Made by a program: the position numbers and the translations under genes. The notes under the pieces are model-generated. The model was not told the DNA's origin and searched no databases. It saw nothing but the letters and a program-made list of their open reading frames with translations. From Candidatus Anaerobutyricum avicola (lineage in GTDB: Bacteria > Bacillota > Clostridia > Lachnospirales > Lachnospiraceae), in the NCBI GenBank assembly GCA_019113845.1, contig DXGQ01000008.1:1-57363 (forward strand): a stretch of DNA of 57,363 bases, written 5' to 3'. Positions 1-57,363 of the stretch are shown in pieces; position 1 is the first letter of the stretch, and each line of letters starts with the position of its first letter.

Positions 1-116
1 ATAATGGCGAAGAATGCGTTTCCATTCTGCAAGGCGGAAGAATGAGGCGTAGTGGGCGCTACGCCGATTGATGACAACACCGCAGATGGAAATGCAGGCA
101 AGTCATTATGCGAAAT
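1..116. repeat. imperfect long inverted repeat at window edge
   Basis: Bases 1-30 pair imperfectly with 88-116: both arms begin ATAATG when read outward-in and share a TTTCCAT core. Inside lies a perfect 7-bp stem, GGCGTAG/CTACGCC, around 47-66. The element may start before the window. No protein is evident. It lies beyond the rplQ terminator, so it is outside the ribosomal transcript. Confidence 0.5.
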
Positions 117-165
117 GTGAGCAGGTCAGTACACTAGGTCCAACACACCCATTCTGCTGTAATGA

Positions 166-196
166 CAAAAAGGAGACCGCCGTAACAGTCTCCTTC
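166..196 (-). terminator. rho-independent terminator after rplQ
   Basis: On the minus strand AAGGAGAC and GTCTCCTT form a perfect 8-bp stem (170-177 with 188-195) followed by a short T tract. It sits 17 bases past the rplQ stop and probably ends the alpha-operon transcript. Confidence 0.85.
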
Positions 197-212
197 GATC
201 ATTCATTCTCAA

Positions 213-749
213 TTATACTAACTCGATGATAACTTCCAGAGCAGCGTCACCTTTACGCTGTCCAATCTTGATGATTCTGGTGTAACCACCGTTGCGGCCA
301 GCGTATTTTGGACCATACTCATCGAAAATCTTCTGTGCCAGATCGATTTTCTTTGTGTTTGCTTTTCTGCCCTTTGCCTCAGCAGGAACTTCTGTTACAG
401 GGTATAATACCTTTAACATCTGACGTCTTGCGTGAAGTCTGGAAGGAAGATCTTTTTTGATCTCTTTTTCTACGGTGTCGTATACGGTAACTTTCTTGCC
501 GTCTACAACTTCTTTCACTCTCTTGCCGTCTTTATCTTTTTTGGCAACCTTTGCCTGAACCTTAACAACTTCGTAGTTATCTTTCTCTTTTACGCCCAGT
601 GCAATCAGACCTTCTGCAATTTTACGAATCTCTTTTGCCTTTGCCTCTGTTGTACGAATCTTTCCATGATACAGTAACTGTGTTACCTGATTACGTAATA
701 ATGCTTTTCTCTGATTGGATGTTCTGCCTAATTTTCTGTATTTTGCCAT
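213..749 (-). CDS. rplQ: 50S ribosomal protein L17, expanded form
   Basis: Large-subunit protein L17, last gene of the alpha operon after rpoA. The N-terminus (residues 1-50, GRTSNQRKALLRN and the KIRTTEAKAKEIR helix) and the C-terminus (about 135-178, GPKYAGRNGGYTRI through EVIIELV) match the family. At 178 residues it is well above the usual 115-130. The excess is a Lys/Val/Asp-rich insertion at about residues 53-103, with a second short insertion, VPAEAKGRKANTKK, near 121-134. The insertion is in frame and no frameshift is visible, so the gene looks intact. Family certain; the role of the insertion is unknown. Confidence 0.96.
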   Translation of the reverse strand: MAKYRKLGRTSNQRKALLRNQVTQLLYHGKIRTTEAKAKEIRKIAEGLIALGVKEKDNYEVVKVQAKVAKKDKDGKRVKEVVDGKKVTVYDTVEKEIKKDLPSRLHARRQMLKVLYPVTEVPAEAKGRKANTKKIDLAQKIFDEYGPKYAGRNGGYTRIIKIGQRKGDAALEVIIELV

Positions 750-869
750 TGTAATGGACCTCCTGTTTATTTTTCGCCATGCTTACTTCACCTTCAGCCT
801 AGGCGGGTCTATTGTCTGCTCCTGAACCGCTTCTCCGGCACAGGAAATATATCGGCAAAAGCCGATTAT

Positions 870-1853
870 TTACTCTTCGCTTGAGTTGAGGGAAAGACCC
901 AGCTCTTTTAATTTAGCCAGCACCTCTTCCAAAGACTTCCGTCCAAGGTTACGAACCTTCATCATGTCTTCCGGAGTCTTGTTGGTCAACTCTTCTACTG
1001 TATTAATACCTGCTCTCTTCAGACAGTTGTAAGAACGAACGGATAATTCCAGCTCGTCAATGTTCATCTCCAGAACTTTGTCAACCGGATCCTGAGCGGT
1101 CTCAACCATAACCTCGGCAACCTTTGCATTTTCAGATAAATCGATGAAAAGATTCAGGTGCTCGCTCAGTACCTTTGCAGCCAGACTCACTGCTTCATCC
1201 GGAGCCAGTGTTCCGTTGGTGAAAACATCCAGAGTCAGCTTGTCAAAGTCTGTAATCTGTCCGACACGAGTATTCTCTACTGTCAAGTTTACTCTCTCGA
1301 CCGGTGTATAGATAGAATCCACTGCAATTACATCAATGGACTGGTCTTCTGTTTTGTTTTTGTCTGCTCCAACATAACCGCGGCCTTTTGTGATTGTCAG
1401 CTCCGCTTCAAAATGACTGTCTGCACCGCCGCTTAACGTTGCGATGACCAAATCCGGATTGATAATCTCGATGTCACTGTCAACCTGAATGTCAGCAGCT
1501 GTGACAACACCTTCACCGCTGAATTCAATAAAAGCGCGCTTCGGCTCATTGGAAGAGCTGTTGTTTTTGATGGCCAGCTCTTTGATATTCATAATGATTT
1601 CAGTGACATCCTCTTTTACACCCGGAATGGAACTGAACTCATGCAGGACGCCTTTGATCTTCACTGCACTGACAGCTGCCCCCGGTAATGAGGATAACAT
1701 GATTCTTCTTAAGGAGTTACCTAAAGTTGTGCCGTAACCTCTCTCCAGCGGTTCCACCACAAAACGACCATATTTATTGTCTTCTGAAATTTCTGCTATT
1801 TCAATTCTTGGTTTTTCGAAATCAAACACGAATGGGACCCTCCTTTTGGACAA
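870..1853 (-). CDS. rpoA: DNA-directed RNA polymerase subunit alpha
   Basis: Alpha subunit that nucleates RNA polymerase assembly and contacts upstream DNA. The N-terminal domain (about 1-230) carries the assembly segment [18 protein letters not shown]. The C-terminal domain (about 255-327) has the helix-hairpin-helix elements [17 protein letters not shown] and [11 protein letters not shown] used for UP-element and activator contact. The length of 327 residues is normal. It lies between rpsD and rplQ, the usual alpha-operon order, with a 120-base spacer before rplQ. Confidence 0.98.
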
Positions 1854-1914
1854 ACTTCAATACATACCACAATTGAATGCCTGAAAACAGGCATCCAATT
1901 GGAAGAATCATTAA

Positions 1915-2508
1915 TTATTTGGAATATAACTCGACGATCAATGTCTCATTGACAGGTACATCAATCATGTCTCTGGAAGGAAGTTCTTTTACGCTTCCTT
2001 TGAAGTTCTCCAGGTCAGCGTCTAACCAAGCCGGTACTAAGATACCATCTGTTGCTTCAGCGATGTCTTTGTATCTCTGCATTGTCTTTTTGTTTTCTTT
2101 TACTTCGATAACATCGCCAACACTTACTCTGTAGGACGGAATGTTTACACATTTGCCGTTTACAAGGATGTGTTTGTGGCCGACAACCTGTCTTGCTTCT
2201 CTTCTTGTTCTCGCAAATCCCATACGGAATACGATGTTGTCAAGTCTTGTCTCAAGGAGAACCATCAGGTTAGTACCTGCAAGACCCTGCATTCTCTCAG
2301 CCTTTGCATAGTAGTTTCTGAAAGGTTTCTCTAATACACCGTAAATGAATTTTGCTTTCTGTTTCTCACGCAGCTGAAGACCGTACTCGCTGATCTTTCT
2401 GCTGGAACGAACTAACTTTCTGTTGGATTTTTTATTCACGCCCAGATATACAGGATCCATATCTAAAGACCTGCATCTCTTCAGGACTGGAGTTCTATCA
2501 ATTGCCAT
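1915..2508 (-). CDS. rpsD: 30S ribosomal protein S4
   Basis: 16S rRNA-binding assembly protein and, in many bacteria, translational repressor of the alpha operon. The S4 RNA-binding domain is seen at about residues 93-150 (LLETRLDNIVFRMGFARTR, then GHKHILVNGKCVNIPSY). The length of 197 residues is normal. The gene sits between rpsK and rpoA, as in E. coli and many Clostridia but unlike Bacillus, where rpsD is separate. The N-terminus lacks the four-Cys zinc cluster of some S4 paralogs. Confidence 0.97.
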   Translation of the reverse strand: MAIDRTPVLKRCRSLDMDPVYLGVNKKSNRKLVRSSRKISEYGLQLREKQKAKFIYGVLEKPFRNYYAKAERMQGLAGTNLMVLLETRLDNIVFRMGFARTRREARQVVGHKHILVNGKCVNIPSYRVSVGDVIEVKENKKTMQRYKDIAEATDGILVPAWLDADLENFKGSVKELPSRDMIDVPVNETLIVELYSK

Positions 2509-2529
2509 TCTAACTTACCTCCTATCAGA

Positions 2530-2925
2530 CTAGACTCTTCTTCTCTTTGGTGGACGGCATCCGTTGTGTGGTACCGGAGTAACGTCTCTGATGCTTGTTA
2601 CTTCAAGACCGCATGCCTGAAGGGCACGGATTGCTGCCTCTCTGCCTGAACCTGGTCCTTTTACCATAACTTCTACAGTCTTTAAGCCGTGGATAACTGC
2701 TGCTTTTGTAGCTGCTTCCGCTGCCATCTGCGCTGCGTATGGTGTGGACTTTTTGGAGCCTCTGAAGCCCATCTCTCCTGCGCTTGCCCAGGAAATCGCA
2801 TTACCTTCAGAGTCAGTTAATGTTACAATTGTATTATTAAAGGATGACTGAATATGTGCCTGTCCATGCTGGATATTCTTTTTGACACGTTTTTTCGTCA
2901 CCTTTTTTGCGACTTTCTTTGCCAT
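2530..2925 (-). CDS. rpsK: 30S ribosomal protein S11
   Basis: Platform protein of the small subunit. The family core [16 protein letters not shown] (about residues 27-42) and the basic C-terminal tail [11 protein letters not shown] are present. The N-terminus has a Lys/Val-rich extension, [15 protein letters not shown]. The length of 131 residues is normal. It is separated from rpsM upstream by 106 bases and from rpsD by 21 bases. Confidence 0.97.
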
Positions 2926-3031
2926 TGACGAAACCCTCCTGTAGGTTATTAAATCTATAAAATATACTTAATCTCTTCTTTTATATATTCCTCATGCAGA
3001 CATAAGGATAGTGTGAAACATAATTTCACAC

Positions 3032-3400
3032 TTATTTCTTCTTATTAGCAACTGTTTTTCTAGGACCTTTACGTGTTCTGGCATTTGTTTTTGTCTTCTG
3101 TCCACGAACCGGAAGTCCTTTTCTGTGACGGATACCTCTGTAGCATCCAATCTCCTGCAGACGTTTGATGTTCATCGCGATCTCACGACGAAGATCACCT
3201 TCTACTGTGTACTCTGTGTTGATGATCTCGCTGATGCGGCGAACTTCATCGTCTGTTAAATCACGTACACGTGTATCCGGATTTACATTTGCTGCTGCAA
3301 GAATCTTGTCAGCGCTTGTTCTTCCAATTCCATAAATATAAGTAAGACCAATTTCTACACGTTTCTCTCTAGGTAAATCGACACCCGAAATACGAGCCAT
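3032..3400 (-). CDS. rpsM: 30S ribosomal protein S13
   Basis: Head protein of the 30S subunit that contacts 16S rRNA and, in the assembled ribosome, the P-site tRNA. It starts [14 protein letters not shown] and has the H2TH region [14 protein letters not shown] and the basic tail [14 protein letters not shown] to KTVANKKK. The 122-residue length is normal. A 285-base spacer with a terminator-like hairpin separates it from rpmJ upstream, longer than most spacers in this cluster. Confidence 0.97.
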
Positions 3401-3514
3401 GTGTGCACCTCCACTAAAAATCTTATTCGAATCAATCCATCGTTACCGCAGTACGGTGAAATGACTAACGTGTCTCTCATCGAATGCTCTTTTCAAAATT
3501 CAAAATAATTCTCT

Positions 3515-3545
3515 TAAAATAAAATCGGTAAACTTCCGTTTACCG
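3515..3545 (-). terminator. terminator-like hairpin between rpmJ and rpsM
   Basis: On the minus strand CGGTAAAC-GGAA-GTTTACCG forms a perfect 8-bp stem (3526-3545) followed by ATTTTATTTT. It lies 126 bases before the rpsM start and could be a partial terminator or attenuator inside the alpha operon, letting rpmJ be expressed apart from the genes after it. The rest of the 3401-3685 spacer shows no gene. Confidence 0.6.
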
Positions 3546-3685
3546 CAGCCGCTTATTTAAAAATATAATTGCCATGACGGTAGCAATGTCGTACAATACC
3601 CATCCCGGGTACCGTAACCAATGACACAACAAAAATCAAGTATCTTCCTTAATCCCTGACCGCCTGGGCGGTGCCGAACTAATTC

Positions 3686-3799
3686 TTATCCCTGTCTCTG
3701 TTTATGTTTTGGATTTTCGCAAATGATTCTGATTGCGCCTTTCCGTTTGATGACTTTACATTTCTCACAGATCGGCTTAACTGATGCTCTAACCTTCAC
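3686..3799 (-). CDS. rpmJ: 50S ribosomal protein L36, GTG start
   Basis: 37-residue L36, read directly from the sequence. It reads [19 protein letters not shown] through [10 protein letters not shown], with the zinc-ribbon ligands CxxC, a third Cys and a His. The start codon is GTG at 3797-3799, preceded by AAAGGAG at an ordinary distance; no ATG is available. It lies between infA and rpsM as expected. It is the first gene after an internal promoter at 3833-3861. Confidence 0.95.
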
Positions 3800-3832
3800 G
3801 ATAAACTCTCCTTTCCAAAACGTTCAGCGAAT

Positions 3833-3861
3833 ATTATACCATTCATCTATACAAAAAGCAA
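3833..3861 (-). promoter_or_regulatory. internal sigma-A type promoter before rpmJ
   Basis: On the minus strand a TTGCTT -35 box (3856-3861) and a perfect TATAAT -10 box (3833-3838) are spaced 17 bp apart. It is about 35 bases before the rpmJ start and just after a terminator-like hairpin, so rpmJ-rpsM-rpsK-rpsD-rpoA-rplQ can be its own transcription unit. Confidence 0.75.
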
Positions 3862-3869
3862 GCACGAAA

Positions 3870-3898
3870 ATGCCAAAAGTCGGCATAAATGTGCCGTC
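3870..3898 (-). terminator. terminator-like hairpin after infA
   Basis: Minus strand: GACGGCA and TGCCGAC (one mismatch) enclose a 6-base loop, then TTTT. It lies between infA and the rpmJ promoter. A second GC-rich hairpin without a T tract (CTTCCGGG...CCCGGAAG) lies nearer infA, about 3940-3972. Confidence 0.5.
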
Positions 3899-4002
3899 TT
3901 TCAAGGGTAAATCGTACAAAACCTTTCTGCCTGTTTTCTTCCGGGAGGCACGGATCCGTCTCCCCGGAAGACCTCTGTCATAGAAAGCTGTTCTTTCTAT
4001 TA

Positions 4003-4221
4003 TTATTTATCTCTCCAGATAATTCTGCCTTTTGTCAAATCGTATGGGGAAAGTTCGATGGTCACTTTGTCTCCCGGTAAGATCTTGATAAAGTTCATAC
4101 GTAACTTGCCGCTGATATGGCCGAGTACCTGATGACCGTTCTCAAGCTCCACCTTGAACATGGCGTTCGGAAGCTTCTCCACTACCTTTCCTTCTACTTC
4201 AATTACATCTGACTTTGACAT
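4003..4221 (-). CDS. infA: translation initiation factor IF-1
   Basis: Single S1-like OB-fold protein that occupies the 30S A site during initiation. [20 protein letters not shown] and the end GRIIWRDK are typical; the length of 72 residues is exact for the family. It is followed by a 203-base spacer holding hairpins and the promoter of rpmJ. Confidence 0.98.
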
Positions 4222-4244
4222 ACTTTACAATCCTCCTGCTTTTT

Positions 4245-4514
4245 TTACCTGCGCCCTCCCGCTGCCTGCACCGCTTTTTTGATCTGCACATCCGCATCCG
4301 GCGACTGAACCAGAGCCGGGAAAGCCTCTGCTGTTTCCTCAGAGCGCATCATCTGAATATGTTTCTTTTTTTTCTTTTTTGGATTCGCCAGGCATCTGTG
4401 CATGCCGTCGCACAATCCAACCATCTCGCCTTCCTCACTGACGATCATATAGAGCCTGCCCTTATCATGTCCGCACAAAGAGGTGGCAAAATAACCTGCT
4501 TTATATTCTATCAT
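4245..4514 (-). CDS. KOW-domain RNA-binding protein (L14e-like)
   Basis: Small protein found in this position, between map and infA, in many Clostridia; it is usually annotated as a KOW-domain or L14e-like RNA-binding protein. Residues 5-45 contain the KOW-like strand-turn pattern (AGYFATSLCGHDKGRLYMIV), followed by a run of six lysines (NPKKKKKKHIQ). The C-terminal 35 residues are low-similarity and probably helical. A good ribosome binding site (CGGAGAAA) precedes the ATG. RNA binding is inferred from the fold; the biological target is not known. Confidence 0.8.
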   Translation of the reverse strand: MIEYKAGYFATSLCGHDKGRLYMIVSEEGEMVGLCDGMHRCLANPKKKKKKHIQMMRSEETAEAFPALVQSPDADVQIKKAVQAAGGRR

Positions 4515-4587
4515 ATATTTTCTCCGTTACAAGCAAAAAATTCTAAAAACAATATTTATTTTCTCCGCCTTCTTTTATGAAAACTGC

Positions 4588-5364
4588 CTATTTCACCTCT
4601 GCGAATTCTTCTGGCAGCATGGTGAGGATCTCACAGCCGTCCTCCGTGATGGCGATGGTATTTTCATAGTGGGCGGACAGTCTTCCGTCTCTCGTGACAA
4701 CCGTCCAGTCGTCATCCATCCACCATACGTCATAGGTTCCCGCATTGATCATCGGCTCGACGGCGAGCGTCATGCCCTTCTGCAGTTTCGCGCCTCTGCG
4801 CAGCCGCACAAAGTTCGGGATCTCCGGCTCCTCGTGAAGAGAAGTTCCGATGCCATGTCCGACCAGATCCCGGACAACAGAAAAATGATTGTTTTCAGCG
4901 TAAGTCTGGATTCCCCGCGCGATATCAACTAAATGTTTGCCCGGTTTTGCATTTTTTATTCCCTCAAAAAAGGACTGTCTCGTCACATCAATGAGTTTTT
5001 GCGCCTCATCGCTGATCTCTCCGATACCGTGGGTTCTGGCCGCATCGGAGTGATAGCCTTTATAGATCAGTCCGGCGTCCAGGCTGACGATATCGCCGTT
5101 TTTGATATAACGTTTATCCGACGGGATCCCGTGCACAACCTCATTATTGACGGATACACAGATGGACGCCGGGTACCCCTCATAATTTAAGAAGTTCGGG
5201 ATGCATCCGTAGCTTCGGATCATCTCCTCTCCCAGACGGTCGATGTCCTTCGTGGTCATTCCCTCTTTCAGTTCTTTTCCCAGTTCATAGTGGACTTTTG
5301 CCAGCAATTGCCCCGCCGTCCGCATCAGCTCGATCTCGTGTTCACTCTTAATTGTAATCGACAT
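4588..5364 (-). CDS. map: methionine aminopeptidase, type I
   Basis: Removes N-terminal Met from new proteins. The dinuclear-metal ligands can be seen in order: the Asp pair in SLDAGLIYKGYHSDAART, His in GHGIGTSLHEEP, Glu in EEPEIPNF, and the last Glu in HYENTIAI. The pita-bread fold is complete at 258 residues, with no N-terminal zinc finger or SH3-binding extension. It has its own candidate promoter upstream and a terminator between it and adk, so it need not depend on the adk transcript. Confidence 0.96.
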   Translation of the reverse strand: MSITIKSEHEIELMRTAGQLLAKVHYELGKELKEGMTTKDIDRLGEEMIRSYGCIPNFLNYEGYPASICVSVNNEVVHGIPSDKRYIKNGDIVSLDAGLIYKGYHSDAARTHGIGEISDEAQKLIDVTRQSFFEGIKNAKPGKHLVDIARGIQTYAENNHFSVVRDLVGHGIGTSLHEEPEIPNFVRLRRGAKLQKGMTLAVEPMINAGTYDVWWMDDDWTVVTRDGRLSAHYENTIAITEDGCEILTMLPEEFAEVK

Positions 5365-5406
5365 AGCTTCTCCCTCTTATATAATGTGATATTATCGTGC
5401 CAATGT

Positions 5407-5435
5407 AGTGTATCACTTATTTCGCAGAATGTAAA
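5407..5435 (-). promoter_or_regulatory. candidate promoter for map
   Basis: Minus strand: TTTACA (5430-5435) and TACACT (5407-5412) with 17 bp between. A second overlapping possibility is TTGGCA with TATAAG nearer the gene. It follows the adk terminator. Confidence 0.55.
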
Positions 5436-5452
5436 TAAAACAATAAGACAGC

Positions 5453-5484
5453 AGGAAAAGCAGGACCACAAAATGTGATCCTGC
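5453..5484 (-). terminator. rho-independent terminator after adk
   Basis: Minus strand: GCAGGATCAC and GTGGTCCTGC form a 10-bp stem with one wobble pair, followed by TTTT. It separates the oxidoreductase-adk unit from map. Confidence 0.75.
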
Positions 5485-5585
5485 TCCTTCATCTCTTTTC
5501 CCGATGCCGGCATACCTTTCAAAATATATTTCCTGAAATGTATCCGCACCGTTTCCTCTGCCCTGTCACCACACAGAGCATATGA

Positions 5586-6227
5586 TCATCCAAGCACTGC
5601 TGTGATCTCATCAAAGACAACCTTGATGTCTTTTGTGCCGTCTACAGTAAGAAGGGCTCCCTTCTTATTATAGTGCTCAATGAGAGGCTGGGTCTGTTCA
5701 TGGTATACTTCCAGTCTCTTCTTTACGGTCTCCGGTTTGTCATCCTCACGGAGAACCAGTTTCTCGCCGCAGACATCGCAGATGCCTTCTTTTTTGCTCG
5801 GGAGATTTACGATATGGTAAGTAGCGCCGCAGTTTAAGCAGGCTCTTCTTCCGGACATTCTCTCGATGATATTTGCGTCCGGCACGTCCACATTGATGGC
5901 GTAGTCAATCTTTTCATTCTGATTGTTCAGCGCATAATCCAGAGCCTCTGCCTGTGGGATATTCCGTGGAAAACCATCCAGGATAAATCCGTTCATGCAG
6001 TCTTTTTCTTTGATCCTGTCAAGAACCAGGTCAACCGTCAGTTCGTCCGGAACCAGCTCGCCGGCGTCCATGTAGCTTTTCGCTTTTTTGCCGAGCTCTG
6101 TATTGTTTTTGATATTCGCTCTGAAAATATCACCGGTGGAAATGTGCGGAATCCCGTATTTTTCTGCGAGCATTTTCGCCTGTGTTCCTTTTCCGGCTCC
6201 AGGTGCGCCTAACATGATAATCTTCAT
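5586..6227 (-). CDS. adk: adenylate kinase, zinc-binding LID type
   Basis: Interconverts ATP + AMP and 2 ADP. The P-loop GAPGAGKGT is at residues 7-15, the AMP-binding segment follows (STGDIFRANI; GFPRNIPQAEAL), and the LID carries a four-Cys zinc site (CLNC ... CDVC), as in most Gram-positive enzymes. The 213-residue length is normal. In this genome it lies 42 bases after the DUF1667-like gene instead of directly after secY, so it is probably transcribed with the oxidoreductase module and ended by the hairpin at 5453-5484. Confidence 0.97.
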   Translation of the reverse strand: MKIIMLGAPGAGKGTQAKMLAEKYGIPHISTGDIFRANIKNNTELGKKAKSYMDAGELVPDELTVDLVLDRIKEKDCMNGFILDGFPRNIPQAEALDYALNNQNEKIDYAINVDVPDANIIERMSGRRACLNCGATYHIVNLPSKKEGICDVCGEKLVLREDDKPETVKKRLEVYHEQTQPLIEHYNKKGALLTVDGTKDIKVVFDEITAVLG

Positions 6228-6269
6228 CTCAATAACCTCCAGCCTTTGTTATTGCTTTGCAGCGTCTTT

Positions 6270-6635
6270 TTATACTGCCTGAATATTTTTGGTGGCAACC
6301 ACATCCACGCCGGTGCCTGCTACATTCGGAACGATCACATCGCCGATCTTGATCGGAGCTTTTACGATAACCGGTTTGATCTCCTCAAGGATATCGAAGA
6401 TCTTTGCCTTCGGGATCACGTCCTTTGTCTTTACGGATACTGCTGCCAGGTTGCCTCCCTCTACTCTGACGATCGTCGTCACAGTACGGGTCGGATTGGT
6501 CACTTCTTCTCTTGCGTATTTCTCACCGCGGGCACAGGTGTAACCTGCCACGTCTTTGACTTCGCCATTTTCCATTGTTACTGTAATCTGACATCCCAGA
6601 GGACATCCTATACATGTCAATTGTCTTTTTTCCAT
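6270..6635 (-). CDS. DUF1667-like protein with CxxCPxGC motif
   Basis: 121-residue protein with an N-terminal cysteine motif, CIGCPLGC (residues 8-15), and a later isolated Cys in GYTCARGEKYA. It matches the family of proteins with conserved CXXC pairs (DUF1667, COG3862) that accompany FAD-dependent glycerol-3-phosphate-type oxidoreductases in anaerobes. It starts 6 bases after the stop of the GlpB-like gene, so the three genes are one unit. An iron-sulfur or electron-transfer role is inferred from the cysteines and context; no enzyme activity can be read from the sequence. Confidence 0.85.
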   Translation of the reverse strand: MEKRQLTCIGCPLGCQITVTMENGEVKDVAGYTCARGEKYAREEVTNPTRTVTTIVRVEGGNLAAVSVKTKDVIPKAKIFDILEEIKPVIVKAPIKIGDVIVPNVAGTGVDVVATKNIQAV

Positions 6636-6641
6636 GATATC

Positions 6642-7931
6642 CTACTCCTCCTCAATCTTTACAGTGATGGTCTTTAATCCGTCATAATCCTCAAGCGCTT
6701 TTTTCTTCAGGATGATCTGTTCCATCTCGCCAGGCGCCATAACCTGTTTCTTTCTGTGCTGTACTCTCTCATCATTGAAGTACACGCTGATATAACTGTC
6801 TTTAAATACGCTGCCCACACGGAAACGTACCGTCAAAAGGTCAGCCATGTTATCCAGATGGATGGAAGTAGGAACAGTGTAACGTGCGCCATCCGTAGCC
6901 TTGACGTCAATGACGTTGTCTGACTTCTTCACATCTTTTCCATAACGGTCTTTTACGTACAGCGCCGCATTCTTGCCGGCAAGGGCTGCTTCCTCGGAAA
7001 CGTAGTCAACCAGGTCGTGTACGTGCAGTACGTTACCACAGGCAAAGATACCTTCCACATTCGTCTCCAGGCTCTCATCTACGATCGGGCCGTTGGTGAT
7101 CGGACTCATCTCAACTTCTGCTTTCTTGGACAGCTCGTTCTCCGGGATCAGTCCAACGGAAAGAAGAAGGGTATCACAGTCATAATGCATCTCTGTGCCA
7201 GGAATCGGTTTTCTGTCCGGACCAACCTCTGCGATTGTCACACCGGTAAGCCTGTCTCTTCCCTCGATATCGATCACGGTATGGCTTAAGTACAGCGGGA
7301 TGTCATAGTCGTCCAGACACTGTACGATATTTCTCTTCAAACCGCCGGAGTATGGCATAACCTCTGCCACACACTGTACCTTTGCGCCCTCAAATGTCAT
7401 ACGTCTCGCCATGATCAGACCGATATCGCCGGAACCCAGGATGACAACCTTTTTACCTGGCATAAATCCTTCGATGTTTACCAGTCTCTGTGCGGTACCT
7501 GCGGAGTAGATACCTGCCGGACGATAACCAGGAATGTTCAGGGCTCCACGCGGTCTCTCCCGGCATCCCATAGCCAGGACAACGGCTTTTGCCTGATACA
7601 TAACCATACCTTCCTCGCGGTTCATCACGGTGACAACCTTATCGTGGGAGATATCGCATACCATGGTATGTAACTTATATTCGATATTTAACTCAGCTGC
7701 CTGCTGAATGAAACGGTCTGCATACTCCGGTCCGGTCAGCTCCTCCTTAAATGTATGAAGACCGAAACCGTTATGGATACACTGATTTAAGATACCGCCG
7801 AGCTGGTTATCTCTCTCAATGATCAGGATACTGTCGATTCCTTCTTTTTTTGCAGAGATTGCAGCGGCAAGACCTGCCGGACCTCCGCCGACAATGATGA
7901 CATCATATGATTTCATAGCATTATTCCTCAC
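6642..7931 (-). CDS. FAD-dependent pyridine nucleotide oxidoreductase (GlpB-like partner)
   Basis: 429-residue flavoprotein. It has the FAD-binding Rossmann motif IIVGGGPAGLAAA near residue 12, a GCRERPRG region, a second dinucleotide fold (ILGSGDIGLIMARR) around residue 165, and the closing FAD motif EGIFACGNVLHVHD near 293. The architecture is that of NAD(P)H-using two-dinucleotide-domain flavoproteins. Its place between a GlpA-like enzyme and a DUF1667-like protein suggests it passes electrons from glycerol-3-phosphate oxidation to a carrier. The physiological acceptor cannot be told from the sequence. Confidence 0.88.
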   Translation of the reverse strand: MRNNAMKSYDVIIVGGGPAGLAAAISAKKEGIDSILIIERDNQLGGILNQCIHNGFGLHTFKEELTGPEYADRFIQQAAELNIEYKLHTMVCDISHDKVVTVMNREEGMVMYQAKAVVLAMGCRERPRGALNIPGYRPAGIYSAGTAQRLVNIEGFMPGKKVVILGSGDIGLIMARRMTFEGAKVQCVAEVMPYSGGLKRNIVQCLDDYDIPLYLSHTVIDIEGRDRLTGVTIAEVGPDRKPIPGTEMHYDCDTLLLSVGLIPENELSKKAEVEMSPITNGPIVDESLETNVEGIFACGNVLHVHDLVDYVSEEAALAGKNAALYVKDRYGKDVKKSDNVIDVKATDGARYTVPTSIHLDNMADLLTVRFRVGSVFKDSYISVYFNDERVQHRKKQVMAPGEMEQIILKKKALEDYDGLKTITVKIEEE

Positions 7932-7985
7932 TTTCTTTCAAATCTTAGTGCAAGTCTGTCATGATTTCCGTTCTACAGCCTGTCA

Positions 7986-9428
7986 CTAATCCTCTTTGAT
8001 CTTTCCTACTAACATATTGGAACCTTCACCCTTCTTGGTGATTTCTGTCATAGGAATACCAAGCTCTCTTGAAAGAATTTCCATTGTTCTTGGCGTACAG
8101 AAGCCTGCCTGGCAACGGCCCATACCCTGACGGGTACGACGTTTGATGCCGTCTAAGGATCTTGCGCCCAGCGGACGGTTGATGGCGTCAACAATCTCGC
8201 CCTCTGTTACCATCTCACAGCGGCATACGATATTGCCGTACTGAGGATTCTTTTTGATCATCTCGTTCTTCTCTTCCATGGTGAGGTCTTCCATGTGAAC
8301 GATGCCTTTCCGTTTGCCGTTAAAGTTCTCGTTCTTCGGGAAGTGATATTTGTCCTGGATCAGTCCAACCATCATCTCAGCGATTGCCGGGGAGCTGGTA
8401 AGACCTGGGGACTCGATACCTGCCGCATCAAAGAATCCCGGTGCGTCGGCAACTTCCTCCACAATAAACTCGTGATGCTCTTCGTGTGCACGAAGACCTG
8501 CGAAAGATGTGATGACCTTGTTCATCGGAAGACGATCCTTTGTCAGATAACTGTTGGAAGCCTTATCTACCAGATCATTAATGATCTCCTGTGTGGTATT
8601 TACACCTTCTTTGTCCTCGATATCCGTAGCGGAAGGACCTACAAACATGTTGCCGTGAATGGTAGGAGCGGTAAGAACACCTTTACCCATCGGACCCGGC
8701 AGCGGGAAGATGGTTGCGTGGAAGTAGTTACCCAGCTCTTTATCCATCAGCAGATACTCGCCTTTACGGGCAACGATCTTCATCTTCTTTTCACTTACCA
8801 TGTTATGCATAACGTCCGCATAAACGCCGGCTGCATTGACAACAATCTTTGCTTCCAGAGGACCTTTGTTGGTATCCAGCTCGTAATAGCCATCTTTCTT
8901 TACGATATTCTCTACCTTTGTCTCGAACTTGAATTCCACGCCGTTCACTGCAGCGTTCTCACCCATGGCGATAGCCAGGTTGAACGGACAGATGATACCG
9001 CCGGTAGGAACATAGAGAGCTGCCACAGCATTCGGGGAAAGATTCGGCTCCATCTGAAGGAGTTCATCTCTCTCCACGATCCTTGCGTCCGGAACACCGT
9101 TCTTGTTAGCCTGATCTAAAAGCTCGTCCAGTTTTCCTCTCTCGGACTCAACCGTACAGACGATCAGAGAACCATTCTTCTTAATAGGGAAATCAAGCTC
9201 ATCTGCAAGCTGGTACAGAAGTTCATTACCACGAACATTCAGTTTAGCCATCAAAGTACCTGGCTTACAGTCATATCCGGCATGAACGATACCGCTGTTT
9301 GCCTTTGATGTTCCTGACGCAACATCATCCGCCTTATCGATCACACAAACATTTGCCTGATATTTTGAAAGCTCTCTGGCAATACAAGTGCCGACAACGC
9401 CGGCACCAATTACAATAATGTCATACAT
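7986..9428 (-). CDS. GlpA-like FAD-dependent oxidoreductase with C-terminal [2Fe-2S] Bfd-like domain
   Basis: 480-residue DAO-family flavoprotein, probably glycerol-3-phosphate dehydrogenase-like. The N-terminus carries the FAD motif IIVIGAGVVGTCIAREL. The segment VNAAGVYAD and the late GLRAHEEHHEF and ESPGLTSSPAIAE regions fit the GlpA/GlpD/L2HGDH superfamily. The C-terminal about 80 residues hold a CRCEMVTEGEI ... GRCQAGFC pattern, a Bfd-like [2Fe-2S] domain. It starts with ATG after GGAGGTAATGAG and begins the three-gene module. Glycerol-3-phosphate is the most likely substrate; a related 2-hydroxyacid is possible. Confidence 0.87.
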   Translation of the reverse strand: MYDIIVIGAGVVGTCIARELSKYQANVCVIDKADDVASGTSKANSGIVHAGYDCKPGTLMAKLNVRGNELLYQLADELDFPIKKNGSLIVCTVESERGKLDELLDQANKNGVPDARIVERDELLQMEPNLSPNAVAALYVPTGGIICPFNLAIAMGENAAVNGVEFKFETKVENIVKKDGYYELDTNKGPLEAKIVVNAAGVYADVMHNMVSEKKMKIVARKGEYLLMDKELGNYFHATIFPLPGPMGKGVLTAPTIHGNMFVGPSATDIEDKEGVNTTQEIINDLVDKASNSYLTKDRLPMNKVITSFAGLRAHEEHHEFIVEEVADAPGFFDAAGIESPGLTSSPAIAEMMVGLIQDKYHFPKNENFNGKRKGIVHMEDLTMEEKNEMIKKNPQYGNIVCRCEMVTEGEIVDAINRPLGARSLDGIKRRTRQGMGRCQAGFCTPRTMEILSRELGIPMTEITKKGEGSNMLVGKIKED

Positions 9429-10197
9429 GTCTCATTACCTCCATTTGCTTTGCCCGCATGACAAAAGCCGGCCAGCCGGTCAGAAACCACATGATTTGTT
9501 ATAAAATTACCAGACTGCGTCTGTTTTCTCTATAAAATTCATGCAGATTACCCGGCCGGAGAACTCCATCTGCCGCAGGTGTTGGGCGGCACAAACAGCA
9601 GGTTGGATTACTATTTGTACATAAATCAGCCATCAGTTCCACCAATTGCACAAATGCGCGCAAAAAAATTACGTACATTTTTCATAAAATATACAAATAA
9701 GACCGCCTTTTATCACTCGTTTCTATGCATATATATTACCGCATTTTCACCAAAATGTAAATTATACATTTTTTACAAAATGACGAATTAAACCCCCGAT
9801 TCTTATGCAAATATATACATTTTCTCAACCGCCAGAAAATTAATAGCTAAAAAACTCCATATTATGCCCTGATTTTTTGTACTAAATTTAATTTTTTGTT
9901 TATTATCACATCTGTTTTAAACAAGTGGAAGTCTTATTTTGTTAATAATATAACATTTTCTCTTTTTTCCATCTCTTTTTCACAGCAATTATGACACAGA
10001 AACCCTCTCTGTCCCCGCAAAACGAAGAGCGTTTTCCGGTCCGGTCAGTTTCTGACGAAAAAATTCCGTAAAACACAAAAACAGCCGTCAGATTCTTCCT
10101 TTCAGTCAGGACAAAATGACTGGCAGGATATTCCTGTGTCATCACTGTCCTGATCAAAGGAGTCATCCAAACGACTGCCTTCCTCTATTGTATTTAA
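9429..10197. other. A+T-rich spacer between secY and the oxidoreductase module
   Basis: 769 bases with no convincing gene. The part next to the GlpA-like gene is a potential structured leader; 9620-9960 is strongly A+T-rich; and 9960-10190, after secY, has several weak hairpins but no clear terminator with a long T tract. Neither strand holds a coding frame with a ribosome binding site or family resemblance. Confidence 0.6.
9461..9482 (-). promoter_or_regulatory. attenuator-like hairpin in the leader of the GlpA-like gene
   Basis: Minus strand: CCGGC-TG-GCCGG followed by CTTTTGT, 33 bases before the start codon. Upstream, at about 9540-9575, a GCAGAT...ATCTGC stem with an inner CCGGCCGG could pair alternatively with the same GC-rich segment. 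This is the layout of a transcription attenuator, but the loop is only two bases and the T tract only four, so it is weak. Confidence 0.35.
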
Positions 10198-11511
10198 TTA
10201 ATCACTTAAAAATCCTGTGTAATGTCTTACCAGCATCTGTGACTCAATCTGTTTGATCGTCTCCAGTACGACTCCGGCGATAATGATCAGAGATGTTCCA
10301 CCGAAGGAAACGTTTGCTCCGAATACTCCATTGAAGAAGATCGGGATCACTGCGATGATACACAGACCGATGGCTCCAATGAAGATAATGTAGTTCAGGA
10401 TCGCATTCAGATAATCCACTGTCGGTTTGCCCGGCCGGATACCTGGAATGAATCCGCCCTGTTTCTTCATATTATTTGCGATCTCCAGCGGATTAAATGT
10501 AATCGATGTATAGAAGTATGCAAACAATACGGTTAAGAGCAGGTAAACCACAAGTCCTACGGACCGCTCCGGATGTTCCGGATCACACCAGTTCGCCTGA
10601 TTGAGGCAGGCAAAAATGAATCCCGGGATTCCGTCCGGATTTGCTCCCACCAGCTGCTGAATCACTAAAGGAAACTGTAATAAAGAAGAGGAAAAGATGA
10701 TCGGGATCACGCTGGCCGTATTTACCTTAACAGGAAGTACAGAACCCTGTCCGCCAATCTGTCTTCTTCCCTGCAGTTTCTTTGAATACTGTACCGGGAT
10801 ACGTCTCTCCGCGTCATTTAAAAGTATCGTCAGAACGAAAGTTCCGATGATGATAGCCAGAATCACTGCAACGGCAATGACGATACCGCCAATCTGTTTT
10901 CCTTCCACAAACTTCTGATATAAGCTGTAGAGGTCACTCGGCATACGGGAAACAATGTTGATAAGAAGGATAATGGAGATACCATTTCCGATTCCCTTAT
11001 CTGTAATCTGCTCACCCAGCCACATAACAAATACGGCACCGGCTGTCAGACACACAATCATCTCTGCGACGATCAGCGGGCTGAAGTCAGATAACAGTCC
11101 CTGACGTCCGAATCCGATCGCAAGACCGGCACTTTCCAGTATTGCCAGTCCGAGCGTCACAAATCGCGTGATAGTGTTAATCTTCTTACGTCCGTCCTCT
11201 CCATCACGATGCATCTCTTCCAGCGCCGGAATGGCGATGGTGAGGAGCTGAATGATGATGGATGATGTGATATATGGTGTTACGTTCAACGCAAAAACGG
11301 ACATTGACTCAAATGATCCGCCAGTAAAGGAGTTCAGCAGATTAAACGAATCTCCCAATAAGGAGTTCAGATATTCGCTGATCCGGGCACTGTCAATTCC
11401 CGGAATCGGTAATTGACTGCCCAGTCTTGTGATGATCAAAATGAAAAGCGTAAACAGAAGCTTTCGTCTGATGTCCTTTACTTTCAGAGCATTTCTGAGA
11501 GTTTCAAACAT
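10198..11511 (-). CDS. secY: protein translocase subunit SecY
   Basis: Channel subunit of the Sec translocon, with ten expected membrane segments. The start MFETLRNALKVKDIRRK, the plug-region RLGSQLPIPGIDS, and the late loop NPLEIANNMKKQGGFIPGIRPG are typical. The length of 437 residues is normal. The ATG overlaps the last base of the rplO stop codon (position 11511), giving translational coupling. In most relatives adk follows directly; here 769 bases and three unrelated genes intervene. Confidence 0.98.
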   Translation of the reverse strand: MFETLRNALKVKDIRRKLLFTLFILIITRLGSQLPIPGIDSARISEYLNSLLGDSFNLLNSFTGGSFESMSVFALNVTPYITSSIIIQLLTIAIPALEEMHRDGEDGRKKINTITRFVTLGLAILESAGLAIGFGRQGLLSDFSPLIVAEMIVCLTAGAVFVMWLGEQITDKGIGNGISIILLINIVSRMPSDLYSLYQKFVEGKQIGGIVIAVAVILAIIIGTFVLTILLNDAERRIPVQYSKKLQGRRQIGGQGSVLPVKVNTASVIPIIFSSSLLQFPLVIQQLVGANPDGIPGFIFACLNQANWCDPEHPERSVGLVVYLLLTVLFAYFYTSITFNPLEIANNMKKQGGFIPGIRPGKPTVDYLNAILNYIIFIGAIGLCIIAVIPIFFNGVFGANVSFGGTSLIIIAGVVLETIKQIESQMLVRHYTGFLSD

Positions 11512-11954
11512 TAGATCACCTCAGCTTTTCCGCCAGCAGCTTCAATCTTGGCAATTGCGCCTTTGGAGAACGCATTTACCTGAACTGTAAGCTTTTTGCT
11601 TAAATCTCCATTTCCAAGAATTTTTACGCCATCAAAAGAGTTCTTAACCATTCCTGCCTCTTTTAATGTATCGATCGTTACTACGCTGTCTGCGTCAAAT
11701 CTCTCCAGCTCGGATACATTGATTCCGATGATCTTTTTGGAGTTGATGCAGGTGAATCCTCTTTTCGGGATTCTTCTGTATAAAGGCATCTGACCGCCTT
11801 CAAAACCTACACGGACTTTTCCGCCGGAACGGGATTTCTGTCCTTTCTGTCCTCTGCCTGCTGTTTTGCCATTTCCTGAGCCATGTCCACGGCCTACACG
11901 GAATGCATCGCTGTGTTTAGAACCTGCAGCAGGATGTAAATTGGATAAATTCAT
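11511..11954 (-). CDS. rplO: 50S ribosomal protein L15
   Basis: Large-subunit assembly protein. The Gly-rich N-terminal extension (RGHGSGNGKTAGRGQKGQ) and the RRIPKRGF segment are characteristic; the length of 147 residues is normal. It sits between rpmD and secY and overlaps secY by one base. Confidence 0.98.
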   Translation of the reverse strand: MNLSNLHPAAGSKHSDAFRVGRGHGSGNGKTAGRGQKGQKSRSGGKVRVGFEGGQMPLYRRIPKRGFTCINSKKIIGINVSELERFDADSVVTIDTLKEAGMVKNSFDGVKILGNGDLSKKLTVQVNAFSKGAIAKIEAAGGKAEVI

Positions 11955-11978
11955 TTACGGATACCTCCTTATCTGCAA

Positions 11979-12161
11979 TTAGATCTCTTCAACTTTTACG
12001 AGATGTCTCACATGCCAAATCATGCCGCGGATGGCATCATTGTCAGGCATTTCAACTGTTTTGTGTAATTTTTTAAGTCCCAGGGCTGCTACAGTTGCTC
12101 TCTGTTTTGGGATAGCACCGATAGGAGACTTAACTAATGTGATTCTTAATTTATCTGCCAT
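11979..12161 (-). CDS. rpmD: 50S ribosomal protein L30
   Basis: 60-residue L30 with the family pattern [20 protein letters not shown] and [10 protein letters not shown]. Normal length, placed between rpsE and rplO with short spacers (15 and 24 bases). Confidence 0.97.
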
Positions 12162-12176
12162 CTTTGTTCCCTCCTT

Positions 12177-12680
12177 TTAGAGCTCGTCAACGGATTTGCC
12201 GCGAAGTCTCGCAACTTCCTCCGGTGTCTTAATGTTTTTCAGACCTTCGATCGTAGCCAGAACAACGTTCTGTTTGTTGTTGGAGCCCAGTGCTTTGGAA
12301 CGGATGTTTTTGTATCCGGCCAGCTCCAGCACGGCACGGGAAGGACCTCCGGCGATGATACCGGTACCTTCCGGAGATGTTTTCAGCAGTACGGAAGCGC
12401 TGCCGAACTTTCCGATGAAATCATGTGGAATGGAACCTACTTCATTGACAGGTACCTCAACCAGTTTTTTCATAGCAGCCTCTTTTCCCTTGCGGATCGC
12501 TTCAGGGATCTCGATGGCTTTTCCTAAACCAGCTCCAACATGACCGTTTTTATCACCAACGACTACCAGAGCAGCAAAACGCATGTTACGTCCACCCTTT
12601 ACTACTTTGGTAACACGTTTGATTGACACTACTGTTTCCTGTAATTCTAATTGACTAGCATCAATTAATTCACGCTTCAT
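12177..12680 (-). CDS. rpsE: 30S ribosomal protein S5
   Basis: Small-subunit protein involved in decoding fidelity. The double-stranded RNA-binding-like N-domain ([19 protein letters not shown]) and the C-domain (SEGTG-type loop [21 protein letters not shown]) are both complete. The length of 167 residues is normal. Confidence 0.98.
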
Positions 12681-12695
12681 GTTTTTTCCTCCTTG

Positions 12696-13064
12696 TTAGA
12701 AATTCAGACCAGCTTCACGGGCTGCTTCTGCCAGAGCCTGAACTTTGCCCTGATAAATGTATCCGCCTCTGTCAAAGACAACAGTTGTAATACCTTTTTC
12801 CAGCGCTCTCTTTGCGATCACTGTTCCCAGGTATTTTGCTGCAGCCACATCATTTGTTTTTTCGAGTTCTGCCTTTACATCCTTCTGTACGGTAGAAGCT
12901 GAAACAAGAGTATGCTGAGCGACGTCGTCAATAATCTGAGCGTACATATGATTGTTACTTCTAAATACGGCTAAACGTGGAGTAGAAGCGGTTCCGCTGA
13001 TGCGGTTACGAAGTCTTCTATGTTTTTTAACACGTACTTCACTTCTTGATTTTTTACTAATCAT
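12696..13064 (-). CDS. rplR: 50S ribosomal protein L18
   Basis: 5S rRNA-binding protein. Basic N-terminus ([19 protein letters not shown]), then [15 protein letters not shown] and the end [19 protein letters not shown]. Normal 122 residues; it follows rplF by 16 bases. Confidence 0.98.
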
Positions 13065-13080
13065 TCTTACGTCCTCCTAA

Positions 13081-13623
13081 TTATTTCTTACCTGTCTTAC
13101 CAACTTTACGTCTGATAACCTCATCAGCGTATTTGATACCCTTGCCCTTGTACGGCTCAGGTCTTCTCTTATCTCTGATTTCAGCTGCGTACTGACCAAC
13201 TTTCTGTTTGTCGATACCTTTGATGGTGATCTTGTTCTGTCCGTCCAGTACGGATTCCAGGCCTTCCGGGTCTTCCATTTCTACCGGATGAGAATATCCG
13301 AGGGAGAGGATAAGCTTTTTACCCTGTTTCTGTGCTCTGTAACCAACACCGTTGATCTCCAGAACTTTCTCATAACCTTTTGTAACACCAGTTACCATAT
13401 TTGCGATCAGGGTTCTTGTAAGACCGTGTAAAGATTTCATTTTCTTTAAATCGCTCGGTCTGGTTACAATCACCTGATTATTTTCCATTTTAATGTCCAT
13501 CTCAACAGGAAGACTTTCAGTCAGTGTTCCTTTTGGACCCTTTACAGTCACTACATTATTCTCTGCGATCGTTACTTCCACTCCTGCAGGAATATCAATA
13601 GGTAATCTACCAATTCGTGACAT
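13081..13623 (-). CDS. rplF: 50S ribosomal protein L6
   Basis: Factor-binding-centre protein made of two repeated domains. [17 protein letters not shown], then the conserved C-terminal [20 protein letters not shown]. The length of 180 residues is normal. A 75-base spacer separates it from rpsH. Confidence 0.98.
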
Positions 13624-13698
13624 AGTGCACCTCCTTAGATTGTCGGAAGAGACGGGAAAGCGTCTCTTCTGTTTTCAGCAGTTTTTATTTATTATTTA

Positions 13699-14100
13699 TT
13701 ACCATACGAAGGCAAGAACTTCGCCGCCCACGTTCATGGAACGTGCTTCTTTGTCGGTGAGAACGCCTTTGTTTGTGGAGATAATAGCCACACCTAAGCC
13801 GTTAAGTACCCGTGGAAGGTTCTCAACATCTGCGTATACTCGAAGTCCCGGTTTGGAGATTCTTCTCAGACCGGAAATGATCTTTTCATTCTTGTCTGCA
13901 CCATATTTTAATGTGATGCGGATCGTTTTGAAGATACCATCCTCAATTACATCGTAGCTTTTGATATATCCTTCTTTTAAGAGGATATCTGCGATAGCAA
14001 GTTTCATTTTAGATGCAGGTACATCTACTGTATCATGTTTTGCAGTGTTTGCGTTACGGATTCTTGTAAGCATATCTGCAATTGGATCGCTCATTGTCAT
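13699..14100 (-). CDS. rpsH: 30S ribosomal protein S8
   Basis: Central-domain 16S rRNA-binding protein; in E. coli it represses the spc operon. [16 protein letters not shown] and the C-terminal [13 protein letters not shown] are typical. 133 residues. The ATG-ACA-ATG start leaves the second Met (two codons on) as an alternative. Confidence 0.97.
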
Positions 14101-14126
14101 ATTAATTTGCCTCCTTCCTGACTATT

Positions 14127-14312
14127 TTACCAGCTTGCTTTTTTAACTCCAGGGATCTGACCTTTGTATGCTAATTCACGGAAGCAGATTCTGCAGATTC
14201 CGTATTTTCTTAAGTAAGCATGTGGACGGCCACAGATTCTACAGCGGGAATATTCCCTTGTAGAAAATTTCTGTTTACGCTGCTGTTTAATTTTCATTGC
14301 TTTCTTAGCCAT
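14127..14312 (-). CDS. rpsZ: 30S ribosomal protein S14, zinc-binding type Z
   Basis: 61-residue short S14 carrying two CxxC pairs ([20 protein letters not shown]) that bind zinc. This type is normal in Clostridia; zinc-independent long S14 forms exist elsewhere. The position between rplE and rpsH is standard. Confidence 0.97.
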
Positions 14313-14327
14313 TAGAAATCCTCCTAA

Positions 14328-14867
14328 CTATTTTGCGTACGGCATTCCGAATAAAGTAAGTAATTCGCGGGCTTCCTCATCTGTGTGAGCGGTTGTAACG
14401 AAGATTACGTCCATACCTCTCACCTTCTCAACCTTATCGTACTCGATTTCAGGGAAAATAAGCTGTTCCTTAATTCCCAGTGCGTAATTACCTCTTCCGT
14501 CGAAAGCGTTAGGATTAACACCTCTGAAGTCACGTACTCGTGGTAAAGCAAGATTAATCAGGCGGTCAGCAAATTCATACATTCTGTCGCCTCTTAAGGT
14601 TACCTTGCAGCCAATCGGCATACCTTCTCTTAATTTGAAGTTAGCCACTGACTTCTTTGCTTTACAGATTACAGCTTTCTGACCTGTGATGATCTGCATG
14701 TCATTTACAGCTGCATCCAGTAATTTATGATTATCTTTCGCATCACCAACACCCATATTGACAACAATTTTTACGAGTTTTGGAATCTGCATTTCATTTT
14801 TATAGCCAAATTTTTTCATCATGGCAGCTTTGATCTCGCTGTCATACATTTCTTTCAGTCTACTCAA
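14328..14867 (-). CDS. rplE: 50S ribosomal protein L5
   Basis: 5S rRNA-binding protein at the central protuberance. Conserved [17 protein letters not shown]-like segment [19 protein letters not shown] and the end [16 protein letters not shown] are seen. The length of 179 residues is normal. Confidence 0.98.
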
Positions 14868-14890
14868 CTTTGTCAGCCTCCTCTCTTAAA

Positions 14891-15199
14891 TTAGTCAATA
14901 ACTTCGCCGGTGGATTTTGCGAAACGAACTTTTTTACCGTCTACAAATTTGAAACCAACTCTTGTCGGCTGACCTTTATGAAGAAGCATTACGTTGGACA
15001 CATCAATCGGTCCTTCCTGATGAATGATTCCGCCAGCCTGATTCTGCATACTTGGTTTTGTATGTTTGGTAAGCATGTTGACACCTTCCACGATGACTCT
15101 GTGTTTTTTTCTGTCAACAGCGATGACTTTTCCCTCTTTGTCGATATCTTTACCGGCAATCACTCTTACCATATCGTCTTTCTTAATCTTCTGAGCCAC
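14891..15199 (-). CDS. rplX: 50S ribosomal protein L24
   Basis: Assembly-initiator protein with a KOW motif near the start (DMVRVIAGKDIDKEGKVIAV) and the family segment GIIHQEGPIDVSNVML. 102 residues, normal. Adjacent to rplN and rplE. Confidence 0.97.
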   Translation of the reverse strand: MAQKIKKDDMVRVIAGKDIDKEGKVIAVDRKKHRVIVEGVNMLTKHTKPSMQNQAGGIIHQEGPIDVSNVMLLHKGQPTRVGFKFVDGKKVRFAKSTGEVID

Positions 15200-15211
15200 G
15201 AAAATACCTCC

Positions 15212-15580
15212 TTATAATACTTCCGGTGCTAAGGAAACGATCTTCATAAATTTCTTTTCACGAAGCTCTCTGGCAACCGGTCCAAAAATACGGGTTCCTC
15301 TTGGGTTCATATCATCTCTGATGATTACTGCAGCATTTTCGTCAAACTTGATATAGGAACCGTCTTTACGGCGAGCACCTTTTTTCGTACGAACAACAAC
15401 GGCTTTCACCACGTCGCCTTTCTTAACAACACCGCCTGGTGTTGCATCTTTAACCGTGGCAACGATGATATCACCGATATTAGCATATCTTCTTGTTGAG
15501 CCGCCCATAACACGGATACAAAGCAGTTCTTTTGCTCCTGTATTGTCAGCAACTCTGAGTCTTGATTCCTGCTGAATCAT
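15212..15580 (-). CDS. rplN: 50S ribosomal protein L14
   Basis: Universal interface protein. [19 protein letters not shown] and the middle [20 protein letters not shown] are diagnostic. Exact family length of 122 residues. Confidence 0.98.
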
Positions 15581-15603
15581 GCTGTTTCCTCCTTCCGTGC
15601 TAA

Positions 15604-15858
15604 CTATTTAGCTTTTTCAACAATCTCGACAAGTCTCCATCTCTTATCCTTGGATAAAGGTCTTGTCTCCATTACTCTTACTCTGTCACCGATTCTGCAC
15701 TGATTCTCTTCATCATGTGCTTTTAATTTATAGGTTCTTTTTACGATCTTACCGTATAAAGGATGTTTCACATTATCCGTAACGCTGACAACGATAGTCT
15801 TATCCATCTTGTCGCTTGTCACGAGACCTACACGAGTCTTTCTCAGGTTTCTTTCCAC
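15604..15858 (-). CDS. rpsQ: 30S ribosomal protein S17
   Basis: OB-fold 16S-binding protein of 84 residues. [19 protein letters not shown] and [17 protein letters not shown] match the family. Between rpmC and rplN. Confidence 0.97.
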
Positions 15859-15878
15859 AACAAATTCCTCCTTCCCGA

Positions 15879-16082
15879 TTACTCAGCATTCTTTTCAGCG
15901 ATGATACCCTGGATTCTGGCAATGTTTCTTCTGACTTCTTTGATTCTGCTGGTGTTATCTAACTGATTTGTTGCGTTCTGGAATCTTAAATTAAATAATT
16001 CCTTTTTAGCAGCTACTAATTCCTCATTAAGTTCTGCGATGGATTTTGTTCTTAAATCTTCTACATACTTAGTTGTTTTCAC
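15879..16082 (-). CDS. rpmC: 50S ribosomal protein L29, GTG start inside rplP
   Basis: 67-residue coiled-coil protein near the peptide exit tunnel, with [19 protein letters not shown] as the family signature. Two in-frame GTG codons are possible starts, at 16091 and 16082. The second is preferred because AGAAGGCGGTG lies 8 bases before it. Either way the gene begins inside the end of rplP (14-base overlap with the chosen start), so translation is probably coupled. Confidence 0.93.
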
Positions 16083-16509
16083 TGTTATCACCGCCTTCTA
16101 AATCTGCACGAGAAACGATTTTACATTTTACAGGCAATTTGTGCATTGCAAGACGTAAAGCTTCTCTCGCTGTATCCTCAGGTACTCCAGCAACTTCGAA
16201 CATTACACGACCTGGTTTTACTACTGCTACCCAATATTCCAGTGAACCTTTACCGGAACCCATACGAGTCTCGGCTGGTTTCGCTGTAACCGGTTTATCC
16301 GGGAAGATTTTGATCCAAACTTTACCACCACGCTTCATGTAACGTGTCATGGCGATACGGGCTGCTTCGATCTGGTTGGATTTGATCCATGCAGGCTCCT
16401 GTGCTACCAGACCAAATTCACCGTAAGTAATTTTATTTCCTCTTGTAGCCTTTCCAGTCATGGAACCACGGAACTGTTTACGGCGTTTCACTCTCTTTGG
16501 CATTAACAT
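16069..16509 (-). CDS. rplP: 50S ribosomal protein L16
   Basis: 23S rRNA-binding protein near the A-site t[20 protein letters not shown], the segment [20 protein letters not shown] and [18 protein letters not shown] are typical; 146 residues. Its ATG overlaps the rpsC stop codon by one base and its end overlaps rpmC. Confidence 0.98.
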
Positions 16510-17171
16510 TATTTATCGCTCCCTTCCTTAGTTTCCTTTGTAGGAAGTACTTCACCATGGTAAATCCAAACCTTTACACCTACTTTTCCGTAAGTGGTAT
16601 CAGCTTCGGCAAAACCATAATCAATATCAGCTCTCAGTGTCTGCAGAGGAATCGTTCCCTCGCTGTAGAACTCTGTACGCGCCATATCAGCACCGCCCAG
16701 ACGTCCGGAACAGGATGCTTTGATACCTAACGCGCCATTTCTCATTGTTCTCTGCATGCAGGACTTCATGGCACGACGGAAGGAGATACGGTTCTCCAGC
16801 TGCTGTGCGATATTCTCTGCAACGAGCTGAGCATCTTTATCCACATCAAATCTCTTAACCTCTTTGATCTCGATCATGAGCTTTTTGGATGTGAGTTTCT
16901 GAAGCTCTTTCTTTAATTCTTCGATCGCGGAACCGCCGCGGCCGATCACGATACCCGGTTTAGCGGTGTGAATGATGAGTTTTAAGCGATCAGACGCTCT
17001 CTCGATCTCCGTTCTGGAGATTCCGGCGCTGTATAATCTCTTTTTGATATATTTTCTGATTTTATCGTCTTCAACAAGATTGTCTGCAAAATCTTTCTCT
17101 GCATACCATCTTGAATCCCAATCCTTGATGATTCCGACTCTTAAACCATGAGGATTAACCTTCTGTCCCAT
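16509..17171 (-). CDS. rpsC: 30S ribosomal protein S3
   Basis: mRNA-entry-channel protein. [21 protein letters not shown]-domain loop [19 protein letters not shown] and the C-terminal [16 protein letters not shown] are complete. 220 residues, normal. Coupled to rplP by a one-base overlap. Confidence 0.98.
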
Positions 17172-17183
17172 CTGTAAACCTCC

Positions 17184-17570
17184 TTATCTTTCATCCAGAA
17201 CGATGGTGATGTGGCACTGTCTCTTTTCGATTCTGTACGCTCTGCCCTGTGCTCTCGCTCTGATTCTCTTCATTGTCGGTCCTTTGTTCGCATAACACTC
17301 TGCGATGTAAAGGTTCTCTTTGTTCATTCCGTTATTGTTCTCTGCGTTGGCGATGGCAGATTTTAATAACTTGCCAATGATTTCAGATGCGTATCTTGGA
17401 TTATATTCTAAAATACCCAAAGCTGTTTCCACGTCCTTGCCTCTGATGGCATCCAGTACGAAACATGCTTTTGTCACAGAACATCTTGCATAAGAAAGCT
17501 TTGCAGATGGTCTAGTATCTTTATTTGCATTTCTTTCTCTCTTAATCTGGGATCTATGTCCTTTTGCCAT
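17184..17570 (-). CDS. rplV: 50S ribosomal protein L22
   Basis: Lines the peptide exit tunnel. Conserved YARCSVTKACFVLDAIRG and the beta-hairpin GPTMKRIRARAQGRAYRIEK are present. 128 residues, in the standard slot between rpsS and rpsC. Confidence 0.97.
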   Translation of the reverse strand: MAKGHRSQIKRERNANKDTRPSAKLSYARCSVTKACFVLDAIRGKDVETALGILEYNPRYASEIIGKLLKSAIANAENNNGMNKENLYIAECYANKGPTMKRIRARAQGRAYRIEKRQCHITIVLDER

Positions 17571-17597
17571 GGATGAACCCTCCTTTCAGGCTGTCAA

Positions 17598-17879
17598 CTA
17601 TCTAACTTTACTCTTCTTCTCGTCTTTACCATGTCCTCTGTAAGTTCTGGTGGAAACAAATTCTCCTAATTTATGTCCAACCATATCCTCTGTTACATAT
17701 ACAGGCACATGTCTTCTTCCGTCATGTACGGCAAATGTATGACCTACAAATGTCGGGAAAATCGTAGAACGGCGGGACCATGTTTTAATTACACTCTTGT
17801 CGCCGGACTTATTCATCTCATCTACTTTTTTTAATAAACTTTTATCAGCAAATGGTCCTTTTTTCAGTGAACGAGCCAT
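17598..17879 (-). CDS. rpsS: 30S ribosomal protein S19
   Basis: Head protein that works with S13. [39 protein letters not shown] and the end [20 protein letters not shown] match the family. 93 residues. Confidence 0.98.
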
Positions 17880-17894
17880 GTGTTACCTCCTTAT

Positions 17895-18737
17895 TTATTT
17901 AACGTTCTTTCCGTCTCTTGTTCTTACAATCATCTTATTGGACTGTTTGTTTTTCTTTCTGGTCTTCAGGCCGAGAGCCGGTTTACCCCATGGAGTACAT
18001 GGACCTGGACGTCCGATACCTGCTTTACCTTCACCACCACCGTGTGGATGGTCATTAGGGTTCATAACAGAACCACGAACTGTAGGACGGATACCCATAT
18101 GACGTTTACGTCCTGCCTTACCGATGTTGATCAGGTCATGGTCGATGTTTCCAACCTGTCCGATGGTCGCGCGGCAGTTTAAGGATACCATTCTCATTTC
18201 ACCGGATGGAAGTCTTAATGTAGCGTACTTTCCTTCCTTCGCCATAAGCTGTGCGGAGTTACCGGCGGAACGAACCATCTGTGCGCCTCTTCCCGGATGA
18301 AGCTCTACGTTGTGTACTTCTGTACCGACTGGGATGTTCGCCAGCGGCAGGCAGTTTCCGATGTGAACCTCTGCGTCCGGTCCGTTCATGATGGTTGCTC
18401 CAACTTCCAGCTTGTAAGGAGCGATGATATAAGATTTCACGCCGTCTGCGTAGCAGATCAATGCGATATTTGCTGTTCTGTTCGGATCGTATTCGATAGC
18501 GACAACCTTAGCCGGGATACCGTCTTTGGTTCTCTTGAAGTCGATCATTCTGTATTTTCTTCTGACTCCGCCTCCGCGATGTCTTACTGTGATTTTACCC
18601 TGATTGTTACGACCGGAGTTTTTCTTTAAGGAATAAGTCAGGGATTTCTCTGGTTTTGTTTTTGTGATCTCAGAGAAATCAGAACCGGTCATATGTCTTC
18701 TGGAAGGTGTATATGGGTTATAAGTTTTGATTCCCAT
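17895..18737 (-). CDS. rplB: 50S ribosomal protein L2
   Basis: Conserved protein of the peptidyl transferase region. [20 protein letters not shown] near the start and the C-terminal [20 protein letters not shown] segment ([16 protein letters not shown]) are present; the second includes the conserved His. 280 residues, normal. A 158-base spacer separates it from rplW. Confidence 0.98.
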
Positions 18738-18895
18738 TACTGTCTCTCCTTTCGTCTCCGAATATTTAGTCTCACGCTTTTATGCGTATATTTTTATTAT
18801 TTCTTACGCGCTTCATTTTTATTGTCATGTAACCGCCCGCTGCCCGGGACGTCCGCATCCGCGCCGTCCTCTCTCACGGCTTTACTCCGGCCGGC

Positions 18896-19195
18896 TTACA
18901 GACCTTCAAAAATCTGAATATCTGCGCTGTCCTCTGTGAGCTGTACGATTGCTTTCTTTCTCTTAGCAGTCTTTCCGTAAACCATACCGCGGCGTTTTTT
19001 CTTACCGTCCAGGTTCATGGTGTTGACCTTGGCAACCTTTGCTCCCTCGAACATTTTCTCAACAGCCTCTTTGATCTGGCTCTTGTTAGCGTCCGGGTTT
19101 ACATAAAATGTATATTTCTTCTCTGCCATAGCAGTCATACTTTTTTCTGTAACGACTGGTTTTAAAATGACGTCATAATATTTTAAATCTGCCAT
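18896..19195 (-). CDS. rplW: 50S ribosomal protein L23
   Basis: Exit-tunnel protein that docks SRP and trigger factor. [20 protein letters not shown] is the family start; 99 residues. Its ATG overlaps the rplD stop codon by one base. The 158 bases after it, before rplB, hold no gene. Confidence 0.97.
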
Positions 19196-19815
19196 TATGC
19201 GTATACCTCCTCAATCGTTGCAACTGCTTCCTTTGTAACAACAATCGTATCGTATTTCAGAATATCGTATACGTTGATGTTGTTAAGAGCTGCAGTTTTT
19301 ACTGTTGGTAAGTTGTTTGCGGATTTAACCACAACATCGTCTTTTTCCTTTGTCACGATTAAAGCCTTCTCAACTTTCAGATTATCTAAAACTGCTTTGA
19401 TGCGTTTTGTCTTGATCTCCGGCAGAGCCAGCTCTTCCAAAACGATGAACTTGTTCTCATTTACTTTCTCAGACAAAACAGACTTCATAGCAAGCTGTTT
19501 TTCTTTTTTGTTCATTTTTACGGAATAATCTCTTGGCTTCGGTGCGAATACCATTCCGCCGCCTGTCCACTGTGGTGCACGAATGGAACCCTGTCTTGCA
19601 TGACCTGTTCCTTTCTGTCTCCACGGTTTTCTTCCGCCGCCGCGTACTTCGGAACGTGTTTTTGCGCTCTGTGTACCCTGACGTTTATTTGCAAGCTGTG
19701 CCACAACAGCCTGATGAATTAAATGTTCATTAACCGGCACTGCAAAGATAGAATCGCTTAACTCGATTGTACCAACCTGAGCACCTTCCATATTATAAAC
19801 AGATACTGATGCCAT
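19195..19815 (-). CDS. rplD: 50S ribosomal protein L4
   Basis: Early-assembly protein, and in gamma-proteobacteria the regulator of the S10 operon. The tunnel loop [19 protein letters not shown] followed by [15 protein letters not shown] is diagnostic. 206 residues, normal. Overlaps rplW by one base. Confidence 0.98.
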
Positions 19816-19841
19816 TTGTAAGTTCCTCCTTCCTTAAGCGC

Positions 19842-20471
19842 CTAGGCTTTTACTGATGTTTTTAATGTTACTAAAGCTTTCTTCGGTCCCGGAACGGAGC
19901 CCTTTACCAAAATAACATTATTCTCTGCATCTATTTTAACTACTTCAAGATTCTGAACAGTAACTTTTACATGACCCATCTGACCAGGCATCTTTTTGCC
20001 TTTCATTACCTTGGACGGATCGGATGCCATACCGTTGGAACCTGCGTGACGATGGTATTTAGAACCATGTGTCTTAGGACCGGTATGCTGTCCATGTCTC
20101 TTGATAGCACCCTGAAAACCTTTACCTTTTGAAATAGCAGTTGCATCAACCTTGTCACCAGCCTCGAATACATCGGCTGTGATCTCCTGACCCAGTGTGT
20201 AGTTCTCTGCGTCATCCAGTTTAAACTCTCTCACAAATCTCTTTACGGATGTTCCTGCTTTCTCAAAGTGACCTTTCATTGGTTTAGTGGATAATTTTTC
20301 TCTCATATCCTGGAAACCAACCTGTACAGCGCTGTAACCGTCGTTCTCTACTGTTTTAACCTGTGTTACCACACATGGTCCAGCCTGTAACACTGTAACC
20401 GGAATTAATTCTCCATCTTCTGCGAAGATCTGAGTCATGCCGATTTTTGTTGCTAAAATAGCCTTTTTCAT
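19842..20471 (-). CDS. rplC: 50S ribosomal protein L3
   Basis: Early-assembly protein near the peptidyl transferase centre. [16 protein letters not shown], then [22 protein letters not shown] and [16 protein letters not shown]. 209 residues, normal. The 168-base spacer from rpsJ contains a duplicated motif. Confidence 0.98.
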
Positions 20472-20489
20472 TCTGTCTTCCTCCTAATT

Positions 20490-20625
20490 TCTACAGCGGA
20501 TCGCATCTGCTTTTGCTTCCGCGCGTCCCCGCCGGTCAAAGACCCGCGCTGCGCTTCCACCCGCCGGCGCGATCATACTAGTCTACAGCGGATTACCCAA
20601 TATCAACCCGGGGCAATCATACTAG
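20490..20625. repeat. duplicated motif in the rpsJ-rplC spacer
   Basis: TCTACAGCGGAT occurs at 20490-20501 and 20582-20593, and ATCATACTAG at 20572-20581 and 20616-20625, in the same order. The longer unit also holds GC-rich complementary segments (GCGCGTCCCCGCCGGT and ACCCGCCGGCGC). It is non-coding and lies inside the S10-operon transcript. Confidence 0.7.
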
Positions 20626-20639
20626 CCATAGGACATAAC

Positions 20640-20957
20640 TTATTTGTTTTTCATCTTGATGTCGATGTAGACACCTGCTGGCATCTCAAGTCTTGATAAT
20701 GCATCAACCGTCTTCTGCGTAGGTGTGATGATATCAATTAATCTCTTATGTGTTCTCTGCTCGAACTGTTCTCTGGAATCTTTGTACTTGTGTACAGCTC
20801 TAAGAATAGTAACTACCTCTTTCTTAGTAGGCATCGGAACTGGTCCGCTCACCTTAGATCCGGTTTTCTTTACAGTTTCGATAATGCTTTTTGCAGATGC
20901 ATCGATTAATTGATGATCGTACGCTTTTAACGTGATTCTCATAATTTGACTTGCCAT
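20640..20957 (-). CDS. rpsJ: 30S ribosomal protein S10
   Basis: First gene of the S10 operon. [21 protein letters not shown] and the [20 protein letters not shown]-like middle are typical; 105 residues. S10 also takes part in Nus-dependent antitermination as NusE. It is preceded by a long structured leader and a strong promoter. The str genes (rpsL, rpsG, fusA, tuf) do not precede it in this window. Confidence 0.98.
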
Positions 20958-20979
20958 AAAAAAAGTCGCCTCCTTTTCG

Positions 20980-21100
20980 CACTTTTCATTCAGTACGACA
21001 AGCGGTGACTGTACACTCCTCCGTGTGTATCATACTTGATACCACACTGCGTCTCTACGCATCTGTAGATTGTAATTATTGTACAGTGACTTGTCGCCAG
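20980..21100 (-). promoter_or_regulatory. structured leader RNA of the S10 operon
   Basis: In the rpsJ leader, read on the minus strand, GACAAGTCACTGTACA (21080-21096 region) pairs with TGTACAGT...CTTGTC (20996-21015). Inside are two further hairpins: TGCGT-AGAG-ACGCA, and GTGTGGTATCA-AGTA-TGATACACAC with one bulged G. Such a multibranched leader upstream of a ribosomal operon fits autogenous control by a ribosomal protein; which protein is not known. Confidence 0.65.
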
Positions 21101-21190
21101 TATCTTTGACTTGACATTCGCTCCACGGAAAACCTGCGTCATGCGCAGCAACCTCGCGCTTCATCGCTATCATGTCACACAACATGTTTT

Positions 21191-21218
21191 ATTATACACA
21201 TATTTTACAGGAAATCAA
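21191..21218 (-). promoter_or_regulatory. main promoter of the S10/spc cluster
   Basis: Minus strand: TTGATT (21213-21218) and a perfect TATAAT (21191-21196) spaced 16 bp apart, about 235 bases upstream of rpsJ. It is the only good promoter seen before rpsJ. Confidence 0.75.
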
Positions 21219-21230
21219 GCACTTTTTTAA

Positions 21231-21581
21231 AAACATTTCAGCCATGCGCCTGACATGTGAAAAAAGATGCGTTGCAAATTTATTTGCACAAGCTTTTTTT
21301 CACTGGCAGGCATATGGCGCTATGCCATAATCGAGGAAACAGGTGCGTATGCACCGCCAAAGCTGCCCCGGCAGCGGGTTTCCGAGATGTATGGCTGAAA
21401 TGTTTTCTCCCCGTCAGCCATGCGGCAGAAAGGGACAAAAGAGTCGTCGCAAGTTCACTTGCGTAAGCTCTATTTTCCCCTCCCGACATATGGCGCTATG
21501 CCATAATCGAGGAAACAGGTGCGCAAGCACCGGGTAAGCTGCGCAGCAGCGGTTTCCGAGATGTCCATGGCTGAAATGTTT
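21231..21581. repeat. two tandem copies of a structured palindromic element
   Basis: Copy 1 (21231-21405) is bounded by perfect 15-bp inverted ends, AAACATTTCAGCCAT and its complement. Copy 2 (about 21406-21581) keeps the same right end and a partly diverged left end. Both contain the identical core CATATGGCGCTATGCCATAA at 21311 and 21487 followed by TCGAGGAAACAGGTGCG. Internal hairpins are kept while their sequences change: TGCAA...TTGCA in copy 1 is CGCAAG...CTTGCG in copy 2; GGTGC-GTAT-GCACC is GGTGC-GCAA-GCACC; GCTGCC...GGCAGC is GCTGC...GCAGC. An outer GGAAAC/GTTTCC pair encloses two of these. No protein is encoded. It may be a MITE-like element or an RNA. Confidence 0.8.
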
Positions 21582-21692
21582 CTTCTATATATAATGTCTC
21601 TTCCATAATTTTTTTCGCAACGCCCTGTCCGTCCCATCTACATGGAGACTGGAACTGCCACCCTTCCCACATCGCAGCAGCCTTATTTCAAA

Positions 21693-21721
21693 TTGCCTTT
21701 ATTTCCGCTCTATGCTAAAAT
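21693..21721 (+). promoter_or_regulatory. candidate promoter for the glycosyltransferase gene
   Basis: TTGCCT (21693-21698) and TAAAAT (21716-21721) with 17 bp between them, 36 bases before the ATG, followed by the ribosome binding site AAAGGAG. Confidence 0.55.
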
Positions 21722-21757
21722 AAGAACATTGCAGAAAAGCAAAGGAGAGATAATATC

Positions 21758-22690
21758 ATGGATAAAATAGCAGTGCTCATCCCCTGCTACAACGAGAGTA
21801 AGACCGTTGAGAAGGTGGTGACCGATTTTAAGAGGGTGCTCCCGGAAGCCTCCATCTACGTTTATGATAACAATTCCACGGACGACACGGCCGTTCTCGC
21901 AAAAAAGGCCGGCGCCATCGTCCGCCATGAATACCAGCAGGGCAAAGGGAATGTCATCCGGCGCATGTTCCGCGAGATCGACGCGGAATGTTACATTATG
22001 ACAGACGGCGACGACACCTACCCGGCAGAATACGCCCGTCAGATGGCTGATCTGGTTTTTGATAAAAATGTGGACATGGTCGTCGGAGACCGGCTCTCTT
22101 CCACTTACTTCGAGGAGAACAAGCGTCCTTTCCACAATCTGGGGAATTCCATCGTCCGCAAGTCGATTAATTTTCTGTTTAAGAGTGAGATCAAAGATAT
22201 CATGACCGGATACCGGGCGTTCAGCTACCAGTTTGTCAAGAGCTTTCCGGTTTTATCCAAGGGATTTGAGATAGAGACAGAGATGAGCATCCACGCCATT
22301 GATAAGAACATGTATATAGAAAATGTGATCATTGATTACCGGGACAGACCGGAAGGCAGCGAGTCCAAGCTCAATACATACTCTGACGGACTCAAAGTTT
22401 TATTTACCATCTTCCGCCTGTACCGGAATTATAAGCCGATCAATTTTTTCAGCATCATCGCTTTGCTTCTGACGATCATATCGGCAGTCTTTTTCATCCC
22501 GATCCTGATCACCTACGCAAAGACCGGACTTGTTCCGAACTTCCCGACGCTGATCGTCTGCGGCTTCGTCATCGTCGCCGCCTTAATCTCGCTTTTTACC
22601 GGCATCGTCCTGCAGACCCTCCGGCAGAAGGACCGGCAGGACTTTGAGATGAATCTCATCCGGATCTCCGAGTTTCAAAAAAAGAATTGA
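21758..22690 (+). CDS. membrane-anchored family 2 glycosyltransferase
   Basis: 310-residue GT-A fold enzyme that probably moves a sugar from a nucleotide donor to a polyprenyl-phosphate or to a surface glycan at the cytoplasmic face. The start VLIPCYNESKTVEKVV, DNNSTDDTA, and the DxD-like metal site in MTDGDDTYPAEY are clear. The C-terminus has two membrane segments at about 240-262 and 272-295, as in DPM1-like and GtrB-like enzymes. The ATG follows AAAGGAGAGATAATATC. It is convergent with the last C39-like gene, with 26 bases between stops. Donor and acceptor are unknown. Confidence 0.9.
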   Translation: MDKIAVLIPCYNESKTVEKVVTDFKRVLPEASIYVYDNNSTDDTAVLAKKAGAIVRHEYQQGKGNVIRRMFREIDAECYIMTDGDDTYPAEYARQMADLVFDKNVDMVVGDRLSSTYFEENKRPFHNLGNSIVRKSINFLFKSEIKDIMTGYRAFSYQFVKSFPVLSKGFEIETEMSIHAIDKNMYIENVIIDYRDRPEGSESKLNTYSDGLKVLFTIFRLYRNYKPINFFSIIALLLTIISAVFFIPILITYAKTGLVPNFPTLIVCGFVIVAALISLFTGIVLQTLRQKDRQDFEMNLIRISEFQKKN

Positions 22691-22716
22691 AAAATCTGTT
22701 CTGTAAGAATCAGTAG

Positions 22717-23523
22717 CTATTGCGGATTCACCAGAACATAACCGCCGGAGCTGGCCGTGCCGGAGAAATAACAGGTCTGTGCGGAGGACGTACACGGAAT
22801 CATATATTTGACGATCTCTTTTACTGTCGTATATTTGATTCTCTGGTTCTCCCCGGACCACTTTCTCTGCGCGGAATCCGCCACGATCACTTTTCCGGTA
22901 TCCGTCAGCCCGAGAAGTACCATGGTATGCTTGCTGTTCGCCCACCGTCTCGTGACTTTGCTGCTGAAGCGGCCATTCTTCTGCGTGCGGTTATTGGCTT
23001 CGATCACCACAACATTTCCACTTTTCAAATGTTTCTTAATCTGTTTTCTCGCACTTTTATTAGTAAATGTCCGCACATACTCCGTGTCGATCCCCACAGA
23101 TTCCAGCACTCTTGAGATCCCGTACATGGAAACCGGCATCTGACTGATCATGTCCTTTTGATAATTCCGGTTCCAGATGGCACTTCCAAACACCTTCTTT
23201 TCCAGAACCTTCCGCACCTTCTGCGGTTTGTAATCCGCGTATTCGTCCGTATAACCGGACAGGACTGTTGTAAGCGAGCAGACAGCACAGCCGTGCAGGT
23301 CCAGATAGGCATCCTTCTTCCACGGCTTCTTGTGCTGGCCGAAGATCCGGAAATTCCTCACTCCGTCGCTGCCATTGACTGCCACCACCATATCCGGGAC
23401 ATCCGACGCCGCCGGAAGACTGGCGACCGGCGTGGTCACGGTATCTGCCCATACAGATGCGGGACATGACGCCAGAAGCACGCACCCCATCAACAATGCC
23501 GCCGCTCTTTTTTTCCAGTTCAT
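22717..23523 (-). CDS. secreted papain-like C39-type protein, copy B
   Basis: 268 residues with a clear signal peptide (residues 1-26, ending PASVWA). The mature part has the order expected of a C39/papain-like fold: Gln in IFGQHKK, Cys in LHGCAVCSLTTVL, His in NSKHTMVLLG, and Asp in IVADSAQRKW. It therefore could be an active cysteine peptidase on the outside of the cell. It ends SSGGYVLVNPQ, a motif shared with the next gene upstream. Last gene of the minus-strand envelope operon. Peptidase activity is inferred from motifs; the substrate is unknown, and a transglutaminase-like or binding role is possible. Confidence 0.82.
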   Translation of the reverse strand: MNWKKRAAALLMGCVLLASCPASVWADTVTTPVASLPAASDVPDMVVAVNGSDGVRNFRIFGQHKKPWKKDAYLDLHGCAVCSLTTVLSGYTDEYADYKPQKVRKVLEKKVFGSAIWNRNYQKDMISQMPVSMYGISRVLESVGIDTEYVRTFTNKSARKQIKKHLKSGNVVVIEANNRTQKNGRFSSKVTRRWANSKHTMVLLGLTDTGKVIVADSAQRKWSGENQRIKYTTVKEIVKYMIPCTSSAQTCYFSGTASSGGYVLVNPQ

Positions 23524-23547
23524 TTTTTCTCTTTTCCTTTCTCTGTA

Positions 23548-24597
23548 TCATTCTTCCTGCGGATTGATCAAAATGTACCCTCCGCTGCTTGCCTTTCCTC
23601 CCCAGTACAGAGAAGTGGAGGTTGTATCCGTACAGGAAAACATATAGCCGATCAGCTCGTCAAGCGGCGCATATTTGATCCGCTGATCATCTCCAAAAAT
23701 ATCCCGGGAGCGATCCACCGTATCCGCAATGATGACCTCGTCCGTGTCCGTCATGCCAAGCATGGTCATACAGTGATAACCCGTCGTCCATTTATTTTTC
23801 CGCGCGCCCTTAAACCGGCTCTTTGCGCTGACGATAAAGATGACCGGATTGCCGGACTTCAGATGCGCCTCGATCTCCGCCATCGCCTGCGTATCCTCAA
23901 AGACTCTGACATACCGATATTTCACCTGATACGCATCCAGCACCTTCGTCATCCCGTAAAGACTGATCGGCATCGGACGGCTCTTACTGTCGTCCGTATC
24001 CTTCTTACTGTAATTCTTTGTCCAGGCATTCCCGAACATCTCCCGCTCCACATTTTCCACCAGATAATACGGTTTCTCCGCAAATCCGGCATACGCACCG
24101 AGGACACAGGCGAGAGAGGAAGCTGAGCATCCGTGTCCCGGCATGTAACGCGGAAACTGTTTGCTAAGATTTTCTTTCGCACTCTGCTTACAGATGGTGT
24201 ACGTCCGGTCCTGCGGATCACTGTTCACCGTGACGGTCAGATTATCCACCCGGGTATCTGCAGGAAGATCTGCCCTCTTTGTGACGACCGGCTGAACTTC
24301 CTCCTGTGACGGCGTCGTCTGCGGCAGCTGCCCGTCTGCAACGGACATCGCTTCCGAACCATTCTCCGGCAGTGTTTCCTCCGCTGCCGTCTGACTGTCC
24401 GCGGCAGAGGAATCCCCGTTCTTCCTGTCTTCAGAACCAGGATCGTCCGCAGCCATACTACTGTCCGCAGCGGCTGTTTCCACATCCGCGCGTCTCTCGC
24501 CAACATCACCGGCCCGCAGACAGAAAAACAGGACAATCGCCAGGATGACCAGGATCAGAGCTGCCGTGACAGATCGCTTTGATAATTTTCTCTTCAT
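23548..24597 (-). CDS. membrane-anchored papain-like C39-type protein, copy A
   Basis: 349 residues. A single N-terminal membrane segment (about 9-28, no cleavage site) is followed by a Ser/Asp/Ala-rich linker to about residue 125, then a C39-like domain: Gln in TICKQSAK, Cys in PGHGCSASSLACVL, His in TGYHCMTMLG, Asp in IIADTVDRS. It ends SSGGYILINPQEE. It is paralogous to the following gene, the two lying head to tail with 24 bases between. Its ATG overlaps the SGNH gene stop (TGATG). Likely a surface-tethered cysteine hydrolase; substrate unknown. Confidence 0.82.
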   Translation of the reverse strand: MKRKLSKRSVTAALILVILAIVLFFCLRAGDVGERRADVETAAADSSMAADDPGSEDRKNGDSSAADSQTAAEETLPENGSEAMSVADGQLPQTTPSQEEVQPVVTKRADLPADTRVDNLTVTVNSDPQDRTYTICKQSAKENLSKQFPRYMPGHGCSASSLACVLGAYAGFAEKPYYLVENVEREMFGNAWTKNYSKKDTDDSKSRPMPISLYGMTKVLDAYQVKYRYVRVFEDTQAMAEIEAHLKSGNPVIFIVSAKSRFKGARKNKWTTGYHCMTMLGMTDTDEVIIADTVDRSRDIFGDDQRIKYAPLDELIGYMFSCTDTTSTSLYWGGKASSGGYILINPQEE

Positions 24598-25427
24598 CAG
24601 TCATCATTTCCAATAAAGTTGTTGACATAGTTATAAATCTGCTCATCGACCTCCGTCGTATAATGGAGCTGATAACTGGAGCTCTCTTTCATATAGCGGA
24701 TCGGAAGTCTTCTGTATTTCAGCGCATACCGGTATGCGCTTTTTTTATGAATCAGTCCCTGCTTTTTAAAGATATTTTTGTACGTATCCAGGTACGTAAC
24801 ATTCTCATACGGGGACTTCTCGATCAGACTTTTCAGTTTCTTATTAAACCGCACGACCATACTGTTGGTCGCTGTGTTCCCCTGATAATGCAGCGGTTTG
24901 TAGATCGGATTCAGCGACATCAGATAGAAATGATCCTCCGGATACTTTTTGATAAAGTTCTTTTTATAGAGTTTCCAATATTGTTTTGCCAGAGTTTCCG
25001 GGCTTGCCGGCACCCGTTTTCCTCCCACGCGGGTGTAAAACTCATTCAGCTCCGTATTATAGAGATCGTTCACGCCGGAATTAAAGACCACATTCTGTCT
25101 TCCCGGCTCGCTGACTACGTTCTCCACCACCGGAATCGCTTCCTCCACCAGAGAATACCCGGTTCCTCTTCCGGCGTAGCAGTCACGGTACTTGAGCATG
25201 AGATATTTTCCCTCGACTCTCGCCTTGCTCCGGTAAGAGACACCGCCCGGCGCTTTCATATTCAGATCCTGATAGATGAGCACCGTTCTGGAATCTCCCA
25301 CCCACAGGGAAATGTTATCTCTCGTATCAATATTTTTAGCTGCCGCCTGCGCGGTCGTACCGGCTCCGGCCAGCATTGCCGCCGCCAGCAGCATTGTTGT
25401 CATTTTTATGATTCTGTTTTTTCGCAT
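24597..25427 (-). CDS. secreted SGNH/GDSL-type hydrolase, degenerate triad
   Basis: 276 residues with a signal peptide (1-29, ending TTAQA). Blocks of the SGNH family: the nucleophile Ser in WVGDSRTVLI, the oxyanion block FNSGVNDLYN, and the final His in YQLHYTTEVDEQIYNYV. The family expects Asp three residues before that His; here the position is Tyr, so the catalytic Asp is missing or supplied elsewhere. It follows two acyltransferase 3 genes, the usual partners in O-acetylation of peptidoglycan or wall glycans. Most likely an O-acetyl transferase or esterase acting outside the cell. Confidence 0.8.
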   Translation of the reverse strand: MRKNRIIKMTTMLLAAAMLAGAGTTAQAAAKNIDTRDNISLWVGDSRTVLIYQDLNMKAPGGVSYRSKARVEGKYLMLKYRDCYAGRGTGYSLVEEAIPVVENVVSEPGRQNVVFNSGVNDLYNTELNEFYTRVGGKRVPASPETLAKQYWKLYKKNFIKKYPEDHFYLMSLNPIYKPLHYQGNTATNSMVVRFNKKLKSLIEKSPYENVTYLDTYKNIFKKQGLIHKKSAYRYALKYRRLPIRYMKESSSYQLHYTTEVDEQIYNYVNNFIGNDD

Positions 25428-25448
25428 AGCGCTTCCCTTCTGTCTTAT

Positions 25449-26444
25449 TTACTCTCCATATTCACCAAACAACAAAACGCGAAAAATTCTCCACCTGCGA
25501 AGGATAACGGCTGCCACATAAGAGACGATGACGCCGGCCGCAAAACAAAACAGGATGACCAGAACATTCGGCAGACCGAGTATGTTCCACAAGATCAGTC
25601 TGAAAACCGTCTGTACCGGGTCCGATAAAATGTACACATCCATACTGCCATCGCCAAGCTTTTTCAGAGGCGCGCACGGAGCCGCTCCCTTTGCCAGCAG
25701 CCAGAGGGCGAGCAGGATACACAGACCGCTTCCCGCCACGGACGTCATAAACTCTGCCACGGAGCATCCCCCGTACAGAAGGACATTTCCTCCCGCAAAC
25801 AGCAGAAAAAGCACGGCAGCGCACCATTTCTTTGTCCCCCACCGCAACACTCTCTCGTAGTGTTCTCTCAGATATAATCCGAGCAGGAAAAAGAAAAGAT
25901 ATTTCAGCACCCGGATCTCCCAGGAAAAAGCAAACGCAGCAGCGGACAGCACAGCGGTAAGAATCAGTACCGGTCCGGACACCGTCCGCCGCACAAGAAC
26001 GAGCGTGAGGACAGACACCCAGAACAGCGTGTACAAAAACCACAGCGTCGTGTTGGGATTCTCACCGAGGAGAATCTTCCACGCCGCGGAAAAATCATAC
26101 GGATTTCTCGCGAAACGGGACAGAAAATATTTCAACGGCATATAAAGGATCCCCACAACAAAATACGGGATGAGAAGGCGGAACGCCCTGCTCTTTATAT
26201 ACCCGAAATATTCTCCGGCCTCTGTAAATCGCAGAATCTTTATGGACACGAAACCGGACAGCACAAAAAAAAGCGGCATGTGAAAGCTGTAGATCAGCTG
26301 GAGGAGTACGGAGATCGCCGTGTCCGTCACCCCTGTCTGCTTCATGGCATGCCCGAGCACAACAAGCAGAATGCCCATGCCCTTTGCGATCGTGATCTCA
26401 TTATAATATTTCCTGTTTGGCTGTATTACATTCTCCATCGTCAT
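25449..26444 (-). CDS. acyltransferase 3 family membrane protein
   Basis: 331 residues with about ten membrane segments. The motif VVLGHAMKQTG with the functional His near residue 36, and SFHMPLFFVLSGFVSIK after it, identify the acyltransferase 3 (OatA/WecH/NodX type) family, which moves acyl groups across the membrane to a glycan. It has no C-terminal SGNH domain; a separate SGNH gene follows 21 bases later, so the two may be a split OatA-like pair. Acceptor glycan unknown. Confidence 0.85.
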   Translation of the reverse strand: MTMENVIQPNRKYYNEITIAKGMGILLVVLGHAMKQTGVTDTAISVLLQLIYSFHMPLFFVLSGFVSIKILRFTEAGEYFGYIKSRAFRLLIPYFVVGILYMPLKYFLSRFARNPYDFSAAWKILLGENPNTTLWFLYTLFWVSVLTLVLVRRTVSGPVLILTAVLSAAAFAFSWEIRVLKYLFFFLLGLYLREHYERVLRWGTKKWCAAVLFLLFAGGNVLLYGGCSVAEFMTSVAGSGLCILLALWLLAKGAAPCAPLKKLGDGSMDVYILSDPVQTVFRLILWNILGLPNVLVILFCFAAGVIVSYVAAVILRRWRIFRVLLFGEYGE

Positions 26445-26504
26445 CTTTTCCTCTTTTCTGACACATTTACTGTGTCAATACTGGTAGATTTTGAAAGTTC
26501 ACTT

Positions 26505-27635
26505 TTAAACTTCCTTCTCTCTCCCGCCTCCGGCGGTAAGGCTCTGCAGCCTTGTTTCCACTGCTGCGGTCAACCGGTCATAGCGCAATGCTTTTTTTAC
26601 CCACTCAAGCGCCACAGAAAAGACAAAACTGTCCAGAAGCAGCACAAGGACGATCAGCCACCAGAACCGGAAGGAATAGGAAAAATCTTCAAACCATCTG
26701 GCGCGGATAAAATTGTGAAAAAGAAACATATTCATGGAATACTTTCCAAGCAGCGCGAGCACTTCTTTCAAAAGCGGGATCCCCGCCAGAAAAAGGTAAG
26801 TAAAAACAATGACCAAAAGCGGCGTCACACTGTCCGTAATGCTAAGATGCGCTTTTCCGAAAGCGGAAGTCTTCAGCCAGACGGTTCCCGCAAGGCACAC
26901 AGCCAGAACGATCAGTTCTATCACTCTTGTCACTGCCTCTCCCATGCGGGGCAGTCTCCACGCCGCCAGCCGTGGAAAAAGATCTTCTTCGGCAAACCAG
27001 ATACCGAGTACCATAGCCGGCAGATACCGCACCAGATTCGTCTCTTCCAGCGACAGCGCCATCGGAAGAAGATAACTGAGAGCGATCGTCACAAAGGCGC
27101 CGCAGCGGCGGTACAACCAGTAAAGAAGCGGCAAAAGCATGACTTCCACAAATGCCAGGCTCAGATACCACCAGGTGCCAAGCAGTGTCGGCGTATCAAA
27201 CAGATGCGCCAGCCCCAGAAAATCTATCACAACATAGACAAGCCGGGAAAACCCTCCCTTGTACACGGAAAAGCTCTCCGGCGCCCAGATGGCACAGCCG
27301 AGTACTGCCAGAACAAAAACCGGCCAGAAACTGCCAAGGATCTTCCAGATCCTCCGGATCACCAGCCAGGATAATGTCTCCCGGCCATACTGCCGGTTGT
27401 CATACAACCGTTTTAACGAGAGCGCGATACCGTAGGCGCTCAGAAAAACAAAAATACCGACGCAGACTTTGGACCAGAGCGCCAGTGTCACCACCGTATC
27501 TCTGGAAAACGGCGCAAAAGATACGCCGTGAGCCTTGAACTTCACGCCGGTCACATAACAATGATGGAAGAGCATTGCGATGATCGCAACGCCCTTCACA
27601 ATGTTTGTATCCTTCTTGGAAAACTGCAGGTTCAT
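26505..27635 (-). CDS. acyltransferase 3 family membrane protein, second copy
   Basis: 376 residues, polytopic. The His-containing first segment (IAMLFHHCYVTG) and GIFVFLSAYGIALS match acyltransferase 3 but are clearly different from the neighbouring copy (little alignment beyond the motifs), so it is not a recent duplicate. The early ribosome binding site and the 34-base gap after the L,D-transpeptidase gene place it in the same operon. It may use another acyl donor or glycan site. Confidence 0.82.
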   Translation of the reverse strand: MNLQFSKKDTNIVKGVAIIAMLFHHCYVTGVKFKAHGVSFAPFSRDTVVTLALWSKVCVGIFVFLSAYGIALSLKRLYDNRQYGRETLSWLVIRRIWKILGSFWPVFVLAVLGCAIWAPESFSVYKGGFSRLVYVVIDFLGLAHLFDTPTLLGTWWYLSLAFVEVMLLPLLYWLYRRCGAFVTIALSYLLPMALSLEETNLVRYLPAMVLGIWFAEEDLFPRLAAWRLPRMGEAVTRVIELIVLAVCLAGTVWLKTSAFGKAHLSITDSVTPLLVIVFTYLFLAGIPLLKEVLALLGKYSMNMFLFHNFIRARWFEDFSYSFRFWWLIVLVLLLDSFVFSVALEWVKKALRYDRLTAAVETRLQSLTAGGGREKEV

Positions 27636-27669
27636 AAAATCCTCTCTCCCCTGAAAGAATGGTCATGGA

Positions 27670-28788
27670 TTAATACGGGTTGGTCGGGAATAACTCCGGA
27701 TCCGTCGGGTCCGTTTTTCTTGAGGTATTCAGTTTACCCGTGGTATCTTTTAACTTCACAACACCGAACGGGCCTGTCTGTTTTTTCTTGATAATATCTA
27801 CCCAGACACGCTCTTTCTGGTTCGTCTTTGTGGCAATATCGTAGATGATCTTGGCATTGACCGCCTGCATGCGGACACAGTAGGAAGTATTGCTGCTGCC
27901 TAATGTATTATAATATCCGGCATGAAGAGATCTGTTATTGCCATATTCTGTGTACACGCTGCTGTGCACCAGTGTCGGTGTTCCGGCAATCCGCACAGCC
28001 CACTGATACTTCCGGGTCGTGTTGTTCGGCACGTTGACCCATCTCTTTGCGGAAGTCTTCATGAGATAATAATGTCCTCTCGGTGTTCCGTTCGCCTTTG
28101 CGGAGGTGGAGCAGAGAACCGTCTTCGCCGGAATGATGTATTCCTTCGTCTTCTTATCATAGAGATAGAAGTTCGCATTGTGCGTCTTCGTGTTGATCTC
28201 GATGGTCATCTTACTCTTGATACATTTGTTATATCCCCAGTCCTTAAATAAGTTTGTGGATACGGAACCATCTTTCTTAAAATAATATCTGTACTTCTTA
28301 TCCTCGCCGGTCATGCTCTTTACCAGACGGAAGCCTTTTTTCAGTTTCTTTCCTTTTCTGATGTAATACTTTTTGTCACCGACGGTCTTCCATCCGCTCA
28401 CCTGCTGAAAGACACCGTCCTCATAATACTTCTTGCCCTTAAATCCGGTCAGCGCGGTCCCGTCCACATAATAGACGTCGGAAACTGCAGTCTGCGCTCC
28501 GGTCGCCGCGTCCAGATACGTTCCCGTAAAGGTTCCTGAATAAGCCGCTCCCTGCACACCATTTTTATAATCATAAAGCTTCCCGTCCTTCAGGGCAGTG
28601 CCGGTATAAAGATGCCCGTTTAAATACATCATCCCCTGATGCTCTCCGCTGCCTGTGAACGCTGCAGCCGCCTGCACATTCGCCAGTCTGCCCATGCTTC
28701 CCGGTACCGGCGCAAAGCTAAAAGCGTACAGTGCCGTTCCGGCCAGAACGCCTGCAAACATTACTTTTTTCATGTTCATCACTTTCAT
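27670..28788 (-). CDS. secreted L,D-transpeptidase-like protein with altered active-site motif
   Basis: 372 residues. An N-terminal signal peptide (about 1-41) is followed by Gly/Tyr-rich wall-binding-like repeats to about 180 (MYLNGHLYTGTALKDGKLYD; KKYYIRKGKKLKKGF) and a YkuD domain (about 190-345). Expected catalytic pattern is H...[ST]HGC; here VHSSVYTE supplies the His and NTSYCVRM supplies the Cys, so the usual His-Gly before Cys is Ser-Tyr. The gene begins the operon leading to the acyltransferases, SGNH and C39 proteins and has a good promoter. Probably a peptidoglycan crosslinker, but the motif change makes activity uncertain. Confidence 0.83.
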   Translation of the reverse strand: MKVMNMKKVMFAGVLAGTALYAFSFAPVPGSMGRLANVQAAAAFTGSGEHQGMMYLNGHLYTGTALKDGKLYDYKNGVQGAAYSGTFTGTYLDAATGAQTAVSDVYYVDGTALTGFKGKKYYEDGVFQQVSGWKTVGDKKYYIRKGKKLKKGFRLVKSMTGEDKKYRYYFKKDGSVSTNLFKDWGYNKCIKSKMTIEINTKTHNANFYLYDKKTKEYIIPAKTVLCSTSAKANGTPRGHYYLMKTSAKRWVNVPNNTTRKYQWAVRIAGTPTLVHSSVYTEYGNNRSLHAGYYNTLGSSNTSYCVRMQAVNAKIIYDIATKTNQKERVWVDIIKKKQTGPFGVVKLKDTTGKLNTSRKTDPTDPELFPTNPY

Positions 28789-28828
28789 AACATCCTCCTC
28801 TAAACACTTTTTTCATTTTACCGTATCT

Positions 28829-28857
28829 ACTTTATCTTTTCTATTACGAAAAGTCAA
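28829..28857 (-). promoter_or_regulatory. promoter of the envelope operon (28788 to 22717)
   Basis: Minus strand: TTGACT (28852-28857) and TAAAGT (28829-28834), 17 bp apart, about 40 bases before the start codon; AGAGGAGGA serves as ribosome binding site. No terminator was seen among the six genes that follow. Confidence 0.65.
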
Positions 28858-28888
28858 GCAAATGTCTTTCTCAATTCTTTCTCTTTTT

Positions 28889-30751
28889 TTACAAAGATCT
28901 CTCCTGTTCCTTTCTGGCCTTAAAATATAAAAACGCGGCAAAGACAACCGGGATGGAATAAATGACTGGGAACGCATACCGCGGATGTCCTTTGATCACC
29001 GGAGCCAGCACGATGACCGCGTCGCTCAACAATAACGGCATGAGGATCATCGCCATCTGTGGAAGCCGCTTCTTTATGGCACCATAGCAGAGATAGATTA
29101 AAATCAAATTAAAAAACGCCATGCTGGCCAGCAGCCCGAACACCGGAAGGGTAAATAGCACCTTATTAAAACCGGTCCTCCATTGATCCAGCTTCTGGAT
29201 AAGCGGGATCTCATGCACCCCCAACTCCTCTGCCAGAACGTCTGCCGCCTCCCTGTCCGGTTCCGTCGTATCGTACAGGGTATTATTTTCCACCAGCGGA
29301 TAAAGCAGATAATAATTCTGATTCATCGTCGCCTCCAGATAGGTGACCGGATGCTTCAGTCCCTGCTGCGCCCAGACGAGGAAATAATTCTTCAGATCCT
29401 CCATCGTCGCCTTATTCCTGTATGTTGCCTTGACCGGATCGGAGATCTTCGGGTCGTAGCGCTCCGCCAGCTTCCCGTAAGCCAGCACCGCCCGGATCGC
29501 TTTCTTCTCTTCCTTTGTCACCTCATCGCCGTGTTCCTTCACATAGCGCGCTGTCTGCTGAAACGGCAGAGAAAGCGCCTCCTTGATACTCCCGTCCGCA
29601 ATTTGATACTTCTGTACCATAAACTGCTGCGCGCCGGCGGAGATACCGACAGACGCCAGACATACGATCAGGGCGGTCAGAAAAAGCTTCGCCTTTGCCT
29701 TCTTTCTGTTCTGTAGGAACAGCATGACGAAAATGAGAAGAATCATCGGATAAATGACATATTTACCATTGTTTCTGAACAGCACGGAACCGATGATGGA
29801 GACAGCCAGCAGGAGCAGATGCCTCTTTTTGTGCCAGTACTCATCCTTCCACACAAGCATATACACCACTTCAATGACAAAGAGCACGATAAAATAAGAA
29901 TAGATCGTATCTTTCACGATCATTCCCAGGTACTGCGTATAGTACGGGGAGACGATGGCCGTCAGGAAAGCCGCTCCGCGCAGCCAGACCGGCGCGCCCA
30001 GTCTCCGCATTGTGTACAGCATGTACGCCAGGATGAGCGCAAACAAAACTGTCTGCAGGAAAATGTACAGAAACAGTCCCAGATTTCCGCTGCCAAGCAG
30101 CTGTCCCGCCTGCTCCGCAAGCCCCGCCAGAACCGTGTGCGCCGGCGGATGATGGGTTGTAAACTTCTGTTTTCCGAAAAACTGCAGAAGCTGATTCCAC
30201 ACGTCAATACACATGGTCGCCGGATAAGACAACAGCAGATTCGGCAGCCAGCACAGAAAGAATCCCGCAAACGGCATGGCAAAAGGATGTCGGCCATAAA
30301 ACTGTTTTATCTTCCCTGCTTTTCCCTTCACGTCCCATCCGGACTCCAGAAATACCGTCAACAATGTCGCGGCTTCCGCCAGCACCCAGGTGACGCCCAC
30401 AATATAGACTATCGTCTTTACCACCTGTCCGGCGCCGGCGTGCCAAAGCGCCAGCGAATCCACCAGACGAAAACTCTCTCCCATCGCCCAGACGACCGCG
30501 ATCAGGAAACAGATCACATACAAAAAAACTCCTCTTTTCGCGTTCTTCCTGCTCAGATATCTCTCCGCAAGGAGCAGCGCGGCAAAAATAAGGGTGGCCA
30601 CCGCCATCGTCCCCGTGAGACTCAGCTGAAAATTATAAAATATATTTAATGCCCTGCTCCCGCCGGCAAATTCCGCCAGCCCTTCGGGCAGATCAAAACG
30701 CATGCTGAGCGCGACCGCCGCGATAAAACACATGACAACACGTACAATCAA
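28889..30751 (-). CDS. large polytopic membrane protein, DUF6020-like
   Basis: 620 residues with about twelve hydrophobic segments. A central YPATMCIDVWNQLLQF and THHPPAHTVLAGL, then SPYYTQYLGMIVKDTIYSY, recall the DUF6020 family and GT-C-type membrane glycosyltransferases; a large non-membrane stretch lies at about 390-530. The start codon is TTG at 30751, preceded by AGGGG; an ATG six codons on is the alternative. It has its own promoter. It may transfer a sugar from a lipid-linked donor outside the membrane, but no activity is proven for the family. Confidence 0.7.
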   Translation of the reverse strand: MIVRVVMCFIAAVALSMRFDLPEGLAEFAGGSRALNIFYNFQLSLTGTMAVATLIFAALLLAERYLSRKNAKRGVFLYVICFLIAVVWAMGESFRLVDSLALWHAGAGQVVKTIVYIVGVTWVLAEAATLLTVFLESGWDVKGKAGKIKQFYGRHPFAMPFAGFFLCWLPNLLLSYPATMCIDVWNQLLQFFGKQKFTTHHPPAHTVLAGLAEQAGQLLGSGNLGLFLYIFLQTVLFALILAYMLYTMRRLGAPVWLRGAAFLTAIVSPYYTQYLGMIVKDTIYSYFIVLFVIEVVYMLVWKDEYWHKKRHLLLLAVSIIGSVLFRNNGKYVIYPMILLIFVMLFLQNRKKAKAKLFLTALIVCLASVGISAGAQQFMVQKYQIADGSIKEALSLPFQQTARYVKEHGDEVTKEEKKAIRAVLAYGKLAERYDPKISDPVKATYRNKATMEDLKNYFLVWAQQGLKHPVTYLEATMNQNYYLLYPLVENNTLYDTTEPDREAADVLAEELGVHEIPLIQKLDQWRTGFNKVLFTLPVFGLLASMAFFNLILIYLCYGAIKKRLPQMAMILMPLLLSDAVIVLAPVIKGHPRYAFPVIYSIPVVFAAFLYFKARKEQERSL

Positions 30752-30788
30752 TCTTTCATCCCCTACTTTCTACTCACATATGAAATTC

Positions 30789-30816
30789 ATTATAACATAT
30801 TCTTTTGGAAAAGCAA
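30789..30816 (-). promoter_or_regulatory. promoter of the DUF6020-like gene
   Basis: Minus strand: TTGCTT (30811-30816) and TATAAT (30789-30794), 16 bp apart, 38 bases before the TTG start. It abuts the terminator of the upstream gene. Confidence 0.65.
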
Positions 30817-30817
30817 T

Positions 30818-30864
30818 TTAAAACGGCCCCGGTCCGTTGGATTTTCTCCGACGGACCGAAGCCG
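30818..30864 (-). terminator. terminator after the secreted NlpC/CHAP-like gene
   Basis: Minus strand: CGGTCCGT and ACGGACCG with an outer GGC/GCC pair, followed by TTTTAAATT. Confidence 0.7.
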
Positions 30865-30886
30865 CTCTCTTACGTTCTGTATTCTT

Positions 30887-31516
30887 CTATAATCCCTTAA
30901 TACGAATGACAACAGCAATTCTGTGTTTATTCAGATACTTGTACGTCCTTTTCTTATGCGGACTCTCATACCATCTCACCCTTCCGGTATCAGCCGCAGC
31001 GGAACCACCGTCATACCACAGTTTCTCACCGTTCGCATTCTTACCGGCATAGATATTCGTATGTATCATATCTCCCCATCCGACGATATCACCCGGTTTC
31101 AGCTTTGCCTTATCCGCTCTCTTGTTCATGCGGATGATCTTTACCTTGCCGTGCCAGGACTTGAATTTCTTGATGATCCTGCCTCTCTTCGTGTAGAAGG
31201 TCTCGCCCTTGTTCAGGATGCCAAACTCCTGCAGACACCAGGAAACATAAGAGGCGCAGTTCGACTTTCTTCCTTTTTTTATGCTGGCGGACAACGTAGA
31301 CATGTTTCTGTTTCCATAGGAAAAACCATAATCTACCAGGTCCTTTCCAACCTTCTCACAAACCTGAAACCAGCCCTCCACATCGTGGGTATATGTCGTT
31401 GTTTCTTCTGCCTGTACAGCTGTCGGATTCACCGCGGAGATCATAAAGATCATCACCATCACTGCCGCAAAAGCTCGGATAAAGGATTTCCATTTTGCAA
31501 AATATGTTGATGTCAT
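30887..31516 (-). CDS. secreted NlpC/P60- or CHAP-like cysteine amidase
   Basis: 209 residues from the ATG at 31516, chosen because GGAAAGGAATTT lies just before it; a longer reading from 31579 lacks a ribosome binding site. The signal peptide ends near PTAVQA. The catalytic Cys is in KSNCASYVSWCLQEFG, and a His follows in LKPGDIVGWGDMIHTNIYAG, the order of NlpC/P60 and CHAP-like peptidoglycan hydrolases. Only this single domain is present, with no binding domain. It has its own promoter and terminator. Confidence 0.78.
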   Translation of the reverse strand: MTSTYFAKWKSFIRAFAAVMVMIFMISAVNPTAVQAEETTTYTHDVEGWFQVCEKVGKDLVDYGFSYGNRNMSTLSASIKKGRKSNCASYVSWCLQEFGILNKGETFYTKRGRIIKKFKSWHGKVKIIRMNKRADKAKLKPGDIVGWGDMIHTNIYAGKNANGEKLWYDGGSAAADTGRVRWYESPHKKRTYKYLNKHRIAVVIRIKGL

Positions 31517-31563
31517 GAATAAATTCCTTTCCAAGTGTAACATTTGTAACTCGTCCGCAATAT

Positions 31564-31592
31564 ATATTACGCCAGCCATTCATAAAAGTCAA
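31564..31592 (-). promoter_or_regulatory. promoter of the NlpC/CHAP-like gene
   Basis: Minus strand: TTGACT (31587-31592) and TAATAT (31564-31569), 17 bp apart, 48 bases before the start. Confidence 0.65.
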
Positions 31593-31716
31593 GATAAAAT
31601 TTAACACTTCTGTAATCTTTGCAGATAATTGTTACAAAATTATTAACCAACGTACTGTATGTACATTTTCAGCACGCTGACAAGGGAAAGTCCATTCATT
31701 CCTCTGTCCGATTCTT

Positions 31717-32835
31717 CTACTCGCTTTCCTTTATCACGTAGTCTTCGCTGAGCAATGAGAACGAATCTCTCAGCCCTTCCGTCACCGTCACCTGATGATC
31801 CTTGTCGATGAACACGCCTTCCATGCCGTATTGCTCCAGGAGTTCCATCCCTTTTTCCTCTCCCAGCACAAAACAAGCGGTACAGAGCCCGTCCGACAGA
31901 AGACCTGCGTACTCCTTCCACTCGCCCGCATCCGGGCAGACCACCGTTACCGATGAGAGTCCGCTCTCTGACGGATATCCTGTGGCCGGGTCTAAAATGT
32001 GATGATACCGCTTTCCGTCCTGCACAAAATACTTCTCATAATCACCGGAAGTGGATACGCAGGCTGTCCCGGTGAGATCGATGACGCCCATATAACTGCC
32101 GTTCTCCTCATCCGGATTCTGCACTGCCACACGGAAGGCAGTCCCGTCAGGCTTACTGCCGTAAGTGAGGATACTGCCGCCCACGGCGATCACCGCTCCC
32201 TGCACGCCGTCCTGTTCTTTCAGATACTCTCTTGCCACATCGCAGGCGATCCCCTTTCCGACCGCTCCCAGATCCAGCGTACAGCCTGCACCCATGGCGA
32301 TGGTTTTCCCCGCTTCCTCAATCTGAATATTCTCATAGCCCACATGCGAGAGCGCCTCGTCGATATCCGCCTGCGGCGGCACTGTCGGATTCTCTCCCTC
32401 GATATTCCACAGGCGGGTCATGTCACCGATGGTCGGGTCAAAGGCTCCTCCGCTTTTCTGCGCCAGGTCAAGAGAGACTGCCGTCCAGTCGTAAAAATCA
32501 TCACTCATCGGGACACGCTCTCCCGCGCCGCAGCGGGCGTTGATCTGCGCCACCTCGCTCTCTTCCTCCCGCCAGGAAAGTTCTTCCGTCTCAAGGTCAG
32601 ATAAGAGCGCCCGGATATCCTCTGTCACATCTTCCGAACCATACACCGTCTCCTGCAGCACCGTGTCCATGACAAAGTTCGTCACAGAAAATGTCTCCGC
32701 TTCTTTCGTGCCGCAGCCGGATAAAATGCCCGCCGGCACCGCAAGAAAAGCAGCGGCCAGCGCTGTCTTTTTTAAGAAAGCGGCCTTTCCGCGAATCAAC
32801 CTTCGCCCCGGCGCTCTCTGTTGTAATCGTCTCAT
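31717..32835 (-). CDS. apbE: FAD:protein FMN transferase (ApbE lipoprotein)
   Basis: Attaches FMN to Thr/Ser of extracytoplasmic flavoproteins such as Rnf/Nqr subunits and reductases. 372 residues from the ATG at 32835, chosen over one 12 codons earlier because AGAAGGA precedes it. A lipobox, LSGCG, marks it as a lipoprotein. Family features: ARCGAGERVPMSDDFYDW, DPTIGDMTRLWNI, LDLGAVGKGIACDVAREYL, and the metal site region TGYPSESGLSSVTVV. It follows a Gx-transporter/HepT-like gene by 91 bases, a pairing seen in loci for extracytoplasmic flavin electron transfer. No target flavoprotein is in the window. Confidence 0.93.
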   Translation of the reverse strand: MRRLQQRAPGRRLIRGKAAFLKKTALAAAFLAVPAGILSGCGTKEAETFSVTNFVMDTVLQETVYGSEDVTEDIRALLSDLETEELSWREEESEVAQINARCGAGERVPMSDDFYDWTAVSLDLAQKSGGAFDPTIGDMTRLWNIEGENPTVPPQADIDEALSHVGYENIQIEEAGKTIAMGAGCTLDLGAVGKGIACDVAREYLKEQDGVQGAVIAVGGSILTYGSKPDGTAFRVAVQNPDEENGSYMGVIDLTGTACVSTSGDYEKYFVQDGKRYHHILDPATGYPSESGLSSVTVVCPDAGEWKEYAGLLSDGLCTACFVLGEEKGMELLEQYGMEGVFIDKDHQVTVTEGLRDSFSLLSEDYVIKESE

Positions 32836-32926
32836 ATCCTGTATTCCTTCTTCTTCATGTGTTCCTTCCAAATGGTATCGTTGAACCTTTTCCCTCTCTT
32901 CGGCGTTTTATTTCTTCCGTCCCCTC

Positions 32927-33439
32927 TCAGCTTTCCAGCGTCTGCCGGATAACAGGCCCGAGCCGTCTTGTCAGAATACCGCTTATGATCCCGATGACGA
33001 TCCCTGCCGCCAGACCGGACAGGATCAATATCGGAAGATAATATACCAACGCCCCCGTCTCCAGCACCAGAGCCGCGACCAGGATCTGTCCCACATTGTG
33101 GAACACGCCGCCCGCCACACTGACGCTGACAGAAGAGAAGCGCCCCGTACGTTTTAATAACAGCATGACAAGCATGCTGCACACGGCTCCGGCCGCGCTG
33201 TACACAATAGAAAAACCGGTTCCAAACAGCATCCCAGCCAGCAAAATTCTGGCGGCGGTAATTCCCACCGCCGCACGGACGCCCACGGTATATAAGAGAA
33301 CCATTGTCACAACATTGGCAAGCCCCAGCTTCACTCCCGGAATGCCAAGGCTGACGGGGAGAAGCTGTTCCACGTAGCCGGCCACCAGCGCCAGCGCGAG
33401 AAACAGACCGTAAAAAGCTGTTCTTTTTCCTTTCCGCAT
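32927..33439 (-). CDS. Gx transporter family / heptaprenyl diphosphate synthase component I-like membrane protein
   Basis: 170-residue membrane protein with about five segments and glycine-rich helices (LPVSLGIPGVKLGLANVV; GGVFHNVGQILVAALVL). It matches the Hpre_diP_synt_I (Gx transporter) family. These genes commonly flank apbE and NusG-domain-II protein genes in Clostridia; the NusG-II gene is missing here. The substrate is unproven: it resembles small-molecule (S-component-like) transporters more than a prenyl synthase. Confidence 0.85.
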   Translation of the reverse strand: MRKGKRTAFYGLFLALALVAGYVEQLLPVSLGIPGVKLGLANVVTMVLLYTVGVRAAVGITAARILLAGMLFGTGFSIVYSAAGAVCSMLVMLLLKRTGRFSSVSVSVAGGVFHNVGQILVAALVLETGALVYYLPILILSGLAAGIVIGIISGILTRRLGPVIRQTLES

Positions 33440-33454
33440 CCAATTCCTTCTCTC

Positions 33455-34318
33455 TTACCGGCTCTCCCATCTTCCGGACGCACCGCAGGGGAGCACCAGT
33501 CCGCTGGCTGTGACCGGAAGACCAATCTCCTCGGCTTCCACGACTCCGCCGTGTCTTTTTGCCACCGCACTGCCGAGCATATAGGAAAGTACCGCCGGCT
33601 GCAGACCTGTCGTATAAGAATTGATCAGGAAAAAGAGCGGGTCATCGGAGAGAAGCTTCTCACAGAGGCAGACCAGAGGATAGATTTTTTCCTCAATCTT
33701 CCACACCTCTCCCTTCGGACCTCTTCCGTAAGACGGCGGATCCATGATGATCCCGTCGTAATGATTGCCCCGTCGGATCTCTCTCTCGACAAACTTCACA
33801 CAGTCGTCCACCAGCCACCGGACGGGCGCCTCAGCCAGGCCGCTGGCCACCGCGTTTTCCTTCGCCCAGGTGACCATTCCTTTGGAAGCGTCCACATGCG
33901 TCACGGAAGCGCCTGCCGCTGCCGCCGCCAGTGTCGCACCGCCGGTATAGGCAAAAAGATTCAGCACCTTCACCGGACGCTTCGCCCGACGGATCTTCTC
34001 TGAAAACCAGTCCCAGTTGACCGCCTGCTCCGGAAACAGTCCCGTATGTTTGAAACTGAACGGTTTTAAGTGGAAGGTCAGTTCTTTATAATGAAGATCC
34101 CACTGTTCCGGCAGATCAAAAAACTCCCACTGCCCGCCGCCTTTTTTACTTCTGTGATAATGCGCGTTCAAATGTCTCCAGCGCCTGTCCTGCTTCTCCG
34201 TGTCCCAGATCACCTGCGGGTCCGGGCGGAGCAGGATATATTTGCCCCAGCGCTCCAGCTTCTCGCCGGCGCTGCAGTCGATCACTTCGTATTCTTTCCA
34301 GTCATTTGCTATCCACAT
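33455..34318 (-). CDS. class I SAM-dependent methyltransferase, RlmI-like
   Basis: 287 residues. SAM-binding motif VLNLFAYTGGATLAAAAAG near residue 120, DASKGMVTWAKENA for the ribose site, and the catalytic-loop motif IIMDPPSYGRGP near 193. The fold and motif match COG1092 rRNA m5C/m2G enzymes, without the N-terminal PUA domain of RlmI. It starts the unit with the HepT-like and apbE genes (15-base gap). RNA is the most probable substrate; the position is not predictable. Confidence 0.85.
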   Translation of the reverse strand: MWIANDWKEYEVIDCSAGEKLERWGKYILLRPDPQVIWDTEKQDRRWRHLNAHYHRSKKGGGQWEFFDLPEQWDLHYKELTFHLKPFSFKHTGLFPEQAVNWDWFSEKIRRAKRPVKVLNLFAYTGGATLAAAAAGASVTHVDASKGMVTWAKENAVASGLAEAPVRWLVDDCVKFVEREIRRGNHYDGIIMDPPSYGRGPKGEVWKIEEKIYPLVCLCEKLLSDDPLFFLINSYTTGLQPAVLSYMLGSAVAKRHGGVVEAEEIGLPVTASGLVLPCGASGRWESR

Positions 34319-34341
34319 ATACTTTCATCCTCTATCTATTG

Positions 34342-34379
34342 TGCCGGCAGTCTCCCCTTAAGGGAACGCACTGCCGGCA
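34342..34379. promoter_or_regulatory. strong hairpin between degV and the methyltransferase gene
   Basis: TGCCGGCAGT (34342-34351) and ACTGCCGGCA (34370-34379) form a perfect 10-bp stem with an 18-base loop. No T tract follows on either strand, so it is not a standard terminator. It could protect or modulate the mRNA. Confidence 0.5.
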
Positions 34380-34484
34380 TATCTGTAGTATCTCTGGCTA
34401 ATCATACCACAGGATGGAAGGTGTGGCAAGAATCCGTATCTCCTCCGTCTCCTGTTTTTCCGATAAAAAATCTCATAAAAGCAA

Positions 34485-35384
34485 TCAGAGATAATATTCA
34501 TACTGTCGGATACTTCCGATTCCGATGGCGTGCGGGCCGGTGTGCACGGCGATGGTTGCGCCAATCTGCATGAACATTACTTCTTTATCTTTAACCCGCG
34601 CGTCCACATGGGACCGGACTGTCTCATAAAACGCCTTTGCCTCCTCCATGTCATAACCATAGCCGACGGCAAAGCTGTACTCTTCCATCTTTTCCCCCGT
34701 GTCTTTAAAATAGCCATCCATCAGATCGATCGTCTTTTTCACCGTCTTTTTCCTGCTGCGGCCGATACCTGACGCCTCGATCGCGCCATCCACAAGAGTG
34801 ATCAGCGGCTTTAAAGACAGTGCGCTGGTCGCCAGCCCGGCCAGCTTTCCGATCCGTCCGCCGTGCTTTAAATAATCCACGCTGCCTACCGTAAAGAAAA
34901 TGCGGTTGGTCTTTTTCATCTTCTCCAGCACCTCGATACATTTCTCATAAGGAATGCCATCCGCCCGCATCCGTCCGGCCTCGATGACCATCAATCCCTG
35001 GGACACGGTTGCCGCCTGCGAATTGATCACCGCAATCTTCGCTTCCGGATGCTCCTCGCAGACGATCTCCTTCGCATTGCAGGCACTGTTATATGAGCCG
35101 CTCAGCGCCGGTGAAAAACAGATACAGATGACTGGAACATTTTCTTTCACATAAGGCGTAAAGGCGTCGATATAATTCTGCACGGAAGGAAGAGAAGTCT
35201 TCGGATAGACATTCGGATAAGCGACCATCCGCTCATAAACCTCCCGGATCCCAATCTCTTCGATCTCTTTATAGTAGGTTTCGTCGTCGAAGGAAATGTA
35301 AAAAGGGATAATATGAAGCTGATACTTCTCAATGATATCTTTACTTAAATCACAGCATCCGTCACTGATAATCTTATAATCCAT
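34485..35384 (-). CDS. DegV family fatty-acid-binding protein
   Basis: 299 residues. N-terminal domain start IISDGCCDLSKDIIEKY, then the ligand-binding Thr-Ser region KTSLPSVQNYIDAF and CICFSPALSGSYNSA. The end IAVHTGPHAIGIGSI is the family signature. DegV (FakB-like) proteins hold a fatty acid for FakA phosphorylation; without a nearby fakA the specificity stays open. It has a strong promoter upstream. Confidence 0.92.
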   Translation of the reverse strand: MDYKIISDGCCDLSKDIIEKYQLHIIPFYISFDDETYYKEIEEIGIREVYERMVAYPNVYPKTSLPSVQNYIDAFTPYVKENVPVICICFSPALSGSYNSACNAKEIVCEEHPEAKIAVINSQAATVSQGLMVIEAGRMRADGIPYEKCIEVLEKMKKTNRIFFTVGSVDYLKHGGRIGKLAGLATSALSLKPLITLVDGAIEASGIGRSRKKTVKKTIDLMDGYFKDTGEKMEEYSFAVGYGYDMEEAKAFYETVRSHVDARVKDKEVMFMQIGATIAVHTGPHAIGIGSIRQYEYYL

Positions 35385-35524
35385 AGCGTTCTCCTTTATC
35401 CTGTACTACCTGTCGCATCGGTACAGCAGGCAGCGGAAACGGTTTCTCTTCCTTTGCCCGCCGCGCCGACATGGCAGACCTCATTATCGTTTTCTATTCC
35501 ACGTAATGTAGTTTTTATTTCTAT

Positions 35525-35553
35525 ATTGTAATGATATCAGTACTCTTTGTCAA
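35525..35553 (-). promoter_or_regulatory. promoter of degV
   Basis: Minus strand: perfect TTGACA (35548-35553) and TACAAT (35525-35530), 17 bp apart, about 140 bases before the gene. It overlaps the end of the downstream-facing neighbour's non-coding tail only; the leader shows no known riboswitch. Confidence 0.75.
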
Positions 35554-35564
35554 TTGAGAAGGCG

Positions 35565-36227
35565 TCAGTAGATCAGTATCTTCGGATTTGCCGCCGGCGT
35601 CAGCTTTCTCAGCACACGCCGCATCTCTTTTTTCGGGATCGCGATACAGCCCGCTGTCGCCCTGCCGGCAGAACAGTGAAGAAAAATGGCGCTTCCTCTG
35701 CCCGCCTTTCCCTTTTTATTATACCCGATCGACACCGCATAATCATACACACCGCGATATTCTGTCAGATGTTCTCCGCCGCAGCGATGTCCCGTCTCAT
35801 CCCGGCGAATCAGACGATTATAGTACGGACTGCCGGAATCACTGCACCAGTAATGCTGACTGTTTACCTTCACATAAGGCATGGCCGTCCCGGGATTTCT
35901 CAGAATACCGAATCCCTGCTCCAGCGCATACAGTCCCGTCGGCGTCTTCTGGTCGCCCTCCCGTTTTTTTCCGATACCGCGCCTTCCAAGCCACGCGTCA
36001 CACGCCAGCTTTTTCTTCCATTTTCCCTTTGCATTTTTTATGTAGAACTGAAAACGTCCCCGGCTTCCTCCCCGGTTTCTGACCACCGCCAGCTGTGAGA
36101 CATTTTCCGGCACCGTATACTCCGCCGGAATCTTTAACGCCTGTGTCTGCATCGGATACCCCCCTGCTCCCATACAGAGAATCCCCAGTACGAGCAAAAT
36201 CTTTCTTCTTATCCTATTTCTATGCAA
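35565..36227 (-). CDS. secreted YkuD-family L,D-transpeptidase, TTG start
   Basis: 220 residues from TTG at 36227. That start is chosen because GGAGG lies 8 bases before it and the resulting N-terminus (basic HRNRIRRK, then a hydrophobic core, then TQA) is a good signal peptide; the longer ATG reading has neither. The YkuD domain carries the catalytic region SAIFLHCSAGRATAGCIAI, the T-x-G-C variant common in one YkuD branch. Probably crosslinks or trims peptidoglycan. It is a single gene divergent from pyk. Confidence 0.85.
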   Translation of the reverse strand: MHRNRIRRKILLVLGILCMGAGGYPMQTQALKIPAEYTVPENVSQLAVVRNRGGSRGRFQFYIKNAKGKWKKKLACDAWLGRRGIGKKREGDQKTPTGLYALEQGFGILRNPGTAMPYVKVNSQHYWCSDSGSPYYNRLIRRDETGHRCGGEHLTEYRGVYDYAVSIGYNKKGKAGRGSAIFLHCSAGRATAGCIAIPKKEMRRVLRKLTPAANPKILIY

Positions 36228-36347
36228 AATGTCATCCTCCGTTCTTTCCGTCCACTTCTTAGTTTGAAAATAAAGATATCTACCCATCAGTTATTTTTCA
36301 GTATATCATAAATTTTGCCGTTTGCAGAAAATTTACAACTTTTTTCA

Positions 36348-36375
36348 TTGACAATTTTCTGAATTGATTTACAAT
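36348..36375 (+). promoter_or_regulatory. promoter of pyk
   Basis: Perfect TTGACA (36348-36353) and TACAAT (36370-36375) with a 16-bp spacer, 45 bases before the start codon; AACAAGGAG is the ribosome binding site. Confidence 0.75.
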
Positions 36376-36420
36376 GGAAGAGAACGGAAAACTAGCCATT
36401 TAACAAGGAGTAATTACACT

Positions 36421-37839
36421 ATGAGAAAGACAAAGATTATTTGTACGCTTGGACCTGCCACAGACAATGACGATGTCCTGGAACAGCTGATCATCGAGGG
36501 CATGGATGTGGCCCGATTTAACTTTTCTCACAATTCCTGCGAGGAACAGAAAGAACGGATGGACAAGGTGAAGGCTCTTCGTGCCAAACATCACCGTCCG
36601 GTTGCCTGTCTTCTGGACACAAAGGGACCGGAGATCCGTATCAAGACTTTCAAGAACGGAAGCATCCATCTGGAAAGAGGACAGGACTTCTGCCTGACGA
36701 CAAGAGATGTGGAAGGAACCGAAGAGATCGTAAGCGTTACCTACGAAGATTTCATCAAGGATATTTCCGTGGGTTCCAGTATTCTGATCGACGACGGTCT
36801 CATTGAGCTCGAGGTTGTGTCCATCGAGGGGGAAGATGCACACTGCCAGGTTGTCAATGGCGGCACCATCTCCAACCGGAAAGGTGTGAACCTGCCGGGC
36901 GTAAAGATTTCCATGCCATACCTGAGTGACAAAGACCGTGCGGACATCCTGTTCGGTATTCAGGAGGATGTGGACTTTATCGCGGCTTCCTTCACGAGAA
37001 ATGCCGGTGATATCCGCCAGATCCGCCAGCTTCTGAAAGAGAACGGCGGCGAGGATATCCATATCATCGCAAAGGTTGAGAACGCAGAAGGTATCGAGAA
37101 CATCGATGAAATCATCGAGGCTTCCGACGGCGTTATGGTTGCCCGTGGCGACATGGGCGTGGAGATTCCGGAAGAGGAAGTTCCGATCCTCCAGAAGATG
37201 ATCATTCACAAAGTCTGCGCTGCCGGTAAGGTCGTTATCACAGCGACACAGATGCTGGATTCCATGATCAAGAATCCTCGTCCGACCAGAGCAGAGACCA
37301 CAGACGTTGCCAACGCGATCTTCGACGGCACAAGCGCTATCATGCTCTCCGGCGAGACAGCAGCCGGCGCTTACCCGGTAGAAGCTTTAAAGACCATGTC
37401 AAAGATTGCCATGCGCGCAGAGAAAGCCATCAACTACCAGAAGCGGTTCAACACCCAGTCCTTACCGGAGAATCCGGGCGTTACCGATGCGATCTGCCAC
37501 GCAACCTGCAGCACTGCTTACGACCTGAACGCAAAGGCCATCATCACCGTTACCAAGTCTGGTTTCTCCGCAAGGATGATCTCCAGATACCGTCCGGCCT
37601 GCGATATCATCGGCTGTGCCATCGAAGACAAGGTATGCCGCCAGTTAAATCTTTCCTGGGGCGTTCGTCCGATTCTTCTGAAAGAGGAATGGGAAGTATT
37701 CGTACTCTTCGACCGTGCCATCTCCGCAGCTAAGAAGAAAGGCTATCTGAAAGATGGCGACGTGACCGTCATCACTTCCGGTGTTCCGATCGGACGTTCC
37801 GGAACCACAAACATGATGAAGGTTCAGGTTGTGGACTAA
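36421..37839 (+). CDS. pyk: pyruvate kinase
   Basis: Final ATP-forming step of glycolysis (PEP + ADP to pyruvate + ATP). 472 residues from the ATG at 36421, picked over an upstream in-frame ATG because AAGGAG precedes it. The start RKTKIICTLGPAT, the active-site helix IIAKVENAEGIENI with the catalytic Lys, and VARGDMGVEIP and TRAETTDVANAI are typical. It is the short form, without the C-terminal PEP-utilising domain of many Bacilli. Strong codon bias and promoter fit high expression. Its stop codon overlaps the converging HD-domain gene. Confidence 0.98.
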   Translation: MRKTKIICTLGPATDNDDVLEQLIIEGMDVARFNFSHNSCEEQKERMDKVKALRAKHHRPVACLLDTKGPEIRIKTFKNGSIHLERGQDFCLTTRDVEGTEEIVSVTYEDFIKDISVGSSILIDDGLIELEVVSIEGEDAHCQVVNGGTISNRKGVNLPGVKISMPYLSDKDRADILFGIQEDVDFIAASFTRNAGDIRQIRQLLKENGGEDIHIIAKVENAEGIENIDEIIEASDGVMVARGDMGVEIPEEEVPILQKMIIHKVCAAGKVVITATQMLDSMIKNPRPTRAETTDVANAIFDGTSAIMLSGETAAGAYPVEALKTMSKIAMRAEKAINYQKRFNTQSLPENPGVTDAICHATCSTAYDLNAKAIITVTKSGFSARMISRYRPACDIIGCAIEDKVCRQLNLSWGVRPILLKEEWEVFVLFDRAISAAKKKGYLKDGDVTVITSGVPIGRSGTTNMMKVQVVD

Positions 37840-38303
37840 ACATCCATGCCAAATTCTTTACAGAGCGCTGCAAAGCGCTCTTTTTCTTTATCCTTCACCG
37901 CTTTTGAGAGATCATTCATGCAGTGATGGATCACATCGGCGTCCTTTAGCACCTCATCCATCGGACCATCCACCACCAGTTTATCATCATGATGATAAAT
38001 GGCAGAGCAGATTACGTCCGTCTCCTCGCTGCTTGTAAGCCCAAGCTCCGTGAGAATCTCCCGGGCAAGCTCCGCTCCCTTATGGGCATGATCCTCATAG
38101 GAGCCGGTCTTATATGCATGCATATCGTGAAGCATCGCCGCCATGGAAGCAAGCTCCGGGTCCTCTCCCCGTTTCTTCGCGATCATCGTCGCCGCCAGCG
38201 ACACTCCGTACAGATGCGCCACAGCGCTGACCATCTTCTCCTTGTTCTCCATCCGCAGAAGTTCCGCGTCCACATACTTTCTCAGTTCTTTTAAACGACT
38301 CAT
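37836..38303 (-). CDS. HD-domain phosphohydrolase-like protein
   Basis: 155 residues. The metal-binding HD pattern can be followed: His in VAHLYGVSLAA, His-Asp in MLHDMHAYK, further His in SAIYHHDDK and Asp in LKDADVIHH. These single-domain proteins often act on nucleotides or cofactors. The TAG stop overlaps the TAA stop of pyk on the other strand by three bases (37836-37839), so the two genes share their ends. Substrate unknown. Confidence 0.85.
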   Translation of the reverse strand: MSRLKELRKYVDAELLRMENKEKMVSAVAHLYGVSLAATMIAKKRGEDPELASMAAMLHDMHAYKTGSYEDHAHKGAELAREILTELGLTSSEETDVICSAIYHHDDKLVVDGPMDEVLKDADVIHHCMNDLSKAVKDKEKERFAALCKEFGMDV

Positions 38304-38382
38304 ATCTCTTCTCCTTTCTCCTGTACATGTGCCATTTATCTTTTCACAACCATGCTAAGCTTTGCATGGTCATTGGAATGAT

Positions 38383-39183
38383 CTACCCGTTTTTGCGCCA
38401 CGCGCGGTCAAGGATCTCCCTGGCCTCCCGGATCACATCGCCATCTGTCCGGTAAATCTCAAACTCACTGATTCCCGGAAGCCCCATATTCACCCTCGGA
38501 TTCCGCCAGGTCATCGCACTGTCCAGCACCTTTTTCCCCGACATATGAAAATGTCTCGCCGGCATCTGTGCCAGAAACTGCCGGATCACCTCCGGCGTCA
38601 CCCCGGCGCCAATGAGGATATCCATCCCTTCCGGCGCTTTCTCCATCAGACGCCTCAGCATGTCCCGTCCGGCCAGACAATCCGCTTCCTGCCCCGAAGT
38701 GAGAATCGTATCCACCCCCAGATAAGCCGCCTGTTCCATCACCTCAAAAGGATCCCGGCACACATCAAACGCACGGTGAAGAGTGATACGGCAATCTCCC
38801 GCCGCCGCGATCATCTCCCGCATCTGCTCCCTATGCAGGCTGCCGTCCGAATGCAGACTGCCGATCACGATCCCGTGAGAGCCCTCCCTGGCAAATGTCT
38901 CAATCTCCCGGCACATGATCGCCACCTCATGACCCGTATAGTGAAAATCCCCAAACCGCGGCCGGATCAGCACATTCATATCAATGTCCGACTCCGCTCG
39001 GATCTCTCTGAAAAGCTCCACTCCCGGAGTCGTCCCCCCCCCGATGACCAGATTCGCACACAGCTCCAGCCTCGTCGCTCCGGCATCTGCCGCCGCCAGC
39101 GCAGACTCCGTGCTGTCCACACAAACCTCCAGTGTATAAGCATCCCTGCCTATCTCTTTCTTCTTATTCCTGTACGATTCCAT
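38383..39183 (-). CDS. cutC: CutC family protein
   Basis: 266-residue TIM-barrel protein of the CutC family. TLEVCVDSTESALAAADAGA, RLELCANLVIGGGTTPG, and the C-terminal ILIGAGVTPEVIRQFL and FHMSGKKVLDS match. It was described in E. coli as copper homeostasis, but the function in Bacillota is not settled. It follows the YibE/F terminator on the same strand. Confidence 0.92.
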   Translation of the reverse strand: MESYRNKKKEIGRDAYTLEVCVDSTESALAAADAGATRLELCANLVIGGGTTPGVELFREIRAESDIDMNVLIRPRFGDFHYTGHEVAIMCREIETFAREGSHGIVIGSLHSDGSLHREQMREMIAAAGDCRITLHRAFDVCRDPFEVMEQAAYLGVDTILTSGQEADCLAGRDMLRRLMEKAPEGMDILIGAGVTPEVIRQFLAQMPARHFHMSGKKVLDSAMTWRNPRVNMGLPGISEFEIYRTDGDVIREAREILDRAWRKNG

Positions 39184-39270
39184 CTTATACAGAACCCTTT
39201 CTCTTCATTTTTTCTGCACAAAAGCAAACCTATACGATGATTGTAATACATTTTCACATTCGGTACAACC

Positions 39271-39320
39271 AAAAAAATTCCTGAGAACGTTACGGATACA
39301 CAATGTTCTCAGGAGTTTTT
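39271..39320 (-). terminator. terminator after the YibE/F gene (bidirectional)
   Basis: CCTGAGAAC (39280-39288) and GTTCTCAGG (39305-39313) pair perfectly, followed on the minus strand by AATTTTTTT; on the plus strand AGTTTTT follows. Confidence 0.85.
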
Positions 39321-39371
39321 GTGATGTGAAATGAAATATTTAAAAACAGGTTATCCTGATTAAACAGCTTT

Positions 39372-40571
39372 CTAATTTTCCGAAACCGCTATGCCTGCCG
39401 GTTTCTTCTCTTCCTGTTCCGGCTGTCCTGCCGCTTCTTTCTCTGCCTTCGGCTTCCGGTAGATCAGCTCCACAGCTACCAGCGCAGTGATCGGGACCGC
39501 AAGAACGATACCTAGACTGCCGGCAAGGCTCTGCATGATTTCAACACCAATATTGGTGGAGTTAATAAGATAATTGTAACTGAAATCATAGGCAAAGTTT
39601 GTGACCAAGGTCGAGAGAGCTGTTCCCACATAGGCAAGGATCAGGGTATCCACCATAGTACCCATCATATCGCGTCCCACATGGATACCGGAGATAAATA
39701 ATTTTCTCTTTCCCAGATTGGGATTATTGATATGAATCTCCTGTATGGCAGAAGCCACGGATACGCCTACATCGGTTACTGCCCCAAGGGCGGAAATAAT
39801 AATACCGGAAAAGAGTAATTCCCCTATATGAATCGGCGTTCTCTGTGCGAGGAAGTTTAACGTCTCTATATCAGACACATTATATCCGGTAATTCCCGCA
39901 AAATGCCCGAATACCAGAGCAGCCACAGCAGAAGCAATCACACCAAAAACAGTTCCAATGGTCGCCGCCACTGTCTTCGTCGAGAAACCACCGATCATGG
40001 ACATGGAAAATACGGTAGCTATAGCACAGATAATGACAGACATGAAAATAGGCGAATATCCTCTGTAAATTAACGGGAAGAGAATAAAAAATATCGTAAT
40101 TCCGGTAAATGCCAGACTTAAGATGGATTTAAACCCTTTCCATCCTCCGATCAGGCATACACAAAGGATAAAGAAAATGGCAAAGCCATACACGGCAGCT
40201 GTTCTGTCCTGGCTGTACACTGTCACAACCTGCGTATCCCCTGAGACGCTGACCATGGCGATCACATCCATCCCCTCCACGCAGTTTGCGCCAAACAGGT
40301 TCCCGTTGGGGCTGATGGCTTCCACCTCCTGTCCCTTTAGCGGTCCGCTTTTCATTTCCAGAATTATTTCCTGATTTCCGTAACGATTCCCGTCTTCCTG
40401 CAGGTTATCGTGCGTGATTTCCACCACGGTCGCTTTATCAAAGGTCTGCCCCTCGGTGGAGATCAATTCTGCCTTATCAATATTGTTGCAGTATATTAAC
40501 ACAGCAATGTAGATAATCAACATAATAATTGCCGCTGTGATTTTTTTCCAATTCAATTTTATCCGGTTCAT
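39372..40571 (-). CDS. YibE/F family membrane protein
   Basis: 399 residues. One N-terminal segment (about 10-30), an extracytoplasmic domain (about 40-125, with QTFDKATVVEITHDN), then eight or so segments including GLxGCLIGGWKGFKS-type and FSTKTVAATIGTVFGV. It matches the YibE/F-like family of Bacillota, implicated in transport of unknown substrates. It ends with a Glu/Pro-rich tail (EKEAAGQPEQEEKKPAG). Confidence 0.88.
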   Translation of the reverse strand: MNRIKLNWKKITAAIIMLIIYIAVLIYCNNIDKAELISTEGQTFDKATVVEITHDNLQEDGNRYGNQEIILEMKSGPLKGQEVEAISPNGNLFGANCVEGMDVIAMVSVSGDTQVVTVYSQDRTAAVYGFAIFFILCVCLIGGWKGFKSILSLAFTGITIFFILFPLIYRGYSPIFMSVIICAIATVFSMSMIGGFSTKTVAATIGTVFGVIASAVAALVFGHFAGITGYNVSDIETLNFLAQRTPIHIGELLFSGIIISALGAVTDVGVSVASAIQEIHINNPNLGKRKLFISGIHVGRDMMGTMVDTLILAYVGTALSTLVTNFAYDFSYNYLINSTNIGVEIMQSLAGSLGIVLAVPITALVAVELIYRKPKAEKEAAGQPEQEEKKPAGIAVSEN

Positions 40572-40604
40572 ATATGCTCCATTCTAAGATATACACTATT
40601 TTAT

Positions 40605-40655
40605 TATTACAAAACAGACAGCCGGGACATCCCTCCATGGACGCCCCGGCTACCT
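40605..40655 (-). terminator. terminator after the phosphatase gene
   Basis: Minus strand: AGCCGGG and CCCGGCT (40620-40651) with a mid-loop stretch and GTCTGTTTTG after the stem. The T tract is short but the stem is strong. Confidence 0.6.
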
Positions 40656-40677
40656 TTATATTTTCAGGAGAAATCTC

Positions 40678-42642
40678 CTAGCGAACAGTAAGTTTCTTCA
40701 CTTTGCTGAATTTACCATATACGTTCTGTCCGTTTACATTCTGGTAAGCGCGTACTTTCACGTAGACCTTCTTGCCGACTTTCATCTTCTTGATGACTTT
40801 GGATGCCTTAGAAGCTTTGTTTACATTGACAGTCTTCACTTTCTTAGTAAAGCCCTTCTTGTAAGTGTACTGGATCTGATATCCGGTAACACCTTCCTGT
40901 GTATTCCATTTTACTTTGATCTTGTTGCCGGCCTTATTGCTGACTTTTACGCCTTTCACCTTGGCAGGTGCTGCTGCGACTGCTGCTGCCGGAGTCTGTG
41001 CATTGTTGTTAACTGTCGGCTGCTGTGTCTGCGGAGCCTGCTGATTCTGGTTCTGATCCTGACCGCCCTGATTCTGATCCTGGTTCTGACCACCCTGATC
41101 CTGATTGCCCTGATCTTCGCTGCCATCGGTTTTCTTAATCGTATAGGTAGAAGAACCTGCCACCGGCTCCTGTGTGGTTGCATCGTAGGTTGTCACAGAG
41201 AATGTATCGTCTGTTACGTTTACAACAGAGTAAGTAGGCGTCCAGGTCTGGCTTCTCTCTGCAATATAATCCTGTCTTACACCAATCAGCTCATAGAACT
41301 TGGAACCTGTTGCGGAGTTTGCTTCATAATATACTGTTCCTTCCGGATTAGTGATTGTACCGCCTTTGACATCGCTTTTAATTTCATAGCATTCATTTTC
41401 TGCTACAAAATTCTCCTCATCTTCATCCCCTTTTGTAAACTCTGCATGTTTTTCTCCATCACTGGTCAGCTGATAGGTTCTGGAATATGTATGGTCATGT
41501 CCCTGCAGAACCACATCGATATCGTATTCATCAAACATCGGTGTAAGCTGCGTACGGAGAACCATACCGTCAGAATCGGAATGATCATAGCCAGAACCAT
41601 AGATGTCATGATGGAAAGTTACAACACGCCATTTGGCATCCTGATTCTCCTCAATGGCTTTCTTAATTGTGTTTTCATGATCGGCACAGTTATAATTATT
41701 GGTATCAATAAAGATAAATAATGTATTGCCATATGTATAATAATAATCTGTACCGGCGTATGAAGCATTAGGATTTTCTGCATCTGTCATTGTATTCGGA
41801 TTATTGAAATGATAAGAATACTGGGCAGAACCAGAATCATGGTTACCAATGGTTGTAGCTACCGGAAGATATGCCAAAACTTCCGCGCTGAGATAACCGG
41901 CATACTGTGCTTCATTATGATTCGTATTAACCTGATCTCCTGCTGACACCATAAAACTTACATCCGGATGATTCTTTACTGCGTCTTTTAAAACCTGATT
42001 CCAGTTATAACTGTCATTTCTGGCAGCCAGCTCCTGCTCATCATTCTCTCCTAAAGCCTGATCATTTTCCATTGCGGTCTGACCCTTGGATGCTCCAATC
42101 TGTGGATCACCTACATACAGGAAAGAGAATTTATCTGTGTCTTTCGTGGATATTTTCTGCTGTCCCTGCCATTCTCCATCCCGATAAACCTCATAAAAGT
42201 AATCCGTATTTGGCTCTAATCCAGTAATTGTCACCTTATTAGAATAATATCCTGTCAGATCATCTCTGTTTGGTGTACCACTTGCCGGCACTCCATTTGT
42301 TCCAGGAGTAATTTTTGTCTGTTTGCCTTCAAATTCTACAGGTTCATGATTCTTTCCATAAACCAATCTTACTTTTGGAGTTTCTTCCTCTTGACTATAC
42401 CAGGCAAAATTTAACTCTGTTTCATCTTTACCAGGTGTAATAGACACATTCTTCCAGTTCTCTTTAATGCTATCCCAATTTTCACAATATTTTTCCCACT
42501 TATTTACACTTGAAGCAGATGCATCATTCCAATGTTCTGTTGCTGCTTTTGTGCTGGTTGCCGGCATTGCCGCTGCGCCAAGTCCAAGACATAAAGATAA
42601 AGCTGCTACGCCTGCAAAGGCTCTAAACTGATTCTTTCTCAT
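40678..42642 (-). CDS. secreted purple-acid-type phosphatase / metallophosphoesterase with Fn3-like tail
   Basis: 654 residues from the ATG at 42642, chosen because AAAGG precedes it and a signal peptide follows directly (ends STKA); an upstream ATG at 42717 lacks a ribosome binding site. Domains in order: an N-terminal Fn3-like PAP domain, then the metal-binding blocks YVGDPQIGAS, VSAGDQVN, GNHD, TFHHDIYGSG and LQGHDHTYSRTY, a Gln/Asn/Gly-rich linker (repeats of DQNQGG), and a C-terminal Fn3-like domain with many lysines (VKGVKVSNKAG to LTVR). It probably scavenges phosphate from extracellular esters. No anchor motif is evident; the lysine-rich end may bind wall polymers. Confidence 0.92.
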   Translation of the reverse strand: MRKNQFRAFAGVAALSLCLGLGAAAMPATSTKAATEHWNDASASSVNKWEKYCENWDSIKENWKNVSITPGKDETELNFAWYSQEEETPKVRLVYGKNHEPVEFEGKQTKITPGTNGVPASGTPNRDDLTGYYSNKVTITGLEPNTDYFYEVYRDGEWQGQQKISTKDTDKFSFLYVGDPQIGASKGQTAMENDQALGENDEQELAARNDSYNWNQVLKDAVKNHPDVSFMVSAGDQVNTNHNEAQYAGYLSAEVLAYLPVATTIGNHDSGSAQYSYHFNNPNTMTDAENPNASYAGTDYYYTYGNTLFIFIDTNNYNCADHENTIKKAIEENQDAKWRVVTFHHDIYGSGYDHSDSDGMVLRTQLTPMFDEYDIDVVLQGHDHTYSRTYQLTSDGEKHAEFTKGDEDEENFVAENECYEIKSDVKGGTITNPEGTVYYEANSATGSKFYELIGVRQDYIAERSQTWTPTYSVVNVTDDTFSVTTYDATTQEPVAGSSTYTIKKTDGSEDQGNQDQGGQNQDQNQGGQDQNQNQQAPQTQQPTVNNNAQTPAAAVAAAPAKVKGVKVSNKAGNKIKVKWNTQEGVTGYQIQYTYKKGFTKKVKTVNVNKASKASKVIKKMKVGKKVYVKVRAYQNVNGQNVYGKFSKVKKLTVR

Positions 42643-42839
42643 AACCTTATTACCTTTCGCCCTTTCTAATCTTTCTTCATTACTTTTTTTACTTTTGTAG
42701 TTTTTCTTCACATGCATGTTGTCTATATTTTAAAAATGCATCGTAAAGGATTCTACCGTGGTCGCGTAAAAAAATTGTAAAAATTATTGGGCAAAGAACG
42801 GGGAAATGTAATGTTTTCTTTATAAAATGGTAATTTTTT

Positions 42840-42873
42840 AGCCCCGCTTTTATTTTTTTATAAAAGCGAGGCT
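42840..42873. other. hairpin between the GH10-like and phosphatase genes
   Basis: AGCCCCGCTTTTAT and ATAAAAGCGAGGCT form a 14-bp stem (one bulge/mismatch) around a T-rich loop. After the stem the minus strand reads AAAAAATT, not a T tract, so termination is uncertain. Confidence 0.45.
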
Positions 42874-42892
42874 ATGTCTGACTATTTAGATA

Positions 42893-44101
42893 TTAATATG
42901 TTTTTTTCAGATATTTTGCCAGTTTCTTGCAGGCTGCTTTGTCGAGATCAGCATAATCGAAGACGATGATGCCGTCTGCGTCTGTCTTGTTGACGTATTT
43001 TGCCATCTTGCGGAGCAAAGTCTTTCCTTTCAGCTCTTTGCGCTCAGCTTTTGTGGTGCCGTTGGATGGCTGCGCCATTTTGTAAGCCGGGATGCCAATA
43101 TACAGCTTGACCTTGCTCTGGTCCACCATGTCTATCCAGCGATCTGTCATCTCGGCAAACGGCGCTGTACTGTGATGGAATCCCCAGTAGATCTGCGGCG
43201 CGATGTAATCGACAAAGTTTGTAGAATTTGTCCATTTTTTGATGTTGACGTAATAGGAATATTTGCTGTTCAGTCTGTCAATGTTGCCGGCAGGGCTCAC
43301 GCCGAACACAACCTCGGAATCAATGGCGTCCACGGCCTGTTTGATTCCTTTTACCAGCTTATTGACCTGTTTTCTGCGGTATTTCTTGATGGACATGCCG
43401 TTCTGTTTTTCCACAGAGGCGTTATACTCCTGCGCGTCGAAGGTCTCATCGTAGTTGCTGGATGAGAAGCTTGGATAGAAGTAGTCATCCATATGTATAC
43501 CGTCCACATCATAGTTTCGCACGATTTCTTCCACACCGTCAATGATCAGCTCCCGGACTTCCGGTTTGGACGGATTGTAATAAAGCTGTCCATTGTAGGA
43601 AAGTACATTTCTTCGGTCGGACGCGTCAGACGACTCATGCCATTTTCTCGCCGGGTTGTCTGCCGACAGCCTGGAATAATCTGTGCTGAAAGCCACCCGG
43701 TACGGATTGATCCATGCCTCGATGGCCAGTCCCTGACTGTGCGCTTCCGTCACCATGATGGAAAGCGGGTCGTAAGAAAGATCTCTCCCCTGCTTCCCGG
43801 AAATGTACGAAGATGTCGGGAATATATCAGAATCATAAATCGCGTCGCCAGTCGGGCGTACCTGAACGATGATGCGGTTCATACCGCGGGTCTTACATTT
43901 GCTTACCACTTTTCTGAAAAATGCGGTGAACTCCGCGGCGTTATTGCCGTCAGCGGAATCCAGATAATCTTCATAATCATAATAGGAAAACCATACTGCT
44001 CTGTAATCATCGGCGGATGCGGCTGCTTCCGATCTTACCGGAGTCAGGATGCCGCAGACCATGAGCACTGCCAGCAGTACGGCTGTCAGTTGTTTCTTCA
44101 T
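42893..44101 (-). CDS. secreted glycoside hydrolase family 10-like (GHL10)
   Basis: 402 residues with a signal peptide (ends SEA or EAA near 27). The hallmark segments AVWFSYYDYEDYL, IIVQVRPTGDAIYDS, AIEAWINPYRV, VDGIHMDDYFYP and VFGVSPAGNID match the GHL10 (YddW-like) family of TIM-barrel glycosidase-like proteins. The acid pair expected at the strand ends is visible in HMDDYF. Substrate is probably a wall or dietary glycan. It is a single gene after the TraX gene. Confidence 0.88.
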   Translation of the reverse strand: MKKQLTAVLLAVLMVCGILTPVRSEAAASADDYRAVWFSYYDYEDYLDSADGNNAAEFTAFFRKVVSKCKTRGMNRIIVQVRPTGDAIYDSDIFPTSSYISGKQGRDLSYDPLSIMVTEAHSQGLAIEAWINPYRVAFSTDYSRLSADNPARKWHESSDASDRRNVLSYNGQLYYNPSKPEVRELIIDGVEEIVRNYDVDGIHMDDYFYPSFSSSNYDETFDAQEYNASVEKQNGMSIKKYRRKQVNKLVKGIKQAVDAIDSEVVFGVSPAGNIDRLNSKYSYYVNIKKWTNSTNFVDYIAPQIYWGFHHSTAPFAEMTDRWIDMVDQSKVKLYIGIPAYKMAQPSNGTTKAERKELKGKTLLRKMAKYVNKTDADGIIVFDYADLDKAACKKLAKYLKKTY

Positions 44102-44180
44102 TTGTCTCCTCCTTCATCAAGTGCTGTATTTTCCGACATCACTGCCTATCATACATAAACTTTATGTGAGAAAAATGTTT

Positions 44181-44909
44181 TTACAGGGTGAAACGCAGCA
44201 CGCCGAGCAAAAGCAGATGCAGGGGATAAAAAAGGTAGAAAAACCACTGGAAGACTTTTCTGCCCTTTTGCGCCCGTTTTCCGTTATACAGATACAGGAT
44301 ACAGTACGCGGAAAGTCCCACACCGGCAGCCGCTCCCAGCGCATAACACAAAAGCCCGACAGGTGTGTATCTGCCCAGGCCGGACAGCAGCGTAAAGAAT
44401 CCGAACATGCCCACTGCCCAGGCATAGGCGCTTCGTTTTCTCTCCTCTGAACCGTCCGCCCAGACAAAAAGCCAGGTAAATACCGCCGCAAAGAGCGCCC
44501 AGTCACAGAAAACCGTGCAAATGGTCAGAAGCAGTGCGACACATCTGCCAAGCGACGGATTGGGAATCTGGCGCAGCGCGCAGATAAGCAGGAAACAGAA
44601 AAACAAGGTGAACATCATATTCAAATTGGAATCCTGCAATCTGCCTCCCTCTGCCATGGCAAGGCTGAAAGGGATCTGCGACAACAGGGCAAACAGCAGA
44701 AGCCGGAGCGCATATCTTTTTCTGGAATGAGTATAGCGCCATCCTTCCACGAGGAAATAGCACATGGTGATGGCGGTAAAATATCCGATATCCACAAACA
44801 GTTCATAAAGAAAGGTTCCCGGCTCCATAAAGACAGTGGCAATGTGATTTAAGAGCATGGTCCCCATGGCAATGAGCTTGATCTCATCCCGGTTCAGTCC
44901 CCGGCTCAT
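44181..44909 (-). CDS. TraX family membrane protein
   Basis: 242 residues from the ATG at 44909, chosen because GGGAGG precedes it by 8 bases; an upstream TTG reading is less likely. About eight membrane segments; IKLIAMGTMLLNHIATVF is the family start, and FLVEGWRYTHSRKRYALRLL is conserved. In F plasmids TraX acetylates pilin; chromosomal homologues are acyltransferase-like with unknown targets. Follows the acidic hypothetical gene by 63 bases. Confidence 0.85.
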   Translation of the reverse strand: MSRGLNRDEIKLIAMGTMLLNHIATVFMEPGTFLYELFVDIGYFTAITMCYFLVEGWRYTHSRKRYALRLLLFALLSQIPFSLAMAEGGRLQDSNLNMMFTLFFCFLLICALRQIPNPSLGRCVALLLTICTVFCDWALFAAVFTWLFVWADGSEERKRSAYAWAVGMFGFFTLLSGLGRYTPVGLLCYALGAAAGVGLSAYCILYLYNGKRAQKGRKVFQWFFYLFYPLHLLLLGVLRFTL

Positions 44910-44972
44910 CTGTGACGCCTCCCTTCCCGACAAAGAAAATGTACCAAAGATGCGGCAGATCTTCCCATATCT

Positions 44973-45557
44973 TTATTCTTCATCATCCTCATCTTCATCC
45001 GGAAAGAGCATGGCCTCCATCACTTCCGGGTCACTCATGTAATTTGCGATATTGTTGATCACCTTATCCAGATATCCATTCTCTGCCATCTCATCCATGA
45101 GACTCTCGAATACATCCTCAAAGGTTTCTTCCAGGGCAGTTTCCGGATTCATCACAGCGATCACCGTATGGAAAAACTTTGTAAATTCTGACTGGACTAC
45201 ACCGTCAAACAGGGAAACCATCTCCTGTTCCTCATCCTCATCTTCCACCGGGATGTGCAAAAGAAGAGCCGTCGGGATTCCTTCTTCTTCCCGGAATGCT
45301 TCCGTATTTTCCAGGAAATCATGCAGCACTTCCGGACTCAACATCGGCGCCATCAGAGACTCCTCCGCCTCTACGTTTACCGGATAATAAAAATAATCCT
45401 GAGACATCATCATCTCCATAAAATACGGGCTGGTCACAAACAGTCCTGTCACCAGATCTTCGTGCGGCACTTCCAGTTCCACAGACATCTCTTCTTCCTG
45501 ATTCTTTTTCGGCATATTGTCATTGGAATATACTTTGAATCTATCTTTGTTACTCAT
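44973..45557 (-). CDS. acidic conserved hypothetical protein
   Basis: 194 residues, not assigned to a known function. It is rich in Glu, Asp and Met (YFMEMMMSQDYFYYP; tail PDEDEDDEE), without a signal peptide or membrane segment. A good ribosome binding site (AAGGAGGAT) supports translation. The acidic tail suggests binding to a basic partner or a solubility role, but nothing more can be read. It stands between TraX and a terminator/repeat region. Confidence 0.7.
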   Translation of the reverse strand: MSNKDRFKVYSNDNMPKKNQEEEMSVELEVPHEDLVTGLFVTSPYFMEMMMSQDYFYYPVNVEAEESLMAPMLSPEVLHDFLENTEAFREEEGIPTALLLHIPVEDEDEEQEMVSLFDGVVQSEFTKFFHTVIAVMNPETALEETFEDVFESLMDEMAENGYLDKVINNIANYMSDPEVMEAMLFPDEDEDDEE

Positions 45558-45575
45558 GTTCCTTATCCTCCTTTA

Positions 45576-45624
45576 AAAATAAAAAAATTCCCGAACACTG
45601 CCATTATAACGGATTCGGGAAAAA
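45576..45624 (-). terminator. terminator-like hairpin after the nitroreductase region
   Basis: Minus strand: CCCGAA and TTCGGG around a 18-base loop, then AATTTTTTTATTTTT, a strong T tract. It also lies just upstream of the acidic hypothetical gene, so it separates the repeat element from that gene. Confidence 0.7.
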
Positions 45625-45640
45625 TATGCCATATAAATTT

Positions 45641-45880
45641 GGGATTTGTAAAGGTGGAACAGGTTTCTCATATAACAGACGATGCCATTCGTTCTCATAC
45701 AGTTCCTCCCGACTCGACCCTCACTCGGACTACAAGTGTTTTTTGATCGGCAGTGAGAAACCGCTTTGCATTTTCTCCAGATTATTGTAACCTATCATTC
45801 AGACCGAGTGAGGGCCGAGCAGAAGAACCTGTCTGTGCTCCAGCGTCATCGTCTGTGTTACAAGTTTACATTTCTTATCA
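45641..45880. repeat. long imperfect inverted-repeat element, copy A
   Basis: The first 124 bases match positions 56958-57081 at roughly 94 percent by eye, including CAGACGATRCCATTCGTTCT and CCCGACTCGACCCTCACTC. The right arm (45801-45878) is an imperfect inverse of the left arm, sharing CGAGTGAGGG and CATCGTCTGT. No long coding frame is present; one short frame preceded by GGGAGGA occurs on the minus strand but is probably chance. It is likely a non-autonomous mobile or structured RNA element. Confidence 0.8.
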
Positions 45881-45896
45881 CCGCGACAAATCCTTA

Positions 45897-46421
45897 TTAT
45901 TCTACATAATACACGCGTTTTTCTTTTCTCGGTGCGGCTTCTTTTGCCGGTTCGTCGGCATATCCCAAAATGCAGTGGCCGATTCCCTCGTAGTCCCCTT
46001 CGATGCCGAGGCTCTTTAACAGCTCTTTTCCTTCTTTCTGCTCAAATTCCTCTTTGGCTCTGTGAATCCAGCAGCTGCCGATTCCCAGGTCATGGGCTGC
46101 CAGCATCAGGTTCGCCATGACGAGGCTGCCGTCATACAGATAGGTCGGTACATTTTTATCGGCAAGTACGACCAGCACAACCGGCGCACCGTAAAACGGG
46201 TCCGTTCCGTCCGCGCCCATAATGCCTGCGTTGAGTTTTGAGAAACGGTCTCTGACTTCTTTGTTGGTGATCGCAAGGATGATCACCGGCTGCCGTCCCA
46301 TACCGCTTGGAGCGTAAAGACCTGCCTGTATGATCTGATCAATGATTTCCTTCGGAACCATGTCCGGTTTATATTTACGCACGCTTCTTCTTGTCATCAT
46401 TTCCTGAATGAAATCACTCAT
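45897..46421 (-). CDS. nitroreductase family flavoprotein
   Basis: 174 residues. RRSVRKYKPDMVPKEIIDQI and YAPSGMGRQPVIILAI (FMN phosphate site), then LGIGSCWIHRAKEEF and GHCILGYADE, are typical of FMN-dependent nitroreductases. The enzyme reduces nitro or other small electrophiles with NAD(P)H. It is one gene; the element at 45641 follows it. Confidence 0.92.
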   Translation of the reverse strand: MSDFIQEMMTRRSVRKYKPDMVPKEIIDQIIQAGLYAPSGMGRQPVIILAITNKEVRDRFSKLNAGIMGADGTDPFYGAPVVLVVLADKNVPTYLYDGSLVMANLMLAAHDLGIGSCWIHRAKEEFEQKEGKELLKSLGIEGDYEGIGHCILGYADEPAKEAAPRKEKRVYYVE

Positions 46422-46556
46422 TTTACATCCTCCTTATAGGTCGGTACACAAAAAATGTACCGTTTGTCTCATCCATGCTGTCGGATAATTCCGGCAGCAT
46501 TCCATTGTTGTCAGAATTATTATAATGGATTTTCAGAAAATGTTCCAGAGAAAATT

Positions 46557-48713
46557 TTATATGATAGCATCGTCTTTTAACGTCTCCACAATGTTCTGCC
46601 GGCATATCTTCCCGGCCGCCGCCATGTACGCGATCGCCACAACGGCTGCCGTCACCGCCAGTAAAAGGAGCACCGGCATCCACGGCAGATGTCCCAGCAA
46701 TTCCCCGGCAGTCACCGGAGCCGCATGAAGCAGCAGAACAGTCACCGGTATATCAATCAGCAGTGCCAGAAGGAAAGGTCTTCCCACAATGAACAAAGCC
46801 TCCATAAATAACATTTTCTTTATTTCGTCCGGCGACACGCCGATGGATACATAGCGGGCAAATTCTTTTTTCCGCTGATAAATCTGCCCCAGCGTGGTGG
46901 ACAGAATGCCCGCGATACCTACGCACGCGAGGATGCCCGCCAGCACGCCCATGACGATGCGAAGTCCTTTTCTCGCCGACGCGTCCGCCTGCTCATCTTC
47001 CAGGCGGTTTTCCAGAATATATCCGTTCTCTGTTCCACCGGATTCTGAATTTTCGGATTCCATATTCCCGGTCTCAAAATTCCGAACCCCGGGGTTCGCA
47101 GGTTCCGGACTCGTAGATTCCGAATTCACAGACTTGAAATTATTTTTTCTTGAATCATCTGATTGCAGAATAGACGTTGCGACGCCTGCAACGGAAGACT
47201 CCATTGCATCGCTCTGCTGTTTTGACAGATTGCCTTCTGTCCGCAGATTATAATACATTTCTTTTGTCGGGCTCAGACCCTCGATGCCGGAAAATGCAGT
47301 CTGCGAAATGACCAGATTCAGTGCCTTTTGTTCCAACTCCTCACGGATATCCGGGATGGTATCTGCAAAAGCGTCATAGTGCAGGGAAACTTCTCCTTCC
47401 CCGGACGTTTCGCTCTCCGCTTTCGTTCCGGCGTTTTCGCCAGACTGTATACTTCCGGCGGTTTCGTCAAGCTGCACGCTCCCGGCGGCTTCTTTTAGAA
47501 ACGGAAGGTACCGGCGGTTTTTATAGTCGCTGTTTTTGTCATCCCAGAGAAGATTGACGGCGACGACTCCTGTATCCGAAGAAATGTTCCGGGAGGCACA
47601 GTATTTCTGAAAGCTCTGGTCATCCAGAATATAAAAATGCGCGTCCACCTGCCATGCCGTCTGTCCGGACAGTTGCACCTGTTTCGCATCGCCAAGGAGC
47701 GTTTCCGGTCCCTCTTTTTGCAGCTTCTCACCAAGCATCTGCTCCGGCACGGAAATTTTTGTATCCACAAGCCGGTAGGCAATGACCGATTCTATCCCCG
47801 GCAGTTCCCGGAGTGCGGTCAGTAAAGAGTCTGTATCTTCTCTTTCTTTTTCCGATGAGGGATCCACAGTGAGCATATAATCCCAGGTATCCCGGAAACG
47901 GGCAAAGTACGTATGCTGTGTGCTGAGTCCGGATATGGTTTCCCCGCTCAAAAATAAAAGGAATCCCAGAAAAGAGAGAAAAAGTGCCAGTCCCGCCAGA
48001 CGCATGGATTTTCTTCTTGCATACAGAGACTTCCTTGCCAGCTCTCCGTACACACCGAAACATCTGGATGTGAGACGGAACGCGCGCATCTTTTTGATCT
48101 CCGGTCCTTCCTCGCCAAAAATCGCTTCCATCGGCGACAGACGACTCAGCTTTCGCGCTGGGATCCAGGCGGAAAGCAGTATGGTAAAAAACGCTGTTCC
48201 GAGAGAAATCACAAGAACCAGAATGTGATATTCAAAGGCGACGTCATACTGTATATTCAGATGCATGTCCCGGCCCATGGCGATCACCCGGCGGATAAAC
48301 AGCGCGCACAGGCCGACGCCCGCTCCAGTTCCCGCCAGCACAGGAAATGTACACAGCACAAAGGCTTCCTGCAGCAGAAAGCTCCGGATCTGTCCCGGCG
48401 TGGCGCCCACACTTTTCAGTATCCCCAGCTGGTGGATCCGGCTTCCCATGGACACGGCAAAGGCGTTATGCAAAAGCAGGATCAATGCCAGGCAGGCAAA
48501 AAACAATACGATCCCATACAAAAGAAACAGCGCGCCCGGGGCTTCCTTTGCCACTTGTCCCGCCGCCTGCTGCTTACCATAATCTGCCCAGAGATTATAG
48601 GCAATACTGCAAAGCAGGGACAGGAACAGCGAAGAGAGAAAAGCCGCTCCCGCCAGGAGCGCGCCCGATGTTCGATTTTCCCAAATGTACCGAACAGAAA
48701 ACTCTTTCCACAT
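46557..48713 (-). CDS. ABC transporter permease, FtsX/BceB-like
   Basis: 718 residues from the ATG at 48713, chosen because GGGAGGGAG precedes it. Two FtsX-type blocks (TM segments at about 20-45 and 70-200, then 590-700) surround a large extracytoplasmic domain (about 275-585). This domain has low-complexity Ser/Glu/Asn stretches (SGENAGTKAESETSGEGE; FETGNMESENSESGG). With the ATP-binding protein, histidine kinase and response regulator that precede it, it forms a peptide-antibiotic sensing and export set of the Bce type. The ligand is unknown. Confidence 0.9.
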   Translation of the reverse strand: MWKEFSVRYIWENRTSGALLAGAAFLSSLFLSLLCSIAYNLWADYGKQQAAGQVAKEAPGALFLLYGIVLFFACLALILLLHNAFAVSMGSRIHQLGILKSVGATPGQIRSFLLQEAFVLCTFPVLAGTGAGVGLCALFIRRVIAMGRDMHLNIQYDVAFEYHILVLVISLGTAFFTILLSAWIPARKLSRLSPMEAIFGEEGPEIKKMRAFRLTSRCFGVYGELARKSLYARRKSMRLAGLALFLSFLGFLLFLSGETISGLSTQHTYFARFRDTWDYMLTVDPSSEKEREDTDSLLTALRELPGIESVIAYRLVDTKISVPEQMLGEKLQKEGPETLLGDAKQVQLSGQTAWQVDAHFYILDDQSFQKYCASRNISSDTGVVAVNLLWDDKNSDYKNRRYLPFLKEAAGSVQLDETAGSIQSGENAGTKAESETSGEGEVSLHYDAFADTIPDIREELEQKALNLVISQTAFSGIEGLSPTKEMYYNLRTEGNLSKQQSDAMESSVAGVATSILQSDDSRKNNFKSVNSESTSPEPANPGVRNFETGNMESENSESGGTENGYILENRLEDEQADASARKGLRIVMGVLAGILACVGIAGILSTTLGQIYQRKKEFARYVSIGVSPDEIKKMLFMEALFIVGRPFLLALLIDIPVTVLLLHAAPVTAGELLGHLPWMPVLLLLAVTAAVVAIAYMAAAGKICRQNIVETLKDDAII

Positions 48714-48727
48714 GCGACTCCCTCCCC

Positions 48728-49408
48728 TCATCGATTCTTTTCATCAGAAACAATACGCCCGTCTTCCAGCCGTATGATCCGGTCTGTCTGCAAGGCGATA
48801 TTCTCGTCGTGGGTGACAATGAGGGTGGTCTGCTTCCACTCCCGGTTGGAATATTTTAAAAGTTCCATGATTTCCTGACTGTTCTTCTGGTCGAGATTGC
48901 CCGTCGGCTCGTCGCACAGAAGGAGCGCCGGCGCGTGGATCAGCGCTCTGGCGATGGACACCCTCTGCTGCTGGCCGCCGGAGAGCTGCCGGGGCAGATG
49001 TTTCTTCCTGTCAGCAAGCCCCAGAATATGAAGCAGACGCTCCAGATATTCCTCGTTGATCTTCTGCCCGTCCAGCCGGAGAGGAAGGGTGATATTTTCC
49101 ACCACATTTAACACCGGAATAAGATTATAAAACTGATAGATCAGCCCCACCTTTCTCCGGCGAAAAATCGCCATCTCCTTCTGGGAGCGGTGATACACTT
49201 CCCGCCCTTCCACAAAAATCTTCCCGCCATCCGGACGATCCACTCCTCCGACAAGATGAAGCAGTGTGGATTTTCCCGAACCGGACCGTCCCATCACAGC
49301 CGTCATCTCTCCTTTTTCCATCGTAAAAGATACATCGTCAAGGGCCCGTACTTCCGTCTCCCCTTTTCCGTAGATTCTCGATAAATGCTCCACTCTTAAG
49401 ATTTCCAT
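48728..49408 (-). CDS. ABC transporter ATP-binding protein, BceA-like
   Basis: 226 residues. Walker [11 protein letters not shown]-loop near [18 protein letters not shown], signature LSGGQQQR, Walker [13 protein letters not shown] and switch His in [11 protein letters not shown] are complete. The LolD/MacB/BceA subfamily is indicated by the length and by FYNLIP. Its stop precedes the permease start by 14 bases, so they are translated together. Confidence 0.94.
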
Positions 49409-49499
49409 ATCCTGCCTCCTTCACCAGACTGGTCTGCTGTTTTTACACAGTATACCATTCTTTTGGTGACAGCCCCGTGACTTGTCAGTGACAGATCTG

Positions 49500-50597
49500 T
49501 CACATTTCTCTCCGGTAAAATCGAATCTCAAACTGCGCGCCGCCTTCCCTCCGGTTCCTCGCCTGTATCGTGCCGTTTTGCAGGTGAATGATCTTCTGCG
49601 CCAGGGCAAGACCGATGCCGGCGTTTTCTCCCACGCCTCTTTTGAATGTGCTTCCGTCATGCGGCGCAGATTCCTCATCCGCAACCGCTCCGGCTCCGGA
49701 CACAGTCTCCCCATCCGCAACCGCTCCGGCGCCCCGGTAGAATCGCTCAAAAAGATGCGGCAGTTCTTCTTCCGGTATCCCGGCGCCGTTATCCGCGATA
49801 CAGATTCCTGTATAAATCGGATTCCTGGCAGCACGGATTTCTATCCTTCCGCCGTCAGGCAGATGTTCCACACAGTTTTTCAGTACATTTCCCAGGGCTT
49901 CCACCGTCCAGGCAAGGTCGCCCTGAAAGCAGGAATTTTCCTCCACATTTATCTCTATGGCGATATTTTTCAGTTCCGCCGGAATCGCCAGCGGCTCCCA
50001 CGCCTGATCCACCACTTCGCGAACCGACACAGGATCCCTTTTCAGTTCCACTGTGCCAGATTCCAGCCGGGCAATTTTTAACAGCACGGACACCTGCCAT
50101 TCCATCCGGTTTAAAAGTCGGCTTATCTCCCGGATATACTCTTCTCTCCGGGCGTCCGGCAGACCTTTACGGTAAAGCCGCGGCACGATCATCCGGATGG
50201 AGGTCAGCGGCGTGCGGATCTGATGGGACACATCCGCCAGAGACTCTTTGAGATGTCTTTTTTCCTTTTTCAGTTCTTCCGCCTGCTCTGTAAGCCGCAG
50301 CGTCATCTTTTGAATCTCGCTGGACAAAAGCGCCAGCTCCCCCTCTTCGTCGGGGACAAACTGAAGCGGGCGGGGACTGTGAAGCAGATGATTTAATTGC
50401 GCGGACAGCGACGAGATGGCCTCATACCTTTTCTTCGTCCCTTTCCAGAACAGACCGCCCGCCGCCGCGCAGACCACAAACACATAGACCGCCGCCGTCC
50501 CTCCATAAAGAAATGCCGCACCAAAAACAGCCGCTGCGGTGAGTCCCGCCCAGATAAAACCCTGTTTTTTTATTTCCGGATTTCTCCACAGCCACAT
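49500..50597 (-). CDS. sensor histidine kinase, BceS-like, with duplicated segment in ATP lid
   Basis: 365 residues. Two membrane segments within residues 13-50 and almost no extracytoplasmic loop, which fits intramembrane-sensing kinases that read the activity of their ABC partner. H-box SLADVSHQIRTPLTSI, N-box NVLKNCVEHL, G1 DNGAGI, F-box HLFERFYRG and G2 GIGLALAQKI are present. Between the F-box and G2 an insert of about 35 residues contains a near-duplicate (GAGAVADGETVS and GAGAVADEES), from a 19-bp direct repeat at 49676 and 49712. Signals to the response regulator gene 113 bases upstream. Confidence 0.93.
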   Translation of the reverse strand: MWLWRNPEIKKQGFIWAGLTAAAVFGAAFLYGGTAAVYVFVVCAAAGGLFWKGTKKRYEAISSLSAQLNHLLHSPRPLQFVPDEEGELALLSSEIQKMTLRLTEQAEELKKEKRHLKESLADVSHQIRTPLTSIRMIVPRLYRKGLPDARREEYIREISRLLNRMEWQVSVLLKIARLESGTVELKRDPVSVREVVDQAWEPLAIPAELKNIAIEINVEENSCFQGDLAWTVEALGNVLKNCVEHLPDGGRIEIRAARNPIYTGICIADNGAGIPEEELPHLFERFYRGAGAVADGETVSGAGAVADEESAPHDGSTFKRGVGENAGIGLALAQKIIHLQNGTIQARNRREGGAQFEIRFYRREM

Positions 50598-50710
50598 ATC
50601 TTTTTCTCCCCTTTCTGCCTTCTGTCTGGCTGATCTTTACGAGCAGCCTGTTCTTTCACCTGACTGATTCTTCTGATTGTCCCTCTCTTGCGTCTGACTC
50701 TCCGTCCGAC

Positions 50711-51406
50711 CTATCCTTCCATCCGATATCCCAGGCCCCGCACCGTTTTTATGAGAGCCGGATGCGCCGGGTCATCCTCCACTTTTTCCCGCAGCCTCTT
50801 GATGTAAACGGTCAGCGTATTGTCGCTCACAAAATCACCCGCAATATCCCAGATTTCTTCCAGCAGACGATTCCGACCGAGCACTTCTCCCTGATGCTGG
50901 AAAAAAATCAACAACAGCCGGTACTCCAGCGGAGAAAGATAGATTTCCTTTCCATTTTTCTCCACGTACGCCCGCTGTACATCCAGAGAAAGATTTCCGG
51001 CCATGTATCGCATCTGCCTTTTTTCGCTGCGGCGCAGCACATTTCGGATTCGCGATACGAGTTCCATGGGGCGAAACGGTTTTGTCACATAATCATCTGC
51101 TCCCAGGTCAAATCCCGTCACTACACTGGCCTCATCGTCCATGGCAGTGAGCATGATGACCGGTATATCCCGTTCCTTTTTTATGGCGCTGCAGAGAGAA
51201 TACCCGCTGCCATCGGGCAGCATGAGATCAAGGAGGATCAGGTCGGCGCCTCTCTCCTCCAATATCTCCACCGCCGTCTTCCGGTTCGCGGCCGCGCACA
51301 CCGAAAAGCCTTCCTCGGTCAGAAGAATACGCAGATTTTCCACGATCTCCCTCTCATCCTCCACGATCAATATCTCTGTTTTCTTATTGACACTTCCTTC
51401 TTTCAT
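50711..51406 (-). CDS. OmpR-family response regulator
   Basis: 231 residues from the ATG at 51406, chosen because GGAACGGGAAT is placed before it; an ATG nine codons earlier is the alternative. Receiver: acidic pocket EDER, phosphoacceptor Asp in LILLDLMLPDG, Thr in VIMLTAMDD, Lys in VTKPFRP. The C-terminal winged-helix DNA-binding domain ends VRGLGYRMEG. First gene of the four-gene RR-HK-ATPase-permease set, which it probably regulates. Confidence 0.94.
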   Translation of the reverse strand: MKEGSVNKKTEILIVEDEREIVENLRILLTEEGFSVCAAANRKTAVEILEERGADLILLDLMLPDGSGYSLCSAIKKERDIPVIMLTAMDDEASVVTGFDLGADDYVTKPFRPMELVSRIRNVLRRSEKRQMRYMAGNLSLDVQRAYVEKNGKEIYLSPLEYRLLLIFFQHQGEVLGRNRLLEEIWDIAGDFVSDNTLTVYIKRLREKVEDDPAHPALIKTVRGLGYRMEG

Positions 51407-51469
51407 ATGTATTCCCGTTCCTTCCCACCGCACAGCCTTTTAGCATCCTGCCAGGTTCTTTGCAGTCTT

Positions 51470-52393
51470 TTACCGTCCTGCCTTTTGCGTCCTTTCACTG
51501 ACCCGGCTCTTTTTTTTCCCGCACAGCTCGTAATAGAAAATGTATTGCTGAATCACTCCCTGAAATCCCCGGTACCTCCGGTTTGGAAATCCCCGCTTGT
51601 AGTGCTGCGCCATCGCCTGTTTGATATGTGTATCCATGGGAAATGCCTGCAGATGATGCAGTCCGAACAGGCAGATACAGTCCGCCACCTTCTCTCCCAC
51701 CCCGAAGAGCTTCAGCAGTTCCTCTTTCGCCTTCCGGTAGGACATGGCGCTGACCGCTTCCGGATCAAACTCGCCGTTTACCACACTGCGCGCCGCGCGC
51801 ACCACATATTTGCTGCGATACCCCAGATTACACTCCATCAGCGCATCCTCCGGCAGACCACACAGCGCCTCCGGTTCCGGAAATGTATAATAATATGTAT
51901 CATCGTCTCCGCTTTCTGACGTGAAACTGCCACCATCCGCAGCTTCGCCGTTTGCAGTCGGATGGCCGAAATCCCCGGGAACCGCCCGCTGTTCTCCGTA
52001 CCTTTCACAGATATTTTCAATACACCGGCGAATCCGCACGATGTTGTTCTGCTGGGAAATGAGGAAGGAGACGATCATCTCCCACAGATCCTGCCGGAGA
52101 ATCCGCATCCCGGAGCCAAAGGCGATGGCACGGTTCAAATACCGGTCATTGGGATTTGCCGCCGCCATATAGGCGGCATAATCGTTATCTACATCAAAAT
52201 ACTCTTTCCAGAATCCAAGAAATTCTTCCTCACTGCAATAAAAACGGGTTCTGTCTCCTTCCTGCTCTATTTTGATATACCGGTCTTTTGCCAGAACCAC
52301 ATATACATTATCCTGCATTTTTTTCATACGAAAACATTGTCCGGAATCACAGATCTGTTCCAGATTGAAATGTTTTATCTCTTTTTCAACCAT
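51470..52393 (-). CDS. 8-oxoguanine-type DNA glycosylase (HhH-GPD)
   Basis: 307 residues from the ATG at 52393 after GGGAGGAACT; a much longer frame upstream is not coding. The N-domain (KHFNLEQICDSGQCFRM) is OGG_N-like. The HhH-GPD motif has the catalytic Lys in GVGEKVADCICLFG and Asp in PMDTHIKQAM, as in OGG1. A Gly/Ser/Asp-rich insertion (TANGEAADGGSFTSESG region, about 150-180) interrupts the domain. It removes oxidised purines. The start overlaps the end of the ThrE_2-like gene by 19 bases. Confidence 0.9.
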   Translation of the reverse strand: MVEKEIKHFNLEQICDSGQCFRMKKMQDNVYVVLAKDRYIKIEQEGDRTRFYCSEEEFLGFWKEYFDVDNDYAAYMAAANPNDRYLNRAIAFGSGMRILRQDLWEMIVSFLISQQNNIVRIRRCIENICERYGEQRAVPGDFGHPTANGEAADGGSFTSESGDDDTYYYTFPEPEALCGLPEDALMECNLGYRSKYVVRAARSVVNGEFDPEAVSAMSYRKAKEELLKLFGVGEKVADCICLFGLHHLQAFPMDTHIKQAMAQHYKRGFPNRRYRGFQGVIQQYIFYYELCGKKKSRVSERTQKAGR

Positions 52394-52830
52394 AGTTCCT
52401 CCCTTATTTTTCCCGCAACCATAAACGCCGCCCATACCAGGCTGATGCCTGCCGCCACCGATAACGCATACTGCGCCGCCGTCACGCCGTACTCCAAGGC
52501 AGCGCGCCTCTCTCCTTCCACCAGACGCCGCATGGCAAAATACAGAAGACGCCCCGGCGCGGAAGTGGCGATGGCGGGCAAGAGCAGCACCGTCGCCGGA
52601 ACCCGCAGGATTCTTGCCAGACATTCGGCGTACGCCGCCGTCACCATGGAAGACAGCAGGCAGGGAAGCATCCTCCCTCCCACGGTCTCCTGCACCGACA
52701 CAAAAAGGATCCGGTTCATCAGTCCGCCCAGGGCGGCCGGAATCAAAAGTTCTTTCCGCAAATGAAACAACACGCCCAATCCCAGCGGACCGAAGAATGC
52801 CGCCGCCAGTTCCAGAATGTCCTGCCGCAT
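52375..52830 (-). CDS. threonine/serine exporter, small subunit (ThrE_2/YjjB-like)
   Basis: 151 residues with four or five hydrophobic segments (FFGPLGLGVLFHLRKELL; GGLMNRILFVSVQETVGG; PAIATSAPGRLLYFAMRRL). It matches the DUF3815/ThrE_2 half of the two-part threonine/serine exporters (YjjP/YjjB type) and follows the large half by 90 bases. Overlaps the glycosylase gene downstream, so the three genes may be one transcript. Substrate inferred from family only. Confidence 0.87.
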   Translation of the reverse strand: MRQDILELAAAFFGPLGLGVLFHLRKELLIPAALGGLMNRILFVSVQETVGGRMLPCLLSSMVTAAYAECLARILRVPATVLLLPAIATSAPGRLLYFAMRRLVEGERRAALEYGVTAAQYALSVAAGISLVWAAFMVAGKIREELWLKKR

Positions 52831-52920
52831 GCTTTATCCCTTCCTTAAAGTAAAATCTGCAAATAGTTTCCCGCACACCATCCATATGCGTCTGTCATGC
52901 CTGTCAATATGGCATACATA

Positions 52921-53682
52921 TCAATATATCATCCAGATTGCCGCCATAAATCCACACGCCAGCGCTCCGGTCCAGATGAGGCTCTCCGTGAGCCGCATGA
53001 CGCCGGAGATCGTATTCCCCGCCAGCACATCCCGGACAGCGTTCATCAGCGCCAGTCCCGGAATCATCAGCATCATATCCCCCATAATGACCCGGTCGTA
53101 ATGAAACCATCCGGTCAGACGGGAACCAAGGCAGATCAGCGTTCCGGTGAAAAAAGAGCAAAACACATAAAATGTCACCTTATTTGGGAAAAATCTCTCA
53201 AAATGTACCTGCAAAAAGCAGATCAGCGGAGAAAACAGAGCCGCTGCCAGCCCGTCCGCCACTGTCCCGCCAAAATACAGGGCAAAGCTGCCCGTGGTAA
53301 TAAGGCTGCCCGCATATCGTTCCCGCACATTTTCCGCGCCTTTCCAATGATGGATCGACATTTCCAGCTCCGGCAAAGGAAGCGGGCTGCCGCAGCAACT
53401 CCGGCTCAAATGATTGAGCGCCTCCAGCCGACGGAAATCATTCTTCGGCGCGCCGGATATCCGGCGGATACCGTTGACCCGTATCCTGCCCGGAAACTCC
53501 ATCGCCGCCATAATGCTGGCGGTAATAACAAACACATGGCATTCCACAGCCCCGTACGCCCTTCCCATGCGGGTCAGAGTGTCCTCCACCCGCTTGATCT
53601 CCGCCCCTGAGGTAAGGAGCATTTCCCCCATATCCAGAATAGTATACAAAAGGCGCTCTGCCTTCTCCTTTCCGGGTTTCAT
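52921..53682 (-). CDS. threonine/serine exporter, large subunit (ThrE/YjjP-like)
   Basis: 253 residues. N-terminal cytoplasmic domain (MLLTSGAEIKRVEDTLTRMG; VFVITASIMAAMEFPG), then five membrane segments from about 120. The SGAEI-x-RVE pattern is the family signature (PF06738). It begins the export pair and probably the three-gene unit with the glycosylase. Confidence 0.9.
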   Translation of the reverse strand: MKPGKEKAERLLYTILDMGEMLLTSGAEIKRVEDTLTRMGRAYGAVECHVFVITASIMAAMEFPGRIRVNGIRRISGAPKNDFRRLEALNHLSRSCCGSPLPLPELEMSIHHWKGAENVRERYAGSLITTGSFALYFGGTVADGLAAALFSPLICFLQVHFERFFPNKVTFYVFCSFFTGTLICLGSRLTGWFHYDRVIMGDMMLMIPGLALMNAVRDVLAGNTISGVMRLTESLIWTGALACGFMAAIWMIY

Positions 53683-53796
53683 GACATGACACTCCTTTCC
53701 GGCTGACGGACTGTTTTTCCGTCCATTTGCGCCGGAGACATTCCGATGCAGTATGATGTCGGTATGATGTATTTCATATTCAAAGGGTATTGTACC

Positions 53797-53837
53797 ATAA
53801 AAAAACAGCAGATATACATGCTTTTATGTATATCTGC
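53797..53837 (-). terminator. strong rho-independent terminator
   Basis: Minus strand: GCAGATATACAT and ATGTATATCTGC form a perfect 12-bp stem (53808-53837), followed by TGTTTTTTTATG. It lies downstream of the gene remnants and upstream of the ThrE genes, so it once ended the lost ABC permease operon. Confidence 0.85.
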
Positions 53838-53847
53838 CACTATTGTA

Positions 53848-53906
53848 TTGTTTAAAGTTCCGGTTTGTCTGTCCATACCGCCTTGTTTAAAATTCCGGTT
53901 TGCCTG
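53848..53906. repeat. two 24-bp direct repeats
   Basis: The segments 53848-53871 and 53883-53906 share the pattern TTTAAA(A/G)TTCCGGTTTG and differ at only two bases, 35 bases apart. They lie between the terminator and the permease remnant and are non-coding. Confidence 0.7.
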
Positions 53907-53916
53907 ATTTTATCGT

Positions 53917-54053
53917 CTATCCCTCGTAGCGCAGCGCGTCGATCGGTTTTCCGGAGTCCGATCTTTTGTCCGCTCTGTGACTGACACAAGCATGATATTC
54001 ATGATACCAATGCCGCCTACCAGCAGGGAAATGCCGGCAATTCCACCGAGGAG
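53917..54053 (-). pseudogene. remnant of MacB-like ABC permease C-terminus
   Basis: The minus strand encodes [20 protein letters not shown] and [13 protein letters not shown], the first C-terminal membrane region of MacB-family permeases, then, shifted in frame, [10 protein letters not shown] and a stop, the family's usual last residues. The membrane segments normally between these two parts (about 100 residues) are missing, and so is everything before them. This is a deletion-scarred fragment, not a working gene. The terminator at 53797 still follows it. Confidence 0.75.
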
Positions 54054-54057
54054 CAGT

Positions 54058-54340
54058 CTGATCCATCTCCTGGCACATACTTTCAACTCCTTTCGCTGTC
54101 TCCTTTAACTGGCTCACACGTGCCGCCAGTACCTCGCTGTACATCTCGTCGGCGTCCCTGCATATTCTTATAATCTGACTGGACTACGCTTTCCACGACC
54201 CGCAGCCCTACCTGCCCCATGATGACCTGTAGGATATGCTCCACACATTCCTTCTCCCTGCATACGTTCCGCATAAATGTGTCGGACATCAGTGTAAAAT
54301 CACGGATGATCTGCCGATACCTGCTGTAGCGTTCATCCAT
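54058..54340 (-). pseudogene. remnant of Rpn/PD-(D/E)XK nuclease-type transposase
   Basis: The minus strand encodes an N-terminal part, MDERYSRYRQ ... FTLMSDTFMRN to YKNMQG, that matches the start of PD-(D/E)XK nuclease family (Rpn-like) transposases common in Lachnospiraceae. Then, in another frame, CRDADEMYSEVLA and [16 protein letters not shown] match their C-terminus. The whole catalytic core is absent. It is therefore a dead copy with a large internal deletion and a frameshift. It is fused at its end to the permease remnant. Assignment is from recognised family wording, not a search. Confidence 0.65.
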
Positions 54341-54436
54341 GCCCTCTCCCAATGTCGCTGTTTCTGCCCTTCTGCTTCTGTGGTGCCGTTGAGCTATATG
54401 GAATTTTGGGAAAGATCTGGGGGAAAATGTATGCAC

Positions 54437-54802
54437 AGAGATTTATGTCGATATTCTCTGAAAATACCACAGTTCCATCCCCAATACCCACACATCGTCC
54501 TCCCATCTCACAGACGGCGTTTTTCGCGCACATGCCCTTGAACCGCCGGCCTGTGAGCAAGGACATGGCACAGACTGCGGAAAAGGCATGGGTGCGGAGA
54601 GGGGAAAAGCGAATGTCTTGTGCTTGCACAAAAGGCTGAGCTTTTTACCGAACCGAAAAGGCGTCAGCCGGGAACCGCTACGAGCGGTTCCTCCCTGCTT
54701 TCTCTATATACCACATATGTCCGAGTGAGGGCGTCGGCGGGCAAAGCGGCATGGGTGCCTCCGCCGTCGTCTGTTTGACATCTTTCTGTTTCCACCGCTA
54801 TC
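54437..54802. repeat. gene-free stretch with hairpins and a diverged inverted-repeat relative
   Basis: Holds TTGTGC-TT-GCACAA near 54620, GGAACCGCT-ACG-AGCGGTTCC near 54671-54691, and GTCCGAGTGAGGG at 54718-54731. The last is followed by GCGTCGG and later CGTCGTCTGTTTGACATCTTT, the same arm seen in the elements at 45641 and 56957, in the same orientation as their right arm. It looks like a degraded, partial relative. A plus-strand open frame ending near 54639 has no ribosome binding site or family match. Confidence 0.45.
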
Positions 54803-54856
54803 TTGACATAATATACCCACAGGGGGTATAATCGCAATATACCCCTATGGGGTATA
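54803..54856 (+). promoter_or_regulatory. promoter with two palindromic operators, CsoR/RcnR-like
   Basis: Perfect TTGACA (54803-54808) and TATAAT (54827-54832) with an 18-bp spacer. Two G-tract palindromes flank it: TATACCCACAGGGGGTATA (54812-54830) covers the spacer and -10, and TATACCCCTATGGGGTATA (54838-54856) lies just after the start site. Such A/T-flanked C4/G4 sites are typical operators of CsoR/RcnR metal sensors. The repressor gene is not in the window. Confidence 0.8.
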
Positions 54857-54870
54857 GAAAGGAGATTTAT

Positions 54871-56769
54871 ATGAAAAAGATTATCGAAAAAGCTGAAGCC
54901 TTCATGGAATTTGGAGGAATCAAAAAAGATATTATATTCCTTATTTTAGGAGGTCTCTCCCTCATTGTCAGTCTATTCAACCTGATACCCCTTCCTTTTG
55001 ACGCGGCATGGATTGCCATCATTCTTTGCGGTATACCCATCATAATGGAAGCGATCATCGGGCTTATTACCGCTTTTGACATCAAAGCCGACGTACTTGT
55101 ATCTTTGGCTCTGATTGCTTCCGTCTGCATCGGTGAGAATTTTGCCGCAGGCGAAGTTGCTTTCATTATGCAGCTGGGCGCGCTGCTTGAAGATCTGACC
55201 GTTGCAAAAGCAAGAGCAGGTATTGAAAAACTTGTACACCTCACACCACAGACCGCGAGACTAATTATTGACGGTGCAGACAGGATTATCCCTGCCGAAC
55301 AGGTGCAGGTGGGCGATGTGATCCGCGTTCTGCCTGGTGAGACCGTTGCTGTCGATGGCATTATTATTTCAGGGCGGACCTCTGTAAATCAGGCAGTCAT
55401 GACGGGGGAATCCCTCCCCGTTGATAAAGCGGCAGGTGATGAAGTATTTTCTGGTACTGTGAACCAGTTTGGCGCTTTTGAAATGCGAGCCACAAAAGTT
55501 GGCAAAGACAGTTCCATCCAGCGGATGATACAACTGGTTCAATCCGCGGATGCGGGGAAAGCCAAAATTGTCGGGCTTGCAGACAGATGGGCAACCTGGA
55601 TCGTTGTCATTGCCCTTTCTGCCGCAGGTCTTACCTGGGCAGTTACAGGCGAAATCATCCGGGCTGTCACCATACTTGTTGTATTTTGTCCCTGTGCATT
55701 GGTCCTCGCGACACCAACCGCAATCATGGCAGCGATTGGAAACGCCACAAAACATGGTTTCCTGGTTCGGGAGGGCGATGCCCTTGAAAGGCTTTCGGCA
55801 GTCAAAAAGATCACATTTGACAAAACCGGCACCCTCACCTACGGCACTCCCAAAGTCATCGCTGTAAAGTCTGTGTCTGATTTCACGGAAGAAGAAGTGT
55901 ATACATTTGCCGCCTCGGCAGAACAGATGAGCGAACATCCTCTCGGAAAGGCGATTGTTTCCTGTTACGGGAAAAAACCTGTTTCCTGTGACAGTTTTAA
56001 AATGAATCCCGGCGAAGGTGTGATCGCAGTCGTTGACGGAAAGATCGTAAAGGCAGGGAATCTGAAACTTCTGAAAGGAACTGCAATTTCTCAGGCAATT
56101 GCAGCAAAAGTAGATTCATATCTTAATGAAGGAAGCACCGTCATTTATGTTGCTGTTGACAACGCCCTTGCCGGGTACATTGTTCTTTCCGACACAGTAA
56201 GGACAGAAAGCAAAGATATGATCGCCGCGCTCAGCAGTATCGGCGTCCAGCCTGTTCTCCTCACGGGGGATCATCAAAATGCCGCCGACGCCATTGCCGG
56301 TCAGCTTGCGATCCGGGAAGTGCATGCTGACTGTCTGCCCGAAGACAAACTGAACTATATCGGTTCATATCAGGAAAAGGGGGATGCCGTCTGCATGATC
56401 GGCGATGGCATCAACGATGCCCCCGCACTGAAAAAAGCAAATGTCGGCATTGCGATGGGCGGCATAGGCAGCGATATCGCGGTAGACGCCGCAGATATCG
56501 CCCTTGTAGATGATGAAATCCGGGAGCTTCCGCACCTTCTGGCACTTTCCAGACGAATGATGACCACAATTAAACTGAACCTGACTTTCTCCATGGCTCT
56601 TAATTTTCTTGCAATCACCCTAGCCATCACAGGACTGCTTGGGCCTGTAATCGGGGCTTTAGTACATAACGCAGGCTCCGTTCTGGTTATAATCAATTCA
56701 GCTCTGCTGCTGTCCTGGCATAGAAAATCCGACAGAAGCCATGCGGGTATCCTCGGACGCCGCCTATGA
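54871..56769 (+). CDS. heavy-metal-transporting P1B-type ATPase without N-terminal metal-binding domain
   Basis: 632 residues from the ATG at 54871 (ribosome binding site AAAGGAG). An earlier ATG at 54847 falls in the operator and is rejected. TGESLP actuator loop, CPC in VVFCPCALVLATPTA, phosphorylation site DKTGTLT, SEHPLG and GDGINDAPAL are complete. It lacks an HMA domain. The last membrane pair has VHNAGSVLVIINSALLL, where Zn/Cd-type pumps have Asp and Cu-type pumps a different motif, so metal choice is uncertain. Expressed from the metal-sensor type promoter. Likely exports a soft or borderline metal ion. Confidence 0.93.
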   Translation: MKKIIEKAEAFMEFGGIKKDIIFLILGGLSLIVSLFNLIPLPFDAAWIAIILCGIPIIMEAIIGLITAFDIKADVLVSLALIASVCIGENFAAGEVAFIMQLGALLEDLTVAKARAGIEKLVHLTPQTARLIIDGADRIIPAEQVQVGDVIRVLPGETVAVDGIIISGRTSVNQAVMTGESLPVDKAAGDEVFSGTVNQFGAFEMRATKVGKDSSIQRMIQLVQSADAGKAKIVGLADRWATWIVVIALSAAGLTWAVTGEIIRAVTILVVFCPCALVLATPTAIMAAIGNATKHGFLVREGDALERLSAVKKITFDKTGTLTYGTPKVIAVKSVSDFTEEEVYTFAASAEQMSEHPLGKAIVSCYGKKPVSCDSFKMNPGEGVIAVVDGKIVKAGNLKLLKGTAISQAIAAKVDSYLNEGSTVIYVAVDNALAGYIVLSDTVRTESKDMIAALSSIGVQPVLLTGDHQNAADAIAGQLAIREVHADCLPEDKLNYIGSYQEKGDAVCMIGDGINDAPALKKANVGIAMGGIGSDIAVDAADIALVDDEIRELPHLLALSRRMMTTIKLNLTFSMALNFLAITLAITGLLGPVIGALVHNAGSVLVIINSALLLSWHRKSDRSHAGILGRRL

Positions 56770-56833
56770 GGCGCTTCGCTGTCAGATGAAGACGAAATTT
56801 TTTCTGTAAAATGTAATAACCTTTTTCACTAAA

Positions 56834-56873
56834 AAACCGAAGGGACTGATTTCACACAGATATCCTTCGGTTT
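56834..56873 (+). terminator. terminator after the P1B ATPase
   Basis: AAACCGAAGG (56834-56843) and CCTTCGGTTT (56864-56873) pair perfectly; the stem ends in TTTCTTT. The 56770-56957 spacer holds nothing else. Confidence 0.75.
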
Positions 56874-56956
56874 CTTTACGGAAATGCACTTTAAACAAAT
56901 TTATTCAATTCCTCATTACTATACTTCAAAACTATCCGGTTGGCAAATAAAAAAAT

Positions 56957-57280
56957 GGGGATTTGTAAAGGTGACAACAGGTTTCTCATATAACAGACGA
57001 TACCATTCGTTCTCATACAGTTCCTCCCGACTCGACCCTCACTCGGACTACAGCCGTTTTTGATCGGCAGGGAGAAACCGCAAAGCGGTTTCAGCTACGC
57101 TTTACAGGATTAAAAAGGTCTGCTCCTTCGTGCAAGCACGGGAGCCATCCCTTTTCCAATCCTGCTCCCTGCCGTCCACAAGTCTTAGATAGTCCTCCCT
57201 CACAGCTCGCGGTCGGAAACTGTATGCATTACGAATGGCATCTGGATATTGGGAAACACTGTTTCATCTTTACAAAAATG
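56957..57280. repeat. long imperfect inverted-repeat element, copy B
   Basis: Left arm 56957-57025 and right arm about 57215-57280 are imperfect inverses along about 65 bases: both read, in the same sense, TTTGTAAAG...ACAG...CCATTCGT...CATACAGTT. The inner parts pair again (GGACTA and GGCAGGGAG occur in both halves). The first 124 bases match copy A. A central segment (about 57085-57180) lacks a partner in copy A. No protein frame of note. The remaining bases to 57363 are A+T-rich and empty. Confidence 0.8.
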
Positions 57281-57363
57281 CTGTGTATATTGGCAAAACA
57301 GCAGGCTATAGACATAGATAGTTGTTTTGTCTAGGGGATAAGAAACAAAGAATTCTGGCATCC

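Follow-up and report, generated by a model that had tools for sequence, protein, structure and literature searches.

We suggest that six genes at positions 22717-28788 of the window, i.e. the whole stretch of 57,363 nucleotides of Candidatus Anaerobutyricum avicola DNA analyzed here, form a co-inherited unit that could finish a cell-wall glycopolymer outside the membrane, a reading of the sequence that we favor tentatively. The six predicted open reading frames were recovered on the minus strand, and their gene order is conserved in five species of the genus.

The six-gene locus and its conservation

The operon, its promoter-like element and the flanking genes are arranged as follows. Where a product is named "like" or "by eye" here or below, the name is not search-based.

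30887-31579, minus strand: exported CHAP-like protein, with a weak CHAP match below the cut-off; near the operon in 4/5 operon species
28889-30751, minus strand: multi-pass DUF6020 membrane protein; lies immediately upstream of the operon in 4/5 operon species
28857-28829, minus strand: promoter-like element TTGACT-17-TAAAGT, with 9/12 consensus matches
27670-28788, minus strand: L,D-transpeptidase-like (LDT-like) gene, 372 aa, with a diverged YkuD domain
26505-27635, minus strand: AT3a, stand-alone acyltransferase-3, 376 aa
25449-26444, minus strand: AT3b, stand-alone acyltransferase-3, 331 aa
24597-25427, minus strand: exported SGNH protein, 276 aa
23548-24597, minus strand: C39a, with a papain-like C39_2 domain, 349 aa
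22717-23523, minus strand: C39b, paralogue of C39a with an export signal, 268 aa
21758-22690, plus strand: GT2 gene facing the operon; its product has two hydrophobic segments at the C-terminal end

From the LDT-like gene to C39b the intergenic gaps in the window are 34, 60, 21, -1 and 24 nt, and across the operon-bearing genomes they range from -8 to 117 nt. The promoter proposed ahead of the LDT-like gene has a candidate counterpart in the element listed above, and a promoter footprint 5' of this gene is common to four of the five operon species. Promoter-like sites are abundant between 20 and 32 kb (24 versus 13.9 expected, sd 4.2) and, therefore, the lone TTGACT-17-TAAAGT site carries little weight. 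A defence or phage origin of the locus was considered and rejected, PADLOC giving no match at E 0.001 for nine proteins; a PHROGs search with four proteins returned as its sole match a weak one of C39b to an unknown family.

The six-gene order was found in five of the 24 genus genomes searched, many Anaerobutyricum genomes in the sample being drafts, and it occupies no fewer than three different genomic settings. The operon proteins share 45-77% identity with those of the window and are under purifying selection (e.g. between G171 and G172 dN is 0.09-0.15 and dS 1.1-1.7, the latter near saturation); gene calls in the relatives are the longest open reading frames and some starts are wrong, as in the LDT of L063. 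Because the order recurs in five species under purifying selection, the operon is more than a chance arrangement, and the gene-neighborhood survey of genus and family samples supports the functional unit of the original prediction.

The unit has layers. Genes for LDT and C39 are widespread, most genus genomes having them in the absence of AT3 or SGNH genes, and their coupling to the latter is therefore not obligatory. Among the 24 genus genomes searched, close orthologues of SGNH and AT3b were found only inside the operon, as were close orthologues of AT3a (at least 60% identity), of which weaker relatives occur elsewhere. Free separation of the genes in relatives, which had been named as evidence against a functional unit, is thus observed for LDT and C39 and not for SGNH, AT3b and close AT3a. 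These distributions bear on the alternative that the operon is a regulatory convenience, i.e. that it co-expresses envelope genes without a common substrate. The restriction of the operon to so few genus genomes and the finding of LDT, C39 and CHAP-like genes away from AT3 and SGNH in most of them are consistent with mere co-expression, whereas the persistence of the six-gene order through changed genomic settings and the recurrent proximity of LDT and C39 genes in at least four settings argue against it, and we consider this alternative unlikely.

In four other genomes, relatives of the GT2 gene (71-88% identity) are found next to genes for LDT or C39. Neither GT2 nor DUF6020 was seen near the operon of G161, where a YfhO gene lies nearby in place of DUF6020, and GT2 was not seen in the operon stretch of G152. 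The GT2 and DUF6020/YfhO neighbors suggest that the glycan acted upon by the operon proteins may also undergo extracellular glycosylation; that DUF6020 is a sugar transferase is a guess.

The LDT-like and C39 proteins

The LDT-like protein contains an export signal (by eye), wall-binding-type repeats and a YkuD domain at approximately residues 188-372 with His275-Ser276, Cys304 and Arg306. At full length it gave no YkuD match in a Pfam scan, and a PF03734 search of its own genome found four other genes, the window gene not being among them. The catalytic domain alone passes PF03734 narrowly (24.2 bits, cut-off 23.4), and in the same domain scan the LDT domains of L061 and L072 from the genus gave no YkuD match. 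The homology to YkuD is based on the link through outside relatives, five LDT relatives from other genera recovered by the LDT family profile being clear YkuD proteins, and not on a direct comparison by hhalign, in which the probability between the LDT-domain profile and two canonical LDTs of the same genome was below 1%. The strong PDB matches of the LDT profile were set aside as falling on repeats of choline-binding proteins and clostridial toxins and not on the catalytic domain.

In the (S/T)xGC(hydrophobic)R motif, Gly is present in 0/23 genus LDTs examined versus 4/4 outgroups; Thr and Arg are kept in 23/23 and Cys in 22/23 of the genus proteins, and His in all 23. (A motif script run on the four YkuD loci of the own genome printed a match for one, L003, and the LDT tree left out a weaker LDT group with E of about 1e-4 to 1e-8.) With the motif Gly missing, we refer to the protein as LDT-like and not as a proven L,D-transpeptidase: the domain homology behind that original assignment holds and the motif does not.

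Of the 23 strong copies of LDT, 12 have a C39 gene no more than 6 kb away, against an expectation of 0.61 within 10 kb (the copies are not independent). The other 11 have no C39 gene within 10 kb on the same contig: three (G158, G157 and G166) adjoin the reactivase-like gene of a second locus, the copy of G162 adjoins genes that by eye resemble others near this second locus, and the remaining seven have no such neighbors. Around the LDT relatives of other genera, partner genes were found in none of 20 stretches, several of which end at contig ends (L190 at 3.6 kb, L191 at 9 kb).

C39a and C39b are paralogous (37% identity) and both exceed the cut-off of 24 bits for Peptidase_C39_2 (PF13529), with 45.2 and 32 bits, respectively. 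C39a consists of an N-terminal hydrophobic anchor and a low-complexity linker followed by the C39_2 domain. Cys, His and Asp are invariant in all 24 rows of the alignment used for the C39 tree (the two window domains plus 22 of 31 domains listed for the relatives, without C39b of G152, G171 and G172), suggesting that these proteins are putative cysteine enzymes. Within the sampled family the C39 family is nearly confined to Anaerobutyricum, and its profile matched no PDB sequence with an E of 1 or below. In G396, from another genus, a C39-like gene comes after MBOAT, ALGX-type SGNH and SH3 genes, which speaks for our main reading; this is a single case, and in G249 no MBOAT-type neighbor was seen.

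Big_2 domains were detected in both long C39a relatives scanned, as would be expected if the C39 proteins processed a secreted protein that the LDT-like protein attached to the wall and whose glycan AT3 and SGNH acylated. According to the account in PMC12729407, YkuD enzymes are able to attach proteins to peptidoglycan; C39a of the window has no Big_2 match, and such a surface-protein system seems to us very unlikely.

The acyltransferases and the SGNH protein

AT3a and AT3b score 59.4 and 134.2 bits with Acyl_transf_3 (PF01757, cut-off 31), and all four acyltransferase and C39-like proteins predicted for the locus are thus above Pfam cut-offs; BLASTP gave no alignment between the two acyltransferases. 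Motifs described for the AT3 family in PMC9833829 include (K/R)-x10-H in helix 1 and RxxR. Read by eye, AT3b contains both in 5/5 operon species, whereas AT3a keeps K-x10-H and has RxxK in place of RxxR, likewise in 5/5. AT3b is directly upstream of the SGNH gene in all five species.

The SGNH protein of the window scores 16.9 bits with GDSL, under the cut-off of 23.6, and the G152 orthologue passes with 25.2 bits. It aligns with plain GDSR-type relatives, and Ser46, Gly118, Asn120 and His255 of blocks I, II, III and V, respectively, are invariant in the five operon proteins; the predicted family membership is borne out by these residues and not by the profile score of the window protein. The block-V Asp is replaced by Tyr or Phe in all five and kept in 12/12 aligned relatives, so that the operon proteins depart from the classical Ser-His-Asp arrangement, in which Asp precedes the catalytic His. 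This comparison covered 17 regions, of which 14 had a profile match in the open reading frame calls (L115, L119 and L123 did not), and the alignment holds 11 of these 14 (L116, L125 and L128 omitted) and one SGNH protein of the own genome. No sequence in the PDB was matched by the SGNH profile at E up to 1, and the predicted model was too poor for use (mean pLDDT 58.5). An SGNH protein beside C39 at the second locus was rejected as a member of the operon type: it has a normal DGxH block V and, by eye, no export signal.

Together, AT3b and SGNH could act as a split OatA that O-acetylates peptidoglycan, with the LDT and C39 proteins as co-made peptidoglycan cross-linkers and trimmers. The adjacency of the two genes, the wall-binding-type repeats and YkuD ancestry of the LDT-like protein, and the cooperation envisaged in PMC9558356 between an AT3 and a separate SGNH protein argue for this alternative; the absence of the block-V Asp from SGNH and of the motif Gly from LDT argue against it, as do the GT2 and DUF6020 or YfhO neighbors, which indicate another glycan. 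On balance, we regard it as improbable.

Proposed function and known systems

Returning to the unit for wall-glycopolymer finishing, we infer that its likeliest function would be extracytoplasmic acylation of a wall glycan, from AT3 to SGNH, and peptide remodeling by the LDT-like and C39 proteins: (i) an AT3, most likely AT3b, would take an acyl group off cytoplasmic acyl-CoA and present it on the outer side of the membrane, (ii) the exported SGNH protein, acting through Ser and His with no block-V Asp, would transfer it to a sugar hydroxyl of the wall glycan, (iii) the LDT-like protein would bind the wall by its repeats and use its Cys to act on stem peptides or on a partner linked to peptide, and (iv) C39a and C39b may cleave this peptide part or join it again. 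Of the envelope set originally proposed to crosslink, acylate and cut, the conserved unit stands; with the block-V Asp and the motif Gly gone, SGNH or the LDT-like protein could be inactive or otherwise employed. A bolder version, which we think quite unlikely, is a single pathway mostly of one genus in which the LDT-like and C39 proteins conjugate stems to the glycan or surface protein acylated by AT3 and SGNH, generating a new covalent wall linkage.

Anaerobutyricum is a common gut genus whose members form butyrate. If our reading is correct, the operon would make wall acylation in a commensal of the gut accessible to defined genetics, and would offer two natural active-site variants, a Gly-less LDT-like family and an Asp-less SGNH protein beside stand-alone AT3s. 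These variants bear on the mechanism and partner need of stand-alone AT3s, which the review PMC9558356 names as an open question. In the literature searched, we found no paper that links a gene set of this kind with Anaerobutyricum.

The operon shares with PatA/PatB, AlgI/AlgX and MBOAT-DHHW the split between a membrane carrier and an SGNH transferase, and the C39-like gene of G396 adjoins such a pair; the carrier of the operon, in contrast, is an AT3 and not an MBOAT. With YkuD L,D-transpeptidases as described in PMC12729407 the LDT-like protein has in common the domain homology, His-Ser, Cys, Arg and wall-binding-type repeats, and differs from them in the loss of the (S/T)xGC Gly in 23/23 genus proteins. 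A GT2 gene and a multi-pass DUF6020/YfhO gene by the operon recall CsbB/GtcA/YfhO glycosylation as outlined in PMC8035078; compared with the CsbB/YfhO system of GT-A enzyme, flippase and GT-C enzyme, the sugar-transferase role of DUF6020 is our guess. The closest parallel drawn originally, to a split OatA, is sound as a functional analogy, given that the review PMC9558356 reports a possible cooperation of WecH, an AT3 standing alone, with PatB, a separate SGNH protein, and fails as membership, OatA being defined by the fusion of AT3 and SGNH into a single polypeptide and the two being encoded by separate genes in 5/5 operons, with the SGNH Asp absent. From what PMC9558356, PMC9833829 and PMC9487903 describe of OatA/OafB-type proteins, the operon shares with them a membrane AT3 and an extracytoplasmic SGNH protein, here from adjacent genes, and the AT3 motifs kept in AT3b, and is set apart from them by its separate polypeptides, two AT3s, an Asp-less SGNH protein and LDT and C39 partners.

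Content and family assignment of the operon

The original prediction of six genes agrees gene for gene with the open reading frames that we found on the minus strand. The operon and its flanking genes are the following:

22717..28788, minus strand: six-gene operon, in the order L,D-transpeptidase-like protein (LDT), acyltransferase-3 proteins AT3a and AT3b, SGNH protein, C39-like papain-like proteins C39a and C39b
28889..30751, minus strand: DUF6020 gene
30887..31579, minus strand: CHAP-like gene
21758..22690, plus strand: GT2 gene

The intergenic gaps are 34, 60, 21, -1 and 24 nt. In the window, AT3a, AT3b, C39a and C39b have Pfam matches above cut-off. The GDSL score of the window SGNH protein is under the cut-off; we assign it to this family because its orthologue in the relative G152 passes the cut-off and because it aligns with GDSR-type relatives. 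The LDT is the weakest of the six family calls made from sequence: the catalytic domain alone scores 24.2 bits versus a YkuD cut-off of 23.4, and neither the full-length window protein nor two other Anaerobutyricum LDT domains scanned gave a YkuD match in Pfam. Five relatives from other genera, retrieved with the LDT family profile, have clear YkuD domains. The N-terminal half of LDT carries wall-binding-type repeats, and an AlphaFold2 model (input of ten sequences) has a mean pLDDT of 79 and a pTM of 0.72. A separate YkuD gene (35565-36287, minus strand, 31.4 bits) lies outside the operon. Window C39a (23548-24597, minus strand) has a hydrophobic anchor and a low-complexity linker; the C39a proteins of the operon relatives exceed it by ~140-165 residues, and the one that we scanned, from G152, contains Big_2 domains.

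The YkuD motif is given in a review as HG(S/T)...(S/T)XGC(hydrophobic)R (PMC12729407), and four outgroup LDTs have HS and SHGC(V/I)R. The motif glycine is lost in all 23 strong copies of the genus, His-Ser and Arg are kept in 23/23 and Cys in 22/23. In an LDT-like protein of A. hallii (stretch L203, 7862-8728, minus strand) the catalytic Cys reads Ser. The operon SGNH proteins retain Ser, Gly, Asn and His (5/5), and at the block-V Asp position, which is Asp in 12/12 aligned relatives, they have Tyr or Phe. Because Ser-His dyads are known from SGNH-type esterases of family CE2 (PMC12313940), the operon SGNH may still be active despite the missing Asp. Both acyltransferases keep (K/R)-x10-H, with RxxR in AT3b and RxxK in AT3a (motifs as in PMC9833829), and the C39 proteins retain Cys, His and Asp in 24/24 rows.

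Conservation of the six genes in Anaerobutyricum

All six genes occur in the same order and strand in five of 24 genus genomes (the window's own genome G000, G152, G161, G171 and G172), with gaps of -8 to 117 nt. The flanks of these operons are not the same: they include ribosomal proteins on one side and, by eye, an ApbE-like gene on the other (G000 and G172), lysyl-tRNA-synthetase-like and LacI-like genes by eye (G152), and an acetolactate-synthase-like gene by eye together with YfhO (G161). Substitution patterns of the operon genes, with dS near saturation, show purifying selection. The elements GCTTGACTTTT and GATARAGTA 5' of the LDT gene are common to four of the operons; that of G161 differs. 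The five operon C39a proteins form a single clade (support 100/99), as do the five LDTs (99/98); the two operon C39b proteins taken into the C39 tree are sisters, and a solitary C39 gene from G157 joins them next. We consider it likely that the six genes constitute a functional envelope unit. The ribosomal protein genes flanking the far side of the operon are closely preceded, at 21091-21172 on the minus strand, by an S10-Clostridia ribosomal protein leader (90.7 bits to Rfam RF03136).

Close operon-type AT3 and SGNH genes are limited to five genomes of the genus: SGNH orthologues were found only there, AT3b has strong matches there and weak ones in four other genomes, and AT3a matches of at least 60% identity are confined to them, with weaker relatives in G000, G150, G163 and G172. 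The G163 relative (stretch L194, 5943-7034, plus strand) lies among phage-tail-like genes (by eye), a setting that resembles phage-borne surface acyltransferases.

C39-like genes are present in 21/24 genomes (two to five matches each), LDT relatives in 23 (strong in 19) and CHAP-like relatives in 21. Many of these genomes share a second locus with DegV-like, cytoplasmic SGNH, long C39, aminotransferase-like, branching-enzyme-like and further C39 genes. It includes an LDT gene in the operon-less genomes G150, G151, G156 and G160, and also in G157 and G166, where sequence runs up to the contig end; in the G000 copy, the 20 kb that we examined lack one. That copy (stretch L010, 7345-14110) contains two extra C39 paralogues and the cytoplasmic SGNH, with metabolic genes between, an arrangement that recurs in the genus. 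Of the 23 strong LDT copies, 12, from 11 genomes, have a C39 gene no more than 6 kb away, with 0.61 expected within 10 kb. These cases are not independent, but they are spread over four or more settings: the operon and the second locus, plus two sites in G154 and a further one in G163.

Distribution outside the genus

A protein search with C39a matched 2/150 family genomes (G000 and one marginal), and a scan of named genomes with the C39a family gave 15 loci, including Anaerobutyricum hallii DSM 3353 and Candidatus Anaerobutyricum stercoripullorum. The 24-row C39 profile matched 15/397 family genomes: two belong to Anaerobutyricum, 11 gave weak matches, and the remaining two are G249 (E 1.3e-66) and G396 (E 3.5e-30); the G396 protein as query matched only G000, G152, G249 and G396. 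In G396, of another genus, genes for MBOAT, ALGX-type SGNH, SH3 and the C39-like protein lie in a row (stretch L162, 3783-8234, minus strand). Here too an acyl carrier and SGNH pair adjoins a C39-like gene, though in a single case, and this may be a second kind of acyltransferase-C39 association. No acyltransferase is among the ORFs listed for the G249 locus. The SGNH profile matched 16/397 family genomes, strongly in G000 and G152 and weakly in 14, and the AT3a, AT3b and C39 profiles matched in none of 17 regions fetched around weak SGNH matches. Control stretches around other-genus LDT relatives had neither AT3a, AT3b, SGNH or C39 profile matches (0/20) nor MBOAT or ALGX relatives (0/20); in the same survey the expected matches did appear at two loci with the operon and at that of G396.

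Predicted function and neighbouring genes

We tentatively suggest that the operon couples wall-glycan acylation to peptide remodelling, a reading to which we give slightly less than even weight. AT3 and SGNH would carry out extracytoplasmic acylation of wall glycan, and the LDT-like and C39 enzymes would remodel the peptides in coupling with it. In the open-licence literature, where absence is weak evidence, we found nothing on the Anaerobutyricum hallii cell wall with transpeptidase, and nothing related by title on C39 family peptidase with acyltransferase operons or on Anaerobutyricum acyltransferases with the cell wall.

DUF6020 lies directly upstream of the operon in four of the five operon species, and a CHAP-like gene is near it in four of five. 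In four other genomes (G171, G172, G151 and G152), relatives of the GT2 gene next to the window's operon (71-88% identity) have LDT or C39 genes as neighbours; that of G151 (A. hallii) adjoins two DUF6020 genes and LDT, and that of G152 sits at the second locus. CsbB/YfhO systems are described as a GT-A enzyme paired with a multi-pass GT-C enzyme (PMC8035078), and by analogy we infer that DUF6020 could take the role of the multi-pass GT-C enzyme in a system of this type.
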